Part shown: one piece after another, positions 1 to 64,000 of the stretch
Position numbering within the stretch: the stretch's first letter is position 1
Layout: each line of letters starts with the position of its first letter
Source of the DNA: Saccharibacillus brassicae
GTDB taxonomy: Bacteria; Bacillota; Bacilli; Paenibacillales; Paenibacillaceae
Assembly: GCF_006542275.1 (NCBI RefSeq)
Contig: NZ_CP041217.1
Location: forward strand, 5,024,501 to 5,088,500
Direction of reading: 5' to 3'
DNA: 64,000 nt
Notes under the pieces: model-generated
Databases searched by the model: none
Told to the model about the DNA's origin: nothing
The model's input: only the letters and a program-made list of their open reading frames with translations
Translations under genes and position numbers: made by a program

Positions 1-1
1 T

Positions 2-958
2 ATTCGCGAGGAAGACACCGTCTGGGCGACGGCGGCGCCGGGCTGGCAGAAATGGATCTGGAGCCCGTTCCTGTCGGTGCTCGGCAGCGGCGCGACCGGC
101 TTCGTCTACAGCGGCGCGTTCGAGCCGAAGCGTTATCTGCATCTGCTGCAGGATTACAAGATCGGCGTGCTCTGCTGCACGCCGACGGAATACCGCCTGA
201 TGGTCAAATCGCACGGCTTGAGCGAATACGACCTGACGGCGCTGCGCAGCGCGGTCTCGGCGGGCGAGCCGCTGAACCAGGAAGTCATTCATGCGTTCCA
301 GCAGCATCATGACCTGACGATCCGCGACGGTTACGGCCAGACCGAGAGCACGCTGCTGATCGGCAACCTGGTCGGTTCGCCGGTGCGCCTCGGCGCCATG
401 GGCAAGTCGATGGCGGACGGCCTGGCACTCGTCGTCGACGACGAAGGCGTGCCGGTGCCGCCGGGCGAAGTCGGCAATATCGCCGTGCACAGCGAACTGC
501 CGGCGCTGTTCCGCGAATATTTCAAAGATCCCGAACGCAAAGGGCAGTCGATGCGCGGCGAATATTTCATTACCGGCGACCGCGCCAGCCTGGATGAAGA
601 AGGCTACTTCTGGTTCGAAGGCCGCGGCGACGATATCATCATCAGCTCCGGCTATACGATCGGGCCGTTCGAAGTCGAAGAAGCGCTCATGAAGCATCCG
701 GCCGTCAAGGAATGCGCGGCGGTCGCAAGTCCGGACGAGATCCGCGGCAGCATCGTCAAAGCGTTCGTCGTGCTGCGCGACGACGTCGAAGGGACGCACG
801 AACTGGTCAAGGAACTGCAGGCGCGCGTCAAGGAATGGACCGCTCCGTACAAGTATCCGCGCAAGATCGAGTTCGTGACCGATCTGCCGAAGACCGCTTC
901 CGGCAAGATCCGCCGCATCGAACTGCGCGAGCAGGAGAAGCGCTGCGTCTCCAAGTAA
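2..958 (+). CDS. acyl-CoA synthetase (AMP-forming), 3' part
   Basis: This is the C-terminal ~318 residues of an adenylate-forming acyl-CoA synthetase (acetyl/medium-chain acyl-CoA ligase group); the reading frame is open from base 2, so the start lies outside the window. It would activate a carboxylic acid with ATP and load it onto CoA in the cytoplasm. Visible family motifs are DGYGQTES (core adenylate-forming motif), ITGDRASLDEEGYFWFEGR with the hinge GRGDD, and the C-terminal TASGKIRR whose lysine is the adenylation catalytic residue. The upstream WATAAPGWQKW stretch is typical of the AcsM/YtcI-like medium-chain group. The acid substrate cannot be fixed from sequence. A bidirectional hairpin terminator follows. 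Confidence 0.9.
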   Translation: MREEDTVWATAAPGWQKWIWSPFLSVLGSGATGFVYSGAFEPKRYLHLLQDYKIGVLCCTPTEYRLMVKSHGLSEYDLTALRSAVSAGEPLNQEVIHAFQQHHDLTIRDGYGQTESTLLIGNLVGSPVRLGAMGKSMADGLALVVDDEGVPVPPGEVGNIAVHSELPALFREYFKDPERKGQSMRGEYFITGDRASLDEEGYFWFEGRGDDIIISSGYTIGPFEVEEALMKHPAVKECAAVASPDEIRGSIVKAFVVLRDDVEGTHELVKELQARVKEWTAPYKYPRKIEFVTDLPKTASGKIRRIELREQEKRCVSK

Positions 959-1070
959 GCGTCAAATAATCGTCAAATAAGCGTCCGCAGCCCGGTCCCG
1001 GGCAGGCGCCGCTTGTCTATATGATCGTTTCGTATCGTTCTTACCGATTCGTATGAATCCATAGCCTATC

Positions 1071-1115
1071 AAAAAGCCGATCCCGCTTTGTCTGTCGACA
1101 GCGGGATCGGCTTTT
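1071..1115. terminator. bidirectional rho-independent terminator
   Basis: A perfect 12-bp stem (GCCGATCCCGCT at 1076-1087 pairing with 1100-1111) is flanked by A5 on the left and T4 on the right. It can therefore end both the + strand acyl-CoA synthetase and the convergent - strand DUF2294 gene. Confidence 0.85.
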
Positions 1116-1157
1116 GAGTGTTCGGCGGGTCGGTCCGCCCAAGACCTGCCCGGCGGA

Positions 1158-1847
1158 TCAGTCTTCGAATACGTACACGAGCAGGCTTTTGTTAAGTTCG
1201 AACGACCAGTCGACGTAGAAGTCTTTGATTTTGCGCTTCAGTATCTTCTCGATACGGGGCGCTTCCAGATCAATGACTTCTTTTTCCAGATTCCGCTTAA
1301 CCTTTCTCAGAATCTCGCTGGCGCCCTGGTCGACGAACGCTTTTTCGATTTTGATCAGGATGCCTTCCCGAACGATGACGAGAATATGGTCGGCCGCCCA
1401 ATAGGAGTAGGTCTCGTCCGGCATTTTCTGGATCTCGTACGTGACTTTGCCGATGATCTCGTGCACCTCGCTTTTGCCCGAATAATAATCTTCCTGCTCG
1501 TGATAGGCCTGTTCTTCAGGAAGGCCGACGAGCATGCCGGAGAGATCGCGGTCCGACCAGTCGTAATAGAAAGTGCCGATCCGAAAACCGGTCGCGGTCC
1601 CGATCGTACCGGCAAGTTCGGGCAAAATATGTTCAACCATCAGTTCCTGCACGGAACGAAGCGCGTCGGGGTCCTGCAGCCGGATCAGGTTCTGCATCTC
1701 GTCGCCCATGAAACCTTCCAGATGGACGATCAAGGAACGCTCGTCTACGTAAACGTCCATGCGACCCGGGGCTTGATTGAAACGCTGCGCAAGCAGCTCG
1801 TCGAGCAGGGTTTTGATTTTGGATTTTGCTACGTGTTTTTCAGGCAT
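1158..1847 (-). CDS. DUF2294 (MpsC-like) family protein with duplicated domain
   Basis: A 229-residue soluble protein resembling the DUF2294 family, which Pfam renamed after MpsC of a proposed Na+-translocating membrane-potential system. The family domain is about 110-120 residues, and this protein appears to hold two: residues ~1-110 (DVYVDERSLIVHLEGF, then a helical stretch and FYYDWSDRDLSGMLVG) and ~120-229 (ADHILVIVREGIL, then FYVDWSFELNKSLLVYVF). The repeated YYDWS / YVDWS ending supports an internal duplication. No membrane segment or signal is visible. A GGGAG ribosome site sits just upstream of the ATG. Function is unknown; family assignment is from recall of motif layout. Confidence 0.7.
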   Translation of the reverse strand: MPEKHVAKSKIKTLLDELLAQRFNQAPGRMDVYVDERSLIVHLEGFMGDEMQNLIRLQDPDALRSVQELMVEHILPELAGTIGTATGFRIGTFYYDWSDRDLSGMLVGLPEEQAYHEQEDYYSGKSEVHEIIGKVTYEIQKMPDETYSYWAADHILVIVREGILIKIEKAFVDQGASEILRKVKRNLEKEVIDLEAPRIEKILKRKIKDFYVDWSFELNKSLLVYVFED

Positions 1848-2084
1848 GCGGTCACTCCCTGTCTCAAATATCTGGGCTCGCCCAATCGCTACAAAAGGGA
1901 CTTAACCGGGGATTTAATGCTTGACTCAGAAGACGAATCGCGCAGCACCCGGACGGGCCTGCCCCGATCGACGTTCGCATGGTCGCAAAATGTTTTTTTT
2001 CGCGAAGATTGCTGATATGATTAAATCCGGCCTGCCCCGGCGGGCACAACTAGAGAAAAGCATTGGGGAGACAAAAGCACTATC

Positions 2085-3002
2085 ATGAAAAAATCTATCG
2101 CAATTCCGTTGACCGTCTCCATCATCGCCGTCTCGTTCTCGGCGATCTTCGTCAAATGGTCGGACGCGCCGTCCTCGATCCTAAGCATGTACCGGATGTG
2201 GTTCGCGTGCTTCCTCATGCTGCCGATCGTCTGGATCAAGCGCGAGGAGTTCAAGCGGATCGGCCGCAGGGAAGCCCGGCTGCTGGTCTTCTCCGGGCTG
2301 TTTCTGGCGCTGCACTTCGCGCTGTGGTTCGAATCGCTGAAGTTGACGACGGTGGCAAGTTCCACCATCATCTTGGCGCTGCAGCCGCTCGTGTCGCTCG
2401 CCGTCGGTTTCGCTTTGTTCCGGGAACGGACGACGCGGGCGTCGATCGTCGCGCTGGTCGTGGCTACCTTCGGGGTCATGCTTATCGGCTGGGGCGATTT
2501 CGGGCTGAGCGCGCAGGCGATCCGCGGCGACCTGTTGTCGTTTCTGTGCGTGATCGCGGTCGTCGGGTATTTGTTCATCGGGCAAAACGCGGTCAAAAAA
2601 GTGTCGCACTGGATCTACAGCTTCTGCGTATTCCTGTCGGCCGCCGTGTTCCTGACGCTGTACAATCTCGCGACCGTGCAGCCCTTTTTCGATTATCCGG
2701 CGCGGGAATGGGGCGTGTTCGTCCTGCTTGCTATCGTGCCGACGCTCGCGCATATCATCAACAACTGGCTGCTGAACTACGTCAACGCCACGACGATCTC
2801 CATGAGCATTCTCGGCGAGCCGGTCGGCGCTTCGCTGCTTGCGGTATGGCTGCTCGGCGAGCATATGACGTGGATTCAGATCGGGGGCGGCATCCTCGTG
2901 CTTGCGGGCATGTCTATGTTCTTGATCCGTCAGTCGTCGGGCGTGCGTCCGGCTTCGGCCGAATCTTCGGACGTCCCAGCAGGGAAAGCGGGAACCCTAT
3001 GA
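2085..3002 (+). CDS. EamA/DMT-superfamily transporter
   Basis: A 305-residue integral membrane protein with about ten hydrophobic segments arranged as two EamA repeats (roughly residues 8-137 and 150-285). This is the drug/metabolite transporter fold used for export or uptake of small metabolites. Typical signatures are SLKLTTVASSTIILALQPL in the first half and ILGEPVGASLLAVWLLGE in the second. The substrate cannot be predicted. A GGGGAG ribosome site lies 14 nt before the ATG. Its 3' end overlaps the convergent GNAT gene by 89 nt, and the last ~20 residues are polar and probably not conserved. Confidence 0.85.
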   Translation: MKKSIAIPLTVSIIAVSFSAIFVKWSDAPSSILSMYRMWFACFLMLPIVWIKREEFKRIGRREARLLVFSGLFLALHFALWFESLKLTTVASSTIILALQPLVSLAVGFALFRERTTRASIVALVVATFGVMLIGWGDFGLSAQAIRGDLLSFLCVIAVVGYLFIGQNAVKKVSHWIYSFCVFLSAAVFLTLYNLATVQPFFDYPAREWGVFVLLAIVPTLAHIINNWLLNYVNATTISMSILGEPVGASLLAVWLLGEHMTWIQIGGGILVLAGMSMFLIRQSSGVRPASAESSDVPAGKAGTL

Positions 3003-3513
3003 AGCGGCGGTAAAGGCGCAGAAATTCCTGTTCGTCGAACGATCCGCCCTGAATAAGCGCTTCGTACAGCACGCCGAATTCCCGGATCAGGTAACCGGAA
3101 CCGGCGTAGCCGCAGCGCACGTAGAAATCGCGCCGGCGCAGCCGTTCCGCGGCATTGGGCGCTGCCGGATCGGGCGCTTCGATATTGAGCAGGATGCGGC
3201 TGCCCGGATACGTCCGGCGGATCTGCTCCAGCACCCGGCTGCCGTAGCCCTGCGAGCGGTGCACGGGGGCGATCGCCAGATACATGAGGAAGATCAGGCT
3301 GCCGCGCCGCGCCAGGTAAGTGAAGCCGACGAAGACGCGCCCGCCCGATTGTTCGTCGTAATAAGCGGTGAATTCGACGTCGGGCCGGCGCGCCCTGCGG
3401 TACAGGATCGACAGCGGGGCTCTTTCATTTGCGGGAAAAGCTTCTTCGTACAGCGTCTTGACGGCCGCGGATAACGGCGACCGCGGCGTCAGGGCTTCCG
3501 TAATCAGGTTCAT
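2914..3513 (-). CDS. GNAT family N-acetyltransferase
   Basis: A 199-residue GNAT-fold protein predicted to transfer an acyl group from acyl-CoA to an unknown amine. The acyl-CoA-binding motif A is visible as LAIAPVHRSQGYGSRVLEQI, followed by the motif-B region LNIEAPDPAAPNAAERLRRRDFYVRCGY. The start at 3513 (MNLITEAL) is chosen because AAGGAGA lies 6 nt upstream; an in-frame ATG 24 codons earlier lacks a good site. The last ~29 codons lie inside the convergent EamA gene, and the C-terminal Arg/Pro/Lys-rich tail looks like read-on sequence. Confidence 0.8.
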   Translation of the reverse strand: MNLITEALTPRSPLSAAVKTLYEEAFPANERAPLSILYRRARRPDVEFTAYYDEQSGGRVFVGFTYLARRGSLIFLMYLAIAPVHRSQGYGSRVLEQIRRTYPGSRILLNIEAPDPAAPNAAERLRRRDFYVRCGYAGSGYLIREFGVLYEALIQGGSFDEQEFLRLYRRFIGFPLSLLGRPKIRPKPDARPTTDGSRT

Positions 3514-3557
3514 ACGATTCTCCTTTTGCGTCCGAGGCGCAAATCCATTATAGTAAA

Positions 3558-3609
3558 ACTGCTTTCGATCACTGCTTTCGATCACTGCTTTCGATCACTG
3601 CTTTGCATC
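3558..3609 (+). repeat. 13-bp tandem repeat, 4 units (core TGCTTTCGAT)
   Basis: Three identical units ACTGCTTTCGATC at 3558-3570, 3571-3583 and 3584-3596 are followed by one diverged unit (3597-3609, TTTGCATC). The array ends 21 bp before the start of the DUF3219-like gene and is read in its sense direction. Related 13-bp arrays occur at 6888-6950 and, on the other strand, at 21662-21690. Confidence 0.9.
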
Positions 3610-3630
3610 CATTATAAAGGAGGCCGTGCC

Positions 3631-3960
3631 ATGAACACCAATCCCGCAGACGGGCAAACTGCCGGCACCCCGGCATGGATCGACGACCGCCTGCTTCACG
3701 TCTTCAATCTGCGCGAATTCGCGGTCGAAATTTCGGGCGAACAACGGCGCGCGGTCGCTTTCGATTTCAAAGTGACACACGCCGAATATCATGACGTCGC
3801 CACGCTGCTGTACAAAGGCAAGTTCCGTGTACGCATTCCCGCCCTCGGTTTCGAGCGGGACGCGGACATTCACAATTATTCGACGTCGCTGGACAATCTG
3901 TACGAAAAAGACGCGATCGGCGATTACCATCTGGAATTGGTCGAAGGAGGACATTCATGA
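3631..3960 (+). CDS. DUF3219 (YkvR-like) protein
   Basis: A 109-residue soluble protein resembling Bacillus YkvR / DUF3219, mainly on VTHAEYHDVATLLYKGKFRVRIP and IHNYSTSLDNLYEKDAIGDYHLEL. The fold is probably a small beta-rich domain; the role is unknown. The start at 3631 follows AAAGGAGG by 6 nt. The stop overlaps the next ATG (ATGA at 3957-3960), so it is co-translated with the DinB-like gene. An array of 13-bp repeats lies directly upstream. Confidence 0.65.
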   Translation: MNTNPADGQTAGTPAWIDDRLLHVFNLREFAVEISGEQRRAVAFDFKVTHAEYHDVATLLYKGKFRVRIPALGFERDADIHNYSTSLDNLYEKDAIGDYHLELVEGGHS

Positions 3961-4424
3961 CTAACCGCGACACGATAGGCATTCAACTGCGGGCCTGCCG
4001 CAACGAAAACGGATGGTTCACGTCCATGGCCGCCGCGGTCAAAGGACTGACGCAGAAACAGGCCGATTGGAAAAGCAACGAAGAAATGAATAGCGTGCAC
4101 GAAATCGTGCGGCATCTGGATTTTTACAACCATCGTTATCTCAAAAGGTTTCAGGGGGAAGAAGTGCCGGAATTCGCGGGAGACAACGACGATACGTTTG
4201 ATCCGGAGCCGAACGTGGAAGGTACCTGGCAGGAAGCGCTCGCCGCTTACGACGCCACGTTAAGCGAGTGGATCGACGGGATCGAGCAGGCCGACGACGA
4301 CAAGTTCGGCAAATGGGCAAGCGATCTGTCCCACCTGACGATCCATAACGCGTACCATATCGGCCAAATCGTGTTTATTCGCAAGCAGCAGGGTTCGTGG
4401 GATAAAAAGTACGGCGTCAGTTGA
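3957..4424 (+). CDS. DinB-family protein
   Basis: A 155-residue four-helix DinB/YfiT-like protein of a metalloenzyme superfamily that includes bacillithiol- and mycothiol-dependent enzymes. The metal-binding histidine triad is visible as H48 (SVHEIVRHLDFYNHRY), H130 and H134 (HNAYHIGQI). It starts inside the previous gene with a GGAGGA site, so the two form an operon. A role as a thiol transferase is possible but not shown by sequence alone. Confidence 0.8.
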   Translation: MTNRDTIGIQLRACRNENGWFTSMAAAVKGLTQKQADWKSNEEMNSVHEIVRHLDFYNHRYLKRFQGEEVPEFAGDNDDTFDPEPNVEGTWQEALAAYDATLSEWIDGIEQADDDKFGKWASDLSHLTIHNAYHIGQIVFIRKQQGSWDKKYGVS

Positions 4425-4458
4425 AAGTACGGCGTAAGTTGAAAGCGGGGGAAAGATA

Positions 4459-5391
4459 TTGACTTTACAGCAGCTCAGGTATGCGATCGAGGTGGCAGGC
4501 TGCGGCTCGATCAACGAGGCGGCCAAACGCCTGTTCATCTCGCAGCCGAGTCTGTCCAACGCGATCAAGGACCTGGAGCAGGAACTCGGCATTACCATTT
4601 TCGACCGTACCAACCGGGGCATCACGCTGTCCGCGGACGGCGTTGAATTTATGGCGCACGCCCGGCAGATCGTCGAACAGGCGGAACTGCTGGAAGGCCG
4701 TTACAAAAACAAGCGGCGCAGCAGCGTGCATTTCTCCGTCTCGACCCAGCATTACGCGTTCGCTTCCGAAGCGTTCTCCGCTCTGATGGAAGGAAGCGGC
4801 GAGCTGGAATACGCGTTTTCGCTGCGAGAAACCCAGACGTCGGAGATTATCGAAGACGTGCGGACGCTGCGCAGCGATCTCGGCATCTTGTATTTGTGCG
4901 ACCGCAACGCCAGAGTCATGAACAAGATGTTCAGCGACGGCAGCCTCAAGTTTACGCCGTTGTTCAATACCCGCCCGCATATCTTTATCGGGCTGACGCA
5001 TCCGCTGGCGCGCCGGGAGATTGTGACGGTCGAGGATCTGCCCCCTTATCCGTATATCACGTTCGATCAGGGAGAAAGCAGCTCGCTGCATTTCTCGGAA
5101 GAACTGCTGAACCTGCCGGAAGCGGGACGCAGCGTCAAGGTTAATGACCGCGCTACGCTGTCGGGACTGCTGGCGGGCACGCACAGCTATACGGTCGGTA
5201 CGGGCATTCTCGCCGCCGAACTCGACGGAACGGTGCTCAAGTCGGTGCCGGTCGAGACGGACGAGCTGTTCACGATCGGCTGGATCGCGCACAAAGACCG
5301 AAGACTGAGTCCGATCGCGGCTTCTTATATCAATCTGCTGAACGACCTGGTCGCCCGGCGCTATTTCGCGGCGAACCAGTTTTTGTTCTGA
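4459..5391 (+). CDS. LysR-family transcriptional regulator
   Basis: A 310-residue LysR regulator: N-terminal winged helix-turn-helix (residues ~1-60, with CGSINEAAKRLFISQPSLSNAIKDLEQELG) and a periplasmic-binding-protein-like effector domain (~90-300). The start is TTG at 4459, preceded by GGGGGAAAG; it encodes the usual family opening M-T-L-Q-Q-L-R-Y. It lies 44 bp upstream of two MetE-type genes on the same strand, so control of methionine or homocysteine metabolism is a reasonable inference (compare MetR/CmbR-type LysR proteins). No operator could be assigned. Confidence 0.88.
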   Translation: MTLQQLRYAIEVAGCGSINEAAKRLFISQPSLSNAIKDLEQELGITIFDRTNRGITLSADGVEFMAHARQIVEQAELLEGRYKNKRRSSVHFSVSTQHYAFASEAFSALMEGSGELEYAFSLRETQTSEIIEDVRTLRSDLGILYLCDRNARVMNKMFSDGSLKFTPLFNTRPHIFIGLTHPLARREIVTVEDLPPYPYITFDQGESSSLHFSEELLNLPEAGRSVKVNDRATLSGLLAGTHSYTVGTGILAAELDGTVLKSVPVETDELFTIGWIAHKDRRLSPIAASYINLLNDLVARRYFAANQFLF

Positions 5392-5435
5392 CGGAGCTTC
5401 GCTTCACATTTCCATTTTTGAATCGGGAGGAACGT

Positions 5436-6554
5436 ATGCAAAGTCCAGTGATCGGCACAACCAGAACGTCGCCGCCTTTTCGCTGCGATCTCGTGGGCAG
5501 CTTCCTGCGTCCGCCTGAGCTGCTCGAAGCCCGGCGGCTGCATCGGGAAGGGCAACTGACGGACGAAGGACTGTACGAGCTTGAGACGGCGGAAATCGCC
5601 AAGCTTGTGGAGCGGCAGCGGGAAATCGGGCTGCGCGTCGTCACCGACGGCGAATTCCGCCGTTCGTGGTGGCATCTCGATTTCTTTCTCGGGGTCGAAG
5701 GCACGGAGAAAATCGACCTGAACGCTGCCGCGGGACGTATCGATGCCAAACAGCGCGCGGAGACGTTCCGCATCTCGGAGCGCATCTCGTTCGGCCGGCA
5801 TCCCATGCTGCGGCATTTCGAATCGCTGCGCCTGCAGGCGGGGGACGCGGTGCCCAAGATGACTATTCCCGCGCCGTCGCTGTTCCATTTTGTGCAGCGC
5901 TACAACGGCGGAGGCGCGTACGACAACGACGAAGATTTGTTCGCCGACATCGTCCGGGTGTACCGGGACGCCATTCGCGCTTTTTACGACGCGGGCTGCC
6001 GGTATCTTCAGCTCGACGATACCGCCTGGGGTACGCTGTGCAGCCTGCTGCACCGGACGCAGCTGCGCAGCCAGGGCACCGACCCGGACACGCTTGCGGC
6101 GCAATACGTCAAGCTGATCAACGATTCGATCGCCGAACGTCCGGCCGACATGACGATCGCCCTGCATGTCTGCCGCGGCAATTTTCATTCGACATGGTTC
6201 GCTTCGGGAGGCTACGAGCCGGTAGCGGAAGCGTTGTTCGGCGGCTGCCGGGTCGATGCTTTCTTCCTCGAATACGATAACGAACGCGCCGGCGGCTTCG
6301 AGCCGCTCCGCTTCATCCGGGAACAGTTCGTCGTGCTCGGCCTCGTGACGACGAAGCACGGCGGGCTGGAGAGCAAAGACGTGCTGAAGGCACAAATTGC
6401 CGAAGCGGCCGCTTTCGTGCCGCTCGGGCAGCTGTGCCTGAGCACGCAGTGCGGCTTTGCTTCGACGGAGGAAGGCAATCTGCTCACCGAAGAAGAACAG
6501 TGGGACAAGCTTCGGCTCGTGGCCGAGACGGCCGCGGAAGTGTGGCCGGACTGA
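5436..6554 (+). CDS. MetE-type methionine synthase, C-terminal-domain form (copy 1)
   Basis: A 372-residue protein like the catalytic half of cobalamin-independent methionine synthase (Bacillus YxjG/YxjH type), which methylates homocysteine using a folate or other methyl donor. Candidate zinc ligands are H244 and C246 (LHVCRGN), E279 (FLEYDNERAGG) and C339 (STQCGFAS). Other family blocks are LVGSFLRP near the N-terminus and TDGEFRRSWWHLDFF. ATG 5436 is preferred over TTG 5418 because GGGAGG lies 4 nt before it. A close paralogue follows at 7004; the two lie behind a LysR gene. Confidence 0.88.
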   Translation: MQSPVIGTTRTSPPFRCDLVGSFLRPPELLEARRLHREGQLTDEGLYELETAEIAKLVERQREIGLRVVTDGEFRRSWWHLDFFLGVEGTEKIDLNAAAGRIDAKQRAETFRISERISFGRHPMLRHFESLRLQAGDAVPKMTIPAPSLFHFVQRYNGGGAYDNDEDLFADIVRVYRDAIRAFYDAGCRYLQLDDTAWGTLCSLLHRTQLRSQGTDPDTLAAQYVKLINDSIAERPADMTIALHVCRGNFHSTWFASGGYEPVAEALFGGCRVDAFFLEYDNERAGGFEPLRFIREQFVVLGLVTTKHGGLESKDVLKAQIAEAAAFVPLGQLCLSTQCGFASTEEGNLLTEEEQWDKLRLVAETAAEVWPD

Positions 6555-6676
6555 GAGCCGGTTGGAAGCGGACTGAAAGCGGACCGAAAGTGGGCTAAGA
6601 GCGTGCTGCAAGCAGAGTTGGAGCGGGCTGGAAGCGGGTCGGCCGCCGGGCCCAATCCGCTCCTAATTCCGACAAA

Positions 6677-6713
6677 TATACCCCGCTATAAGATTTTGAT
6701 ATAGCGGGGTATA
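6677..6713. other. perfect 14-bp inverted repeat with 9-nt loop
   Basis: TATACCCCGCTATA (6677-6690) pairs perfectly with 6700-6713 around the loop AGATTTTGA. Only a weak GCTTTTA tail follows, so it could be a terminator for the upstream MetE-type gene, an operator or an mRNA stabiliser. Confidence 0.75.
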
Positions 6714-6887
6714 GCTTTTAGGCGTTATGCCGGCTTGTTCGGAAGATGCTATAGTATTTCCTAATCTCTCGTCGAAGCCGGCAGGCAGTGCGCCGACCGA
6801 CGGTGAACGGTTGACCTCATCGGGCTGCGCCCGAGCCACCACTTGCCAGAACATCGAACGGTTGTGCGCCATTCGGCGCTTTCGAAT

Positions 6888-6950
6888 TTGCTTTCGATTG
6901 TTGCTTTCGATTGTTGCTTTCGATCGTTGCTTTCGATCGTTGCTTTCGAT
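6888..6950 (+). repeat. 13-bp tandem repeat, 4.8 units (core TGCTTTCGAT)
   Basis: Units TTGCTTTCGATTG (6888-6900, 6901-6913) and TTGCTTTCGATCG (6914-6926, 6927-6939), then a partial unit 6940-6950. The array ends 53 bp before the start of the second MetE-type gene, in its sense direction. The core matches the array at 3558-3609. Confidence 0.9.
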
Positions 6951-7003
6951 GTTCGCGTCCGATTTACATTTCGCATCCCAGATTCCCGAGGAGGATTTTA
7001 TCC

Positions 7004-8146
7004 ATGAGTACCGTATTCGAGCAAGCGACCCAAAGAGACACCGTTCCTTTCCGGCATGACATCGTAGGCAGCTTCCTGCGTCCGCAGGCGATCAAAGACG
7101 CGCGCGCCAAGTTCGCGGCGGGCGAGATCGGCGCGGCCGAACTGCGCCAAGTCGAGGACGAAGAGATCGTCAAGCTTGTCGCAAAGCAAAAAGAAGTGGG
7201 ACTCAAAGGCGTCACCGACGGCGAATTCCGCCGTTCGTGGTGGCATCTGGACTTCTTCTGGGGACTCGGCGGCGTCGACAAAAAAGCGTCCGATACGGGC
7301 TATCTGTTTCACGGCGTGGAATCCCGCGCGGAGACGGCGCTGCTGACCGGCAAAGTCGGCGAAGGCGCGAAGCATCCGATGGTCGAAGACTTCAAGTTTC
7401 TGTGCAAAGCGGCCGGCGACGACGTCGTGGCCCGCCAGACGATTCCGGCTCCGGCCCAACTGCTGTTCGAGCTGTTCCGTGGCGACAATATCAAGACGGT
7501 CGACGAGTTTTATCCGAACCGTCAGGATCTGTACACCGACGTGGGCACCGCTTACCGCGACGCGATCCTCGCTTTCTACGAGGCAGGCTGCCGCAACATC
7601 CAGCTTGACGACTGCACGTGGGGCGCGCTAAGCGACCGTCAGTTCCGCGCGATGCAGGAAGAAGCGGGCGTGGACATCAACGAAATGGCCAAAGGCTTTC
7701 TGTACGTCAACAACCTGGCGATCGAGAACCTGCCGGCCGACCTCGTCGTGACGACGCATGTCTGCCGCGGCAACTTCAAATCGACGTATGCCGGCGAAGG
7801 CGGCGGCTACGATCCGATCGCGGAGATTCTGTTCGGCGGCTCCAACGTGTCGGCCTTCTACCTGGAATACGACAGCGAACGCGCCGGCGGCTTCGAACCG
7901 CTGAAGCACGTGAAGAACCAGCAGGTCGTGCTGGGCCTGTTCAGCTCCAAGTTCGGCGAGCTGGAAGACAAGGCGCAGATCTTCAAGCGGATCGAAGAAG
8001 CGGCGCAGTACGTCGACATCAACCAACTGTGCGTCAGCCCGCAGTGCGGCTTCGCTTCGACGGAAGAAGGCAACGTCCTGACCGAAGAGCAGCAGTGGGC
8101 CAAGCTGCGCTTCGTCAAGGAAGTCGCCGACGAAGTGTGGGGCTGA
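7004..8146 (+). CDS. MetE-type methionine synthase, C-terminal-domain form (copy 2)
   Basis: A 380-residue paralogue of the preceding gene, sharing IVGSFLRP, TDGEFRRSWWHLDFFWG, THVCRGNFKSTYAGEGGGYDPI and the SPQCGFASTEEGN block. Candidate zinc ligands are H252, C254 and C348 with a glutamate in YLEYDSERAGG. It likely transfers a methyl group to homocysteine or a related thiol. The start at 7004 is set by GAGGAGG at 6988-6994. The two copies differ mainly at residues ~80-150, which may reflect different methyl donors; this is inference. A strong terminator follows. Confidence 0.88.
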   Translation: MSTVFEQATQRDTVPFRHDIVGSFLRPQAIKDARAKFAAGEIGAAELRQVEDEEIVKLVAKQKEVGLKGVTDGEFRRSWWHLDFFWGLGGVDKKASDTGYLFHGVESRAETALLTGKVGEGAKHPMVEDFKFLCKAAGDDVVARQTIPAPAQLLFELFRGDNIKTVDEFYPNRQDLYTDVGTAYRDAILAFYEAGCRNIQLDDCTWGALSDRQFRAMQEEAGVDINEMAKGFLYVNNLAIENLPADLVVTTHVCRGNFKSTYAGEGGGYDPIAEILFGGSNVSAFYLEYDSERAGGFEPLKHVKNQQVVLGLFSSKFGELEDKAQIFKRIEEAAQYVDINQLCVSPQCGFASTEEGNVLTEEQQWAKLRFVKEVADEVWG

Positions 8147-8250
8147 TCGACGCGATCGCGTTCATGAAGCAGACCTGGCGTTGCAGTCCCGGCATTGAAC
8201 CGGGGCTGCACGCATGGCGTCTGGCGTTCACGCAAACCGGCGTCCAAGCC

Positions 8251-8285
8251 AACCGAATCCTCCTGTGGAGGGTTCGGTTTTTTTT
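8251..8285 (+). terminator. rho-independent terminator after the MetE-type genes
   Basis: A 13-bp stem (AACCGAATCCTCC at 8251-8263 with 8267-8279, one G-U pair), 3-nt loop, then a run of eight T. Confidence 0.92.
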
Positions 8286-8341
8286 GGGTTTGGGCCAGCC
8301 GGGCGGCCGAGCCTGATCCGCGCGAGCCGCATTTCGACGCC

Positions 8342-8525
8342 TAACGAACCTCACGATCGCTATCTGCCCGTTTTCGGCTTTTTTCGTTTTTTAACGAATC
8401 GTCCTATCCTTATGAAGCGCCATCGAGGCCGTTTCAGGCCGTATTGAAGCCTATAGCGTGCTGACGATTCGTTCATATGCGATAAAAGCGCTCCGGCGGG
8501 CCAATAGCGTGTCCACGATTCGTTG
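8342..8525 (+). repeat. 184-bp intergenic element, family A, copy 1
   Basis: The rest of the 8147-8756 intergenic region carries no gene I can support. This element has four related motifs beginning TAACGAA: direct at 8342 and 8392, inverted with ends at 8474 and 8525. Spacings are 50 and 51 bp. Motif tails are ATCGCTATCTGCC, ATCCTTATGAAG, CACGCTATAG (inverted) and CACGCTATTGG (inverted). Each motif has its match, in the same order, in the reverse complement of 46024-46206, and the spacer sequences also align. No open frame or transposase is present. Confidence 0.85.
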
Positions 8526-8756
8526 GCGGCGCCAAGCCGGCGATCCGTCCGGCTCCGGGCCTCCTGCTCCGACTTTCCTGCTTACTGCTCCGAGCTTCCG
8601 GGCTGCGTTCTCCGGTCCCAATCCGCGGCCCCAACAGCGGTGCCTTGAACCGGGCCTTTTTTTGTTGCACCAAAGAGAGTACAATAGGGAACCAAGAAAC
8701 GACACCAAGTCCTCGCAGCATGAGAAGCTGTCCAGAAAAGGAGCGAAACGATTCCC

Positions 8757-9164
8757 ATGAATGTTCATGTTCCCGATAATGCCCGGCGCGATCTGGCGCT
8801 GGTAGGCTGCCCCGATTGCGCGTTCCGGTTCGAAACGCCGAATTACCGGCTCGGCATGCAGCAGAGATGTCCCGAATGCGCGGCGGCGATCAAGCCGAAA
8901 TACGTGCGCCGAGCGCAGGATGCCGGATACTCGCTGAGCTACCATACTTTCCTGCAGCTGCTCACCATGCGTCCTTACCGCGACGAGATCGCTCCGCTGA
9001 TCGAAGGCTGGTTCGGCTACCGCACGGAATACCGCGGCCGTACCCCGGTCGTCAGCAACGCCGCGGGCCGCACCGTCGACCTGGAGCAGATGCACGAAAT
9101 GATCCAGACCAGTTCCCGCTGGCAGGAGATTTTATATTGGAAAGCAGGCAAGTTTTTCAGATAA
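8757..9164 (+). CDS. uncharacterised zinc-ribbon protein
   Basis: A 135-residue cytoplasmic protein with an N-terminal zinc ribbon formed by C18-x2-C21 (GCPDC) and C38-x2-C41 (RCPEC). A ~90-residue region follows with the Tyr/Arg-rich stretch MRPYRDEIAPLIEGWFGYRTEYRG. I do not recognise the family. An AAGGAG site lies 14 nt upstream of the ATG. It stands alone between a repeat-rich region and another uncharacterised gene. Zinc ribbons of this kind often bind nucleic acid or protein partners; nothing here decides which. Confidence 0.65.
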   Translation: MNVHVPDNARRDLALVGCPDCAFRFETPNYRLGMQQRCPECAAAIKPKYVRRAQDAGYSLSYHTFLQLLTMRPYRDEIAPLIEGWFGYRTEYRGRTPVVSNAAGRTVDLEQMHEMIQTSSRWQEILYWKAGKFFR

Positions 9165-9350
9165 CGTCTTCTATTTTTGCAAACCAGATAAATGGGCGGA
9201 TGTAAAGGTAGCTCTCTTCCTTGTGAAGTCAAAGGCAAAAGACTATGCTGATCAAACGTCATCCTTTACCTAAAAATAGAAAACTTCCTTTTTTGCGGAC
9301 CGTATTTTCTGGATGAAAAAGTGGGACGGGAGAGGAAGGAGAAACGTAAT

Positions 9351-9731
9351 ATGGGCAGCCCCATGAATCTACAGGACAAGTTCCATGAAATTTTTATCGA
9401 AATGGAGTTTTTTGTCGGCAAATCAAGTTTGATTTATGTGGAAGGGTCGTCCGAGATGGTGGAAGGCGGCGCATACAAGTGGGCGAATCTGGATGCGGCG
9501 GATACGGAAGTGCAGCGAAAGTTATGCGCCAAGTATGTTCGGCTTATCGATTTGATCCACTACCTCGAAATGGAAGGCGATTCTTCCGACGATTTGGATT
9601 GCAGCAGCCGGCGCGTGCTTCGACTGCTTCGTCAGGACGTCGCCATTTTGCAAAATACGACCCGGCAGGTGTGCGAAGACATTGCGCAGCAGCTCGATTT
9701 GCAGCTGATCTTGAGCGAAAGCTTCAGATGA
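9351..9731 (+). CDS. uncharacterised small protein
   Basis: A 126-residue acidic, probably all-helical cytoplasmic protein (FHEIFIEMEFFVGKSSL near the N-terminus, EVQRKLCAKYVRLIDLIHYL in the middle). No signal peptide, membrane segment or known motif is seen. The ATG at 9351 is preferred because AAGGAG lies 9 nt before it; an in-frame GTG at 9321 lacks a site. A hairpin terminator follows. The composition is coding-like, and that plus the ribosome site is the evidence for a real gene. Confidence 0.65.
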   Translation: MGSPMNLQDKFHEIFIEMEFFVGKSSLIYVEGSSEMVEGGAYKWANLDAADTEVQRKLCAKYVRLIDLIHYLEMEGDSSDDLDCSSRRVLRLLRQDVAILQNTTRQVCEDIAQQLDLQLILSESFR

Positions 9732-9764
9732 AGGCCGGTTTTACCCCAATAAACGTATAAGTTA

Positions 9765-9797
9765 CCCGCTCGGGCTTCGGCCCGCGGCGGTTTTTTT
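9765..9797 (+). terminator. rho-independent terminator
   Basis: A GC-rich stem closed by a TTCG tetraloop (CGGGC-TTCG-GCCCG core) with flanking pairs, then seven T. It follows the 9351-9731 gene. Bases 9799-10009 hold nothing recognisable. Confidence 0.85.
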
Positions 9798-10025
9798 ATT
9801 GTAACGGGTTTCGCTGGCGGATCGTCCCCGAACGCCGAGTGGAAAAACATTGGGACTGGACAGGGACCGTGTACGGGCTGGGCGGCTGCGACGAACGCGG
9901 CGGCGGACGAAGCGACCGATTCCAACTGCGAATAGAAGATGAAGCCAGACTATAAAAAAGCAGACTCGCGATAAATGTAACTTTTTCCCTAATAATAACG
10001 TTTAGAGGTAAAAGGAGGATGCGCT

Positions 10026-11027
10026 ATGTCGATTTGGATCAAATCTGCTGCCGTCGTTCTGCTGTTTGCGCTCGGTGCCTGTTCGGCGGAACAAGCGGCC
10101 CCGTCCGAGCCGGTCTCGTCGCCATTCGCGCGCGTGCCGGATATAGTCCCGATCAAGCCGGGCACCAGTCCCGAGCCGGCGGGGGAGCGCATAATCGCGT
10201 ACCGGTATATTCCGTTCGGCGAACTGCGCGAATTCGTGACGCTTGAACAGCGTGAAGACGCGGCCGCGTTCCGGGAAGCGATCAAGCGGGCGAAGCCGGC
10301 TTCGTCCGGGCAGCGGCGCAGCGAAGTGCCGGCCGATTACGGCATTCGGCTCGTAGTGGACGGCGAGGAGAAAACGTATTTGCTCTGGCTCGGAAGCTCC
10401 GGCGGGGGGCCGGGGATCGTGGAAGATCTGCAAGACCGCGATGCCCGTTACGTGCTCGGTTCCGAAGACCGTCAAGATCTGTATGATCGGATCGAAGCGA
10501 CACGTTACGATTCGGAGAGGGCGGAGAAGAACGGAGACATCGTTCAGACGTATGGGCGCGTGATCCATATGGAGACGTGGACCGATTTTGTGCAAAACGT
10601 GGACAGCGGACGCTCCGATTCGGTGCAGTTCACGGGCTACACGATCGAAGGCGATCCGATCTTCAACAATTTGAGTTACGACGGCAGCCATATTTATTAT
10701 GCCCATGACAACAGTCACGATTCATTCGGCCTTCCCGCCAAACCATCCTACACGTGCGAGAAGATCATTACCCAACCGCTGGACGTCAAAAGAGGCGGAC
10801 CGGGCATCCTGTATCGGCTGGACGGCTGCACCGGCGCTTCCAAAGATGCTTCCAAAGAAACTTCCGCCCAACAATTCTGGTTCCCGGTACCCGACAGCAC
10901 GGTGACGGGTAATCCGGCCCCCGTTAAGGCTGCGGGCAATCCCGGACTCGGCCAAACGGTCTCCGACGTGTACGTTCGATTGGAGGGTGACGAAGCGCGG
11001 CAGATGTTCCGCCGGCCTCGTTCTTAA
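10026..11027 (+). CDS. DUF4362-domain lipoprotein
   Basis: A 333-residue secreted lipoprotein: hydrophobic signal segment (residues 7-17) and lipobox L-G-A-C with the lipidated C19, so it should be anchored on the outer face of the membrane. Residues ~165-255 (NGDIVQTYGRVIHMETWTDF, then YTIEGDPIFNNLSYDG, a D-rich turn and C-E-K-I) match the layout of the DUF4362 domain common in Bacillales lipoproteins. Residues 60-160 form a second, unrecognised region. AAAGGAGG precedes the ATG. The stop overlaps the convergent AraC gene by 4 nt. Function is unknown. Confidence 0.8.
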   Translation: MSIWIKSAAVVLLFALGACSAEQAAPSEPVSSPFARVPDIVPIKPGTSPEPAGERIIAYRYIPFGELREFVTLEQREDAAAFREAIKRAKPASSGQRRSEVPADYGIRLVVDGEEKTYLLWLGSSGGGPGIVEDLQDRDARYVLGSEDRQDLYDRIEATRYDSERAEKNGDIVQTYGRVIHMETWTDFVQNVDSGRSDSVQFTGYTIEGDPIFNNLSYDGSHIYYAHDNSHDSFGLPAKPSYTCEKIITQPLDVKRGGPGILYRLDGCTGASKDASKETSAQQFWFPVPDSTVTGNPAPVKAAGNPGLGQTVSDVYVRLEGDEARQMFRRPRS

Positions 11028-11872
11028 ACGTCCGGATCCGGCGGTCCGTCTTCTTTCGCCCGGCGGCGAAAAGCCGAGGGCGAGAGACCTTTATGCTTTT
11101 TGAACGTGCGGCTGAAATGGAACTCGTCGCCGTAGCCGCACGACCCGGCAATCGCGTGCAGCGTCAGGTCGGTATAGAGCAGATAACGCTCGGCCTGCCG
11201 CAGCCGAAGCCGCGACAGCATCTGTTTGGGCGTGACGCCGGCATGGTGCACAAACAGTTTGCGCAGATGCGACACCGATACATGCAGTTCGCCAGCCAGC
11301 TGTCCCGTCGTCAGCGGCTCGGCGAAGCGCTGGCCGAGGAGGGTCAGACCGCGTTCGAACAAGGCGCGGGCTTTGCCGGGTTCCGGCGCGTTTCCGGTGT
11401 GCAGCCGGTCAAGCAGGTCGAGCAGCGCGGCGCCGGCTTCCCTCTCCGCTACCGGCGTGCCAAGCGTCCACCGTTCGATGATCCGGCCGATCGCCGTATC
11501 GAGTTCGATCGCCCGCTCGCCGTCCCACTCCGAGCGGTGCGGCAGATCGAAGCGCGGAATACGCGCCGGGGCGGGCCAACGCCCGTCCGCGTCCGACAGC
11601 TCCGCGGCATCGAACAGCACCATCGCCATATGCAGGTCCCGGCCGCCCAGGGCGGCCATTTTCATGCTCAATCCCGGCTCCAGATACAACAGTTCCCCGC
11701 GCTGTGCTTCGTAGCAGCCTCTCTCCGATTCGAAGCGGCCGCTGCCTGCGCGAATCCAGTACAGACTATGGACCGAAGTATTCCGGCGGATATCGCTCCA
11801 TCCCCCGGACGTGTTTTTGTAGGCGGCCCAGCGGATTTTGACGGCCGGGTCTTGCAGCGTGTGCGTGTCCAT
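11024..11872 (-). CDS. AraC-family transcriptional regulator
   Basis: A 282-residue AraC regulator with an N-terminal cupin-like sensing region (residues ~15-115, with the conserved EAQRGELLYLEPG turn) and a C-terminal double helix-turn-helix (~185-275; FAEPLTTGQLAGELHVSVSH, then PKQMLSRLRLRQAERYLL and GYGDEFHFSRTFKKHKGLSP). The start at 11872 is chosen because GGAGGC lies 10 nt upstream; the frame is open further upstream without a site. It is transcribed divergently from the GH2 gene and probably activates it in response to a sugar; this is inference from arrangement. Confidence 0.87.
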   Translation of the reverse strand: MDTHTLQDPAVKIRWAAYKNTSGGWSDIRRNTSVHSLYWIRAGSGRFESERGCYEAQRGELLYLEPGLSMKMAALGGRDLHMAMVLFDAAELSDADGRWPAPARIPRFDLPHRSEWDGERAIELDTAIGRIIERWTLGTPVAEREAGAALLDLLDRLHTGNAPEPGKARALFERGLTLLGQRFAEPLTTGQLAGELHVSVSHLRKLFVHHAGVTPKQMLSRLRLRQAERYLLYTDLTLHAIAGSCGYGDEFHFSRTFKKHKGLSPSAFRRRAKEDGPPDPDV

Positions 11873-12149
11873 GATCGTGTTCGCCTCCGTTTTCTCGCAG
11901 TCTTTTTCGGTCAGTATAGAGCAATCGGAGAAGGACGCCAAGCTTGAATCCGAATCATTTTTGACATGAACAAGGTCGGAATACTCATGGAGATTTGGCG
12001 CCGGAAAGCGTAATCTGGTCAGAAAAACGGGATTTAACGCTGCTTGGGAGTCAGAACTTCGCGCGGCGCCGATCCCGTTCAATCATTCCAAAACGACATG
12101 GAATCCGGCTGCGCCAACATTCCGCGTCGATCCCGAAAGGATGAACAAC

Positions 12150-13880
12150 ATGATTCGATTGTTCGACACGCACGAGGTCCGTCCGATCAAAGAACTGGAA
12201 GGACTGTGGGAATTTCAGCCGGTGAGCCGGCAGGGGGAAGTGCCGGAGCGGATGGCGTACCGACTGCCCGTGCCGGGCTGCTGGGAGACCCATCCCGAAT
12301 TCGGCACTTACCGGGGCGTCGGATTGTACCGGCGCACCTTCCGCATCGCGCACCGCACGAATCTGCGTCTGGCGTTCAAAGGCGTCAGCCACACGGCGGA
12401 CGTCTATCTGGACGGCGAGCTTGTCGCGCATCATCACAATGCCTACACCGCGTTCGACACGGTCGTGCGGCAGGTCGAACCGGGCGAGCACGAGATTCGG
12501 CTGTACGCGGACAATTCGTTCGGCGAACATTCCGCGCTGCATATTCCGAACGACTACTACACGTACGGAGGCCCGATCCGGCCGGTGCTGCTGGAAGAGA
12601 TCGGGGACGTATATATCGAACGCGTCGCGTTCTGGCCGGAGTGGAAGGACGGAATCTGGCACGGGCGCTGGAAAGCGACGGTGCGCAATCTCGCGGATAC
12701 TGCGCAGACGACCGAACTGGAGCTGGGACTGGAAGGGGCGAAGCCTCACGGCGGCGAACGGCTGCGCGCGGCGCTGCGGATCGAAGCGGGCGAGAGCGTG
12801 ACGGTGGAGCGGACGGCGGCTTATCCGGCGGCCGAAGCCTGGAATCCGGACTTGCCGGTACTGTATACGCTGCGGGCTCTTTTGCTTGAAAAAGAACCGG
12901 GCGGCGCAAAAAGGGCAGTCGATGACTGGATCGACCGGATCGGCTTCCGGTGCATCGATACCGAAGGCGGACGGCTGCGGGTGAACGGGCGGAACGTGAG
13001 GCTTCAAGGGGTGAACCGCCACGAAGACCATGCGCGTTCGGGCGCGGCGCTGTCTTTTGCCGATATGCTGCACGATCTTGAACTGATCCGCGATCTGGGC
13101 TGCAACGCGGTGCGGACGAGCCATTATCCGAGCGACGAACGGTTTCTCGATCTGTGCGACGAATTCGGGCTGCTCGTCTGGGAAGAGAACCACGCCCGCG
13201 GACTGACGGAAGAGCAGATGCGCCAGCCGAATTTCCGGCGGCAGAGCGAAGACGTGACGCGGGAAATGGTCGAGCAGCATGTCAACCGTCCGTCGATCGT
13301 CATCTGGGCGGTGTTGAATGAATGTGCAAGCGACACCTTGTACGGAAGAAGCATCTACGAGAGCGAACTTGCGCTGATCCGCGAACTCGATCCTTCCCGT
13401 CCGCGAACGTTCGCTTCGCATCACCGGGAACGGGATCTCTGCCTCGATCTGGCGGATATTGTCTCGCTTAATCTGTATCCCGGCTGGTACACGGACGAAG
13501 ATCCGGGCCGGCTGATGCATCAGGCGGCGGAATGGGCCGAGCGGCTCGGCGGCCCTGGCAAAGCGCTCATTTTCAGCGAATTCGGCGCCGACGGCTATTA
13601 CGGCTTCCGCAGCCGCGAACGCGTTAAAGGTTCGGAAGAGCGGCAGTGCGACATTCTCGGCGACAATCTGCGCGCTTACCTGGCTGAAGATTCGCCGCTG
13701 ACCGGCGTATTCGTCTGGCAGTTCGGCGACTGCCGCGTGACGGAGGCGACCGGCTGGCTGCTCAGCCGCGGCTGTACCCGCAACAGCAAAGGGCTGGTGG
13801 ACGGCTACCGCCGGCCGAAGCTTGCATACGACACGGTACGGGCGCATTTTCGCGGACAGCCGGACGGGGCGCTGCGCTAG
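12150..13880 (+). CDS. GH2 glycoside hydrolase (beta-glucuronidase/beta-galactosidase-like)
   Basis: A 576-residue cytoplasmic GH2 enzyme that should hydrolyse beta-linked sugars with retention. Domain order is sugar-binding jelly roll (~10-165), immunoglobulin-like domain (~165-255) and a TIM barrel (~260-570). The acid/base glutamate is E391 in WAVLNEC and the nucleophile is E477 in IFSEFGADG. NRHEDHARSG and NAVRTSHYP are family blocks. Length and sequence fit the short beta-glucuronidase-like subgroup better than LacZ. ATG 12150 is preferred over ATG 12141 because the GAAAGGA site is then 8 nt away. No signal peptide is present. Confidence 0.87.
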   Translation: MIRLFDTHEVRPIKELEGLWEFQPVSRQGEVPERMAYRLPVPGCWETHPEFGTYRGVGLYRRTFRIAHRTNLRLAFKGVSHTADVYLDGELVAHHHNAYTAFDTVVRQVEPGEHEIRLYADNSFGEHSALHIPNDYYTYGGPIRPVLLEEIGDVYIERVAFWPEWKDGIWHGRWKATVRNLADTAQTTELELGLEGAKPHGGERLRAALRIEAGESVTVERTAAYPAAEAWNPDLPVLYTLRALLLEKEPGGAKRAVDDWIDRIGFRCIDTEGGRLRVNGRNVRLQGVNRHEDHARSGAALSFADMLHDLELIRDLGCNAVRTSHYPSDERFLDLCDEFGLLVWEENHARGLTEEQMRQPNFRRQSEDVTREMVEQHVNRPSIVIWAVLNECASDTLYGRSIYESELALIRELDPSRPRTFASHHRERDLCLDLADIVSLNLYPGWYTDEDPGRLMHQAAEWAERLGGPGKALIFSEFGADGYYGFRSRERVKGSEERQCDILGDNLRAYLAEDSPLTGVFVWQFGDCRVTEATGWLLSRGCTRNSKGLVDGYRRPKLAYDTVRAHFRGQPDGALR

Positions 13881-13905
13881 GCAGGGCCGATAAGGTTTGA
13901 AAATC

Positions 13906-13955
13906 AAAAACCGCACGGCTTCCGAAAGTGAATTCGGAGACCGTGCGGTTTTTTT
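13906..13955. terminator. bidirectional terminator
   Basis: A long hairpin: AAAAACCGCACGG (13906-13918) pairs with CCGTGCGGTTTTT, with a second inner stem (TTCCGAA / TTCGGAG). T-runs on both sides serve the GH2 gene and the convergent cyclase gene. Confidence 0.9.
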
Positions 13956-14017
13956 GGCGCGTATCGAATGCCCGGATCGGACTTCGGGGCAGTAAAGCGT
14001 ATACCGGAGCGGCAAAC

Positions 14018-15658
14018 TCAGCTTGCGGTCGTGTCCCGTCCATGGAACGTGACCCGGTTTTTGCCCGCTTTTTTGGACAGGTACAGACATTCGTCGGCCG
14101 TATGGATAACGTCGGTAACGCTGTCGGTATCCCGATTGTAGAACGCGACGCCGATGCTGCATCCGATCGACAGCTGGTTCATGCCCACGATAAACGGATT
14201 GTTGATCAGCTTCAGCACTTCGCCGGCGAGCCGTTCCGCTTCGGCATGGGCCTGCTGAACGGGACTGCGCGAGATCAGCAGGAATTCGTCGCCGCCGAGC
14301 CGCACGGCGATATTGCCGGGGCGCGTCGTCGTTTGCAGGCGTTTGGCGACTTTTTTGAGCAGCAGGTCGCCGACCTGGTGGCCGAACGTGTCATTGACTT
14401 TTTTGAAGCCGTCAAGGTCCAGATACATGAAGCTCAGCGTCTCGCGGGAAGGGTCGAATGCTTCGATCGTCTCTTCGAGGTAGCGCTCCAGCGCCAGCCG
14501 GTTCGGCAGCTCCGTCAGCTGGTCGCGCAGCGCGGCGTTTTGCATATGTCCCAGCGCATTTTCGGTCCGCAGCAGGGAATCGAGCAGGCTGCGCAGCGAA
14601 TGCGAGAGGCTGCGAATATCGGCGAAGCCTTTCGTTTGCGGAATGTCCGGCGCTCCGCCGAGGCGTATACGGTCCGCGGCCCGCGTCAGCTGGCGGATCG
14701 GACGTGAGATGAATTCCGCGGTCAGCAGGCCGAGTCCGGCGAACAGCACGGCGGCGATCAGGCCGGCCCAGACGATATCCTGCCGCAGCTTGTCGACCGG
14801 GGCGAACGCGACCGATTCGGGCTGCCGCACGAGCACGGTCCAGCCGAGCCCGGCGTAATCGAGGTAGCCGTCGCCGTAGGCATAGCCCGTCAGATGGCGT
14901 TCGCCGTCGGGCCATTTCTCCAGCGCCCAAGAATTGTCCCCGGTCCGCGCGCGGTCCACGCTGCCGAGCTTGAGTTCGCGTCCGGCCCAGCCTTCCGGCC
15001 CGAGCAGTACCGTATTGTCCTTCTGGCTGACGACGAACAGTTCGAACGCATGGTCATGGTCGGTCTGCGGCTGCAGCAGCGTGCGCTCGACTTCCCGGGC
15101 CCATTCCCAACTGAGATGCGCGGCCAGCACGCCTACCGTTTCGCCGGCGTCGTTCTTGACCGCGTAGCTCATGTCCACGAACTGCAGCGGCTCGCCGCTC
15201 GGATTGGGCAGCAGCTTCGCCAGCAGCACCGCTTCGTGCACGTCGCCGACGAACGAACCTTTGATGCCTTCCGCGAACACGGGCCGCTCGGCGATATTTT
15301 TCCCGACCAGAATGCCGTTCGTGCCCGCCAGCACTTCGCCCTGCGTATTCATGAAGCCGATCCAAGAAAAAGCGGGGAAGCTCGATTGCAGCTGGTTGAG
15401 CAGCGTCTGGATCGCCTGCGGATCATTCGCCCGCTTGAGCGGCTGCAGCTGCGTCAGCAGCTTGACTTCGCCGGACCGCGACCACATGAAGTTGTCCAGC
15501 TTGTCCGACATCTGGTAAGCGGTTCCGGCGAGCGACACGCCGATTTCTTCTTCGATCGCCTGCGTGGAACGGCTGCTGAGCAGCGAGCCGAACGTGACGC
15601 TGAGCAGAATGACGAAAGCCACGAAGATCAAGGCCAAAAACGTTCTGATTTTAATCAT
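14018..15658 (-). CDS. membrane-bound diguanylate cyclase with Cache sensor
   Basis: A 546-residue GGDEF protein making c-di-GMP from two GTP. Order: first membrane segment (~residues 6-24), extracytoplasmic Cache-like sensing domain (~40-280, with AFSWIGFMNTQGEVLAGTNG and FVDMSYAVKND), second membrane segment (~305-325), HAMP-like linker, GGDEF domain (~380-540). The active motif RLGGDEF is intact. The autoinhibitory I-site position reads RPGN instead of RxxD, so product inhibition is probably lost. The start at 15658 is set by GGAGG 10 nt upstream; in-frame ATGs further up are unsupported. Confidence 0.88.
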   Translation of the reverse strand: MIKIRTFLALIFVAFVILLSVTFGSLLSSRSTQAIEEEIGVSLAGTAYQMSDKLDNFMWSRSGEVKLLTQLQPLKRANDPQAIQTLLNQLQSSFPAFSWIGFMNTQGEVLAGTNGILVGKNIAERPVFAEGIKGSFVGDVHEAVLLAKLLPNPSGEPLQFVDMSYAVKNDAGETVGVLAAHLSWEWAREVERTLLQPQTDHDHAFELFVVSQKDNTVLLGPEGWAGRELKLGSVDRARTGDNSWALEKWPDGERHLTGYAYGDGYLDYAGLGWTVLVRQPESVAFAPVDKLRQDIVWAGLIAAVLFAGLGLLTAEFISRPIRQLTRAADRIRLGGAPDIPQTKGFADIRSLSHSLRSLLDSLLRTENALGHMQNAALRDQLTELPNRLALERYLEETIEAFDPSRETLSFMYLDLDGFKKVNDTFGHQVGDLLLKKVAKRLQTTTRPGNIAVRLGGDEFLLISRSPVQQAHAEAERLAGEVLKLINNPFIVGMNQLSIGCSIGVAFYNRDTDSVTDVIHTADECLYLSKKAGKNRVTFHGRDTTAS

Positions 15659-16003
15659 TTTCCAACAACCTCCGCAGCTCATGTAGCTAACTTCATGTCT
15701 TATATATCGTGCGGAATCGACAAAATATGAATAGATTATAGCCTTTTCCATTTATTTTCGACAAATAGTGTCAAATAGAGCGTGATCGCTGCCGGATTCG
15801 GGATGATTTTTGTTTTGTTAACCTATTATCAGAAAAACTGATGAATGTCATAAACGGAATCGAATTGACCCCATTTTGCCGGTATGATAGGGTCAAGGTA
15901 GCCAAATAAATTCTGATCGTTTAACTAGGAATTGAAGCGACAATGACTCATATTAACGAAAAATCTAACAAGAATGATGCCGTGCGAGGTGGAGATCGTG
16001 GAA
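15659..16003 (+). other. divergent intergenic region upstream of cysJ
   Basis: 345 bases without a supported gene. It contains the 5' regions of the cyclase gene (-) and of cysJ (+). A 28-codon open frame (15943-16029) with a modest AGGA site overlaps the cysJ start out of frame. No clear sigma-A promoter pair and no S-box or T-box pattern were found. Confidence 0.5.
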
Positions 16004-17842
16004 TTGAACGCAACCAACAGCCCATTTAACGACCAACAGGCGGAACTGCTGAACCGCCTGCTTCCTACATTGAACGGACATCAGCGCATCTGGTTGACCG
16101 GTTATTTGTCGGCCCAGGCCGCGAGCCCGACGCTTGAAGCGCCGGCAGCGCAAGCTCCGACCGCGACCGTGGCCGCCGAAGCCGCGCCGCAGGCTCCCGC
16201 CGCTCCGGCGGCGCCGCGCGAAGTCACCGTCTTGTTCGGCTCGCAGACCGGCAACGGCAGCGGCCTGGCGAAGAAGCTGGCGAAGCGCCTCGAAGAGCAG
16301 CAGGTCAAAGCGGACGTGCTGTCGATGTCCGATTTCAAGCCGAACAACTTGAAGAAGATCGAAAACCTGCTTATTATCGTCAGCACCCACGGCGAAGGCG
16401 AGCCGCCGGACAACGCCATTTCGTTCCATGAATTTCTGCACAGCAAGCGCGCGCCGAAGCTGGACAGCCTGAACTATTCCGTCCTGTCGCTCGGCGACAC
16501 GTCGTACGAGTTCTTCTGCCAGACAGGCAAAGACTTCGACGGACGCCTGGCCGAGCTTGGCGCTTCGCGCCTCGCCGAGCGGGCCGACTGCGACGTGGAC
16601 TTCGACGAGACGGCCGGCGAATGGATGAAAGCCGTGACGGAAGCGCTCAGCGCGACCCCGGCGGCCGCCGCTTCCGCGGCCGATTCGGCGGCACCGCTCA
16701 GCGCCGATCCGGAATCGGAATACTCGCGCAGCTATCCGTTTCGCGCGGAAGTGCTGGAGAACGTGAATCTGAACGGCCGCGGCTCCGCCCGCGAGACGCG
16801 TCATTTGGAACTGTCGCTGGAAGGCTCCGGCCTGGTCTACGAACCGGGCGACAGCCTGGGCGTCTATCCGCATAACCATCCGCGCCTCGTGGACGAGATC
16901 ATCGCGGAGATGGGCTGGGATGCACAGGAGAACGTGAATACCGGCAAGAACGGTTCCGCTCCGCTGCGCGAAGCACTGTACGAATACTTCGAGATCACCG
17001 TGCTGACCAAGCCGCTGCTGGAACAGGCCGCGAAGCTTACGGGCAGCGAGAAGCTTGCGCGGTTGGTGTCGCCGGAAGCCGCGGCTGAACTGCGCGAGTA
17101 CGTCGGCAGCCGCGACCTGCTCGACCTGATCCGCGACTTCGGGCTTCAAGGCCGCCCGGCGGCCGAACTGACGGGCATTTTGCGCAAAATCCCCGCCCGG
17201 TTGTATTCGATCGCGAGCAGCCCGCAGGCGACGCCGGACGAAGTGCATTTGACCGTCCGGAGCGTACGCTACGCCGGCGGCGGACGCGACCGCTACGGCG
17301 TGTGCTCCGTGCAGATGGCCGAACGCCTGGAACCGGGCGACAGCCTGCCGGTATTCGTCCAGCACAATCCGAACTTCAAGCTGCCGCAGAACCCGGATAC
17401 GCCGATCATCCTGATCGGGCCGGGCACGGGCGTCGCGCCGTTCCGGTCGTTCCTCGCCGAGCGCGAAGAGACCGGCGCCCGCGGCCAGAGTTGGCTGTTC
17501 TACGGCGACCAGCATTTTGCGACCGACTTCCTGTACCAGGTCGAATGGCAGCGCTGGATCAAAGACGGCGTGCTGAGCCGGATGGACGTTGCTTTTTCCC
17601 GCGATACGGAAGAGAAGGTATACGTGCAGCACCGCATGCTTGAGCGAAGCCGGGAACTGTACGAATGGATCGACGGCGGAGCCGCGGTCTACGTCTGCGG
17701 CGACGAGAAGCATATGGCGCACGACGTGCATTCGGCGCTCGAGACGATCATCGCGCAGGGCGGGGGACTCAGTCCCGAACAGGCTTCGGAATATCTGCTG
17801 CGCATGCAGCAGGAGAAGCGCTACCAGCGCGACGTGTATTGA
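16004..17842 (+). CDS. cysJ: assimilatory sulfite reductase (NADPH) flavoprotein subunit
   Basis: A 612-residue flavoprotein passing electrons from NADPH through FAD and FMN to the CysI haemoprotein, for reduction of sulfite to sulfide. Order: N-terminal SPFNDQQAELLNRLLPTL typical of Bacillus CysJ, an Ala-rich linker, flavodoxin domain (~70-210, VLFGSQTGNGSGLAKKL and STHGEGEPPDN), FAD domain (RLYSIASSP) and NADPH domain (IGPGTGVAPFRSFL, ending in RYQRDVY). The start is uncertain: TTG 16004 is 9 nt after GAGGTGGAG, while GTG 15998 and ATG 15974 are in frame. cysI follows 71 bp downstream. Confidence 0.92.
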   Translation: MNATNSPFNDQQAELLNRLLPTLNGHQRIWLTGYLSAQAASPTLEAPAAQAPTATVAAEAAPQAPAAPAAPREVTVLFGSQTGNGSGLAKKLAKRLEEQQVKADVLSMSDFKPNNLKKIENLLIIVSTHGEGEPPDNAISFHEFLHSKRAPKLDSLNYSVLSLGDTSYEFFCQTGKDFDGRLAELGASRLAERADCDVDFDETAGEWMKAVTEALSATPAAAASAADSAAPLSADPESEYSRSYPFRAEVLENVNLNGRGSARETRHLELSLEGSGLVYEPGDSLGVYPHNHPRLVDEIIAEMGWDAQENVNTGKNGSAPLREALYEYFEITVLTKPLLEQAAKLTGSEKLARLVSPEAAAELREYVGSRDLLDLIRDFGLQGRPAAELTGILRKIPARLYSIASSPQATPDEVHLTVRSVRYAGGGRDRYGVCSVQMAERLEPGDSLPVFVQHNPNFKLPQNPDTPIILIGPGTGVAPFRSFLAEREETGARGQSWLFYGDQHFATDFLYQVEWQRWIKDGVLSRMDVAFSRDTEEKVYVQHRMLERSRELYEWIDGGAAVYVCGDEKHMAHDVHSALETIIAQGGGLSPEQASEYLLRMQQEKRYQRDVY

Positions 17843-17879
17843 TATAACGGATAGATATAACAGATCGATATAACCGATA
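17841..17879 (+). repeat. 13-bp tandem repeat between cysJ and cysI
   Basis: Three units beginning GATATAAC at 17841, 17854 and 17867, exactly 13 bp apart (tails GGATA, AGATC, CGATA). The array starts at the cysJ stop codon and ends before the cysI ribosome site. Confidence 0.85.
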
Positions 17880-17913
17880 AGTTCCGTTTCAACGGGGAAG
17901 GAGACGCCAGATC

Positions 17914-19656
17914 ATGACGCAGCACACCGAGTGGAAAAAGTTTCCGCCGCACGACAGACCGCATAGCGACGTGGAGGACATCAAGCGTAACAGCGCCTAT
18001 TTGCGCGGAAGCCTCGTAGAGACGCTGAAAGACCCGCTGACCGGCTCGATCCCGGAAGACGACAACCGGCTGATGAAGCATCACGGCAGCTATATGCAGG
18101 ACGATCGCGATCTTCGCAACGAGCGCAGCCGCTCGAAGCTCGAACCGGCGTACCAGTTCATGCTGCGCGTACGCGCTTCCGGCGGCGTGGTCACGCCCGA
18201 ACAATGGCTGATGATGGACCGCATCTCGCACAAATACGGCAACGAGACGATCCGGCTGACGACGCGCCAGTCGTTCCAGCTGCACGGCGTGCTCAAATGG
18301 AATCTCAAGAATACGATCCGCGAAGTCAACGAAGCGCTGCTCAGCACGCTTGCGGCCTGCGGCGACGTGAACCGGAACGTAATGTGCAACCCGAATCCGT
18401 ACCAGTCCGAGATTCATTCGGAAGTGTACGAGTGGGCCGACAAAGTCAGCCGGCATCTCGATCCGCATACCCGTGCCTATCACGAGATCTGGCTTGACGA
18501 AGAGAAGATCGTGGACAGCCGCGACGCCGAAGCCGAACAGGAACCGATCTACGGTCCGGTCTATCTGCCGCGCAAATTCAAGATCGGCATCGCCGTGCCG
18601 CCCTCCAACGACGTCGACGTGTTCTCGCAGGATCTGGGCCTGATCGCCATTATCGAAAACGGAAAGCTGGCCGGCTTCAACGTGACGGTCGGCGGCGGCA
18701 TGGGCATGTCGCACGGCGACGTGAAGACGTATCCGCAGCTCGGCAAGCTGATCGGCTTCATTACGCCGGAGCAGTCGATCGACCTGGCGGAAAAAGTCGT
18801 GACGATTCAGCGCGATTACGGCGACCGGGCGGTGCGCAAGCATGCCCGCTTCAAATACACGATCGACGACCGCGGACTGGACTGGTTCGTGAACGAACTG
18901 CACAGCCGTCTCGGCTGGGAATTGGAGCCGGCACGTCAATTCGGCTTCGACCATAACGGAGACCGTTACGGCTGGATCAAAGGCAGCAACGGCAAATGGC
19001 ATTTCACGCTGTTTGTCCAAAACGGGCGGATCGCCGATTTCGAAGGGTATCCGCTGATGACCGGTCTGCGCGAAATCGCCAAGGAACACGACGGCGATTT
19101 CCGGTTGACGGCGAATCAGAACCTGATCATCGGCAGCGTCAGCCCGCAGAAGAAGCGCAAGATCGATCGCCTGATCAGCCAGTACAACCTGACGGACGGC
19201 GCGCATTATTCGGCGCTGCGCCGCAGCTCGATGGCGTGCGTGTCGCTGCCGACGTGCGGCTTGGCGATGGCGGAATCGGAACGTTACCTGCCGGGCCTGA
19301 TCGACAAGCTGGAAGTCATGCTGGAGCAGGAAGGGCTGCGCGACAAGGAAATCGTCATCCGCATGACCGGCTGTCCGAACGGCTGCGCCCGCCCGATGCT
19401 GGCGGAGCTCGCTTTTATCGGCAAGGGACCGGGCAAATACAATATGTATCTGGGCGGCGCGCACGACGGCGCACGGCTCAACAAGCTGTACAAGGAAAAT
19501 ATCGGCGAAGAAGAGATTCTCGCTTCGCTGCAGCCGATCATCGGACGCTACGCGAAAGAACGGCTGGACGGCGAGCACTTCGGCGATTTCACTGTTCGCG
19601 CCGGCTACGTGGAAGCGGTGCATGACGGACGCCAGTTCCATGCGCAGAACGCTTGA
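17914..19656 (+). CDS. cysI: assimilatory sulfite reductase haemoprotein subunit
   Basis: A 580-residue sulfite reductase beta subunit that reduces sulfite to sulfide with six electrons from CysJ. The 4Fe-4S/siroheme cysteines are C442 and C448 (ACVSLPTCG) and C487 and C491 (GCPNGCARP), the classical CX5C...CX3C arrangement. [11 protein letters not shown] and NVMCNPNPY are siroheme/sulfite-binding blocks. Length matches the family (~570). GGAAGGAG lies 9 nt before the ATG. It forms an operon with cysJ and ends at a good terminator. Confidence 0.95.
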
Positions 19657-19721
19657 TTTTGAACAGGCTTTGATTGAATGTCTGAAAAATCTTGAGCGTC
19701 GGCGAAGAGCCGGCGCAGCAG

Positions 19722-19764
19722 GGCGAAAAGCAAAGCCTACGGGCTTTCCGCTTTTCGCCTTTTT
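19722..19764 (+). terminator. rho-independent terminator after cysI
   Basis: GGCGAAAAGC (19722-19731) pairs perfectly with 19750-19759, with an inner AAAGCC/GGCTTT stem, followed by five T. Confidence 0.9.
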
Positions 19765-19952
19765 GGTTTGCCGCTTTTGGAAAATGCACCTCGCAGCCGC
19801 CGGACCTTATGGCGTCCTGTGCGGGGGGATCTCTCAACAAAAGTATCCGTTTTGTCGATTGTATGGGGCTTGGTCCGGACGTTATTCTGAACAGGCAGCA
19901 GGCGGAGCGATCGAGCCGCACTGACTTTACCGACGAAAGCAGGCCAAATTCC

Positions 19953-20939
19953 ATGGTAGCCAGACAAACCGGAGTTCCAAACGATTCGCAGATGAAGGCC
20001 GCCGTCTATCGGCAGTATGGAGGACCCGAGCAGATTAGGGTCGAACGTGTGGCCCGGCCGATTCCGGGCGAAGGCGAAGTCCTGATCCGGGTCGCGGGAA
20101 GCGGATTTAACGTGGTCGATACCCTTCTGAGGGCCGGGCATATGAGCGGTTCTTTTCCGCAGACGTTTCCTTTTATACCCAATATCGAACTGTCGGGGAC
20201 GGTTGAAGCTTTGGGGACCGGCGTAACGAAATGGCAGCTTGGCGCGCAGGTGTATACATCCATGACTCTGACCGACAGCGGCGGAGCGGCGGAGTTTGCG
20301 ATTGCACGGGCGGAAGAACTCGCGGCCGTCCCGCGTTCGATCGATCTGGCGGATGCCGGAGGCGTGCCGCTATGTGCGCTGACCGCTTGGCAGCTGCTGT
20401 TCGAACACGGTTCGCTGGAACGCGGACAGCGGGTACTGATCGTCGGCGCATCGGGCAGCGTTGGCTATTATGCGGTCCAACTTTCGCGAATCGCGGATGC
20501 TTACGTGGTCGCTACGGCCTCGCCTTCTTTTGTCGAAGCCGTCTACGGGTTGGGAGCCGATGAGGTCCTCGACTATTCGAAGCCAAATTGGACAGCCGAA
20601 TCGAAAGCCCCGTTCGATTTGATCGTGAACGCGTCGCCCGCGCAGCCGGAACAGGTGAACAGCTGGCTGCGGCTGCTTCGCCAGGGCGGTACGCTCGTCA
20701 GCGCCTGGTCCCCCGTTGATGAAGCAGAAGCCCGGCGCCTGCATGTGAACGGCAAGCTGGTCTATATGCATAATAGCACTCAGCAGCTTACGGATATTGC
20801 CCGTTGGATCGAAGACGGCGTTCTCCGCACCAAAATCGACGAACGCGCCGGATTGGAACAGGTTGCGGAGCTGCATGCGCGAAGCGACGCAGGCAAGCTT
20901 CGGGGTAAAGTGCTGATCGTGCCTGCAGGGTTGGATTGA
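19953..20939 (+). CDS. zinc-free MDR / quinone oxidoreductase-like enzyme
   Basis: A medium-chain dehydrogenase/reductase of the NADPH:quinone oxidoreductase type. It has an N-terminal GroES-like domain (MKAAVYRQYGGPEQIRVERV) and a Rossmann domain with VLIVGASGSVGYYAVQL. No structural zinc cysteine cluster is visible, which suits the quinone-reductase branch. The start is uncertain: ATG 19953 (328 residues) has a weak AGCAGG site; ATG 19992 begins at the conserved MKAAVY but has no close site. It is convergent with the TetR gene. Substrate unknown. Confidence 0.8.
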   Translation: MVARQTGVPNDSQMKAAVYRQYGGPEQIRVERVARPIPGEGEVLIRVAGSGFNVVDTLLRAGHMSGSFPQTFPFIPNIELSGTVEALGTGVTKWQLGAQVYTSMTLTDSGGAAEFAIARAEELAAVPRSIDLADAGGVPLCALTAWQLLFEHGSLERGQRVLIVGASGSVGYYAVQLSRIADAYVVATASPSFVEAVYGLGADEVLDYSKPNWTAESKAPFDLIVNASPAQPEQVNSWLRLLRQGGTLVSAWSPVDEAEARRLHVNGKLVYMHNSTQQLTDIARWIEDGVLRTKIDERAGLEQVAELHARSDAGKLRGKVLIVPAGLD

Positions 20940-21023
20940 CGCGCGGGAAAAGACGGTTTGTCGCCGCCGCTCCGCGATCGCTGCATAACAAAGGGCTCGG
21001 AAGCGTACTTTTCGCTTGCCGGT

Positions 21024-21617
21024 TTACCGGATCAGGCGCTGAATCATCATCAATTCATTATAGATGAGCGCAAGCTGTTCGGGAGTCTCCGGTCTTGCAC
21101 GTTCCAGCCAGGCTTCGACGGTTCCGAGGAGCAGGGAAGCGGCGTAGGCGTTGAAATAATCGGAAGGAACATCGGGATGTCGTTCAAGGATACGGCTGTT
21201 GCCCAGCTTTTTTTCAAAGCTGAGGGTAACGGCCTTTTTTAATTTGAGCGGAAATCCCGCTTCGCCGTTTTTGCTGCCCAGCAGTTCGAACAAGTTGGCG
21301 TGCTGTACGAAATACGCGAAAATTTCGGTAAAAGGCGCATACGGAAGCCGCTGGAGGTGATGGCGGTAAGTTTCTTCGAAGTCGATCGGAACGATCAGTT
21401 TTTGTCGAAAGCCTTCAAGCAGTTCATCCTGAATACGTTCCATCAGATCGTATTTGTCCAGATAATGCAGATAAAAGGTTCCCCGGTTAATGCTTGCGCC
21501 TTCTCCGATTTGCCGGATTTTGACTTGATCGAATCCGTGTTCTCGAACCAAGGCAATAAACGTTTCGCGAATCGCCGATCGGGTACGCGCATTCATTTGT
21601 TCATGAACCGAAAACAT
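21024..21617 (-). CDS. TetR/AcrR-family transcriptional regulator
   Basis: A 197-residue TetR-type repressor: N-terminal DNA-binding helix-turn-helix (residues ~10-58, ALVREHGFDQVKIRQIGEGA then INRGTFYLHYLDKYDL) and a C-terminal ligand/dimer domain resembling the TetR_C_7-like group. AAAGGAG sits 7 nt before the ATG. Its targets could include the convergent oxidoreductase gene, but no operator was identified. A partial 13-bp repeat of the TGCTTTCGAT family lies 44 bp upstream of its start. Confidence 0.87.
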   Translation of the reverse strand: MFSVHEQMNARTRSAIRETFIALVREHGFDQVKIRQIGEGASINRGTFYLHYLDKYDLMERIQDELLEGFRQKLIVPIDFEETYRHHLQRLPYAPFTEIFAYFVQHANLFELLGSKNGEAGFPLKLKKAVTLSFEKKLGNSRILERHPDVPSDYFNAYAASLLLGTVEAWLERARPETPEQLALIYNELMMIQRLIR

Positions 21618-21661
21618 GAAAACACTCCTTTCGCAATCGAAGCCTGTGTGCTTTTCACTAT

Positions 21662-21690
21662 AGCATCAATCGAAAGCATCAATCGAAAAG
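21662..21690 (-). repeat. short 13-bp tandem repeat (core TGCTTTCGAT), minus strand
   Basis: Read on the minus strand, GATGCTTTCGATT at 21668-21680 is flanked by near-copies on both sides, with the 13-bp period kept. It lies 44 bp upstream of the TetR start and in that gene's sense direction. A TATAGT hexamer follows it toward the gene. Confidence 0.75.
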
Positions 21691-21892
21691 AAGATTCGCG
21701 GTACGCCAACTTTTTCCGCATTCGATTTATCGATAAACTCTTCCTGATTTTGGGTAATGGAGGCATAAAGGGGCTTTTTAACTGTCTGATTGTCTATGCA
21801 AATTCGCGGAGAATCGACGGCCCCCAAGAAACAAGCAATAAAAAACGCGCAAAATGTTTGCTCGCTCTGTTCGCGTGGTATATATAGACAGG

Positions 21893-21950
21893 TTGACTTC
21901 ATGTATATACAAGGTTACAATCGGTTCGGAGACATACTTGTATATACATG
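21893..21950 (+). promoter_or_regulatory. sigma-A promoter with two TreR-type operators
   Basis: TTGACT (21893-21898), a 17-nt spacer and TACAAT (21916-21921) form a near-consensus promoter for the trehalose operon. One operator, CATGTATATACAAG, lies in the spacer (21900-21913). Its inverse, CTTGTATATACATG, lies at 21937-21950, just past the expected transcription start. Both contain the TTGTATATACA core known for TreR sites in Bacillus. The rest of 21618-22036 holds no gene. Confidence 0.88.
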
Positions 21951-22036
21951 AAGGGTACAGGCTGCGGATATTCGCTATCCGCGCACGCGATTCCGAAGCG
22001 TCTGCGGCCTCTGGGTACCCGAAGGAGGCACGCGGC

Positions 22037-23746
22037 ATGACAGCAGGGCAGCTTGGCAGCAAATCGGAATGGTGGCGCAGATCGGTCGTGTATCAGGTGT
22101 ATCCGCGCAGTTTCAACGATACGACGGGCAGCGGGCTCGGCGATATCCGGGGATTGACGGAGAAACTCGACTATCTGCACGATCTCGGCGTCGATATCGT
22201 CTGGCTTCAGCCGGTCTATATCTCGCCGCAGAACGATAACGGCTACGACGTGGCCGATTACCGCTCGATCGACCCGATGTACGGCACGATGGAAGATTTC
22301 GAGGAATTGACAGCCGAATTGAAAGCGCGGGATATGCACCTGATGCTGGACATCGTCGTCAACCATTCTTCGACGGAGCATGAATGGTTCAAGGAGTCGC
22401 GCAAATCGACGGACAATCCGTATCGCGACTACTACATCTGGCGCGATCCGGCACCGGGCGGCGGCGTGCCGAACAACTGGCAGTCCAAGTTCGGCGGCTC
22501 GGCCTGGCAGTACGACGAAGCCACGGGGCAGTATTACCTGGCGCTGTTCGACAAGACGCAGGCGGACCTGAACTGGGAAAATCCGCAGGTGCGGCAGGAA
22601 GCGGCGGATCTGATGCGTTTCTGGGCGGACAAAGGCGTCGACGGGTTCCGGATGGACGTCATCAACCTGATCTCCAAAGATCAGAGCTTCCCCGACGACG
22701 ACGGGTCGATCATGACGGGCGACGGCCGGCGGTATTACACGGACGGACCGCGGGTGCACGAGTATATCAAAGAGCTGTACGAGCGTGTCTACGGTCCGTA
22801 CGATCTGATTACCGTCGGCGAGATGTCGTCGACGACGCTTCAGCACTGTATCCGGTATTCGAATCCGGCGGAACGCGAATTTTCCATGACGTTCAACTTC
22901 CACCATCTCAAGGTCGATTACCCGCAGGGCAAGAAGTGGGAACTGATGCCGTACGATTTCGAAGCGCTCAAGGGACTGCTGTCGTCCTGGCAGGTCGGCA
23001 TGCAGGAAGGCGGCGGCTGGAACGCGCTGTTCTGGAACAACCACGACCAGCCGCGCGCGCTGTCGCGCTTCGCCGACGACGGCCGCTGCCGCGCCGCAAG
23101 CGCCAAGATGCTGGCGACCACGCTGCACGGCCTACAGGGCACGCCTTACGTGTTCCAGGGCGAAGAGATCGGCATGCCGAACCCGAACTGGAACGACATC
23201 TCCGAATTCCGGGACGTCGAATCGAAGAACATGTACCGCATCATGATCGAGATGGGCAAATCGCCCGAAGAAGCGTTCGATATTATCGCCAAGCGTTCCC
23301 GCGATAACGCCCGCACGCCGATGCAGTGGAATTACGGTCCGCAGGCCGGCTTTACCGACGGCACGCCGTGGATCAAAGTGGACGAACGCTATCCCGAGAT
23401 CAACGTCAAAATGCAGCGCGAAGATCCGAACTCGGTCTTCAGCCATTACAAGAGACTGATCGCGCTGCGCAAGACCGAAGACGTGCTGACCGACGGCCGC
23501 TACGAGCGGCTCGACGAAGGACATCCGCAGGTGTTCGCCTACGCCCGCACGAACGGGTCGGACACGCTCATCGTCGCCTCGAACTTCAGCGGCGAAGCGG
23601 CGGAATTCGCGCTGCCGGAAGCGTACCTTGGACTGGCGGACGCACAAGCCGAGCTGCTGGTCGGTAATATGGCGGACGAGCCGGCCTGGGGCCGCATCCT
23701 CAAGCTGGAGTCGTACGCGTCGTTCATGTGGATCATCCGGGGGTAA
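22037..23746 (+). CDS. treA: trehalose-6-phosphate hydrolase (GH13)
   Basis: A 569-residue cytoplasmic GH13 enzyme splitting trehalose-6-phosphate into glucose and glucose-6-phosphate. Catalytic residues are D207 (GFRMDVINLISK), E262 (TVGEMSS) and D337 (NNHDQPR). Start 22037 follows AAGGAGG by 8 nt; the open frame extends upstream through the operator but is not the gene start. The trehalose assignment rests on context: TreR-type operators upstream, a trehalose PTS permease 50 bp downstream and treR after it. On its own the sequence would also fit an oligo-1,6-glucosidase. Confidence 0.92.
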   Translation: MTAGQLGSKSEWWRRSVVYQVYPRSFNDTTGSGLGDIRGLTEKLDYLHDLGVDIVWLQPVYISPQNDNGYDVADYRSIDPMYGTMEDFEELTAELKARDMHLMLDIVVNHSSTEHEWFKESRKSTDNPYRDYYIWRDPAPGGGVPNNWQSKFGGSAWQYDEATGQYYLALFDKTQADLNWENPQVRQEAADLMRFWADKGVDGFRMDVINLISKDQSFPDDDGSIMTGDGRRYYTDGPRVHEYIKELYERVYGPYDLITVGEMSSTTLQHCIRYSNPAEREFSMTFNFHHLKVDYPQGKKWELMPYDFEALKGLLSSWQVGMQEGGGWNALFWNNHDQPRALSRFADDGRCRAASAKMLATTLHGLQGTPYVFQGEEIGMPNPNWNDISEFRDVESKNMYRIMIEMGKSPEEAFDIIAKRSRDNARTPMQWNYGPQAGFTDGTPWIKVDERYPEINVKMQREDPNSVFSHYKRLIALRKTEDVLTDGRYERLDEGHPQVFAYARTNGSDTLIVASNFSGEAAEFALPEAYLGLADAQAELLVGNMADEPAWGRILKLESYASFMWIIRG

Positions 23747-23795
23747 TGCCCCCGGCTTTGTATACTATTTCAGGAAAAGAAACGGGGATGAGGGA

Positions 23796-25853
23796 ATGGC
23801 GGTAAAAAGAGAGGATGTCGAGAAGATTGTCCAGGCCATAGGCGGCAAGGACAATATCGAAGTCGCGACGCACTGCGTCACCCGGCTGCGCTTCTCGCTC
23901 GTGGACGAAAGCAAGGTCGACAAGCAGGCGCTGGACGATAACGAGCTGGCAAAAGGTTACTTTTCCACGCAGGGCCAGTTTCAGGTCATTATCGGGCCAG
24001 GGATCGTCGACAAAGCCTACGAAGAATTGATAGCGATTACCGGAGGCCAGCGCGCCACCAAAGAGGACGTCAAATCGGCGGCCATCAAGCATAAAAGTCC
24101 AGTCCAGCAGTTCATCAAGACGCTGTCCGATATCTTCATCCCGCTGCTCCCGGCGCTTGTTACGGCCGGCCTGCTGCTCGGGATCAACAACCTGCTCACG
24201 GGCAAAGACATCTTCTTCGCCGGGCAAGCCCTGATCGAAGTCTACCCGCAGTGGGCCGACTTCGCGGCGATCGTCAACACGATCGCAAGCACCGCGTTCA
24301 CGTTCCTGCCGGCGCTCGTCGGCTGGTCGGCGGCGACGAGGTTCGGCGGCAGTCCGCTGCTCGGCGTCGTGCTCGGTCTGATTCTCGTCAATCCGGGCCT
24401 GCTGAGCGCGTACGATTACGCGTCGGCCGTCAATGAAGGCACGGTACCGACCTGGAATCTGTTCGGCCTGCAGATCAACGCGGTCGGGTATCAGGGACAG
24501 GTCCTGCCGATGCTCGTCGCGGCCTATGTACTGGTCGTGATCGAGAAATGGCTGAACCGCAAAGTCACCGATTCGCTCAAACTGCTCGTCGTCGCTCCTG
24601 TCGCCCTGCTCGTGACCGGCTTCCTGGCCTTCGTGGTCATCGGTCCGGTGACGTTCACACTCGGCAACTGGCTGACAGACGGCGTCGTCTGGCTGTTCGA
24701 TACCGTTCCTTGGCTCGGCGGTCTGCTGTACGGCGGTCTGTACGCGCCGCTCGTGATCACGGGGATGCATCACACATTCCTCGCGGTCGATCTGCAGCTG
24801 ATCAACTCGACCGGCGGCACGTTCCTCTGGCCGATGCTGGCGCTGTCCAACATCGCGCAGGGCGCCGCGGCGCTCGCCATGATGTTCGTCATCCGTTCGC
24901 AGAAAATGAAAAGTTTGTCCGCCACGACTTCCATTACGGCATTCCTCGGCGTTACCGAGCCGGCCGTATTCGGGGTTAACGTCCGCTTCAAATACCCGCT
25001 GTTCATGGGTATGCTCGGTTCCGCCCTCGGCGGTATCCTGCTGACGATGAACGACGTGCGCGCTTTCGCTGTCGGCGTCGGCGGCCTGCCGGGCTTCCTG
25101 GCCGTTAATGTCGAAAACTGGGGCATCTTCTTTATCGGCATGGCGATCTGCCTTGTGCTTCCGTTCGTCGGTACGATCGTTTACGGCAAAATCGTCACCC
25201 GCAAACAAGCCGCTTCCGGCGAAGAAGTCGAAGAAGACCTGGCGGAACGCGACGTGAAAACGGTAGAGAATGCGAAAAGCCCGATTCCGAGCAGCGGCAA
25301 TACGGTCGTCTCGCATGCGTCGACGACAGGCGCTGCCGGTACCGCCGGTGCTGCTGCGGCAGGCCAAGACGCCGTCAACGTGCTCGATCTGCTGGCACCG
25401 ATTCAAGGCCGCGCGGTTCCGCTCGAGAACGTGCCGGACCCGGCGTTCGCTGAGAAACAAATGGGCGAAGGCGTCGCGATCGAACCGTCCGAAGGACGCG
25501 TCGTCGCGCCGTTCGATGCGACGGTTGCCCACGTCATCGACAAGAGCAAGCATGCGGTCATTTTGGAACATGCGACCGGCGTGCAGGTGCTGATCCATGT
25601 CGGCATCGATACCGTCGGACTCAAAGGCAGCGGCTTCACGGCCCATGTCGCGACCGGCGACGTCGTCAAAGCCGGCCAGCTGCTGCTTGAATTCGACCGC
25701 GATATCATTACCGCGGGCGGATACGCCACGATCTCGCCGATCATCATTCCGGCAGGGCAGGATATCGTCGCAAGCATCGAAGAGCTGATGGGCGATACGG
25801 TAGCCGGCAAGACGCCGGTGCTGCGCATCCATCTGACGGGCGACGAAGACTGA
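23796..25853 (+). CDS. treP: trehalose-type PTS EIIBCA permease
   Basis: A 685-residue PTS permease importing trehalose as its 6-phosphate. Order: EIIB (~1-85, phospho-cysteine C27 in ATHCVTRLRF), EIIC membrane domain (~105-470, about ten segments), a linker rich in Ala/Gly/Thr, and a fused Glc-type EIIA domain (~525-685, active-site H601 in VLIHVGIDTVGLKGSGF). Bacillus subtilis TreP lacks the EIIA part, so this is the self-sufficient three-domain form. AGGG lies just before ATG 23796. It is co-transcribed with treA, 49 bp downstream. Confidence 0.92.
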   Translation: MAVKREDVEKIVQAIGGKDNIEVATHCVTRLRFSLVDESKVDKQALDDNELAKGYFSTQGQFQVIIGPGIVDKAYEELIAITGGQRATKEDVKSAAIKHKSPVQQFIKTLSDIFIPLLPALVTAGLLLGINNLLTGKDIFFAGQALIEVYPQWADFAAIVNTIASTAFTFLPALVGWSAATRFGGSPLLGVVLGLILVNPGLLSAYDYASAVNEGTVPTWNLFGLQINAVGYQGQVLPMLVAAYVLVVIEKWLNRKVTDSLKLLVVAPVALLVTGFLAFVVIGPVTFTLGNWLTDGVVWLFDTVPWLGGLLYGGLYAPLVITGMHHTFLAVDLQLINSTGGTFLWPMLALSNIAQGAAALAMMFVIRSQKMKSLSATTSITAFLGVTEPAVFGVNVRFKYPLFMGMLGSALGGILLTMNDVRAFAVGVGGLPGFLAVNVENWGIFFIGMAICLVLPFVGTIVYGKIVTRKQAASGEEVEEDLAERDVKTVENAKSPIPSSGNTVVSHASTTGAAGTAGAAAAGQDAVNVLDLLAPIQGRAVPLENVPDPAFAEKQMGEGVAIEPSEGRVVAPFDATVAHVIDKSKHAVILEHATGVQVLIHVGIDTVGLKGSGFTAHVATGDVVKAGQLLLEFDRDIITAGGYATISPIIIPAGQDIVASIEELMGDTVAGKTPVLRIHLTGDED

Positions 25854-25904
25854 TTGTTTGCCCGGCCCAATCGCTATGCCTGATAGGCAGAGTGCGCAAG
25901 ATCC

Positions 25905-25948
25905 ACGGTCCGCTTTACGGTTCTAATCCGGAAGCGGGCCGTTTTTTT
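25905..25948 (+). terminator. rho-independent terminator after treP
   Basis: ACGGTCCGCTT (25905-25915) pairs with AAGCGGGCCGT with one G-U pair, followed by seven T. It separates treAP from treR, so treR may depend on read-through or on its own promoter. Confidence 0.88.
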
Positions 25949-26011
25949 ATGCCGAACCGTCGTTTTTGCTTTTTCACAAAATCCCCCGTAAAATGGGTCA
26001 CGGTGATCAAT

Positions 26012-26737
26012 ATGAATAAAAATATCTTTTCGCAAATTTATGGCGATTATACGCAGCGGATCGAGACGGGTCTGCTCAAGACCGGCGTTAAGCTGCCTTC
26101 CGAACACGAGATCGCGGAAGAATACGGCACGTCGAGAGAGACCGTTCGCAAAGCGCTGCATCTGCTGTCGCAAAACGGCTATATCCACAAAATCAGGGGC
26201 AAAGGTTCGTTCGTGCTCGACATGAACCGGATGGAATTTCCGATCTCCGGCCTCGTGAGCTTCAAGGAGCTGTCGGAACGTCTCGGACGTACCGTGCGTA
26301 CGCTCGTGCACGAGACGGCCTGCGTGCCGTGCCCGAGAAACGTGGCGCGCCAACTGCAAATTGCGGAGCAGGAACCGATCTGGAAAGTCGTCCGCGCCCG
26401 GGAGATCGAAGGGGAAAAAGTCATTTTGGACAAAGATTATTTTCTCGCTTCCGTCATCCCCGAGCTGACCGAGGAGATTGCGAGCCAATCGATCTACGCG
26501 TATCTGGAAGGCCAACTGTCGCTCAAGATCGCCTATGCCAAAAAAGAAATTTCGGTGGAACAAGTGTCGGACGAAGACAAGCGGCTGCTGGACCTGGCCC
26601 GCGATACGCATATCGTCGTCGTCCGCAACTACGTGCATCTGGAAGACACGACGCTGTTCCAGTACACGGAATCCCGGCATCGGCTGGACAAGTTCCAGTT
26701 CGTCGATTTCGCGCGGCGGGTGCAGGCGGAGGAGTGA
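26012..26737 (+). CDS. treR: GntR-family trehalose operon repressor
   Basis: A 241-residue GntR/HutC-subfamily repressor: winged helix-turn-helix (~1-70, VKLPSEHEIAEEYGTSRETV) and a UTRA effector domain (~95-235, EPIWKVVRAREIEGEKVILD). In Bacillus TreR, trehalose-6-phosphate releases the repressor from TTGTATATACAA-type operators, and two such sites precede treA here. Start 26012 (MNKNIFSQIY) has GGTGATC 4 nt upstream and gives the usual family length. It is followed by its own terminator. Confidence 0.9.
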   Translation: MNKNIFSQIYGDYTQRIETGLLKTGVKLPSEHEIAEEYGTSRETVRKALHLLSQNGYIHKIRGKGSFVLDMNRMEFPISGLVSFKELSERLGRTVRTLVHETACVPCPRNVARQLQIAEQEPIWKVVRAREIEGEKVILDKDYFLASVIPELTEEIASQSIYAYLEGQLSLKIAYAKKEISVEQVSDEDKRLLDLARDTHIVVVRNYVHLEDTTLFQYTESRHRLDKFQFVDFARRVQAEE

Positions 26738-26785
26738 GAGCGTTCGGGATTCAGACCGGTCGTGCTGGTGAAAAGAAGTCGGAGG

Positions 26786-26817
26786 AGCCTTTCCCGTTTA
26801 TGGGGAAGGCTTTTTTT
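26786..26817 (+). terminator. rho-independent terminator after treR
   Basis: AGCCTTTCCC (26786-26795) pairs with GGGGAAGGCT (26802-26811) with one G-U pair, then seven T. Confidence 0.9.
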
Positions 26818-26841
26818 GCCGTGAAAAAAGAACGGACTGCC

Positions 26842-26894
26842 TTGACAGATCAGGATTACAAATGTAATACTGGTCTCTAGATTACAAGTGTAGT
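26842..26894 (+). promoter_or_regulatory. BlaI-type promoter/operator region
   Basis: TTGACA (26842-26847), a 17-nt spacer and TAATAC (26865-26870) form a sigma-A promoter. Two operator-like dyads of the TACA-nn-TGTA type, known for BlaI/MecI sites, are present: ATTACAAATGTAAT (26855-26868) across the spacer and -10, and ATTACAAGTGTAGT (26881-26894). Their centres are 26 bp apart. This predicts autoregulation by the downstream BlaI-like protein. Confidence 0.87.
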
Positions 26895-26919
26895 CATGAG
26901 TGGACGAGGAGGAACAGAC

Positions 26920-27297
26920 ATGGAACAGGCTATCCCCAACATTTCGGACGCGGAATGGGAGATCATGAAAATTTTGTGGGCCGGGTCGCCGCGAACGGCA
27001 AACGAGATCATCGAAGCGCTGGAAGGCAGCCGCAGCTGGAATCCCAAAACGGTCCGCACCCTGATCAAGCGCCTGACCGGGAAGAACGCGATCGGCTACA
27101 CGCAGGAAGGGCGCATCTACGCCTACTATCCGAAAGTGCAGGAAGAAGAATGCGTGCGCTCGGAGACGAATTCGTTTCTCAAGCGCGTGTACGGCGGCAC
27201 GATGCGGCCGATGCTGGCGCATTTTCTGCGCGACGAGAAGCTGACGAAGGAAGACATCGACGAGCTGCGCAAAATACTGGACGAGCGAAAGGACTGA
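26920..27297 (+). CDS. BlaI/MecI/CopY-family repressor
   Basis: A 125-residue winged-helix repressor (SDAEWEIMKILWAGSPRTANEI; NPKTVRTLIKRLTGKNAIGY) with a C-terminal dimerisation helix region. Family members repress from TACA-nn-TGTA dyads and are cleaved or released when the partner BlaR1-type protease senses a signal. GAGGAGG lies 7 nt before the ATG. The BlaR1-like gene follows 5 bp later. No beta-lactamase gene is nearby, so the inducing signal is unclear. Confidence 0.9.
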   Translation: MEQAIPNISDAEWEIMKILWAGSPRTANEIIEALEGSRSWNPKTVRTLIKRLTGKNAIGYTQEGRIYAYYPKVQEEECVRSETNSFLKRVYGGTMRPMLAHFLRDEKLTKEDIDELRKILDERKD

Positions 27298-27302
27298 ATG
27301 CC

Positions 27303-29837
27303 GTGCTGAACGCACTGGGAGAACTGTTCCGACAGGTACTGCTGCTGTCGGCGGCCGCAAGCGTCACGGCGCTGCTGATCCTGCTTGTGCGGATACCGCT
27401 CAAGAACCGGCTGCATCCGCGCTGGATCTATCTGCTCTGGAGCCTGCTGCTGCTCCGGCTGCTGCTGCCCTGGACGCCGGAAAGCCCGATCAGCGTCTAT
27501 AACTGGCTGCCGGGGCTGGCGCAGGCCGGCCCGGACCGCTATGCGGCGTCATCGTCGCCGGAGACGGCGTCGACAGCGGCGGACAACCCGGATTATATCC
27601 CGGGAGAAGCGGAGTCCGACGTCTCTGCGGACTCCGCCGCGCTGGCGGACGGGGGAAGCCCGGCTGCGCGGTCCGCCGGCGAACCGGCGGATGGCGGCAG
27701 CGAAAGCGGCGCAGCGGGAAGTTCAGGCGGCCCCGCTGCCTCGGCACAGCCAGGCGGCGCCGGCGAACCGGGAGCCGCCGCGGACGGCTCGGTCCCGGGC
27801 GGCGAAGCCGGCGGTGCCGGCAGCGCGGGACCGGAAGCTGCGCCCGGCAGCGGCGAAGCGCCGTCGCGCCCGGCGGCTGCGCCCGGCGAAGTCGCCGCGC
27901 CGCCGGCGACCGCAGGCCCCGCCGCAGCTTCGGCGGCGGACGACCGCGGCGGCCTGGGCCGCGCGCTGCTGCAGGGCTTCGCCCTGCTGTGGCTGCTCGG
28001 CGCAGCCGCGGCGCTTGCCTTCGGCCTAAGCGCCCACGCGCGCTTCGCCGCGCGGCTGCGGCAGGATTCCGCCGCCCCGCCGCCGGAGGCGGAGCGCCTG
28101 CTGCAGACCTGCCGGCGCGAGATGCGGCTGCGCCGTCCGGTGCGGCTTGAAGTCACCGGGCAGGTCGGCGTGCCGACGCTGCTCGGCGCCGTGCGTCCGC
28201 GGCTGCTTCTGCCGCCCCAAGTGCTGACGGAGCTGGACGAGTCCCAGCTCCGCCACGTCATGCTGCATGAATTGGCGCATGCCAAAAGACTGGACGTGCC
28301 CGTGAACCTGCTGGCCGCGCTGCTGACGGCGCTGCATCTGTTCAATCCGCTGCTGGCGTACGCGTTTCGCCGAATGCGCGAAGATCAGGAAGTCGCCTGC
28401 GACGCGCTGGCGATGAAGAGACTTGAGCCGGACGAACGCCTCGCGTACGGACGCACGATTGTACGGCTGCTCGACTCGATGGCAGTTTCGGCGCCCCTGC
28501 CGGGTGCCGTCGGGCTGTCGGGCGGCAAGACCGAAATCAAAAGGAGGTTGATTCTGATCGCTACGCCGCGTACCCAAACTTATCGCAGCGCGATCGTCGG
28601 CGCCGCCGTCATGCTGCTGCTGGGCGGCTGCACGTTGACAGGCGCGAAGTGGACCGAGCCGTCGGCGCCGACCGCCGCGGCCGGCGACTCTGCGCTGCCT
28701 GGCGCACAGCTCCCCGGTACGGACGCCAATTCGGCCGTCGTTCCTCTCAATGATCCCGCCGAGACGCTGCTGATCGAAGAGAACAGTATTCGCGTCACGT
28801 CGCGCGAGACGTCGGAAGGCGGACAGGCGCGCCTGATCCATGTAGGCTTGATCAACGGCGATCAAGCTCGGGGACGTTCCTATCTCTGGGATTCGTCCAA
28901 CGATCCCGGTCATCCGCCGCGCGCCGATTGGGCCGACGTGAACGACGACGGCATCAAGGAAATCGTGCTTATTCTGGATGTCGGTTCGATTACCGGACAG
29001 GAGCTGGAACATATCCATGTGCTGGACCCGTATACGCTGGAAGAACTCGACGTAGCGGATTATCGGGATTTTCGGAACAACAGGTTCACGATCCGTCCCG
29101 TACTCGACTACGGAGGCCGTCTCTACGTGGAGGCCGGTCTGAACGGACGTTACCTGACCCGCGCGTACGACAACGATGAAACGCAAGAGGATTCGGATCT
29201 GCATTATCCCGGCGTCGCCAAGTACGAAATCGTACGCGACCGGATCGTGGCCCATGCCTACGGCAAATTGTCGGATACGAAATTCCCTGTCCGATTGACG
29301 GTCACGTACGGTCCCGACCTGAAGCCGGCCGATACCGTCATGTATCCGACAGGCGACGTGGCTCCTCCTTTTACACAGCAAGAAATCCGGGAACGGATAG
29401 ACGGGCGGCTGGATACAGCGCAGAGGGACATGATCGAGCAGGGCGGTCTGTACGTCTTCGAGGAAGCCGATGCTGCGGACTCTGCCGCGCTGACGTTGAA
29501 TTACGCGGTCAATCCGGATACCGGCACGATTTTCGACGCCGCCAAGGGAGGACCGATCGGTACGCTTGCCGTAATCGACGACTCGCCGCCGCCGGATCTG
29601 TACGACGGTGCGCTGCCGGACCTTTCCGATCTGTACGACGAAGCTTACGAGACAAAGATCAAGCGGCTGCTGCAGCCGATTCTGACCGCTTCCAGGCTAA
29701 AAAAAGACGGGGAAGACTGGGTCGCCGGCTATGCCGGAGACGGAACCGTGCTCGTGAACGTATTGCTCGGCGGAGACAAGCTGACGATCAAAGCCGACCT
29801 GTTCACGGGCATGTGGGAAAAAGTCCACACCGAATAA
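27303..29837 (+). CDS. BlaR1-type M56 membrane protease with atypical sensor region
   Basis: An 844-residue M56 metallopeptidase. Two membrane segments at the N-terminus (~13-56) are followed by a long Ala/Gly/Pro/Ser-rich linker (~78-217). Then come a third segment (~222-242), the zinc protease site H322-E-L-A-H326 with EDQEVACDAL downstream, and a fourth segment (~429-445). The outer C-terminal ~400 residues lack a recognisable penicillin-binding motif; they include WADVNDDGIKEIVLILD, reminiscent of VCBS/integrin-like calcium-binding repeats. The start is GTG 27303, 10 nt after AAGGA. It should cleave or inactivate the adjacent BlaI-like repressor. Confidence 0.87.
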   Translation: MLNALGELFRQVLLLSAAASVTALLILLVRIPLKNRLHPRWIYLLWSLLLLRLLLPWTPESPISVYNWLPGLAQAGPDRYAASSSPETASTAADNPDYIPGEAESDVSADSAALADGGSPAARSAGEPADGGSESGAAGSSGGPAASAQPGGAGEPGAAADGSVPGGEAGGAGSAGPEAAPGSGEAPSRPAAAPGEVAAPPATAGPAAASAADDRGGLGRALLQGFALLWLLGAAAALAFGLSAHARFAARLRQDSAAPPPEAERLLQTCRREMRLRRPVRLEVTGQVGVPTLLGAVRPRLLLPPQVLTELDESQLRHVMLHELAHAKRLDVPVNLLAALLTALHLFNPLLAYAFRRMREDQEVACDALAMKRLEPDERLAYGRTIVRLLDSMAVSAPLPGAVGLSGGKTEIKRRLILIATPRTQTYRSAIVGAAVMLLLGGCTLTGAKWTEPSAPTAAAGDSALPGAQLPGTDANSAVVPLNDPAETLLIEENSIRVTSRETSEGGQARLIHVGLINGDQARGRSYLWDSSNDPGHPPRADWADVNDDGIKEIVLILDVGSITGQELEHIHVLDPYTLEELDVADYRDFRNNRFTIRPVLDYGGRLYVEAGLNGRYLTRAYDNDETQEDSDLHYPGVAKYEIVRDRIVAHAYGKLSDTKFPVRLTVTYGPDLKPADTVMYPTGDVAPPFTQQEIRERIDGRLDTAQRDMIEQGGLYVFEEADAADSAALTLNYAVNPDTGTIFDAAKGGPIGTLAVIDDSPPPDLYDGALPDLSDLYDEAYETKIKRLLQPILTASRLKKDGEDWVAGYAGDGTVLVNVLLGGDKLTIKADLFTGMWEKVHTE

Positions 29838-29909
29838 CCGGCGAAGATGGCTGATCGAACGTAATATGCAGCTCGTTTACTTCAAACAAAACAACCGGAT
29901 TTACGAAAA

Positions 29910-29943
29910 AACCAGTCTTCCAAACGGAAGGCCGGTTTTTTTT
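29910..29943 (+). terminator. rho-independent terminator
   Basis: AACCAGTCTTCC pairs imperfectly with GGAAGGCCGGTT around AAAC, followed by eight T. It closes the BlaI/BlaR1-like operon. Downstream, the base composition becomes markedly AT-rich. Confidence 0.85.
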
Positions 29944-30098
29944 GGCTATGAAATTTTATTATTTAATTTTTAAATTTTAACAAAAACAAATAAAAATAAT
30001 AGAACGAAGTTAAAGATTCGGCATTAATCTAACATCGTTCTCATCATAAAAAGGATCAAAACTTTTATAAAAATCAATCGATAAGTGAGGGGTAAAAA

Positions 30099-33000
30099 AT
30101 GTACAGGCTCAAAGGATTCAAAGTTTTTTTGGCGCTGATTGTTTTAGCTTCCGTTTTTGAACTCCACTTCTTCAACTTTCGGCAGCATGCTGAAGCTTCG
30201 ACCCCCAAGCCATTCAAGATCGCCATTTTGCCGGACACTCAAATGTATGCCCGCTACAAAGCGGAAATTTTCAATGCACAGACCGAATGGATCAGGCAGT
30301 ACCGATATAGCGAGAATATTGCTTTTACGACTCATCTCGGAGACATTGTGGACCAAAGTGATAAAGAAGAACAATGGATCAATGCGGACAAAGCGATGAG
30401 AACTCTGGATGACGCCAAAATCCCCTATGGATACGTAGCCGGAAATCATGATATCCAGGAGCGGGCAGATGATGATAAGCGTAACGACCGCGATAAGTGG
30501 AATACGCTGTTTTTGAAATATTTCAAACCGGCGAGCCGGATGGCTAACAAAGATTATTCCGGTTTTGGAGGGGCCTCTCCAAGCGGATACAGCTCTTATT
30601 ATACATTCGACGGTGCAGGCAAAAAGTTTTTGGTGTTGTGCCTGGATTGGCGAGCCGGAGACACGACCCTTTCATGGGCGAATGAAATATTGAACAAGAA
30701 CCCCGCTTTACCTACGATTCTGGTCACTCATCAAATGTTGAATACGAGTTCGGACGGTAAAACTGCCATTATGACGGATAACGGACAGAAAATGTGGGAC
30801 CGGCTCGTCAAAGGAAATGATCAGATTTTCCTGACTTTAAGCGGTCATCATCACGGTTCTGCCCATATGGTCAGAAAAAACGATCAAGGGCGCGATGTAC
30901 TGATGTCTCTTATCGATTATCAGGGCTACTACATGGGCGGTAACGGGGTCATGCGTACACTGAACTTTGATTTGGAAGCCGGGACGATCGCAGCCAGAAC
31001 TTTTTCGCCCTGGGTGATGAACATCCCGCAAAGCCAACGAGACAAAACTTACGATGTGGAAGAAATCAAAGACGAGAATAACGCGTTCACGATCAAGATG
31101 GATTTCAAAGAACGATTCAAAGGGATCTGGGACTCGCAAAACGTGCTTCCTCAAGCGGCCCCTGTTACTTTTAGCGCCAGTGAAGGCAAAACGCTGCATG
31201 CCCAACTGAAAGCGGCAGATGCCAACTCGGATTCATTGATCTATTCCATTACGGCTCAACCCAAGCTTGGGCAGGTGAAAATGACGGATCAGACCGCCGG
31301 AACGTTTGCCTATACCCCGAACGCCGGACAATCAGGGACAGACACCTTCACCTTCAAAGTAAGCGACGGATTCGGCGATTCTATAGAAACGGAAGCGACG
31401 ATTAAAGTCCGTAAAGCTGCCGCGGGAAATGGAGAACTTGCCCATTGGCTGTTCCAAAAGCCGTCAGACGGTACATTCAATGTGAAAGATATAACGGGCA
31501 ACGGAAACGACTTGTATCTGGTGAACACGGGGAAGGAAGATGTAAAAGACATTTACGTCGATTGGTCATCCGATCATTCCATGCTGTCCAAAAGCAGCGG
31601 GAGTATCGAGTTTGCTTCGGCCGGTAAAAGTCCCAAAGAATTGTCTTATTTGCGTACTCGTGACGAAGCTTCCTTAAACAAAGAAGAGTTTCGTAAAGGT
31701 TATACGGTCGAAGCGTTTTTCCGGATTAGAGAAAATTTCGATGCTGCCAAAAACGGGTGGATGAGCATGCTGGCCCGTGGAGCAAGTGGAAGAAACGCCG
31801 GGAAATCGGATGGTGAATCCCAAGAACCGATAGCCACTTTGTCCATTTCCACCTTAAAAGAATTGCAGTGGGCTTCTTATCCGACGAATCAAAATACGAT
31901 GAAAACAAGCTGGTCGGGAGAACAATTTTTCAACTGGATTCACGTAGCCGTAGTCAACGATACCCGTTCCACCAAAATGTATGTGAATGGCTCACCGGTT
32001 CTGCGCAACGACGAAGGCGGGGGAGGAGAATCGCTTGGCATTGCGGCCGCAAAGATCGACGGCAAATATGCGCCCTGGATTGTCGGAGGCAAACAATACA
32101 ACAATGTATTTGAAAAAGGATTCAACGGATGGATCAGCGAAATGCGAATCACCGATCATGCGTTGGATTTTTCCGAGTTTTTGATCAATGAAAATGAGCC
32201 GCCGGTCACGAAAAACAGGGAAGTCACGACCGATCAAAATACGCCTTACACACAAAAACTTGAAGGCTCGGATCCGGATGCCGGCTTGCTGACCTACAGT
32301 ATTGTAGCTCAACCAAACTTTGGCAAAGTGGAGTTGAATGGGCAAACAGGAGAGTTTACCTACACGCCCAACCTTGATTACAAAGGGACGGACCGTTTTA
32401 CGTATCGGGCTTACGATGGGAAAACGTATTCTAATGAATCGGAAGTAAAAATAACAATAAACGGAAACACCGCCCCTCAAGCGTATGACGATACTTTCCA
32501 AGTCGATCTGCAGCAAAACGTACAAGGTACGCTAAGAGCAGCGGATACAGAAAAAGACAAGCTGGTTTACGAAATATTGAAGCAGCCCGCAAAAGGGATA
32601 TTGAAGTTAACGAATGCCTCTACCGGACAATTCTCCTATACACCTGATCCGAACGAATCGGGCATCGATTATTTCACCTTCCAGGTTACCGATGGCAAGA
32701 ACAAATCTACGGAGGCGACAATTATTATAGAAATCGGCTCTGCATCCCGCAGCGAGCTGGATTGGAAAATCTCGAATTTGGAATATGACATAGCCGAAAA
32801 TCAGGTATTGGAAGGAACCGTTTCCGATTCGGTCTACAATCGAAGGTTGAAAAACATTCAGAAGATTGAACTTTTGAGGCTTCCGGAGAACGGAACGGTT
32901 ACGGTCACCGACCAGACTTACGGAAATTTTGTATACACCCCGCATCCGGGGACAAGCGGATTGGATCTGTTTACGTTTCGTATCGGGGACGGACAGAAAA

Positions 33001-34046
33001 TAAGTAAAGAAGGCATCGTATTCATCCGTGTTCGAGCGAAAACAAAGCTGCAAGTCACCCCTCTCAATCTGCAAACGACGATGAATCGAACCGTGCAAGG
33101 GCGGATGGAGGTTAGCGGAACAAAACCAAGCGAGATTCTGTACAGCGTGGTGGAACAGCCGAAATCAGGTAAATTAACCGTGACCGACTCTGTCTATGGC
33201 ACTTTTATGTACGAACCCAATCAAGGATTTGTCGGAAATGATACATTTACTTACAAAGCGGCAGCTGGAGGAAAAGTTTCGGAGATCGGACAGGTCCGTA
33301 TTCGGATTACAGATCCGAGGATTCCTCCAACAGAGAGTGTCCCGTTTGTTGATCCTCCGCCCAACCAAGAAAGACCAAACGTTCCAAGCGTCGAAAAAAA
33401 ACCTGAAGCCAGCAAAGATGGGGAGAAAGAGTCAGACGCTGCATCGGAAAACGAAACGCCTGTGCAAGAACCGAAAACGCCGCAGCCAACAATTTCCCCG
33501 ACGATTCCTGCTGCACCTTTTAAAGATGTAAGCGGACATTGGGCTCAAACGGCAATCGAACGAATTCATGCCGCAGGAATGATTAAGGGATATTCGAACG
33601 ATACCTTCAGGCCTGACCTGAAAATGACACGTGCAGAGTTTGTCACGCTCTTGCTGCGCGGACTCGGACAAGAAGCGTCTACAAACAACCCGATATTCAA
33701 AGACATGCAGGGGCATTGGGCCAAGGAAGGGGTACAAAAAGCGGTTGAACTGGGTATCGTTGAAGGAAAGGGAGGATCATTATTTGATCCGCAGCGGTTG
33801 ATTTCGCGAGAGGAGGCTGCGGTCATGATTGCTCGGGGAGTGAAGATTCCTGCTTCTGCGGAAGATACGACTTCTTTTATCGACCAATCTTCTATTTCAA
33901 AGTGGGCCGTTTCGTCCGTGGATGCCTTGGCAAATCACCAAATCATTCTGGGATCCGAGAACCGGTCGTTTCTGCCGGCCAAGTCTATAAGTCGAGCGGA
34001 AGCCGCTGTCCTTTTGTCCAGACTCATAGATAAGAATTTGCTGTAA
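30099..34046 (+). CDS. SLH-anchored surface metallophosphoesterase
   Basis: A 1315-residue secreted, cell-wall-bound phosphoesterase. Order: signal peptide (~1-33), calcineurin-like domain (~38-300) with metal ligands in D46 (LPDTQ), GD81-82 (HLGDIVDQ), GNHD115-118, H211 (VTHQ) and the H250 cluster (SGHHHGS), one cadherin/VCBS-like repeat (~355-440), a LamG-like concanavalin domain (~450-705), four more beta-sandwich repeats with the recurring G-x-F-x-Y-T-P-N-x-x-x-x-G-x-D-x-F-T-F pattern, a Pro/Glu-rich linker, and three SLH domains (~1140-1315). The gene is clearly AT-richer than its neighbours. GAGGGG precedes the ATG. Substrate unknown. Confidence 0.88.
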   Translation: MYRLKGFKVFLALIVLASVFELHFFNFRQHAEASTPKPFKIAILPDTQMYARYKAEIFNAQTEWIRQYRYSENIAFTTHLGDIVDQSDKEEQWINADKAMRTLDDAKIPYGYVAGNHDIQERADDDKRNDRDKWNTLFLKYFKPASRMANKDYSGFGGASPSGYSSYYTFDGAGKKFLVLCLDWRAGDTTLSWANEILNKNPALPTILVTHQMLNTSSDGKTAIMTDNGQKMWDRLVKGNDQIFLTLSGHHHGSAHMVRKNDQGRDVLMSLIDYQGYYMGGNGVMRTLNFDLEAGTIAARTFSPWVMNIPQSQRDKTYDVEEIKDENNAFTIKMDFKERFKGIWDSQNVLPQAAPVTFSASEGKTLHAQLKAADANSDSLIYSITAQPKLGQVKMTDQTAGTFAYTPNAGQSGTDTFTFKVSDGFGDSIETEATIKVRKAAAGNGELAHWLFQKPSDGTFNVKDITGNGNDLYLVNTGKEDVKDIYVDWSSDHSMLSKSSGSIEFASAGKSPKELSYLRTRDEASLNKEEFRKGYTVEAFFRIRENFDAAKNGWMSMLARGASGRNAGKSDGESQEPIATLSISTLKELQWASYPTNQNTMKTSWSGEQFFNWIHVAVVNDTRSTKMYVNGSPVLRNDEGGGGESLGIAAAKIDGKYAPWIVGGKQYNNVFEKGFNGWISEMRITDHALDFSEFLINENEPPVTKNREVTTDQNTPYTQKLEGSDPDAGLLTYSIVAQPNFGKVELNGQTGEFTYTPNLDYKGTDRFTYRAYDGKTYSNESEVKITINGNTAPQAYDDTFQVDLQQNVQGTLRAADTEKDKLVYEILKQPAKGILKLTNASTGQFSYTPDPNESGIDYFTFQVTDGKNKSTEATIIIEIGSASRSELDWKISNLEYDIAENQVLEGTVSDSVYNRRLKNIQKIELLRLPENGTVTVTDQTYGNFVYTPHPGTSGLDLFTFRIGDGQKISKEGIVFIRVRAKTKLQVTPLNLQTTMNRTVQGRMEVSGTKPSEILYSVVEQPKSGKLTVTDSVYGTFMYEPNQGFVGNDTFTYKAAAGGKVSEIGQVRIRITDPRIPPTESVPFVDPPPNQERPNVPSVEKKPEASKDGEKESDAASENETPVQEPKTPQPTISPTIPAAPFKDVSGHWAQTAIERIHAAGMIKGYSNDTFRPDLKMTRAEFVTLLLRGLGQEASTNNPIFKDMQGHWAKEGVQKAVELGIVEGKGGSLFDPQRLISREEAAVMIARGVKIPASAEDTTSFIDQSSISKWAVSSVDALANHQIILGSENRSFLPAKSISRAEAAVLLSRLIDKNLL

Positions 34047-34077
34047 TTGTTTGGTTTGGACCGTTATCCCCTCATGT

Positions 34078-34146
34078 GCACCCCGTACAATAAACATTGG
34101 AAAACCCGGTGGGTAGACCCATGAATATTGTACGGGGTGCTTTTTT
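34078..34146 (+). terminator. long-stem terminator
   Basis: A perfect 15-bp stem (GCACCCCGTACAATA at 34078-34092 with 34126-34140) encloses a 33-nt structured loop and is followed by six T. The loop is unusually large for a terminator. Confidence 0.85.
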
Positions 34147-34182
34147 CATGGCAGGAAAACAAGCCTCTGGATCACGCCGTCG

Positions 34183-35061
34183 TCAGTCCGCCGGAAGCTG
34201 CTCTTTGAGCTTCGGGAACACGTCGAGCGCGTTTTGGTAGAACACGTGATGCCAATATTTTTCCGGAATGAGATGCTTCACGAACCGGATATACGAGTCG
34301 ATCGGGATCAGCGGCCAGTCGGTGCCGAACACGAGCCGGTCGTACCGCTCCGCGAACACGATCGCCCGTTTGAAATGGTCGACGTAGGTCTGCTCGGTCA
34401 GCATGCGGGTGATTTTGTCGTCGTCGCCGACGAACCAGCCGGACAAGTCCGCGTACAGATTCGGGTTTTTCTCCAGCATGGCGGCGGTGTCCATCACCCA
34501 CGGATCGCCGAGATGGCAGATCATGAAGGTAAGGTCCCGGTGCTCAAGCAGTGCTTCTTCCATCGACAGCGGATGCGAATATTTCAGCAGCCCGCGGTCG
34601 GAGTAGGTGAGGCCGCCGTGAATGACGATCGGAAGCTTGTAGCGGGCAGCCAGCGTGTAGACCGGATCGTAGATCGGGTCGTTGACGGCAAAATGGTAAT
34701 AGCCCGCGTACAGCTTGATGCCGACCGTCTTCGGATGCTGAAGCGAACGTTCCAGCGCTTCGAGCTGGCCCGGTTCGTGCAGCGTATGCGGATTGATGCC
34801 GGCGCATTCGAACACGTTCGCCGGCAGCGTGTCGAGCGTGCCGCCTCCGAGGTCCAGTCCCATCGGATTGGCCGACGCGTGATCGGGGAACCCGCCCGGG
34901 GTCGTCTCGGTCACGCCCATGCCGACGGCGGCCACGACGCCGGCCCGGCGGAATTCTTCCGCCAGCCCTTCCGGCGTATAGCTCAGGCGCGACACGTCGG
35001 CGGCCGTCTGATGGAAACTTTCGATTTCGGAGTAATGGATATGGGCATCGATGATTTTCAT
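34183..35061 (-). CDS. amidohydrolase family protein (TIM-barrel hydrolase)
   Basis: A 292-residue amidohydrolase-2-type enzyme. Metal ligands are visible as H7 and H9 (DAHIHYSE), the histidines in IVIHGG and MICHLGDPW, and the aspartate in FGTDWPL. Members hydrolyse or decarboxylate small molecules; the substrate cannot be told. GGAGGAGA lies 7 nt before the ATG. Its start overlaps the stop of the upstream 1064-residue GNAT-fusion gene by 4 nt, so the two proteins are translationally coupled and probably work on related molecules. Confidence 0.85.
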   Translation of the reverse strand: MKIIDAHIHYSEIESFHQTAADVSRLSYTPEGLAEEFRRAGVVAAVGMGVTETTPGGFPDHASANPMGLDLGGGTLDTLPANVFECAGINPHTLHEPGQLEALERSLQHPKTVGIKLYAGYYHFAVNDPIYDPVYTLAARYKLPIVIHGGLTYSDRGLLKYSHPLSMEEALLEHRDLTFMICHLGDPWVMDTAAMLEKNPNLYADLSGWFVGDDDKITRMLTEQTYVDHFKRAIVFAERYDRLVFGTDWPLIPIDSYIRFVKHLIPEKYWHHVFYQNALDVFPKLKEQLPAD

Positions 35062-38000
35062 GATGAAGTCTCCTCCCGTTCAAAAGAAATACGGCGCAGC
35101 GCAAGCAGTTCGTCTTCTTGCGGATCAAGGTCGGTCAGCACGTAGAAATACGATCCGGCGAAGCTGCGCGCGCCTTCGCGTCCGTCGAAGCGGTCGTCGT
35201 AAGCGATACCGGCCAGTTCGTTCAGCAGCACGGCATACTGGCGCAGAGGGCCTTCAACGCCCGGAACGACGATCAGCCGTTCTTCGCGCTCGGCGGAGAA
35301 CAGGCGCAGCACGCCTTCGAACTCCAGGTCGATATCGTATTTGCCCGTTTTGTACACGATCGGTTCGCCGCGGGAATCCCGCACTTCGAACCGTCCGTCT
35401 GTCAGGTCGGCCGAGCTGGAGAAGAACGCGCCTTTGTTCAGGAAAGCGTTGACGATCGGCAGGCCGCTGTGCTGCTCGACTTCGGTCGTATAGGCCATAA
35501 CCGGCGAACCGGGACGCAGCAGGAAATATTGGTGGTACGACAGTCCTTTGAGCGTTTCGCTGCGCTCGATACGTACCGTCAGCTTGAGCCCCGACCAGAC
35601 GCTGCCGAAGTTGTCCGTCAATTCGGCGAAGTCCGCTTCGATCGTCTCTTCGAGCACCGAGCGATCCGTCATGCCGTCCGGTACGCTTGCGATTCCGCCG
35701 AACCACGGGTTCCAGAACGATTTCGGCCCGGCCTGCGGGAAAGAAGAATCCAGCCATTCGCGTCCGTGATACCGCAGCGAATACAGCGCCGGCCCGAAAG
35801 ACGGCGATACGCGCAGCGTCACGATGCCGTTGCTGGCTTCGAATACGTCCAGTCCCTGATCGGTCACTTTACTCGTGCGTACCGGCGCCGCGTCGTCCGC
35901 GGCGGGGAAGACCAATTGGCGGCGGCGCAGCGAGAACGCGCCCATATCGAAATCGAAGGCGACGATATCCGCTTCCGGACGTTCCGCCAGCTCGATCTGC
36001 CGCGAGACTCGGCGCTGTTCGAGATCGGGGTCCGCATGCAGTTCGTCCGCCGCGATCGACCCCCGATCGGAAGACAGCCGCAGCGTGCCGTTCAGATTTA
36101 CTTCCTTGCGTTCAAGCAGCTCGGCTTCGAAGACGCCCGGCAGGAACGGATTGCCTCCGTGCAGCGAAGCTTCGAGATGCTCGCTTTTGCGAGGCGGCGC
36201 ATGCGCCGCGCGCGTTGCGGCGGACGGCGGCCAGGCCTGATACGGCATCAGGCCGCCGCTTTCCAGCGCATGGGCGCGCAGGTTGCGCCAGTCCGCGAAC
36301 GTGTTCACGAACACGCGCAGCGGAGCGGTTCGAATCGTTTCGCCGGGCGCAAGTGCCCCGACCGGCTGTTCGAACGCGTACTGCCAGCGGTCGCGCACCG
36401 GCCGCAGCTCCTGCGGCCAGACCAGTCCGCAGGTCGACGTCGGCCAGCGGAAGAAGATCCAGTTCTCGGTGAGCTTCTCCGGCTTCCAATACTCTTTGAG
36501 CAGCGCGTCCGCGCCGGTACCGAGATCGACGAACGTGCCGTCGTAAGGCAGCACCGCTTCCCGGAACGGGACCGGCAGCGCAAGCTTGAGCTTCAGATCG
36601 TGCGGCAGCGGTTGTTCGCCGACGCTTGCTACGCGGTGCGACACCTGCAGGGCGCCGCCCGGAGCCAATACGGCGATCAGCGTCAGGCGCAGGCCGGACG
36701 GCTCCTGCCATTCGTAGTCGGCTTCGAGCGCGATGTCTTCGCCGCGCCGCTCGAACCGGACGTCGGACGGCTTATGCTCGACGAAGCGGTCGCTGTACGG
36801 AGGACCGAGCTTCGGCAGATTGAACGAGAACGGCGCTCCCTGCTGCCCGGCGGTCCGCAGGCTGAGCCGGTTGTCCGATTTGTGCAGGTGCATCGTGACG
36901 GGGCCGCTGCCCGCGATCCATTCGCGCGGCGTCTCGCCGTGGAAGATGCCGAAGGGTCCGGGGAACGCCGCTTCCAGCTCGCCGCGGACCTCGAAGCGTT
37001 CGCCGCCGGATAACACCGCGATCCGCACGTCCGAAGCCGCGATTCCAGGTTGATGCACGAGCGCATGCAGCTTCGCTGTAGCCCGCCCGCCCGCGGGCAG
37101 GTTCAGCCGCAGCGAGGATGGACGGAACGAGACGTCGCCGGATTCCGGCAGGAACACTTCGATCTCGGCGTCTTCCGCGAAGCGGCTCTCGAAGCCGATC
37201 TGCAGCTCGTTTTCGCTGCCCGGATCGACGAGCGCAGACGCGATCACCGTCGTCAGCTTGATCGGGAACACCGGCGCGACGCCGGTCTTGAACGAAGCCG
37301 AGCGGCCGTTGATCGTCACGTCCGCTTCGACGCCGGGATGCGTCCGCTGGGCGCTCGGTTCTTCGGGCCTTTCCTTCAGTTCGAACAGGCCCTGAATCTC
37401 GCGAAGACTTCCGGCTTCCGTCAGCTTGACCGATTCGTTCAGGCCGAACGATACGCCTTTGCCGTTCTTGCCGACGATCTGTACATCGAGCGGAGCTCCG
37501 CTTTTGTTCACGATCCGGTACGTGACCGGATAGCTGCGCCCGAACGGCAGTCGATGCCGCTCGATCACCGTCTCGATCGCGTAGTCGTCCGTCTCGATCC
37601 GGCGCAGGCCGCGTCCGGTACGCTCGAACTGCATGCTCAGGCTGCGCCCGTCTTTTTCCCAGAGGTAAGTGAAAAAGTCGAACCCGTTCTCCCGGTCGCC
37701 GTCGGGATACACCGACAGGTCGCGCTTGCCGTCCGCGTACCAGTCCGCCGTCTCGAAGAACGGGGCGACCGCGTCCGTATTCAGCACGCTCGGGATAAAG
37801 TTCATCAAATGCGTCGTATCGTCGCGTTTTTCCCAGAAAAATCCGCACTTTTTGTACGCCGGCACGGCTTTGGTATTGCCCGCCCACGTGTACAGGTCCA
37901 GCCGCGGCCAGCCCATCTCGATCGTGCGGCGGACCGCGTTGAGCACAAGCGCTTTGCCGACTTTTTGCCCATGGTAATCCGGCCGCACGTTAAGCAGCGG

Positions 38001-38252
38001 GATATACAGGGCGCCTTCGTCTTCCTGATAATAGGAAAAGCTGCAGAAGCCGGCGACGACGTCGCCGTCGAGCGCGAGGAACGTCTGCATATCGGTACTG
38101 CGTTCCTGCTTCGTCCGCGTTTCTTCTTCCGTATGTACGTAGCTGTCGCCGCCCCAGCTCTCGCTGCTGCGGTTCCACATCTCGGCCAGCGAAGCGGCAT
38201 GTTTCGGTTCGTATTCGACGATCCGGATGCGGGTTGTTTCATTCTGGCTCAT
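35058..38252 (-). CDS. GNAT acetyltransferase fused to a giant beta-rich domain
   Basis: A 1064-residue protein. Residues ~8-155 are a GNAT domain with the acyl-CoA loop VRPDYHGQKVGKALVLNAV. The remaining ~900 residues are predicted mostly beta-strand with no catalytic motif I can name. The last ~270 (ASNGIVTLRVSPSFGPALYS, then KSFWNPWFGGIASVPDGM and LRPGSPVMAYTTEVEQHSG) resemble the galactose-mutarotase-like or glycoside-hydrolase C-terminal beta-sandwich; this is a weak inference. No signal peptide is present, so it is cytoplasmic. AAGGAGG precedes the ATG. It is the first gene of a two-gene operon with the amidohydrolase. Confidence 0.8.
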   Translation of the reverse strand: MSQNETTRIRIVEYEPKHAASLAEMWNRSSESWGGDSYVHTEEETRTKQERSTDMQTFLALDGDVVAGFCSFSYYQEDEGALYIPLLNVRPDYHGQKVGKALVLNAVRRTIEMGWPRLDLYTWAGNTKAVPAYKKCGFFWEKRDDTTHLMNFIPSVLNTDAVAPFFETADWYADGKRDLSVYPDGDRENGFDFFTYLWEKDGRSLSMQFERTGRGLRRIETDDYAIETVIERHRLPFGRSYPVTYRIVNKSGAPLDVQIVGKNGKGVSFGLNESVKLTEAGSLREIQGLFELKERPEEPSAQRTHPGVEADVTINGRSASFKTGVAPVFPIKLTTVIASALVDPGSENELQIGFESRFAEDAEIEVFLPESGDVSFRPSSLRLNLPAGGRATAKLHALVHQPGIAASDVRIAVLSGGERFEVRGELEAAFPGPFGIFHGETPREWIAGSGPVTMHLHKSDNRLSLRTAGQQGAPFSFNLPKLGPPYSDRFVEHKPSDVRFERRGEDIALEADYEWQEPSGLRLTLIAVLAPGGALQVSHRVASVGEQPLPHDLKLKLALPVPFREAVLPYDGTFVDLGTGADALLKEYWKPEKLTENWIFFRWPTSTCGLVWPQELRPVRDRWQYAFEQPVGALAPGETIRTAPLRVFVNTFADWRNLRAHALESGGLMPYQAWPPSAATRAAHAPPRKSEHLEASLHGGNPFLPGVFEAELLERKEVNLNGTLRLSSDRGSIAADELHADPDLEQRRVSRQIELAERPEADIVAFDFDMGAFSLRRRQLVFPAADDAAPVRTSKVTDQGLDVFEASNGIVTLRVSPSFGPALYSLRYHGREWLDSSFPQAGPKSFWNPWFGGIASVPDGMTDRSVLEETIEADFAELTDNFGSVWSGLKLTVRIERSETLKGLSYHQYFLLRPGSPVMAYTTEVEQHSGLPIVNAFLNKGAFFSSSADLTDGRFEVRDSRGEPIVYKTGKYDIDLEFEGVLRLFSAEREERLIVVPGVEGPLRQYAVLLNELAGIAYDDRFDGREGARSFAGSYFYVLTDLDPQEDELLALRRISFEREETSS

Positions 38253-38449
38253 AGTGGGCCTCCTTGCCTGGCTTGCTTTGGAATGTATGACACTCCACCA
38301 GTATAAACGGGAACTGGATGCAATTCCAGAAAGAGCCGATTGTGATCGGGCGAATATCCGTTTACCGCTTACTTTCTGCGGGTATGAGTGACTAGGAAGA
38401 AATGGCGCAGGGAGCTGCGCACTCTACACAGCGGAAAGGATGGATGTCA

Positions 38450-39736
38450 ATGGAATATCGCAACAACGGACCGGAAGGCGGCGGCAATCGCCGCAGGGGA
38501 GGAAGCCGCTGGGGGTATCTGCTGTCGAGCCTGGTCGGGCTCGTGATCGGGGCGCTGCTCGTGACGCTGATTCTGCCGCGCACGGGACTGCTCGACCGCG
38601 CCACGTCGGCGCAGCCGGAAGCGCAAACGGCGGCGCAGCCGGTGTCCAATCCGGCCGAGACGCCGGAGACGACGGAGACGACCAATACGGCCGAGACGCC
38701 TGCGGCGGAGCCGACTTCCCTGACGCTCACGGAAGGCACGGACGTGCCGGGCGTCGTGGAGCGTATCGGCGGAGCCGTCGTCGGAATCACCAATATTCAG
38801 AGCCGCGGCGGCAGCGGAATGTTCGGCATGCAGGAAGACGCGAGCGGCGTGCCGGTCGGCACCGGTTCGGGCGTCATCTATAAGAAGGAAGGCGATCTCG
38901 CCTACATCGTCACGAACAATCACGTCGTAACGGGTTCCAACCAGCTCGAAGTGACGCTTGCCGACGGCACGGACGTTGAAGGCACGCTGGTCGGCACCGA
39001 TATCTGGACCGACTTGGCCGTCGTGACGATGGACGCTTCGGCGGCGGATACGGTCGTCGAATTCGGCGACTCGTCGGCGCTCAGAGCCGGCCAGCCGGTC
39101 ATCGCGATCGGCAATCCGCTCGGCCTCGAATTTGCCGGTTCGGTCACGACCGGCGTCGTGTCGGGCCTCGAACGCATCGTGCCGGTCGACGTGAACGAAG
39201 ACGGGCAGCCGGACTTCCAGTCGGAAGCGATCCAGACGGATGCGGCGATCAATCCCGGCAACAGCGGCGGAGCGCTGCTGGATGCAACAGGCAAGCTGAT
39301 CGGTATCAACTCCGCCAAGATCAGCACGGAGACGGTGGAAGGGATCGGTCTGGCGATTCCGATCGATATCGCGGTGCCGATCATCGAGCAGCTGGAAGCA
39401 AACGGCGAAGTGCAGCGGCCGACGATGGGCGTGACGACGGTCGATCTGGCTTCGATTCCGTCGGCGTATTACGAGACCGAGATCGGGCTGCCGGCGGACG
39501 TCACGACCGGAGCGGTCGTGCAGCGCGTGCTGCCGAACTCGGCCGCTTCGCAGGCGGGACTGCGCCCGCTCGACGTCATTACGCAGGTCGACGGGCAGCC
39601 GGTCGAAAATTCCGGCGACCTGCGCCAGCATCTGTTTACGGAAAAGCGGGTCGGCGACCAGATGGAAGTGACGTTCTACCGGGACGGACAGCAGCAGCAG
39701 GTGACGCTGTCGCTCACGGACAATTTGCGAATCTGA
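38450..39736 (+). CDS. HtrA/DegP-like serine protease
   Basis: A 428-residue membrane-anchored trypsin-like protease of the Bacillus HtrA group, which degrades or handles misfolded proteins outside the cell. Order: short cytoplasmic Gly/Arg-rich tail, one membrane segment (~22-43), Pro/Thr/Glu-rich linker, protease domain with the catalytic triad H158 (TNNHVV), D188 (WTDLAVV) and S272 (NPGNSGGALL), and a C-terminal PDZ domain (~325-420). ATG 38450 has GGAAAGGA 10 nt upstream; ATG 38444 is an alternative. A terminator follows. Which paralogue (HtrA, HtrB, HtrC) cannot be told. Confidence 0.9.
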   Translation: MEYRNNGPEGGGNRRRGGSRWGYLLSSLVGLVIGALLVTLILPRTGLLDRATSAQPEAQTAAQPVSNPAETPETTETTNTAETPAAEPTSLTLTEGTDVPGVVERIGGAVVGITNIQSRGGSGMFGMQEDASGVPVGTGSGVIYKKEGDLAYIVTNNHVVTGSNQLEVTLADGTDVEGTLVGTDIWTDLAVVTMDASAADTVVEFGDSSALRAGQPVIAIGNPLGLEFAGSVTTGVVSGLERIVPVDVNEDGQPDFQSEAIQTDAAINPGNSGGALLDATGKLIGINSAKISTETVEGIGLAIPIDIAVPIIEQLEANGEVQRPTMGVTTVDLASIPSAYYETEIGLPADVTTGAVVQRVLPNSAASQAGLRPLDVITQVDGQPVENSGDLRQHLFTEKRVGDQMEVTFYRDGQQQQVTLSLTDNLRI

Positions 39737-39742
39737 ACGGGG

Positions 39743-39777
39743 GAAGCCGCGCATTCGCGCGGTTTCTTCTTTTTTTG
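39743..39777 (+). terminator. rho-independent terminator after the HtrA-like gene
   Basis: GAAGCCGCGC pairs with GCGCGGTTTC (one G-U) around ATTC, then TTCTTTTTTT. Confidence 0.88.
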
Positions 39778-39877
39778 TCAAAAGAAAGCGTTTACCAAAA
39801 AGAGGACAAGGAGTAAACTGGAAGTATCACCTGTCCGAATTGTCATTTCATCCTCATACGGAAAGAGGGAGAATCCG

Positions 39878-40357
39878 ATGAAAGTACGGGATTTTATGAT
39901 CAAAGACGTGCATACCGTGAACGAGAACGCGAAAGTGTCCGACATTTTGCAGCTGTTCGTATCGAAGCGGATCAACGGCGCTCCGGTCGTCGACGAAGCG
40001 GGCCGGCTGATGGGCATGGTGAGCGACGGCGACATTTTGCGCTACATCAATCCGAGCCGCCAGACCGTCTACGATATGTTCAGCTACGTGTTCGTCCAAC
40101 AGCCGGAAGAACTCGAAGAAGCGCTGTCGTACAAGACCGGGACGCCGGCTCGTAAAATCATGAAGAAAAACGCGCAGTTCGTGTCGCCGGATCAGGATCT
40201 GGAAGAAGCGTTAGGCATTCTGGCCAAGCATCACTTCAAGAAGCTGCCGGTCGTCAACGCGGACAAGCAGGTCGTCGGCGTGATCAGCCGCGGCGACCTG
40301 CTCAAGCAGATCGCGACCCGGCTGAACGAACTGAACCGGGATACCGTCGGCAGCTGA
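39878..40357 (+). CDS. tandem CBS-domain protein
   Basis: A 159-residue cytoplasmic protein made of two CBS domains (~1-60 and ~88-150; VSDGDILRYI and VISRGDLLKQI). Such pairs bind adenosine nucleotides and act as energy or stress sensors; partners are unknown. AAAGAGGGAG lies before the ATG. Upstream, GTTTAC (39790-39795), 14 nt and GGAGTAA (39810-39816) resemble a sigma-B-type promoter, which would fit a stress protein but is only suggestive. Confidence 0.87.
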   Translation: MKVRDFMIKDVHTVNENAKVSDILQLFVSKRINGAPVVDEAGRLMGMVSDGDILRYINPSRQTVYDMFSYVFVQQPEELEEALSYKTGTPARKIMKKNAQFVSPDQDLEEALGILAKHHFKKLPVVNADKQVVGVISRGDLLKQIATRLNELNRDTVGS

Positions 40358-40410
40358 ACGTTCTTTTTTGCGGCCGGAACGAAGATGTTAACGAACCTAT
40401 GAACGAACAT

Positions 40411-40459
40411 GGCCCGTTCTTTTTCGTCCGCGCAGGCGGCGACACGGAACGGGCCTTTT
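40411..40459 (+). terminator. probable terminator after the CBS gene
   Basis: GGCCCGTTC (40411-40419) pairs with GAACGGGCC (40447-40455), with an inner GC-rich hairpin, then TTTT. The rest of 40358-40672 holds no gene that I can support. Confidence 0.65.
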
Positions 40460-40672
40460 GTCGTGCATAAAAAAGGATATAAAAGGAAAATCCAGCCGAA
40501 TCGTCTCTCGCCGCTGCCATTTACCCGGGACGGAAGGCTTGGAAACGAGCTTCGTTAACAGAGGTTTTACACTCCGTTGACGCTTGCTTGGTGTACGGGT
40601 GTTACGATAGACGCATAGAGATGCTCGAATCCAATTCCAGCCTCGATTCTACGGACATCAGGTGAACTTATA

Positions 40673-41611
40673 ATGAAATTCCCGCTTTTGGCGTCTGCCC
40701 TGACCTCGGCCTGCCGCGATCTTTCGGAGACCGTTCAAGCTTCGGTCCGGACATACGGCAAATCCAGAGAGCTGCACCGGATCGTTCAGGGCCGCAAGCT
40801 GTCGACTTTTTTCCAGCCTATTTTGAATTTGCAGGACGGGAGCTGTCTCGGTTACGAGGTGCTGAACCGTCCTCCGGTCTCGAATCGTTTTCCCGATACC
40901 GAAGCTTTCTACGACTACATCGGCCGCACCGACCGGGTGTTCGAATTCGAACGCTACTGCCGCGAGACTTCGTTCGAGCGGTTTGAAGCGGCGCGCCGGC
41001 GCCTTCGGCTGCCGGGCGAAGACTCGGACGAAGTCGTGTTCATCAACGTGCATCCGATGGTGCTGGCGGACGCGGCTTATCGCGCCGGCGAGACCGTGCG
41101 GCTTCTCCGAAGGCTCGGCCTGCCGCCCGAACGGGTCGTGTTCGAATTGACGGAGAAGCAGGCCGTCAGCGATTACGCGGAGTTCGAGCGCGTGCTGTCG
41201 AACTACCGCGCGCAGGGTTTCCGCATCGCGGTCGACGACGCCGGTTCCGGCTACAACAGCCTGCAGACCATCGTCAATCTCAAGCCGGAATTCATCAAGC
41301 TCGACAAGTCGCTTATTCGCGACCTGCACAAGCACGAAGACCGGCAGCGCATGGTCAAGCTGCTGCAGGAGTTTGCCGCGGGCTCGGGCACTTCGATTAT
41401 CGCCGAAGGGATCGAGAACCGCGCGGAAGCCGAGCTGCTGCGGCGGGAAGGGATCGAATACGGGCAGGGCTACGCGCTCGGACGGCCCGATCCGGACTTG
41501 AAGCCGGCCCGTTTTCCGCGCGAAGAGCGCGAAGAAGTGCCGGTCTGTCCCGATTCGATCAAGGCTGCCGTGCCGAAGCCCGATATAAAGCCCAGGGGCC
41601 GCTTCGCTTGA
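40673..41611 (+). CDS. EAL-domain c-di-GMP phosphodiesterase
   Basis: A 312-residue cytoplasmic EAL protein that should linearise c-di-GMP. The signature reads EVL in GYEVLNRP, keeping the catalytic glutamate. Other metal and substrate positions look intact: FINVHP, ELTEKQ, VDDAGSGYNS (DDFG variant), KLDKSLI, EGIE and GQGYALGRP. A ~50-residue polar tail ends the protein. AGGTG lies 9 nt before the ATG. The next gene, 45 bp on, encodes CBS-like plus GGDEF domains. Together they equal the domain set of fused EAL-CBS-GGDEF proteins known from proteobacteria. Confidence 0.88.
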   Translation: MKFPLLASALTSACRDLSETVQASVRTYGKSRELHRIVQGRKLSTFFQPILNLQDGSCLGYEVLNRPPVSNRFPDTEAFYDYIGRTDRVFEFERYCRETSFERFEAARRRLRLPGEDSDEVVFINVHPMVLADAAYRAGETVRLLRRLGLPPERVVFELTEKQAVSDYAEFERVLSNYRAQGFRIAVDDAGSGYNSLQTIVNLKPEFIKLDKSLIRDLHKHEDRQRMVKLLQEFAAGSGTSIIAEGIENRAEAELLRREGIEYGQGYALGRPDPDLKPARFPREEREEVPVCPDSIKAAVPKPDIKPRGRFA

Positions 41612-41656
41612 AGCCGTCCGTGGGCCGTTTGATGAAGGAGAGAGGAGGCGAAGCGG

Positions 41657-42622
41657 ATGCTTACAAAAATCGGGGAGATCACGGCAAGTATCCCGGTGGT
41701 CGGAGCCGGTACGAAGTGCGAAGCGGTCGATGAATGCTTCAAGCAGAATCCGAAGCTCGAAGGACTGGCGATCGTCCACCCGGACGGCACGAACTCGCTC
41801 ATGATGCGCGTCCAGTTCTACCAGCAGATCGCGACGCGCTACGGCTTCACGTTGTTCATGAACCGTCCGGTCGGCGTACTGTCGAATTCCTGTCCGCTGC
41901 TCGTGGACGAAGGAGAACTGATTACCGACGTCAGCATCCGCGCGATGAACCGGCCCGAAGAAGAGCTGTACGATCTCGTGCTGGTCAGCCGCGGCGGGAC
42001 GCTGCTCGGAGCGGTCAGCGTGCGTCTGCTGCTGCTATCGGTCGCCGACGTGCGCACGCAGATCGCAACGTTTATGAACCCGCTCACCGGGCTGCCCGGC
42101 AACCGGATCATCGAAGACCGGCTGCAGCAGACGCTCGGCCTCGAATCGTTCAGCGTGCTGTATATCGATCTCGATCAGTTCAAATCGTACAACGACGGCT
42201 ACGGCTTCAAGCAGGGTGATCTGCTGCTTCAGGCGACCGCCAATCTGCTCAGTGAAGTGTTTGCGCAGCCGGACAGCTTTTTCGGGCATATCGGCGGGGA
42301 CGATTATATCGCGATTCTGCACCATCATCATTACGAAGACGCCTGCAGCCGGGCGATCGACGAGTTCGAACGGCTGAAGCGGGACTTTTACCGAAGCGAA
42401 GATCTGCTGCGCGGCTCGATCACGGGCGAGAACCGCTTCGGCAGCCGCGGCCTGATCCCGCTCGTGTCGCTCTCGATCGCCGTGGTCACGAACCGCAGGC
42501 GGACGTACGACAGCATCGAAGAGATCGTGGAAGAATCGGCCCGGATCAAGAAACGGTGCAAAGCGGTACAGGGCAGTATCGTGTTCGCGGACGGCCAGAC
42601 GGCCGCCTGTTCGGGTTCGTGA
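41657..42622 (+). CDS. CBS-like/GGDEF protein, partner of the EAL protein
   Basis: A 321-residue protein with an N-terminal CBS-pair-like region (~5-135; LEGLAIVHPDG, LVLVSRGGTLLGAVSV) and a C-terminal GGDEF-type domain (~145-310; NPLTGLPGNRIIEDRL, LYIDLDQFKSYNDGYGF). The active motif is HIGGDDY rather than GGDEF, so cyclase activity is uncertain; the domain may instead bind GTP and regulate the EAL partner. GGAGAGAGGAGG lies before the ATG. It is co-transcribed with the EAL gene upstream. Confidence 0.85.
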   Translation: MLTKIGEITASIPVVGAGTKCEAVDECFKQNPKLEGLAIVHPDGTNSLMMRVQFYQQIATRYGFTLFMNRPVGVLSNSCPLLVDEGELITDVSIRAMNRPEEELYDLVLVSRGGTLLGAVSVRLLLLSVADVRTQIATFMNPLTGLPGNRIIEDRLQQTLGLESFSVLYIDLDQFKSYNDGYGFKQGDLLLQATANLLSEVFAQPDSFFGHIGGDDYIAILHHHHYEDACSRAIDEFERLKRDFYRSEDLLRGSITGENRFGSRGLIPLVSLSIAVVTNRRRTYDSIEEIVEESARIKKRCKAVQGSIVFADGQTAACSGS

Positions 42623-42843
42623 GATCCCGCTGCCTGCGCAGATCATGACGATCGCTGCCCGGCAAATATTGCATGGCAAATAGGGCATGGCAAATCGGCG
42701 GACCCGGACAGGGTCGGCTTTTTGTCGTTTCCGGCGCGGCGCATTTCTTTGGAATTTCTTTCGTTTTTCCCGAGGGAGTCGTTAAGGAACGTTTTTTATG
42801 CTAAAAGCGTTCATAAGAAAAAGAGCAAAAAGAAGGAGAACTT

Positions 42844-43560
42844 ATGACGTACCGGATTCTGGTCGTGGAAGACGACAAAGAAATATTGGAAGGGATCTCG
42901 ATTTATTTGCGCAATCAGGGTTACGAGGTGCTTCAGGCGGCGGACGGCGTGGAAGGGCTGGCCCGGATCGAAGCGGCGGAAGAGGTGCATCTGGCGATCG
43001 TCGACGTGATGATGCCGCGGATGGACGGAATCTCGATGACGATGAAGCTGCGCGAGAAGCACGACTTCCCGGTTATTTTTCTCAGCGCCAAATCGGAAGA
43101 GATCGACAAAATCGCGGGGCTGAACATCGGGGGGGACGATTATATCGCCAAGCCGTTCGCTCCGATGGAACTGCTGGCGCGCATCCATTCGCAGCTGCGG
43201 CGCTACGCGCGTTATTTGGCTCTGTTGTCCGGCGGCGCAGGCGCGGAAGCGGGGAAAAGTACCCGGCACGCGGTCGGAGGGCTGGAGCTGGACGAAGAGA
43301 CGGTGGACGTCGGCGTGGACGGCGTACCGGTGCGCCTGACGCCGCTTGAATTCAAAATTTTGGCGCTGCTGATCCGGCATCCGGGGCGCGTGTTTCCAGC
43401 GGATGAAATCTACGAACGGATCTGGAACGACCGCGCCGTCTCGACGGATACGATCATGGTCCATATCCGCAACATCCGTGAGAAGATCGAGATCAATCCC
43501 AAACAGCCGAAATATTTAAAAGTCGTATGGGGGGTCGGGTATAAAATTGAAAAACAATGA
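42844..43560 (+). CDS. OmpR/PhoB-family response regulator
   Basis: A 238-residue response regulator: receiver domain (~1-120) with phosphoacceptor D54 (AIVDVMMPRMDG) and K104-region KPF, then a winged-helix DNA-binding domain (~140-236; RLTPLEFKILALLIRHPGRV, YLKVVWGVGYKI). GAAGGAGA sits 5 nt before the ATG. Its last 14 nt overlap the kinase gene. Target genes are unknown; the receiver resembles the VanR/YcbL-like group, which often senses cell-wall-active compounds, but this is inference. Confidence 0.9.
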   Translation: MTYRILVVEDDKEILEGISIYLRNQGYEVLQAADGVEGLARIEAAEEVHLAIVDVMMPRMDGISMTMKLREKHDFPVIFLSAKSEEIDKIAGLNIGGDDYIAKPFAPMELLARIHSQLRRYARYLALLSGGAGAEAGKSTRHAVGGLELDEETVDVGVDGVPVRLTPLEFKILALLIRHPGRVFPADEIYERIWNDRAVSTDTIMVHIRNIREKIEINPKQPKYLKVVWGVGYKIEKQ

Positions 43561-45907
43561 ACGGATCGAACAAACAAACGGAAAAGTCCAGAGTGCGCGC
43601 GAAAAGGAACAGATCGGGTGGAAGCTGCCTTTGCCGGAAATCGGTCCGTGGTTCGTGCGTTTCGGTCTGCTGGGCGCTATCGCTTTTTTCGTCGCCGTCG
43701 CTTATTCCGCCTTGTCGTTCGAAGGATCGGAATGGATCGAGGGGGAAACGACGGACACGTCGCTGACCGAGGTAGATCCGCAAGCGTGGGTCGACAGGCT
43801 GGAAAAAAGCAATTACGTGCTTCCCCTGATGCTGGCCCAGCAAAACGACGCGCAATCCGGTATGTCGGAGCAGGGGATGAGCGATCCGCAAATCTATGCG
43901 CAGACCTACCAAAAGATCGTGCCGTCGTCGTTGTATCTGCCCGGAGGCTCGAACGTGTTCAATCGGTCTCCCGCGGGCGAAGTGATTCCCGAGCGTTTTC
44001 GGCAGCAGTTGGATGCTCTGATCTCGAAGTGGCAGAGCGGCATGACGGAAGGGGACGGCACGGCCAATCGGTACCGGATGGAGTACGGCGTCAAGCATGA
44101 TCAATCCGGCAGCTGGCCGATTCGGAATTCGTCTTCGATGACCGAAGACTTTTGGATGTTTGAATCATTGACCGCGAAAAGGGAATTGATGGAACACTAC
44201 GGGTTCTACGCCGTGGTTGAATTCGATGCTTCCGGCGCGATGCAGATTCCGGTCTGGTACGGTCTCGGCACGCAGTGGCGGGATCGGCTGCTGGTCAATC
44301 ACACGCAGCAAATAGCGCTGTCCGCCGGTCTCGAAAACATGCAGCCGGCGACGGCGGACGCATCCGAATGGAAGCCTTACATGGCGCGTATCCGCAATCC
44401 GCAGGCGTTTACGATCGTCTATACGCTGCCGCGTTCGACCTATTCCGCCGAAGCGACTCTGGAAGCGTACAAACCTGCGGCCATGCACGCGGCAGGATTC
44501 AAGTACCTGGTCCTGCTCGCGATCGGCAGCGCGATTCTCGTCGGCATTCCGCCGCTCCGAAGTCTGCGTCGCAGACCTTCGAACACCGGGGCGGAGACCG
44601 GCAGTCGAAGAATCCCTTATGCGAGACGGCTTCCGCTGGAATACTGGCTGCTCGGCGCGGGACTGCCGCTCTTCTTCTACACGCCGTTTGCCGTCTGGTC
44701 TTACGATCACGGGAATTCGCCGCTGCTTGAGATCATGGCAATCTGGATCGTGTTGTTGACGTTCTGGTGCGGACTGGCCGAATTCGTGACCCGCGCCTGG
44801 CTCGAAGGCGGGAGCCGCGTGCTTCGGACGGGCAGCCTGACGGTTACACTGTGGGAGTGGCTGCACCGGTTCGATCTTGCGGACGCTTCGGACCGCTCGC
44901 TGCTCAAAATAGCGTCCGCGCACGCCGTGCTGCTGGCCGGGATCGTGACGCTTGCCGCGTACGTGCCGTATGCGGCCGGGATCGCGCTTGCCGTGTATCT
45001 GGTCCTGCTGTTCTACGGGATCAAAAAAAGAAAAGACCAACTGCTTGCGGCTTACGCCCGGCTGTACGCTTCCGTGCAGGGAATGGCGCGCGGCGAACTG
45101 GACGTGCGGATCGACGGCTCCCTGGGCGTATTCGAGCCGATGACTGCCGAACTGCAGCGCGTGCGCGAAAGCTTCAAGCACGCCGTCGAAGAAGAAATCA
45201 AAAGCCAAAAGCTCAAAAGCGAGCTCGTGACCAACGTCTCGCACGATCTCAAAACACCGCTGACCGCGATCGTCACTTACGTCAATCTGCTTCAGCAGAA
45301 CCATCTGACGGAAGAGCAGCGGCGGTCGTATATCGACGTACTGGGCGGCAAATCGCAGCGTTTGACCCGGCTGATCGAAGATTTGTTCGAATATACGCGG
45401 GCTTCGAGCGGCGCCGCTTCTGTAGCTCCGGTCAGCGTCGACCTGGTCGAACTGCTGAAGCAGGCGCGGGTCGAGCTGAAAGACCGCCTCGCCGAGTCGG
45501 GCGTGCAGCTGCGCTTCGCCGTGCCCGAAGGCAAAGTCATCCTGCCGCTCGACAGCGAGAAAACGTTCCGCATCTTCGAGAATCTGTACCTGAATATCGC
45601 CAACTACGCGATGCCCGGTTCGCGCGCCTACGTCGAACTGACCGATACCCCGGCGGAAGTGCGGATCGTGTTCAAAAACGTATCCGCGTCGGAACTCGAT
45701 TTCAAGCCCGACGAGATCATGGAGCGTTTCGTGCGGGGCGACCGCGCGCGCAGCGCGGAAGGCTCGGGCCTCGGGCTTGCGATCGTGAAAAGCCTGGTCG
45801 AACTGCAGGGCGGCACGTTCGGCCTTGAATTGGACGGCGATTTGTTCAAAGCGCTTATTCGCTGGCCGAAAAGCGGCGCGGAGGGGGGAGCGGTGGGAGC
45901 GGGCTGA
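43547..45907 (+). CDS. membrane sensor histidine kinase
   Basis: A 786-residue kinase paired with the response regulator. Order: first membrane segment (~35-57), ~260-residue extracytoplasmic sensing region, second segment (~322-342), then several further hydrophobic segments (~370-480) forming a multi-helix block. HAMP-like linker, HisKA with H566 (NVSHDLKTPLTAI), and an ATPase domain with ENLYLNIANYAMPGS and GSGLGLAI complete it. The start is TTG 43547, overlapping the regulator by 14 nt. The extra membrane block between sensor and kinase is unusual. Confidence 0.88.
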   Translation: MKNNERIEQTNGKVQSAREKEQIGWKLPLPEIGPWFVRFGLLGAIAFFVAVAYSALSFEGSEWIEGETTDTSLTEVDPQAWVDRLEKSNYVLPLMLAQQNDAQSGMSEQGMSDPQIYAQTYQKIVPSSLYLPGGSNVFNRSPAGEVIPERFRQQLDALISKWQSGMTEGDGTANRYRMEYGVKHDQSGSWPIRNSSSMTEDFWMFESLTAKRELMEHYGFYAVVEFDASGAMQIPVWYGLGTQWRDRLLVNHTQQIALSAGLENMQPATADASEWKPYMARIRNPQAFTIVYTLPRSTYSAEATLEAYKPAAMHAAGFKYLVLLAIGSAILVGIPPLRSLRRRPSNTGAETGSRRIPYARRLPLEYWLLGAGLPLFFYTPFAVWSYDHGNSPLLEIMAIWIVLLTFWCGLAEFVTRAWLEGGSRVLRTGSLTVTLWEWLHRFDLADASDRSLLKIASAHAVLLAGIVTLAAYVPYAAGIALAVYLVLLFYGIKKRKDQLLAAYARLYASVQGMARGELDVRIDGSLGVFEPMTAELQRVRESFKHAVEEEIKSQKLKSELVTNVSHDLKTPLTAIVTYVNLLQQNHLTEEQRRSYIDVLGGKSQRLTRLIEDLFEYTRASSGAASVAPVSVDLVELLKQARVELKDRLAESGVQLRFAVPEGKVILPLDSEKTFRIFENLYLNIANYAMPGSRAYVELTDTPAEVRIVFKNVSASELDFKPDEIMERFVRGDRARSAEGSGLGLAIVKSLVELQGGTFGLELDGDLFKALIRWPKSGAEGGAVGAG

Positions 45908-46023
45908 GCAGCGTGAGTGGTGGAGGTAGGGCAAATAGGGTAAGGGCGAATGGAGGAGCGGCGTATAGGGGAGATGGGCGAACAGTATGATATTTATAGG
46001 TACAATATTGATAGACACGACTG

Positions 46024-46206
46024 TAACGAACCCTGGTCACGCTATTTGCTTCATAATGCGCTTTTTCGAAGGTTAACGAATCGTTATCACGCTATTTGCT
46101 CCAAAACAGCCTGAAATCGGCGTAATCGCAATAATAAGGATGTAAGGATTCGTTAGGCGAGCTCAAAAGGCCGAATATCGGCAAATAGCGATAGGATGAT
46201 TCGTTA
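46024..46206 (-). repeat. 183-bp intergenic element, family A, copy 2 (reverse orientation)
   Basis: Four TAACGAA-type motifs: direct at 46024 and 46074 (both with CACGCTATTTGC) and inverted with ends at 46155 and 46206. Spacings are 50 and 51 bp. The reverse complement aligns in full with 8342-8525, motif by motif, including the odd CCTTAT variant at 46128-46155. No coding capacity. The flanking 45908-46023 holds no gene. Confidence 0.85.
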
Positions 46207-46445
46207 CGGGTAGTGTATCGCGCGCAGGGAGCGGGTGGCGTCACGTTGCGTCACATCACGATGCGATGCGGTACGTTGGCATGGTGGTGCAGCCGTGTTC
46301 GGAGGTTGGAGGTTGGAGTTTGGAGTTTGATTAAGGAATTCGGAACTTCAGTTAAGGATTTGAGACTTCGGGGGAAAAGAAACCCGGCGCTTCGTACAGT
46401 GTATGCGTCGAGTCGAGCCTGCCGATTCGAGTTTGTGGATATGCG

Positions 46446-46470
46446 AAAGGCGGCCATAGGCCGCCTTTTT
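46446..46470 (+). terminator. hairpin terminator without an assigned gene
   Basis: AAAGGCGGCC (46446-46455) pairs with GGCCGCCTTT around ATA, then a T-run. No gene is seen directly upstream, so it may end read-through from the kinase operon or an unseen transcript. Two copies of TTTTAATTTGATTTTGC follow. Confidence 0.75.
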
Positions 46471-46540
46471 ACTTTTAATTTGATTTTGCTTTTAATTTGA
46501 TTTTGCTTTTGGTTGATGGCGCTCGTTTTTTCAAAATAGC

Positions 46541-46712
46541 TGCGAGAGAACATCTATTTCTCCCTATGCGTGCGTGTAGAGGCGAATAGTTGCGTAGGAG
46601 CACTTATTTTCCGTTCCAAGCACCGCAAACCGTCTTTTTCCGCAAAATAAGTGGATCTACGCAGTTATTTGGCATTTCGGCGGCATTTGGCTCAAATAAG
46701 TGCTCTCCTGCA
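46541..46712. repeat. 172-bp intergenic element, family B
   Basis: Four related 20-bp motifs: direct TGCGAGAGAACATCTATTTC (46541-46560) and TGCGTAGGAGCACTTATTTT (46591-46610), and two inverted copies whose reverse complements begin TGCGTAGATC (end 46663) and TGCAGGAGAG (end 46712). The pairs are spaced 50 and 49 bp. The layout is the same as family A, but the core is different (CACTTATTT rather than CGCTATTTG). No coding capacity. Confidence 0.8.
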
Positions 46713-46719
46713 CTTAAAT

Positions 46720-46835
46720 GCTCGGCCGCACAAACCCAGCTCGGCCGCACAAGCCCCAGCTAGGCCGCACAAGCCCAGCTCGGCCGCACAAGCCCCGCTC
46801 AGCCGCACAAGCCCCGCTCAGCCGCACAAACCCAA
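46720..46835. repeat. tandem repeat, six units of 19-20 bp
   Basis: Six copies of GCTCGGCCGCACAAGCCC(A/C) with single-base changes, starting at 46720, 46739, 46759, 46778, 46797 and 46816. The array follows family B directly and ends 22 bp before the stop of the LysR gene. Confidence 0.9.
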
Positions 46836-46857
46836 GCTTCGCCCGCTCTGCTTCCCG

Positions 46858-47790
46858 TCACTTCACCGATACGTCCGCTCTGCTTAGCCGTTCGTTTACC
46901 CGCTCGGCGTCTTCGCCGGTCATGAGGCCGATCAGCGTGAGGAGCATCTGGGACATCCACTTTTTGGGATGCAGCAGAATTTGCAGGTGGAAGCGCAGGT
47001 CGGGATGGACGAACGGGATGCTGGCGAGCGTGCCGCGGCGCAGTTCTTCCTCGACGGCGATCTGCGGGAGCAGCGCGATGCCCAGGCCGTTCATGACGCA
47101 GTGCTTGATCGCTTCAAGGCTGCCGAGTTCGAAGCCGATCCGGTACGCGACGCCGTGTTCGCGCAGCACTTTCTCGAACGTGCTGCGGTACAGGCAGCTG
47201 CCTTCGGAGACGATGAGCTCGCATCCGCCCAGGTCATTCGGGCGGATGCTGTCCGCGCTGCCGGTCGCGGTAAGCGGATGCCCGGGCGGCGCGACGAGCA
47301 CGAGCGGTTCTTCGCGCACGGTGAGGCAGCGCAGCGAAGGATCGGCCGGCTTGCGGTCGAGCAGCAGCACGAGATCGTATTCGCCGTCTTTGAGCTTGTT
47401 GATCAGATTGCTCTCGCTGTCGGGCAGCATCTGGATCGCGATGCCGGGATGCTTCAGCCGAAGCTGCTGCAAATGTGGCGGCAGATAATAGGCGGCCAGC
47501 GAATCGATCGTTCCGATGGTGACTGCGCCGTCCAGCTGGTTGCCGATCGCTTCTTTGGACTCGTCGTACAGTTCGAGCATTTGCATCGCCAGCTTGAGCA
47601 GCGCTTCGCCCGGCTGCGTCAGCCGGAGCTGGCGGCCGTAGCGTTCGAACAGCGCCACGCCGTACTCGCGTTCCAGCTTTTGCATCTGCATCGTGACGCT
47701 GGATTGGGCATAGCCGAGTTCTTCGGCTGCGCGCGTGAAGCTTTGGCGCCGGGCCACTTCCCGAAAAGTGCGGAGATAGGTCAATTCCAT
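46858..47790 (-). CDS. LysR-family transcriptional regulator
   Basis: A 310-residue LysR regulator with N-terminal helix-turn-helix (RQSFTRAAEELGYAQSSVTM) and an effector-binding domain (~90-295). AAGGAGC lies 9 nt before the ATG. It is divergent from the dapA-like gene with 137 bp between starts. That gap contains the palindrome TGATGCTTCGCATCA overlapping a probable promoter, so it probably regulates that gene; the effector is unknown. Confidence 0.88.
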   Translation of the reverse strand: MELTYLRTFREVARRQSFTRAAEELGYAQSSVTMQMQKLEREYGVALFERYGRQLRLTQPGEALLKLAMQMLELYDESKEAIGNQLDGAVTIGTIDSLAAYYLPPHLQQLRLKHPGIAIQMLPDSESNLINKLKDGEYDLVLLLDRKPADPSLRCLTVREEPLVLVAPPGHPLTATGSADSIRPNDLGGCELIVSEGSCLYRSTFEKVLREHGVAYRIGFELGSLEAIKHCVMNGLGIALLPQIAVEEELRRGTLASIPFVHPDLRFHLQILLHPKKWMSQMLLTLIGLMTGEDAERVNERLSRADVSVK

Positions 47791-47837
47791 GGCATTCGCT
47801 CCTTTTTATATTTCGTCTGTTCTATTCATCAAAATAA

Positions 47838-47866
47838 TTGATGCTTCGCATCACTTATTATAGCTA
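47838..47866 (+). promoter_or_regulatory. probable dapA-like promoter with LysR-type palindrome
   Basis: TTGATG (47838-47843), a 17-nt spacer and TAGCTA (47861-47866). The perfect palindrome TGATGCTTCGCATCA (47839-47853) covers the -35 and has the T-N13-A shape of LysR sites. Confidence 0.6.
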
Positions 47867-47927
47867 ACGTCGATACTATTTTCCATGTTAAAGTAAAGTT
47901 AACAAAAGCCTGCTGGGAGGAAATACA

Positions 47928-48827
47928 ATGTTAACCGAACAACAGCTGCACGGCATCTACATGCCGATCATCACGCCTTTTTTGCCAAATGGAGAAGTCG
48001 ATCTCGAATCGTTCCACAAGTTGTCTTCGTCTCTCGTCGCGCAGGGCATGCACGGTCTGGTCGTGAACGGCACGACCGGCGAATCGCCGACCGTCAGCCC
48101 GGAAGAACTGAGCCTGCTGTCCGCCGCCGCCAAGTCCGCGATCGGTGCGGCGAAGATCCCGCTCGTACTCGGGACGGGAACGAACGACACGCGCGCTTCG
48201 GTCAAGAAGACCGAACTCGCCGGCAAATTGGGCGCCGATGCCGTGCTGGCCGTCGTTCCTTACTATAATAAGCCTTCGCAGCGCGGCATCGTCGAGCATT
48301 TCCGCCAGATCGCTTCCGTCGGCCTGCCGGTTATCGTCTACGAGATTCCGGCCCGCACCGGCGTGCGGATGGAGATCGACACGGTACGCACGATTCTGGA
48401 CATGGACAACGTCGCCGCCTTGAAAGACTGTTCCGGCAGCACGCAACTGCTGCGGACGCTGCAAGCGTCCGGTCCCGTCAAGCCGTTCCTGTGCGGCGAC
48501 GACGCGCGGCTGCTGGAATTTCTCGAAGCCGGTGCGGCGGGCGGGATGTCCGCTTCGGCGCATGTTCGCCCGGAAGAGTTCCTGAACCTGTACCGGAATT
48601 TCCGGTTGGGCCGGACGGACGAAGCGCGCGCCATCTTCGAGAGCCTGCTGCCGCTGATCGGCCTGCTGTTCGAAGAGCCGAATCCGGCGCCGATCAAGTG
48701 GATGCTGGCCGAGCTCGGACAGATCGCGCACGGCACGCTGCGTCTGCCGATGGTTACGATCGGCGAAGAATTGCAGAGCAAGCTGCTGCACGCGGGCGTT
48801 CTTCGGGGCGACGCGCTTGCGATGTAG
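47928..48827 (+). CDS. DapA-family aldolase (dihydrodipicolinate synthase-like)
   Basis: A 299-residue TIM-barrel aldolase of the DapA/NAL family. The Schiff-base lysine is K166 (AALKDCSG), with Y138 (VYEIPARTG), the pyruvate-binding loop NGTTGES and PYYNKP all present. It condenses or cleaves pyruvate-containing substrates: 4-hydroxy-tetrahydrodipicolinate synthase (lysine pathway) is the default reading. However, its position next to a LysR gene and away from lysine genes leaves room for a catabolic role. GGGAGG lies 7 nt before the ATG. A terminator follows. Confidence 0.85.
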   Translation: MLTEQQLHGIYMPIITPFLPNGEVDLESFHKLSSSLVAQGMHGLVVNGTTGESPTVSPEELSLLSAAAKSAIGAAKIPLVLGTGTNDTRASVKKTELAGKLGADAVLAVVPYYNKPSQRGIVEHFRQIASVGLPVIVYEIPARTGVRMEIDTVRTILDMDNVAALKDCSGSTQLLRTLQASGPVKPFLCGDDARLLEFLEAGAAGGMSASAHVRPEEFLNLYRNFRLGRTDEARAIFESLLPLIGLLFEEPNPAPIKWMLAELGQIAHGTLRLPMVTIGEELQSKLLHAGVLRGDALAM

Positions 48828-48873
48828 GCTTTCCGGCGCAGGCGTTCCATCGAACATTTCGAAGTTTGAACCA

Positions 48874-48907
48874 GACAGTTCGGCGTATGCGCCGGGCTGT
48901 CTTTTTT
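48874..48907 (+). terminator. rho-independent terminator after the dapA-like gene
   Basis: GACAGTTCGGCG (48874-48885) pairs with CGCCGGGCTGTC (48890-48901) with two G-U pairs, then six T. Confidence 0.9.
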
Positions 48908-48980
48908 CGCGGAAAATATTGGGCTTTGTTAATCGGTGTCTTTGGAACATCAGGCGCCACCCACGAAAGGAGCGCTTTTT

Positions 48981-49676
48981 TTGATCTATGTGACGGGAGA
49001 CATCCACGGTACGATCGACGTGAACAAGCGTTTGAACGGCAAAAATTTTCCCGAACAAAAGAAACTGACGAAAAATGACTACGTGATCATTGTCGGGGAC
49101 TTCGGATTGATCTGGTCCGGAGACAAGGAAGATCAATATTGGTTGAAGTGGCTGCATCGGACCAAGTCGTTTACGACTCTGTTCATTGACGGCAATCACG
49201 AGAACTTCGATCTGCTTGAGCGGTATCCGGTCGAGGAATGGAATGGGGGAACGGTGCATCGGATCAACGACAGCGTGCTGCATCTAATGAGAGGACAAGT
49301 GTTCGAGATCGACGGCGTGCGATTTTTCACTTTTGGAGGAGCCGCTTCCCATGACAAAAAATGGCGGAAGGAAGGGAAGTCGTGGTGGGCCAGAGAGATG
49401 CCTTCGGAAGAAGAATACCGGGCAGGATGGACGAATCTCGACAAGCACCGCTGGGAAGTCGATTACGTCCTGACGCATACCTGCTCGTCGTCCGCGCTCG
49501 CGCATATAGCGGCGAACTATCCGACCGACGTCGAACCGGACGGCATGCATGCCTACTTGCAGGCGATCCAGCAGCGATTGACGTATCGAACCTGGTATTT
49601 CGGACATTTCCATCAAGACGCGGAGCTGCCCGCGGAGCAGCGGCTGCTGTATCATCGGATCGTAAAAATTCGATAA
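48981..49676 (+). CDS. calcineurin-like metallophosphoesterase
   Basis: A 231-residue cytoplasmic phosphoesterase with all metal-site motifs: GDIHG near the N-terminus, GDFG, GNHEN, THT and GHFH. The start is TTG 48981, giving MIYVTGDIHG, because AAAGGAG lies 8 nt upstream; the frame extends further up without a site. Small enzymes of this type dephosphorylate nucleotides, proteins or sugars; the substrate is unknown. The transcript runs into the palindromic element at 49808-50068. Confidence 0.85.
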   Translation: MIYVTGDIHGTIDVNKRLNGKNFPEQKKLTKNDYVIIVGDFGLIWSGDKEDQYWLKWLHRTKSFTTLFIDGNHENFDLLERYPVEEWNGGTVHRINDSVLHLMRGQVFEIDGVRFFTFGGAASHDKKWRKEGKSWWAREMPSEEEYRAGWTNLDKHRWEVDYVLTHTCSSSALAHIAANYPTDVEPDGMHAYLQAIQQRLTYRTWYFGHFHQDAELPAEQRLLYHRIVKIR

Positions 49677-49802
49677 GTATGAGGAGTAGCTAGATCCAAC
49701 GCGACGTAACGCGAACCCAGTAACATTCACCCCGATCACGCAGCGCACAGCCTGGCTTCTATAAACGTATGTATACATTCGGCCCCGCAACCCGCGAACG
49801 AC

Positions 49803-49836
49803 AAAAAGAAGAACCGCGATCAATCCGCGGTTCTTC
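49803..49836 (-). terminator. terminator hairpin, left end of palindromic element
   Basis: A perfect 11-bp stem (GAAGAACCGCG with CGCGGTTCTTC) with T5 on the minus strand side. It would stop transcripts of the acyltransferase gene after they have passed the right-hand hairpin. Confidence 0.75.
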
Positions 49837-50068
49837 AACGTGTCGAGAAAGTCTGATTCTGAACAAAGTGAGGAGGCGGAGGGAGAAATTCAGTGTAGGA
49901 GCGCCAGCGTTCGCCTTTGAAATCAGGAAAATCCCATTCAAATTTGATCCTTTTTCCTGATTTCAACATGCGACCGGAACGAATTTCTCCCGCAGTCGAC
50001 AAGCTTCTTCTCATACGTATAGGACTTTCTCGACAGCCTGAAGAACCGCGATCAATCCGCGGTTCTTC
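49808..50068. repeat. 261-bp nested inverted-repeat (MITE-like) element
   Basis: Four blocks occur in mirror order on both halves: the hairpin GAAGAACCGCG-n7-CGCGGTTCTTC (49808-49836 and 50040-50068); TGTCGAGAAAGTC (49841-49853) against GACTTTCTCGACA; GGGAGAAATTC against GAATTTCTCCC; and TTGAAATCAGGAAAA (49917-49931) against 49952-49966 at the centre. Block spacers differ between halves. No transposase frame is present. Apart from this, 49677-49807 holds nothing recognisable. Confidence 0.85.
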
Positions 50069-50075
50069 TTTTTTT
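50040..50075 (+). terminator. terminator hairpin, right end of palindromic element
   Basis: The same 11-bp stem followed by seven T on the plus strand. It would stop transcripts of the phosphoesterase gene. The acyltransferase stop codon (50052-50054) lies in its loop. Confidence 0.8.
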
Positions 50076-51254
50076 GCCGGCGCCGCCGGTCAGCCATCGT
50101 CCGCCCGGCAGGCGCGACAGTCCCGCGCACAGCAGCAGCGACGCGGCCGCGACGAGCAGCGCGGTCAGCACGGCAGCGGCCGGATGGTAGCCGCTCAGCG
50201 TCAGGTCGCGCGTCTGCACGGCGATGAACATAAGCATCATCGCATGCGACAGATACGCGCCGAACGAATATTTGCCGCACAGCAGCAGCATTTTTTTCCA
50301 CCAACCGCCGTTTTTTTGCAGCAGAAGGGCCCAGCCGTACAGCATCAGGATTTGCGCCGTCACGGCGACAAAGCTGGTCGGCTTCAGGTACGTCGACACG
50401 TTGAGGTTGATCTGCTCGCCCGAGAAGCGCAGCAGGTCGGCGTTCATCCACAGATACATGCCGATAAAAGCGAGCGTGCTCCACGGCAGCAGCTTGAGCG
50501 TAAATGCCCGAAACCGTTCCAGATGAAGTCCGCAGATGCCCCCCAATACGAAGTAGAAGACGTAATAAGGGAATTCGTACGTCCGATACTGAAGCAGCGT
50601 CTGCCACAGCCCTTCCGTCTGCCAGGACGGCATCCGGTAATACGACAAATACATAAGCCAGCCGTACGCCAGCGCAAGCAGCAGCATCAGCAGCCCGATC
50701 CGTACGGCGCGGGCCCGCTCGGAAGAACCCGCTCCGGTCCAGCGTCCGATCCCGGCCGCCGCGCCGCGAAACAGCGGGAAGAAGAGATAGAACTGGAAGA
50801 TCATGACGACGAACCACAGATGGTAGCCGTAGGTGGGTGCCACGAACTGCTGAAGCAGCAGGGGCAGATCGCCGACCGCAAACACGGCATGGCCCGACAG
50901 CCGCTGCACGACGATCCAATACAGCACCGTCCAGCAGGCGAACGGCACGTAAATATCGCCGATCCGTTTGAACAAAACGGGTCCGTATCGCTTGCTTGAG
51001 CGTCCATACTGATAGAACAGGATGGCGCCGGCGAGAAATACGAACGTCAGCGTGCCGTAGCGGATAAAATGGTACAGCAGCCCGATCGTCACGGCGTCCG
51101 GGTACAGAATGTCGCTGCGGTACACGTATTCGCCCAGACTGTGCTGAAGCACGATGGCGAGAAAAGACAAGCCGCGCAGCAGCCCCCATTCCCCGACGCG
51201 TTCGCGCGAAGCGGGAGGCTCGCTTGGAGGCAGCGGCGAAGTCGTAGCGGACAT
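50052..51254 (-). CDS. acyltransferase-3 (OafA/YrhL-type) membrane protein
   Basis: A 400-residue integral membrane acyltransferase with about ten hydrophobic segments. The N-terminal segment LRGLSFLAIVLQHSLGEYVY carries the catalytic-type histidine of the family. Members O-acylate wall polymers, exopolysaccharides or lipids. GGAGTGA lies 7 nt before the ATG. The gene ends inside the right hairpin of the palindromic element, which supplies the last few codons. The acceptor is unknown. Confidence 0.85.
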   Translation of the reverse strand: MSATTSPLPPSEPPASRERVGEWGLLRGLSFLAIVLQHSLGEYVYRSDILYPDAVTIGLLYHFIRYGTLTFVFLAGAILFYQYGRSSKRYGPVLFKRIGDIYVPFACWTVLYWIVVQRLSGHAVFAVGDLPLLLQQFVAPTYGYHLWFVVMIFQFYLFFPLFRGAAAGIGRWTGAGSSERARAVRIGLLMLLLALAYGWLMYLSYYRMPSWQTEGLWQTLLQYRTYEFPYYVFYFVLGGICGLHLERFRAFTLKLLPWSTLAFIGMYLWMNADLLRFSGEQINLNVSTYLKPTSFVAVTAQILMLYGWALLLQKNGGWWKKMLLLCGKYSFGAYLSHAMMLMFIAVQTRDLTLSGYHPAAAVLTALLVAAASLLLCAGLSRLPGGRWLTGGAGKKRRTAD

Positions 51255-51353
51255 CGAAAGGTCACTCCTTTTTCAAAAAAGTCTGGTCGTCAAGCAACCT
51301 TATCATTATACTCTTTCTATATGAATTTAGAATCAAATCGGAGGAGAGTCGAC

Positions 51354-51950
51354 ATGAAAAAAGCGGATTTTACGAAAAAACCGGTATTGACCGGGCAGCG
51401 AACGATTTTGCGTCCTTTTGAACCGGGCGACGGGGAAAAGATGGTGTCCATTCTTGAAGAAGTGGACGTTCGGCGGCTGACCGGTTCGGCCGAAAACGAC
51501 GAAGAAGCGCACGCATCGACCACGCTCGAACAAGCTGAGCATGTCCGCGTCTGGTATGACACGCGCAATGCTGCAAACGACCGGCTGGATCTGGCGATCG
51601 TCGATGCGGTCAGCGGGGAACTGGTCGGCGAAGCCGTGTTCAACGAATACGACGAGAATACGGGCAACGTCAATTTCCGCATCCTGATCGGAGCGGCCGG
51701 CCAAGGGCGGGGCCTCGGCTCGGAAGCGATCGCTTTGTTCGTTCAATACGGCTTCGAAGAGCTCGGACTGCACCGGATCGGACTGGAAGTGTTCAGCTTC
51801 AATCCGAGAGCCGAGCGCACCTACGTCAAAAACGGATTCGTGCTCGAAGGCGTCAAGCGCGAAGAATTCGCCTACAACGGCGAATATATCGACTCGAAAG
51901 TGTACGGCATGCTGCGCGGGGACTACGACAGCCGGACGTTCCGCCCGTGA
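51354..51950 (+). CDS. RimJ/RimL-type GNAT acetyltransferase
   Basis: A 198-residue GNAT protein of the RimJ/RimL/ribosomal-protein-acetylase subgroup (QRTILRPFEPGDGEKMV at the N-terminus, acyl-CoA loop IGAAGQGRGLGSEAIALFVQY, then HRIGLEVFSFNPRAERTYVK). It probably acetylates a protein N-terminus or small amine. GGAGGAGAG lies before ATG 51354. Its stop overlaps the HxlR start (GTGA), so the two genes are co-translated. Confidence 0.87.
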   Translation: MKKADFTKKPVLTGQRTILRPFEPGDGEKMVSILEEVDVRRLTGSAENDEEAHASTTLEQAEHVRVWYDTRNAANDRLDLAIVDAVSGELVGEAVFNEYDENTGNVNFRILIGAAGQGRGLGSEAIALFVQYGFEELGLHRIGLEVFSFNPRAERTYVKNGFVLEGVKREEFAYNGEYIDSKVYGMLRGDYDSRTFRP

Positions 51951-52303
51951 GCGAACCGGTCAAGACGTACAATACGGCGGTGGAAGCGACGCTTGAGGTA
52001 ATCGGGGGCAAATGGAAGCCGGTGATCCTGTTCCTGCTGACGTTCGGCAAAAAGCGCAACGGCGAACTGCTGCGGCTGCTGCCGGCCGTGACGCAGAAAG
52101 TGCTCACCCAGCAGCTCAAGGAATTGGAAAAGGACGGTGTGATCGTGAGAATCTCCCACAACACCGTCCCTCCCAAAGTCGAATACGAACTGTCCGAATA
52201 CGGATGGAGTCTCAAAGACATCCTGCACGCCATGTGCCGGTGGGGCGACGCGCATATCGAGCGGACCTGCCGCAAGCTTGCGAACCCGATCAGGCCGGAA
52301 TGA
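51947..52303 (+). CDS. HxlR-family transcriptional regulator
   Basis: A 118-residue HxlR winged-helix regulator (VIGGKWKPVILFLLTFGKKRNGEL; QKVLTQQLKELEKDGVI). These proteins respond to electrophiles, quinones or oxidants, often through a cysteine; here cysteines occur only near the C-terminus (MCRW, RTCRK). The GTG start overlaps the GNAT gene by 4 nt, and the 3' end overlaps the convergent reductase gene by 14 nt. Direct repeats upstream of that reductase gene look like its operator. Confidence 0.88.
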   Translation: MSEPVKTYNTAVEATLEVIGGKWKPVILFLLTFGKKRNGELLRLLPAVTQKVLTQQLKELEKDGVIVRISHNTVPPKVEYELSEYGWSLKDILHAMCRWGDAHIERTCRKLANPIRPE

Positions 52304-53426
52304 TTTTGCGGCGCTTCAGATCGTCGAAGATGTCCGTGAACATCCGCTCGGTGTCGACGTATTCGTGCAGGCCGAGCCGCCGGGCTTTGCCGCCGTCCGC
52401 GAAGAAGTCGTAATCCCAGCCGAACACGAAATCGCCGAACGCCCACGAAGACACTTCCGCATAAGTATGCGGGGCCAGATCGTATTTGGCGACCAAGCCG
52501 TCCCAGAGGCTCTCTTTGCCGCGCATCACGTCGCTCAGCGGCATCGGCAGCGGCGGAGCGGTCTCCATCCCGAAATAGTCGGCGATCTTCGGCCACATTT
52601 CGCTCCAGCGGAACAGGTCGCCGTTGTTGATGTTGAACGCCTGATTGGCGCAGCGCTCGTCCGTCGCGGCCCAGACGGTCGCTCTGGCGAGCAGGCCGGC
52701 GTCGGTCATCTCCAGCAGGCTGTCGTACGCGCCGGGCTTGCCGGGAAATCGCAGCGGCAGTCCGAGCTCTTTGGACAGCGACGCATAGACCGCGAGGACC
52801 ATCGCCAGATTCATCGGATTGCCGAGCGCGAAGCCGCACACGACGGACGGGCGCAGCGCGGACCAGGTCCAGCGGCTGCCGACTTGGCGGCGCTCCAGAA
52901 ACTGCTGCTGGTCCACGTTGAATTCGGGCGGCATATGGAAAGCGTCGCTTTCCTTTGCGGGCGTCTTGAACGGCCCCAGATGCGCGCCGTACACTTTGTA
53001 GCCCTGCATCAGGCTGATATGGCGCAGATCGGCGGCGACCGGTTCCAGCGCGTCGACGACGTTGACCAGCATGTCTAGATTGGGCGCGACGAGTTCGGCC
53101 CACGTGCCGCGGTCCTGATAGGCGGCGTAGAAAATATGGGTGACCTGCGACAATCCGGCGAGCGCTTCCCGCACAGCGCCGGCATCCAGCAGATCGACGG
53201 ACAGATAGCGGATCCGATCGGACGATTCGCCGCCCCGGCGCGAGACGCCGATAACGGTCCAGTCGGGCAGCGAGACCAGATGCTCCGCCAGATTGCGTCC
53301 GATGACGCCGTTGGCCCCGACGATCAGGGCGACTTTCGGTGCGGAAGCTTGAAGCGGGCGGGCCGCTGCGGCGGATTCGATCGGGTCGGCCGCTGCGGCG
53401 GGGACGTAAGGTCGGGATGGGTTCAT
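52290..53426 (-). CDS. PRISE-like short-chain reductase
   Basis: A 378-residue extended SDR with the NAD(P)-binding motif GANGVIGRNLAEHL and the active-site stretch MQGYKVYGAHLGPF. The latter matches the progesterone 5-beta-reductase/iridoid-synthase-like (PRISE) group that reduces activated enones with NADPH. An Ala/Pro-rich N-terminal ~28 residues precede the fold. AAGGAGC lies 8 nt before the ATG. Enone or quinone detoxification under HxlR control is a plausible role, but this is inference. Confidence 0.83.
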   Translation of the reverse strand: MNPSRPYVPAAAADPIESAAAARPLQASAPKVALIVGANGVIGRNLAEHLVSLPDWTVIGVSRRGGESSDRIRYLSVDLLDAGAVREALAGLSQVTHIFYAAYQDRGTWAELVAPNLDMLVNVVDALEPVAADLRHISLMQGYKVYGAHLGPFKTPAKESDAFHMPPEFNVDQQQFLERRQVGSRWTWSALRPSVVCGFALGNPMNLAMVLAVYASLSKELGLPLRFPGKPGAYDSLLEMTDAGLLARATVWAATDERCANQAFNINNGDLFRWSEMWPKIADYFGMETAPPLPMPLSDVMRGKESLWDGLVAKYDLAPHTYAEVSSWAFGDFVFGWDYDFFADGGKARRLGLHEYVDTERMFTDIFDDLKRRKIIPA

Positions 53427-53507
53427 GGATGCAGGCTCCTTTTTCGGTAACGGTTTTGGTGTAACTTCCTCTTCAGTGTGCGCCCGGAGCGAAGTGGTGA
53501 CCAGTAC

Positions 53508-53539
53508 GCACTTTGAAGTCCTATAGGCACTTTGAAGTC
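53508..53539 (-). promoter_or_regulatory. direct repeats upstream of the reductase gene, probable HxlR operator
   Basis: GACTTCAAAGTGC (minus strand) occurs twice, at 53508-53520 and 53527-53539, with six bases (CTATAG) between. The 19-bp spacing and the position ~80 bp before the start suit a regulator site. The rest of 53427-53695 is GC-rich without a gene. Confidence 0.6.
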
Positions 53540-53695
53540 ACTTATGCGGCGGATCGGGGGTCAGACGCACATGCGGATCGGAAAAAAGTTCTGTCGCTGC
53601 GGTCCGCGCGGCGGCAGCGGATCGGGCAGCGGCAGCTCGGATAGCGGCGTGTTCGGCACAGCCGCGCAGCCTCGACCGATTTGTGATCCGCACGA

Positions 53696-53731
53696 AAAAG
53701 CCCGTTTCGGCAGCAGCCGAAACGGGCTTTT
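53696..53731 (-). terminator. terminator of the EamA gene
   Basis: A perfect 16-bp stem including A-T flanks (GCCCGTTTCGGC core, AGCA loop). On the minus strand it ends in T5, downstream of the 53836-54789 gene. Confidence 0.9.
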
Positions 53732-53835
53732 GAACTTGGATCGAAAGAGGCGGCCGGAAGTCGCGAGACCGCGGCCTAAGCGGAGAACGTTCCTCGCGAC
53801 CGATCGACCAATCGACCGGCCAGCCGGCCTGACAC

Positions 53836-54789
53836 TCAGGCGCCGGCTTCCGTCCGGAACTCCCGGTCTTTGGCGCGGGAGCGCGAACGGCTGCCCGGCA
53901 CCCGCGGAGGGCGCGGCAGCGAACGGGCCGGGGCAAGCTTCAGACCCGACACCATGACGCCGCCGAGGATCAGCAGCGCGCCCAGATAGCCCTGCGCGCC
54001 GAGCATTTCGCCCAGGAACACGAAGCCGAACAGCGCGGCGAAGACCGGTTCCAGCGAGAAGAGCACGCCGATCCGCTCGGGCGACGTATGCTTCTGCGCG
54101 ACGGTCTGCATGACGAACCCGAACGCGCTGCAGATGACGGCGAGGCCGATCACGGCGGTCCATTGGGAAGCGCCGTGCGGAATCGACGGCGTCTCGAAGC
54201 CGAAGCCGAGCAGCAGGCCGAACAAGCCGGTGAAGCCGAGCTGGAGCACGCCGAGCGTGAGGCCGTCGGCGCGCTTGGCGAACCGGTTCGTCAGCACGAT
54301 ATGCACGGCGTAAACGAACGCGCCGAGCAGGCAGGGCAGCGAGCCGCTCTGGAACGTGAGCGAATGCTGGAGTGTCAGCAGCGCGATCCCGCCCATCGTA
54401 AGCGTAATGCCGGCCGCCATCGCGAAGCTTGGCCGGCGGCGCGTGATCGCGAGCTGGATCATCGGCACGAAGACGACCATGGCGCTGGTCAGGAAGCCGG
54501 CCGACGACGCGGTCGTCGTCTCCAGCCCCGTAATGAGCAGCGCCAGCATGACGAACAGCACGAACCCGAGCACCGCGGCATAGCCGACCGTCTTCAGGTC
54601 GGCCAGCCGTATTCGGCGCCAGAACAGCGGCGCCGTCAGCGCGAAGGCGAGCAGGAACCGCCAGGCGATCAGCATAAACGGCTCCATGCCGTCGAGGCCC
54701 AATTTCATCAGCAAATAGGACGAGCCCCAGGCCGCCGAGACCAGGGCGATCGACAGATCGGCCGTTTTTTTCGTCATGTGCATCTTCAT
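53836..54789 (-). CDS. EamA/DMT-superfamily transporter
   Basis: A ~317-residue membrane protein with ten hydrophobic segments in two EamA repeats (AALVSAAWGSSYLLMKLGL-like opening; FSLEPVFAALFGFVFLGEML in the second half). A basic Arg/Ser/Pro tail ends it. The start is uncertain among ATGs at 54801, 54789, 54783 and 54777; 54789 is 11 nt after AAAAGGA. It is divergent from a LysR gene with a palindrome between, the usual arrangement for a LysR-controlled exporter. Substrate unknown. Confidence 0.85.
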   Translation of the reverse strand: MKMHMTKKTADLSIALVSAAWGSSYLLMKLGLDGMEPFMLIAWRFLLAFALTAPLFWRRIRLADLKTVGYAAVLGFVLFVMLALLITGLETTTASSAGFLTSAMVVFVPMIQLAITRRRPSFAMAAGITLTMGGIALLTLQHSLTFQSGSLPCLLGAFVYAVHIVLTNRFAKRADGLTLGVLQLGFTGLFGLLLGFGFETPSIPHGASQWTAVIGLAVICSAFGFVMQTVAQKHTSPERIGVLFSLEPVFAALFGFVFLGEMLGAQGYLGALLILGGVMVSGLKLAPARSLPRPPRVPGSRSRSRAKDREFRTEAGA

Positions 54790-54904
54790 TCTTTTCGTCA
54801 TCCTTTTCCGGTCGTATAGAGTTTGAAAAACCTGCATAAAAATCCGTTGTTTTTTTGCCTTTCTCAGTATAAGTTGAAGAAAAGCATGAGCAAAGCGAAT
54901 GTTT

Positions 54905-54921
54905 TTCATGTTTAACATGAA
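54905..54921. promoter_or_regulatory. LysR-type operator palindrome
   Basis: TTCATGTTTAACATGAA is a perfect 7-bp dyad around TTA, located in the divergent gap and ending 28 bp before the LysR start. It probably binds the LysR protein encoded next to it. Confidence 0.65.
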
Positions 54922-54949
54922 CAATTTTAATGATGGAAAGAGGCAGACG

Positions 54950-55846
54950 ATGTCGACCCACAAATACGAAGCTTTTCTCAAAACGCTTGAGACCGGCAGC
55001 CTGACCAAAGCCGCGGCCTCGCTCGGTTATACGCAGTCCAGCATCAGCCATATGCTGAACGCGCTCGAAAAAGAATGGAGGTTGACGCTGCTGATCCGGG
55101 ACCGTTCCGGCATCCGCCTGACGTCGGACGGACAGCGGCTGCTGCCGTACATCCGGCAGGTCGTCCAGGCGCACCGGGAGCTGATCGACGAGACGGCGAA
55201 CCTGCGCGGGCTCCGCTCCGGATTGATCCGGCTCGCCACGTTCACGAGCGCCGCCGTCAACTGGCTGCCGGGGCTGATCCAGACGTTCCAGCAGCAGTAT
55301 CCGGGCGTCGACTTCGAGCTGCTGCACGGCCATTACAGCGATATCGAGAATTGGCTCGATACCGGACAGGCCGACTGCGGATTTCAGCGGCTGCCCGTGC
55401 GGAGCGATTTTGAGAGCCGCTTCCTCATGCAGGACCGGCTGGTCGCCATTTTGCCCGAGCATCATCCGCTGGCGGACCTGGAGCGATTTCCGGTCGAGGC
55501 GCTGGGCGAGGAGCCTTTTCTGCTGCTGGAAGAAGGCACGGTCAACGAGATCCGGGACATCTTCGAGCTGCACGGCATCCATCCGAAAGTGCGCTTTACC
55601 GCCCGGGACGATTACGCGATCATCTCGATGGTCGAGAGCGGGCTCGGGATCAGCATTCTGCCGGAGCTCGTGCTGAACCGGACCCCGTACCGCGTCGTGC
55701 AAAAAGAACTCAGCGTACCCGCCTATCGCCGGCTCGGCATCTGCCTCAAAAGCGGCGAACATACGTCGCCCGCGCTGCGCAAATTTCTGGAGCACGTGGA
55801 GACGTATCCGGCTTTTCGGGGACAGGCGCTGGAAAAAGGGTCTTAA
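54950..55846 (+). CDS. LysR-family transcriptional regulator
   Basis: A 298-residue LysR regulator (LETGSLTKAAASLGYTQSSI as helix-turn-helix; effector domain ~90-290). GGAAAGAGG lies 6 nt before ATG 54950; the in-frame ATGs further up fall in the operator region. It is divergent from an EamA transporter gene, whose expression it probably controls. Confidence 0.9.
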   Translation: MSTHKYEAFLKTLETGSLTKAAASLGYTQSSISHMLNALEKEWRLTLLIRDRSGIRLTSDGQRLLPYIRQVVQAHRELIDETANLRGLRSGLIRLATFTSAAVNWLPGLIQTFQQQYPGVDFELLHGHYSDIENWLDTGQADCGFQRLPVRSDFESRFLMQDRLVAILPEHHPLADLERFPVEALGEEPFLLLEEGTVNEIRDIFELHGIHPKVRFTARDDYAIISMVESGLGISILPELVLNRTPYRVVQKELSVPAYRRLGICLKSGEHTSPALRKFLEHVETYPAFRGQALEKGS

Positions 55847-55984
55847 AAATAAAGCTTTTATGCAAAAAGAAGGAAGGCGGCTCCGCCGGCGCGAAGTTGT
55901 CTCTATCGGGACGACGGCGCGCGGGCTTGCCTGCCTGTCCGCTCCAGCCCGGAGGACGCAATCCAGATGAACGGGAGGTCGCTT

Positions 55985-57985
55985 ATGCCGACGTTTGAGA
56001 CAAGAGGAGACCACTTTTATTACGACAACGAACCGCTGCAGCTGCGCTCGGGAGCGATCCATTATTTCCGCGTGGTGCCGGCCTATTGGGAAGACCGCCT
56101 GCGCCGGCTGATCGCCTGCGGCTTCAATACGGTCGAGACGTACGTGCCGTGGAATCTGCACGAACCGCGGGAAGGACAGTTCGTTTTCGACGGTATCGCC
56201 GATCTGGAAGCTTTCGTGCGATTGGCCGGCTCGCTCGGTCTGCACGTCATCGTCCGGCCGAGTCCGTATATTTGCGCGGAATGGGAATTCGGGGGCCTGC
56301 CGGCCTGGCTGCTGGAGAACGGCGATCTGCGCCTGCGCTGCTCGGATACGGCGTACCTGTCCAAAGTGGACGCTTATTTCGACGAGCTGCTGCCGCGTCT
56401 GCGCCCGCTGCTGTGCAGCGTCGGCGGACCGATCATCGCGCTGCAAATCGAGAACGAATACGGCAGCTACGGGTCGGACACCGCCTATCTGGAATATTTG
56501 CGTGACGGTATGGTCCGGCGCGGCATGGACGTGCTGCTGTTCACGTCCGACGGCCCGGAAGTGCCGATGCTGCGCGCGGGTTCGCTGGCCGGGACGCTGG
56601 CGACGGTCAATTTCGGTTCGGGCACGCTCGGCGCGTTCGAACAGCTGCGCCGGCACCAGCCGGAAGGTCCGCTGATGGTTATGGAATTCTGGGACGGCTG
56701 GTTCGACCGCTGGACAGGCCCGCATCATACGCGCTCCGCGTCCGAGATCGTGACGGAGCTTGAGCGGATGCTGGACCTGAACGCGTCGTTCAACTTCTAT
56801 ATGTTCCACGGCGGGACCAATTTCGGCTTCATGAACGGCGCGAACCATGTCAACCAATACGAACCGACGGTAACCAGCTATGATTACAGCGCGCTGCTGA
56901 GCGAAAGCGGCGATCCGTCGGACGCCTACTTCGCGGTGCGGGAGCTGCTGTCGCAGCGTCTTGGCCTGACACCGCCGGAGCCGCCCGCGCCGCTGCCCAA
57001 AAAAGCGTACGGGCGCGTGGAGCTGGGCGAATGCGCGGGACTGCTGGAGCAGGCGGCGCTTCTGTCGGGAACGCCGATCCGCAGCGCCGTGCCGGAACCG
57101 ATGGAAAGAATCGGCCAGAATTACGGCTTCATCCTGTACACGACGCAGATCGGCAGCGAACACGACGGCGGCAGATTGTTTCTGCAGGACGTGCGCGACC
57201 GGGCGCTTGTGTTCGCAGACGGGAAGCAGATCGCGCTCGTCAGCCGCTGGGAAGAGCAGGGCGGCATTCGGCTGAGTGTGCCTACAGGCGGGCTGCGCCT
57301 CGATATTCTCGTCGAGAATATGGGCCGGATCAATTACGGGCCGCTCATGCGCGACCGCAAAGGCATTACCGAAGGCGTTCGCGTCGGCAATCAATTCCTG
57401 CACGGCTGGGACATTACGCCGCTGCCGCTGGACGATTTGTCGGCGCTCGCGTTCGAGCCGCTTGAACCGGGCGGGGGCGAACCCGCGGCTTCGCCCGCGC
57501 AGACAGCCGGCTTCGCGGAGCTGGCCGCCGAAGAAGCGGTGCTGCGCAGCGCCGGAGCCGCGGCGGACAACGAAGCGCTGCATGCCGCGGCGGAAGCGGC
57601 GCAGGCGACCGAAGCGCGGCGCGAAGCAGACGCGCAGGGCGCTGCGGACGCCGAACAGGCCGCCGCGTCCGATGCGGCACGCGGCGAAGCGTCGGGGGCG
57701 CGTCCCGCGTTCTATCGCGGGACGTTCGCGGTGTCGGAGACGGCCGACACGTTCGTTCGCACGGACGGCTGGCGCAAAGGCGTCGTCTGGATCAACGGGT
57801 TCCTGCTCGGCCGTTATTGGCAGGCGGGTCCGACGAACACGCTCTACGTGCCGGCTCCGCTGCTGCGCGAAGGCGAGAACGAGATCGTCGTGCTGGACCT
57901 GCACGGCTTCGGCGAAAAGGGCGGAAGCCGTGGCTTGTCTTCGCTGCCGTTCGTCGAATTGACGGACGCGCCGGATCTGGGCTGA
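55985..57985 (+). CDS. GH35 beta-galactosidase
   Basis: A 666-residue cytoplasmic GH35 enzyme releasing terminal beta-galactose. The TIM barrel (~10-320) carries the acid/base E158 (IENEYGSYG) and the nucleophile E234 (VMEFWDGWFDRW), with FHGGTNFGFMNGA downstream. C-terminal beta-sandwich domains follow (WRKGVVWINGFLLGRYW near the end). Residues ~503-576 are an Ala/Glu-rich insert, unusual within the second sandwich domain. GGGAGG lies 8 nt before ATG 55985. Adjacent AraC and YesMN-type genes suggest regulation by plant galactans; this is inference. Confidence 0.9.
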   Translation: MPTFETRGDHFYYDNEPLQLRSGAIHYFRVVPAYWEDRLRRLIACGFNTVETYVPWNLHEPREGQFVFDGIADLEAFVRLAGSLGLHVIVRPSPYICAEWEFGGLPAWLLENGDLRLRCSDTAYLSKVDAYFDELLPRLRPLLCSVGGPIIALQIENEYGSYGSDTAYLEYLRDGMVRRGMDVLLFTSDGPEVPMLRAGSLAGTLATVNFGSGTLGAFEQLRRHQPEGPLMVMEFWDGWFDRWTGPHHTRSASEIVTELERMLDLNASFNFYMFHGGTNFGFMNGANHVNQYEPTVTSYDYSALLSESGDPSDAYFAVRELLSQRLGLTPPEPPAPLPKKAYGRVELGECAGLLEQAALLSGTPIRSAVPEPMERIGQNYGFILYTTQIGSEHDGGRLFLQDVRDRALVFADGKQIALVSRWEEQGGIRLSVPTGGLRLDILVENMGRINYGPLMRDRKGITEGVRVGNQFLHGWDITPLPLDDLSALAFEPLEPGGGEPAASPAQTAGFAELAAEEAVLRSAGAAADNEALHAAAEAAQATEARREADAQGAADAEQAAASDAARGEASGARPAFYRGTFAVSETADTFVRTDGWRKGVVWINGFLLGRYWQAGPTNTLYVPAPLLREGENEIVVLDLHGFGEKGGSRGLSSLPFVELTDAPDLG

Positions 57986-58012
57986 ACATCGGCTGCGAGA
58001 AGGTAGACCCGG

Positions 58013-58044
58013 GACCCCCGCCTTTCGAGCGAAAGGCGGGGGTC
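58013..58044 (+). terminator. probable terminator after the GH35 gene
   Basis: A perfect 14-bp stem (GACCCCCGCCTTTC with its complement) around GAGC; the tail TCTCCGTTTT is poor in T, so termination may be partial. Confidence 0.7.
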
Positions 58045-58160
58045 TCTCCGTTTTGGCGTATAATCAAGAAGCGTTTGGCCACATGAATAAGTGTTCGACA
58101 ATAAGGAGACACAATACGGAGAAGCGTTCGACAATATCGAGAAAAGAAGGAGGAATCGCC

Positions 58161-59531
58161 ATGTCTTGGACTTCCGAAGCCGGAGGCGGCCGGGAATTCA
58201 ATCTCGGGCAGCATGCGCTGCCCGATCTGCATTTCTCGTTCCAAATGTGCGGTGCGCATTGGCGCAAAGTATCGCCCGGTTGGTCGTACCCGGAGCACGA
58301 CCATGCGCTGTTCGAATTGAATTACGTGCTGGAAGGGCAGCAGGTCATGCGCCTGAATAGCCAGGCGCAGCTTCAGCAGCCGGGCGAGCTGATCCTGATC
58401 GCGCCGGGCTGCCGGCACGGCAGCGAGATCGGCAGCCCGGCGTCGATGACTTATTTCTGCCTGCATTTCGATATCGACGACGCCGTCATGTACGGCCGCC
58501 TGGCCGCGCTCGGCAGCCGGCTCCATGCCGCCGACTCGGAACTGACCACGCGGCTGAAGCCCGATCTGGAACGTCTGTCGCTCCTGTCCGGCGAGACGGA
58601 AGAAGAGCTGGCGGCGGAATCGTTCGCGATCCGCACTTGTATTCTGCGTCTGCTGCTGGAGCTGTGCCAGTACGCGTTCGACCGGCCCGAAGCGGGGGGA
58701 GATCCGGCTATGGCCGCGACCGTGCAGCCGGAAGAAGCCCGGATGCTGCGGGAACGCTACGCGCTGGAGAAAAAGATGCAGGATTATCTCGGCGGACCGG
58801 ACGACGGCGACCGGCTGAGCGACCGGTCGCTGTTCCCGCCGTTTCGCTGGATCGGCTTGTTCACCGTGATGGTGCCCGACCGCGCATTTTGGACCAAGCC
58901 GGACCGGTTTCTCGCGAAAATCCTGCTCGAAGACGAGCTCGGCCGATTCGGCGTCTCGGTCGTCGCCGCGGGCGAACGGCTGCTGACCGCCGTCCTGTTC
59001 ACGGACGGCTACAGCGTGCCGCCGCTGGAAGAATACGCGGCCGACTGCCGCCGCCTGCTGGAGCACCGGCTGAACGAGCCGGTACGGATCGGGCTCGGAG
59101 GCGTCGCGGCTTCGTCGGGCGAGCTCAAAGGGCTGTACCGGCAGAGCCTGAGCCGGCTCGGCCTGAGCGAAGCCGCCGATTGGCTGCCGGATTTCGACTT
59201 CGTGAACCGGACCGTCCGGTTGGCGCTGCTAGTCATCGAATCCGACTATGCGGATTCCGAACTGACGCTCGCCGGCCTGGCCGCCCGGCTGGAGCTGACG
59301 CCGAACTATCTCAGCGCGCTGTTCACCGCGGAGACGGGCCGCACATTCACTTGGCATCTGACCCGGATTCGGATCGACCGCGCCTGCGCGCTGCTGCGGC
59401 AGAGCCGCCTGAAAGTGTATCAGATCGCCCGTCAGATCGGGTATGCCGACCCGGCGTATTTTAGTCGCAGCTTCAAGGGAGTCGTCGGACTCAGCCCGGC
59501 CGCCTATCGGGAAAATCTGCTCGACGAATAA
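58161..59531 (+). CDS. AraC-family regulator with cupin sensor
   Basis: A 456-residue AraC protein. The N-terminal cupin (~20-120; PGWSYPEHDHALFELNYVL, GELILIAPGCRHGSE) probably binds a sugar. A ~200-residue middle region resembles the degenerate GGDEF-like part of YesN-type regulators (LEEYAADCRRLLEHRL). The C-terminal double helix-turn-helix spans ~355-452 (LTLAGLAARLELTPNYLSAL; GYADPAYFSRSFKGVVGLSP). AAGGAGG lies 7 nt before ATG 58161. It follows the GH35 gene. Confidence 0.88.
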   Translation: MSWTSEAGGGREFNLGQHALPDLHFSFQMCGAHWRKVSPGWSYPEHDHALFELNYVLEGQQVMRLNSQAQLQQPGELILIAPGCRHGSEIGSPASMTYFCLHFDIDDAVMYGRLAALGSRLHAADSELTTRLKPDLERLSLLSGETEEELAAESFAIRTCILRLLLELCQYAFDRPEAGGDPAMAATVQPEEARMLRERYALEKKMQDYLGGPDDGDRLSDRSLFPPFRWIGLFTVMVPDRAFWTKPDRFLAKILLEDELGRFGVSVVAAGERLLTAVLFTDGYSVPPLEEYAADCRRLLEHRLNEPVRIGLGGVAASSGELKGLYRQSLSRLGLSEAADWLPDFDFVNRTVRLALLVIESDYADSELTLAGLAARLELTPNYLSALFTAETGRTFTWHLTRIRIDRACALLRQSRLKVYQIARQIGYADPAYFSRSFKGVVGLSPAAYRENLLDE

Positions 59532-59646
59532 AGAATACGCTTACAAGTCAGCGTTGAATTGTCCAACAAAACGTAGATGCGTACATTGTCGGCTCCGCCA
59601 GCTGGTGACATACTGGAAAAAAAGCGAAGCACAGGGGGAGACGCGC

Positions 59647-61161
59647 ATGTACAAAGTCATCGTAGCGGACGATGAGCCGCTGATGCTGGAAGGCTGGAAG
59701 ACGATGGTCGATTGGACCGGGGCGGGATACGAATTGTGCGGGGCCGCTTCCGACGGCGAAGAAGCGCTTGACCTGTTCGGTTCGGTCGGTCCCGATCTCG
59801 TCGTGACCGATATTCGCATGCCCGTCTTGGACGGGCTGGAGCTGATCCGGGCGATCAAGAACCGCCCGGGCGCCCATGCCCGAAGCGTGATCGTCAGCGG
59901 CTATGCCGAATTCGGCTACGTGCAGCAGGCGCTGCGCTTCGGCGCGGATCGTTACGTCCTGAAGCCGATCGTGCCCGAAGAGATCCAGGTCCTACTCGGC
60001 GACCTGTTCGCGCTGCTCGGCCGCGACCGCACCGACCGCGCTTCGGCGGCCGTGCTGCAGGCGGCCGCCGAAGAAGCGGAAGTGATGCGCCTGCTGCAGG
60101 GCGGCCTGCCTAGCGGCCCGGGCGCGCTCGGTCTGGCTTCGTGCGCGCCGCTGTGCGTGCTGCTGCTCGAAGCGCCGTGCGCGCCGACGGGCGGCGCCCG
60201 TGCGCTGCCGCGCGCCGCGCTGAAGCGCACGGCGGAGCGGCTGCGCGCCGCCGGCACGCCGGCATGGACGTTCGACGACGGCCGGGGCCGACTCGGCCTG
60301 CTCGCCGCCTGCGCGCCGGACGCGCTGGAAAGCGACCTGCGGCAGCTCGCGGCTTCGGCCGCCGGCACGGCCGTCTACGTCAGCGGCACCGGCCGGGGGC
60401 CGGACTCGCTTGCGCGGCTGTACGCGCAGGCGATCGCGCTGCGCGAGCGCCTGCATGCGCTCGGCCAGGGCGGCGTGTACCGGCATGACGAAGCGCAAAT
60501 TCCGGGCAGCGTCGGCTTCGCGGAATGCCTCGCTTTCGCCGAACGCATTCTGGAACGCGTCGACGGCGGAGAGGTCGACGCGGTATCCTGCGCCGTATCG
60601 GACCTGTTCGGGCTGTTCGGGCGGCTGCGCGTGCCCGGCGGCTGGGCGCAAAGCGTCGTGCGCCATCTGCTTGGCGAGCTGCTGCGCCGGGAAGATTCGC
60701 CGGCTGCGGCGTCTGCCCCGGCGGCCGGGCGGTTCGACGAAGAGGCCGGACCCGCGGAAGCCGAACTGCTCCGGCGCTGCACGGAGGCGGCGGAGCGCGT
60801 TCGGTCCAAGCGGCCGGCCGGCGCGTCGGGCGCGTCTCCGATCGCCGAAGCGATCGACTATATGCGGCAGCATTACCGCGACAAGCTGCAGCTGCGCGAC
60901 CTGGCCGCCAGATGCCATTTGAATCCGGTCTATTTCGGCCAGCAGTTCAAACGGGCGACCGGATACGGCTTCAACGATTACGTGCATCGTCTTCGGGCCG
61001 AAGAAGCGCGCAAGCTGCTTCGGCGCACCGATATGAAGATCGCCGAGATCGCCGGCGCGCTCGGCTATCACGACACGGAATATTTCAGCGCCAAATTCAA
61101 GGCCGTCACCGGCGACCTGCCTTCGCTCTACCGGACCCGGGAGAGAGGAAGTGCGCAGTGA
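59647..61161 (+). CDS. YesN-type response regulator (receiver + AraC)
   Basis: A 504-residue response regulator: receiver domain with phosphoacceptor D55 (VVTDIRMPVLDG) and KPI lysine, a ~270-residue middle region rich in Ala, and an AraC-type DNA-binding domain (~400-500; LQLRDLAARCHLNPVYFGQQ; GYHDTEYFSAKFKAVTG). GGGGGAG lies 6 nt before ATG 59647. The stop overlaps the GTG start of the kinase gene by 4 nt. Such pairs usually control sugar ABC transporters and hydrolases. Confidence 0.9.
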   Translation: MYKVIVADDEPLMLEGWKTMVDWTGAGYELCGAASDGEEALDLFGSVGPDLVVTDIRMPVLDGLELIRAIKNRPGAHARSVIVSGYAEFGYVQQALRFGADRYVLKPIVPEEIQVLLGDLFALLGRDRTDRASAAVLQAAAEEAEVMRLLQGGLPSGPGALGLASCAPLCVLLLEAPCAPTGGARALPRAALKRTAERLRAAGTPAWTFDDGRGRLGLLAACAPDALESDLRQLAASAAGTAVYVSGTGRGPDSLARLYAQAIALRERLHALGQGGVYRHDEAQIPGSVGFAECLAFAERILERVDGGEVDAVSCAVSDLFGLFGRLRVPGGWAQSVVRHLLGELLRREDSPAAASAPAAGRFDEEAGPAEAELLRRCTEAAERVRSKRPAGASGASPIAEAIDYMRQHYRDKLQLRDLAARCHLNPVYFGQQFKRATGYGFNDYVHRLRAEEARKLLRRTDMKIAEIAGALGYHDTEYFSAKFKAVTGDLPSLYRTRERGSAQ

Positions 61162-62972
61162 AGCGCCGCGGCTTTGCGCTGCCGGCGCTGAACGATCTGC
61201 CGCTCAAACGGAAGTTTCTGCTGATCTACCTGCTCTGCGTGCTGCTGCCGATCATGTCGATCAACCTGTTCTTCTATGAACGGACTTCGGCGGACATCGA
61301 GCTGCGCGAGCAGGAGAACCTGCGGCGTTCCGTCGAACGCGCCGGCGGCGAGCTGCTCGGCATGATCGATGAGAGCGTGGCGCTCAGCCGCTCGATCGCG
61401 TCCGACGATTCGCTGTACGAAGCGCTGGACCGGACGTATGCGTCCCCGGCCGATTATTACGCCGTCTACGACGATTTTTTGCGCGACAAATTGACCCGCT
61501 ACATGTCCGCCAACATCGCGGACGTGCGCGTCTATACGGCCAACGACAGTATTCAGACCGGATCGAACTACCGGGTCGTGCCCGGCGAAGGCGAAGTGCC
61601 GGAATGGATCGCGGCGCTGGGCGCTTCTTCGTCCGCGATTGCCGCAGCCGCTTATCTCGACGACGACTTTTACAAGCCGGGCCGCCGGATCAGTATCGCC
61701 GGACGGATGGACCTCTACCCGTCCTACTCGGGCTATGCCAAATATTCGCGTGTCGACCTCGATTTGGGCCGCATCTCGTCGATCTTGAACCGGGAAAGCG
61801 GCAGCGTGCGGTTCAGGCTGGTCGACGACCGGGGCCGCGTCGTGGCCGACGGGCTGGGCGGACGCGACGGAGAAGGTGCCTTCTACGCCAATCCGGAACT
61901 GACGCCGGAGCAGCTGTCCTCGGGCTTCGCCCTCGAACGCCCGCTCGGCAGCCTGAACTACGTGCGGGGCTGGAAGCTTGTAGGCATCGCGGACACCCGC
62001 TACATCGACGGCCTGATGAACGAATCGCTGCGCTCCATTTTGGGACTCGGCATCGTAAGCACGATCGTGCCTTCGCTGCTGATCTTTTTCGTGTTCCGTT
62101 CGTACCATGCGCGGATCAAGCGGCTGTCGCGGCATATGGAGCAGGTGCGCAGCGAACGGTTCGACCTGATCGATATTCCGGAAGGCCGGGACGAGATCGG
62201 CGGACTTATTCGGGCTTTCAATCTGATGACCGGCCGGATCCGCTCGCTGATCAACGACGTGTACAAGCTGGAGATCCGCCAGAAAAATCTGGAGCTGGAC
62301 CGCGTCCGCACGGAGCTTGCGATGCTGCAGAGCCAGGTGAACCCGCATTTTCTGTTCAATACGCTGAACGCCGTGCTCGTCGTCTGCACCCGCAACGGCT
62401 ACAAGGAAGTGACCGTCATCGTCAAAAATCTGTCGCTGCTCATGCGCCAGCTGCTCAGCCGTCCCGACGATCTGGTGCCGCTGGAAGAAGAACTGCAATT
62501 TATCCGCATGTATCTGGAAATCGAGAAGTTCCGGTTCGGCGACCGGTTCGATTACGCGTTCGAAGTCGAGCCGTGGACCGCCGGGCTGCGCATTCCGCGC
62601 ATGAGCCTCCAGCCGCTCGTCGAGAACGCGTGCAAGCACGGCCTGCAGGGCTGGAAGTCGGGACGCCTGATCACCATCTCGGCGCGGGCGACAGGCGAAG
62701 GGCTGGGCGTGTTCGTTCGCGACAACGGGGTCGGCATGAGCGAACGCAAGCTTGGAGAAGTGAACGATCTGATGCGCGCGGAAAGTTCTGCCGACGGCGC
62801 GAACGTCGGGCTGCGCAACGTGCACCGGCGCCTGGAACTGTTTTACCGGCGGGATGTCAGGCTTGTGCTGCGCAGCCGGATCGAAGAAGGCACGGAAGCG
62901 GGCTTCGTCATTCCGTCGTTCTGGCTGACGCGCGGCGAAGACGAGACGTATCCGTGGAACAAGGAGGCCTGA
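61158..62972 (+). CDS. YesM-type sensor histidine kinase
   Basis: A 604-residue kinase of the LytS/YesM class. Order: membrane segment (~18-38), Cache-like extracytoplasmic sensor (~40-290), second segment (~295-315), HAMP (~318-370), His_kinase domain with H397 (LQSQVNPHFLFNTLN), and an ATPase domain (SLQPLVENACKHG; VRDNGVGMS). The GTG start overlaps the upstream regulator gene by 4 nt. A second YesN-type regulator gene begins 3 nt after its stop, so one kinase lies between two regulators. Confidence 0.92.
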   Translation: MKRRGFALPALNDLPLKRKFLLIYLLCVLLPIMSINLFFYERTSADIELREQENLRRSVERAGGELLGMIDESVALSRSIASDDSLYEALDRTYASPADYYAVYDDFLRDKLTRYMSANIADVRVYTANDSIQTGSNYRVVPGEGEVPEWIAALGASSSAIAAAAYLDDDFYKPGRRISIAGRMDLYPSYSGYAKYSRVDLDLGRISSILNRESGSVRFRLVDDRGRVVADGLGGRDGEGAFYANPELTPEQLSSGFALERPLGSLNYVRGWKLVGIADTRYIDGLMNESLRSILGLGIVSTIVPSLLIFFVFRSYHARIKRLSRHMEQVRSERFDLIDIPEGRDEIGGLIRAFNLMTGRIRSLINDVYKLEIRQKNLELDRVRTELAMLQSQVNPHFLFNTLNAVLVVCTRNGYKEVTVIVKNLSLLMRQLLSRPDDLVPLEEELQFIRMYLEIEKFRFGDRFDYAFEVEPWTAGLRIPRMSLQPLVENACKHGLQGWKSGRLITISARATGEGLGVFVRDNGVGMSERKLGEVNDLMRAESSADGANVGLRNVHRRLELFYRRDVRLVLRSRIEEGTEAGFVIPSFWLTRGEDETYPWNKEA

Positions 62973-62974
62973 AC

Positions 62975-64000
62975 ATGGACACGAAATACGAGGTATTGTT
63001 GGTCGACGACGAACCGTTGGCGATCGAAGGGCTCAAGCTGCTGGTCGATTGGGACAAATACGGATTTCGGATCGGCGGGACGTGCGAGAACGGCGAAGAA
63101 GCGATCCGCCGTATTCGCGCCGACGCGCCTGACCTCGTCGTGACCGATATCCGCATGCCGGTCATGGACGGGCTGCGCCTGATCGAAGAGACGCGCGAAG
63201 GCGGCGACCGCTCGACGCTGTTCGTCATCACGAGCGGGTACGACGATTTCGATTATGCGCTTCGCGCGATGCGGCTCGGCGTATCGAATTATTTGACCAA
63301 GCCGCTGATGGACGACGAGACGGACGAGATGCTGCGGCGCGTACGCGCGCAGCTCGAAGAACGCACGCGCCGCTCCGCGCAGGCGCTGCGGGCGGATATC
63401 GGCCTTGAGCGCCGGGCGCTGTCGCTTGCGCTGTTCGGCGGGGACGAAGAAGAACAGACCCCGGATCTTTGCGGCGCGCTGGAGCGGCTGTCGAGCCGGG
63501 CAGGCGAATGGGTCTATCTGCGGCTGACGACCAACGCGCAGTGGATGCCGGCTGTCCGGGAAGCGCTCGCGCCGCTGCAGGCCGGACCGGACGGCTGCCG
63601 CCTGATCGACGAAGGCCGATTTGCGGTCGGCATCGTGCTGGGCCTGCCGGATGAGGCGGCGGCGCTCGGAGCGGGCGAAGCCGCCCGGGCTTTCGGTCAG
63701 GCGCTGCTGGACCGGCTGCCGCCCGAGTCGGCGGGGCAGGTGCGCCTGGCCGCGGGCCGCTCCGTGGAGAGGCCGGAGGAGCTGGGCGCGTCGCTCAGAA
63801 GCGCCGAAGAAGCCGCGGCTTTCCTCTTCTTCGGCGGATCGGATCTCGTGCTCTATGCGGATATCGCCGCCAAGCGGCTGTCGTTCGACGCCTCCGTGCT
63901 CGAACAGGCCGACCGGATCGCCGCGCTGACGGAAGGCGGGAGCCGGGAAGAGATCGTCCGGCTGCTGGGCGAAGCATTCGCCGGTTTCCGGGCGCGGCTG
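62975..64000 (+). CDS. YesN-type response regulator, 5' part (cut by window end)
   Basis: The first 342 residues of a second receiver-type regulator, with phosphoacceptor D58 (VVTDIRMPVMDG) and KPL lysine. An Ala/Leu-rich middle region follows, as in the 59647 gene; the DNA-binding part lies beyond the window. AAGGAGG lies 7 nt before the ATG, and the gene follows the kinase by 2 nt, so all three genes form one operon. Confidence 0.9.
   Translation, partial: MDTKYEVLLVDDEPLAIEGLKLLVDWDKYGFRIGGTCENGEEAIRRIRADAPDLVVTDIRMPVMDGLRLIEETREGGDRSTLFVITSGYDDFDYALRAMRLGVSNYLTKPLMDDETDEMLRRVRAQLEERTRRSAQALRADIGLERRALSLALFGGDEEEQTPDLCGALERLSSRAGEWVYLRLTTNAQWMPAVREALAPLQAGPDGCRLIDEGRFAVGIVLGLPDEAAALGAGEAARAFGQALLDRLPPESAGQVRLAAGRSVERPEELGASLRSAEEAAAFLFFGGSDLVLYADIAAKRLSFDASVLEQADRIAALTEGGSREEIVRLLGEAFAGFRARL

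What the first reader, a model, noticed from the sequence alone, without database searches (positions are those of the whole stretch)
46024..46206. A ~184-bp four-motif intergenic element present twice, in opposite orientations
Reverse-complementing 46024-46206 gives a sequence that aligns along its whole length with 8342-8525. The four TAACGAA-type motifs, their order, the odd CCTTAT variant in motif two, the inverted arrangement of motifs three and four, and the spacer words (for example GGTAT/TTCAGGC-type stretches) all correspond. Spacings are 50, ~82 and 51 bp in both. Two diverged copies keeping one geometry suggest selection on spacing, as for a protein- or RNA-structure-dependent element. 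REP/REPIN-type elements are the nearest known class; I do not recognise this one.
Basis: seen in the sequence. Interest (0 to 1): 0.85.

Follow-up and report, generated by a model that had tools for sequence, protein, structure and literature searches.

The report
Helically phased four-site intergenic DNA elements
The sequence is one of many copies of an intergenic DNA element built from four matching sites set fixed distances apart, close to whole turns of the double helix; versions with other motifs keep nearly the same ruler in related bacteria, which suggests that an unknown protein grips them.

Summary
The two window copies (131 of 181 positions identical, z 15.9) belong to a family with at least 54 sites in this genome; 53 of 56 hits are 181-184 bp although copies average 66.5% identity. 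Each element has four imperfect dyads, two forward and two reversed, centres 50-61-50 bp apart. A second family with another motif has the same ruler; one member lies at 46534-46719, beside the reported copy. A third motif in related species uses 50-70.5-50, so the central gap changes by about one helical turn. A motif search that assumes no spacing gives the same values. Relatives occur in 32 of 118 genomes, 15 of 19 genera, sampled in the family. At orthologous sites units (77-84% identical) outlast spacers (64-65%), and indels are about fivefold rarer than in flanks. Divergent (promoter) regions are avoided by the first family. No RAYT gene in any element-bearing genome, no target duplication, no long-arm covariation: REPIN membership fails. 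Best reading: a double-stranded, protein-bound array kept for sequence and helical phase, working like a BIME. The protein is unknown; how copies arise is unresolved.

The parts
46024..46206 (-). family A element (the finding), four 26-bp units, units 1-2 read on the - strand, units 3-4 on the + strand
   Evidence: profile match 1-182 of 182, 150.5 bits; alignment A1 of 39 copies
46181..46206 (-). unit 1
   Evidence: TTCGTTA at 177-183 of the element
46130..46155 (-). unit 2 (CCTTAT variant)
   Evidence: TTCGTTA at 126-132 of the element
46074..46099 (+). unit 3 (inverted)
   Evidence: TAACGAA at 51; direct repeat with unit 4
46024..46049 (+). unit 4 (inverted)
   Evidence: TAACGAA at 1
8342..8525 (+). 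second family A element; absent at the same gene junction in 8 of 8 other genomes examined
   Evidence: profile match 145.2 bits
46534..46719 (+). family B element: units at 46534-46559, 46584-46609, 46645-46670, 46694-46719, another motif, same geometry
   Evidence: profile match 162.5 bits over 46534-46717

Best explanation
A chromosomal DNA element bound in double-stranded form. Four (sometimes three, five or more) imperfect dyads of about 21-26 bp, each the size of a dimer site, are set on one face of the helix: about five turns between outer sites, about six or seven across the middle. Two sites face one way and two the other, so that an unknown DNA-binding protein could assemble, bend or wrap the segment into a compact symmetric complex. 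Such complexes, mostly in convergent or co-directional gene junctions and avoiding divergent (promoter) junctions, would act as topological or transcriptional buffers between genes, as BIMEs are thought to do in E. coli (recalled). Shown: the units, the ruler in three motif families, retention of units over spacers at orthologous sites, the avoidance of divergent junctions by family A. Inferred: a protein binds, complex shape, function. Unknown: the protein, and how new copies arise.
For: Family size and fixed length: 53 of 56 hits 181-184 bp, mean pairwise identity 66.5%, maximum 82%, flanks 30% over 41 copies. Same ruler with unrelated motif: family B. Third motif: 50-70.5-50 in the 8 of 12 relatives' loci where all four units were found. 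Spacings of 333 unique adjacent B-type pairs: 228 at 49-52, 91 at 59-62, 3 at 70-72, 1 at 82, 10 at 99-113, none at 53-58, 63-69 or 73-81. Geometry-free pattern in the own genome: 154 units, reversed control 0; in the 71 of 154 places listed, all 27 gaps under 120 bp are 49-51, 60-61 or 110-111. Orthologous sites: 19 pairs, element identity 0.74 with 2.7 indel events per element against 21 per 300 bp of flank; units 0.836 against spacers 0.644 (A, 12 pairs), 0.774 against 0.647 (B, 7 pairs). Of 20 loci from G004/G010, 16 lie where this genome also has an element. Context: family A 24 convergent, 28 co-directional, 1 divergent; element-free junctions of 250 bp or more 9, 16, 11; convergent against divergent p = 0.00015. 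No covariation of the long arms in 24 gap-free copies; RNAalifold covariation term 0.14.
Against: No binding protein was found; genes beside the largest arrays look ordinary by eye (no domain search). Positions turn over: only 4 of 13 loci of G007 and 1 of 7 of G001 lie at sites matched to an own element; the 8342 copy is absent in 8 of 8 relatives; family A is absent at two more sites in G004 and G010. 86 of 118 genomes of the family gave no match and 7 of 16 of the genus, so the element is not essential, or the models miss divergent motifs. For family B the avoidance of divergent junctions is not significant (3 of 22, p 0.087), and the convergent excess over all other junctions is not significant for A (p 0.073) or B (p 0.15). 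As single strands elements fold better than shuffles: mean z -7.1 (25 A) and -3.8 (15 B) against -1.6 (20 flanks). One dyad pair of B units (positions 6/21) covaries: 141 pairs against 121.6 expected, p 0.0005. Most pairs come from loci fetched with models of this geometry.
Confidence: 0.55

Rival explanations
1. A non-autonomous mobile element (MITE-like): the dyads are transposase sites, the ruler is what the transposase needs, and copies are remnants of past bursts.
For: Dispersed multi-copy, inverted ends; site gains and losses between species; tandem clusters with 231-232 bp repeats; different families occupy the same junction in different species.
Against: No target-site duplication: exact flanking repeats of 5 bp or more in 1 of 54 copies, as expected by chance. 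No clean empty site: at 3888415 this genome has about 450 extra bases, not 182. No pair of the 41 copies above 82% identity. Unit-specific conservation at orthologous sites after insertion. No transposase was identified, but only PF01797 was searched.
Confidence: 0.25
2. An RNA or single-stranded DNA hairpin element, such as a transcript-end stabiliser or a processing signal.
For: Better folding than shuffles; B-type and C-type units are hairpins of -4 to -11 kcal/mol; 6/21 covariation in B units.
Against: A-type units barely fold (-0.1 to -1.8 kcal/mol) yet keep the same ruler. No covariation of arms nor at dyad pairs 7/20 and 8/19; at 10/17, 11/16 and 12/15 pairing is below expectation. Spacings step by about one helical turn. 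No Rfam match in the window at gathering thresholds.
Confidence: 0.12
3. Operators of a large regulon, each controlling an adjacent gene.
For: Dimer-sized dyads in phase resemble multi-operator loops (recalled).
Against: Family A: 1 of 53 junctions divergent, 24 convergent; neighbouring genes differ in kind by eye; the site at one junction is absent or replaced by another family in relatives.
Confidence: 0.08

Closest known systems
BIME (mosaic REP elements of enterobacteria)
   Same: short intergenic palindromes in alternating orientation, mosaic arrays, preference for gene 3' ends and junctions (BIME facts recalled; listings only)
   Different: units here are 21-26 bp dyads at 50-61-50 or 50-70.5-50 bp; no Y1 transposase; occurs in Paenibacillaceae and one other family of the class
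REPIN / RAYT system
   Same: inverted repeats dispersed in extragenic space; REPIN spacings also cluster (71 and 110 bp in P. fluorescens SBW25; passages of PMC3116915)
   Different: four units, not two; no PF01797 gene in any of nine element-bearing genomes of the genus; spacing kept in copies that are only 66% identical
bcr1 and other bacterial MITEs
   Same: 150-200 bp, multi-copy, inverted ends (bcr1 named in passages of PMC3733652; its details recalled)
   Different: no target-site duplication in 54 copies; internal phased sites; units conserved over spacers at orthologous sites
CRISPR arrays
   Same: 26-bp palindromic repeats separated by 24 bp in some long arrays
   Different: spacers are conserved between copies, orientation flips mid-element, dispersed at dozens of loci

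Membership tests
REPIN / RAYT | Y1 transposase (RAYT, PF01797) in the genome | tested here: not met
   0 matches in this genome; 0 in all nine element-bearing genus genomes; 1 of 16 genomes positive, G009, which has no elements; control genomes ring
REPIN / RAYT | two inverted REPs with a spacer | tested here: not met
   four units, two per orientation, in nearly all copies
REPIN / RAYT | GTAG or CGTC tetranucleotide beside the palindrome (PMC3733652 title and abstract) | not tested
   no count of such tags at unit ends was made
BIME-like intergenic mosaic | extragenic, avoiding promoters | tested here: met
   own ORF caller: family A 24/28/1 convergent/co-directional/divergent against 9/16/11 element-free; family B 10/9/3, p 0.087; 1 of 56 A hits overlapped a 71-codon ORF call
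BIME-like intergenic mosaic | binds gyrase, IHF or another protein | not testable with these tools
   -
MITE | target-site duplication | tested here: not met
   54 copies: k=4 7 against 4.2 expected, k=5 1 against 1.1, k=6-9 none
MITE | precise empty site in relatives | tested here: inconclusive
   absent in relatives at 8342, 3888415 and 3882616, but never as a clean 182-bp difference
MITE | cognate full-length transposon with the same ends | not tested
   no transposase family other than PF01797 was searched
CRISPR array | unrelated spacers | tested here: not met
   spacers alignable between copies, with conserved T and A tracts
CRISPR array | adjacent cas genes | not tested
   no cas search was run
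known RNA family (Rfam 15) | match at gathering score | tested here: not met
   0 matches in the whole window

The most novel reading that the evidence does not exclude
A class of bacterial chromosome sites, not found described in the papers searched: face-phased dyad arrays, several motif families per genome, each read by its own rapidly evolving DNA-binding protein that folds the segment into a compact complex and so separates neighbouring, above all convergent, transcription units. Motif and protein change together between species while the helical ruler stays.
Probability: 0.35. Interest if true: 0.88.

Novelty: new variant of a known kind. Interest (0 to 1): 0.7.

Why it matters
Fixed spacings in whole helical turns, kept in three motif families and several genera while the sequence between sites drifts, are strong evidence for a nucleoprotein structure repeated dozens of times along a chromosome. 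If a dedicated protein binds it, Paenibacillaceae would offer a new, easily mutated system for how bacteria insulate convergent genes or organise DNA. The different families in one genome, and their replacement at the same junction between species, make co-evolution of site and binder directly testable.

Tried and rejected
RAYT link: rejected. Rfam: no match. Long-hairpin RNA: RNAalifold and arm-pairing tests gave no covariation, but folding z-scores are low, so kept as a rival. Target-site duplication: not found. Clean empty site: sought at 8342, 46024, 3882616 and 3888415; absence found, clean junction not. Partner gene beside the five largest B clusters: ordinary-looking ORFs by eye, no domain search. 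CRISPR: spacers conserved. Literature: eight searches, including four unit words as sequence strings (66 papers, 15 listed); no listed title or abstract describes this element. Passages were seen of PMC3733652, PMC2267715, PMC4060949 and PMC3116915; the first three do not contain the word Paenibacillus. BIME, bcr1 and loop-operator statements are recalled except where passages are cited.

Weak points: the gene caller is my own and simple; loci of relatives were fetched by models with this geometry; the own loci set contains only element sites, so shared-site counts cannot show own empty sites; unit models miss divergent motifs; arm pairing used only 24 copies of exactly 182 bp.

Full report
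What was checked. The window lies at C1:5024501-5088500 of a 5.62-Mb single-contig genome. The two window copies align end to end, 131 of 181 positions, z 15.9.

Family A. A DNA search with the 46024 copy gave 42 rows in the own genome. A profile from 39 copies, run over the stretches fetched, gave 56 hits, 53 of them 181-184 bp long; merging hits within 400 bp leaves 54 sites. Over 41 copies mean pairwise identity is 66.5%, the highest 82%, the flanks 30%. The conserved parts are four units, consensus TAACGAATCNTCATATCGCTATTTGC, units 1-2 forward, 3-4 reversed; unit 2 usually has CTTATT in place of GCTATT. Dyad centres in 182-bp copies lie at about 11, 61, 122 and 172: spacings 50-61-50 (derived). 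A more symmetric subgroup scores almost alike on both strands. Variation in unit number exists: one five-unit copy (1426466) and precise loss of unit 4 in relatives (S. deserti at the 46024 locus; S. qingshengii at another).

Family B. Beside the reported copy, at 46534-46719, four units of RAATAASTGC-N6-GCASTTATTY have the same arrangement. The own genome gives 34 rows by DNA search and 136 rows, both strands counted, by model. Some sites are long arrays on the same 50-bp phase (1379900-1381060, 2374250-2375220, 5138200-5139020). In 40 own loci 240 units were found, 1 in shuffled sequence.

Third motif. In G005, G011 and G012 units of the type TAACGGATCG...CCGTTA or ...GACGCTTA occur in the same two-forward, two-reversed order. 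In 8 of 12 loci examined all four units were found, with outer spacings of 49.5-50.5 and a central spacing of 69.5-71.0; in the other four loci (L075, L084, L087, L093) three units or fewer were found.

The ruler. Over 333 unique adjacent B-type pairs from all loci, 228 are at 49-52 bp, 91 at 59-62, 3 at 70-72, 1 at 82 and 10 at 99-113; nothing lies at 53-58, 63-69 or 73-81. The best-fitting period is 10.3 bp over all pairs and 9.9 over the 21 outside the two main peaks. Because those loci were fetched mostly by models with this geometry, I searched the own genome with a unit pattern alone: 154 places with at most one mismatch, none for the reversed control. In the 71 of 154 places that were listed, all 27 gaps under 120 bp are 49-51 (18), 60-61 (5) or 110-111 (4). 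Gaps of 50, 61, 70.5 and 82 differ by 9.5-11.5 bp, close to one turn of B-DNA. This is the main reason to prefer protein on double-stranded DNA.

Distribution. Both models ring in the same 9 of 16 genus genomes. In the family sample the B model rings in 32 of 118 genomes and 15 of 19 genera (E 1e-6, strict filters). In a class sample it rings in 3 of 299: the own genome, one of the same family, and G160 of another family with three matches of 185-186 bp, whose sequence shows four units by eye. A motif-free palindrome scan of 22 loci from other genera gave two or more centres in 10, with 21 spacings, 17 of them 50-52, 61, 102 or 111; the 12 others gave too few centres to tell.

Conservation at orthologous sites. 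Of 20 loci fetched from G004 and G010 for their elements, 16 have both flanks matching an own site that also has an element; for G007 it is 4 of 13 and for G001 1 of 7. In 19 orthologous pairs element identity averages 0.742 with 2.7 indel events, against 21 per 300 bp of flank, where the alignment is near random. Units are 0.836 identical and spacers 0.644 in 12 A pairs; 0.774 and 0.647 in 7 B pairs. A neutral relic would lose units and spacers alike. One A pair (L044/L122) compares an A copy with the symmetric subgroup and has 12 indels; it is included.

Gain and loss. The 46024 element is at the same junction in G004 (three units) and G010 (four); in G001, G012, G011 and G005, where the kinase gene is still adjacent, there is none; G014 shows B-type units there; in G007 and G013 the neighbouring gene differs. 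The 8342 element is absent in 8 of 8 other genomes with the upstream gene. At 3888415 the two genes abut in G004 and G010, while this genome has about 450 bp with an A element; at 3882616 G004 and G010 have a 240-bp junction without an element and G001 a B-type element. So sites come and go, families replace each other at a junction, and no clean insertion boundary was seen. There is no target-site duplication in 54 copies.

Context. By my own ORF caller 24 of 53 junctions with family A are convergent, 28 co-directional and 1 divergent; element-free junctions of at least 250 bp in the same stretches are 9, 16 and 11 (convergent against divergent p 0.00015; convergent against all others p 0.073). 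Family B: 10, 9, 3 (p 0.087).

Single-strand structure. Elements fold better than mononucleotide shuffles: mean z -7.1 for 25 A, -3.8 for 15 B, -1.6 for 20 flanks. Inverted arrangement alone produces this. Copy-by-copy arm pairing in 24 gap-free A copies does not exceed what column composition gives (units 886 against 896 expected, spacers 257 against 248), and RNAalifold finds no covariation. Within B units one of the dyad pairs (6/21) covaries, pairs 7/20 and 8/19 do not, and inner pairs are below expectation.

Judgement. It works most like a BIME: an intergenic, promoter-avoiding, mosaic palindrome element. It is not a REPIN by the features tested, not a CRISPR array, and not an Rfam family. 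The step from conserved helical phase to a bound protein is inference; the protein, the function and the way copies spread are not shown.

Noticed in passing
window 46720-46846: A 19-bp tandem array (GCTCGGCCGCACAAGCCCA, six copies) directly abuts the family B element.
   Followed up: no
L139, L142, L144, L157, L158 (G010, G011, G005): A different repeat of roughly 200-250 bp with inverted halves (…GGAAGCGAGAAGACGGAGAG…, …AATCGGGAAAATTCC…) recurs at gene junctions, including the 46024 junction in G010.
   Followed up: no
own genome 3547248-3918301: 13 of 54 family A sites fall in 375 kb; p 0.0035 against random placement, window length chosen after seeing it.
   Followed up: partly
own genome 1379900-1381060 (L199): B-type array of more than 20 units with repeated flips of orientation on one 50-bp phase.
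   Followed up: partly
own genome 1267697-1268344 (L198): Three near-identical B elements in tandem, 231-232 bp apart: the most recent-looking duplication seen.
   Followed up: no
L258-L260, L262, L265, L267: In other genera many units have the core TGCAAAAGTGCA, giving near-perfect hairpin palindromes.
   Followed up: no
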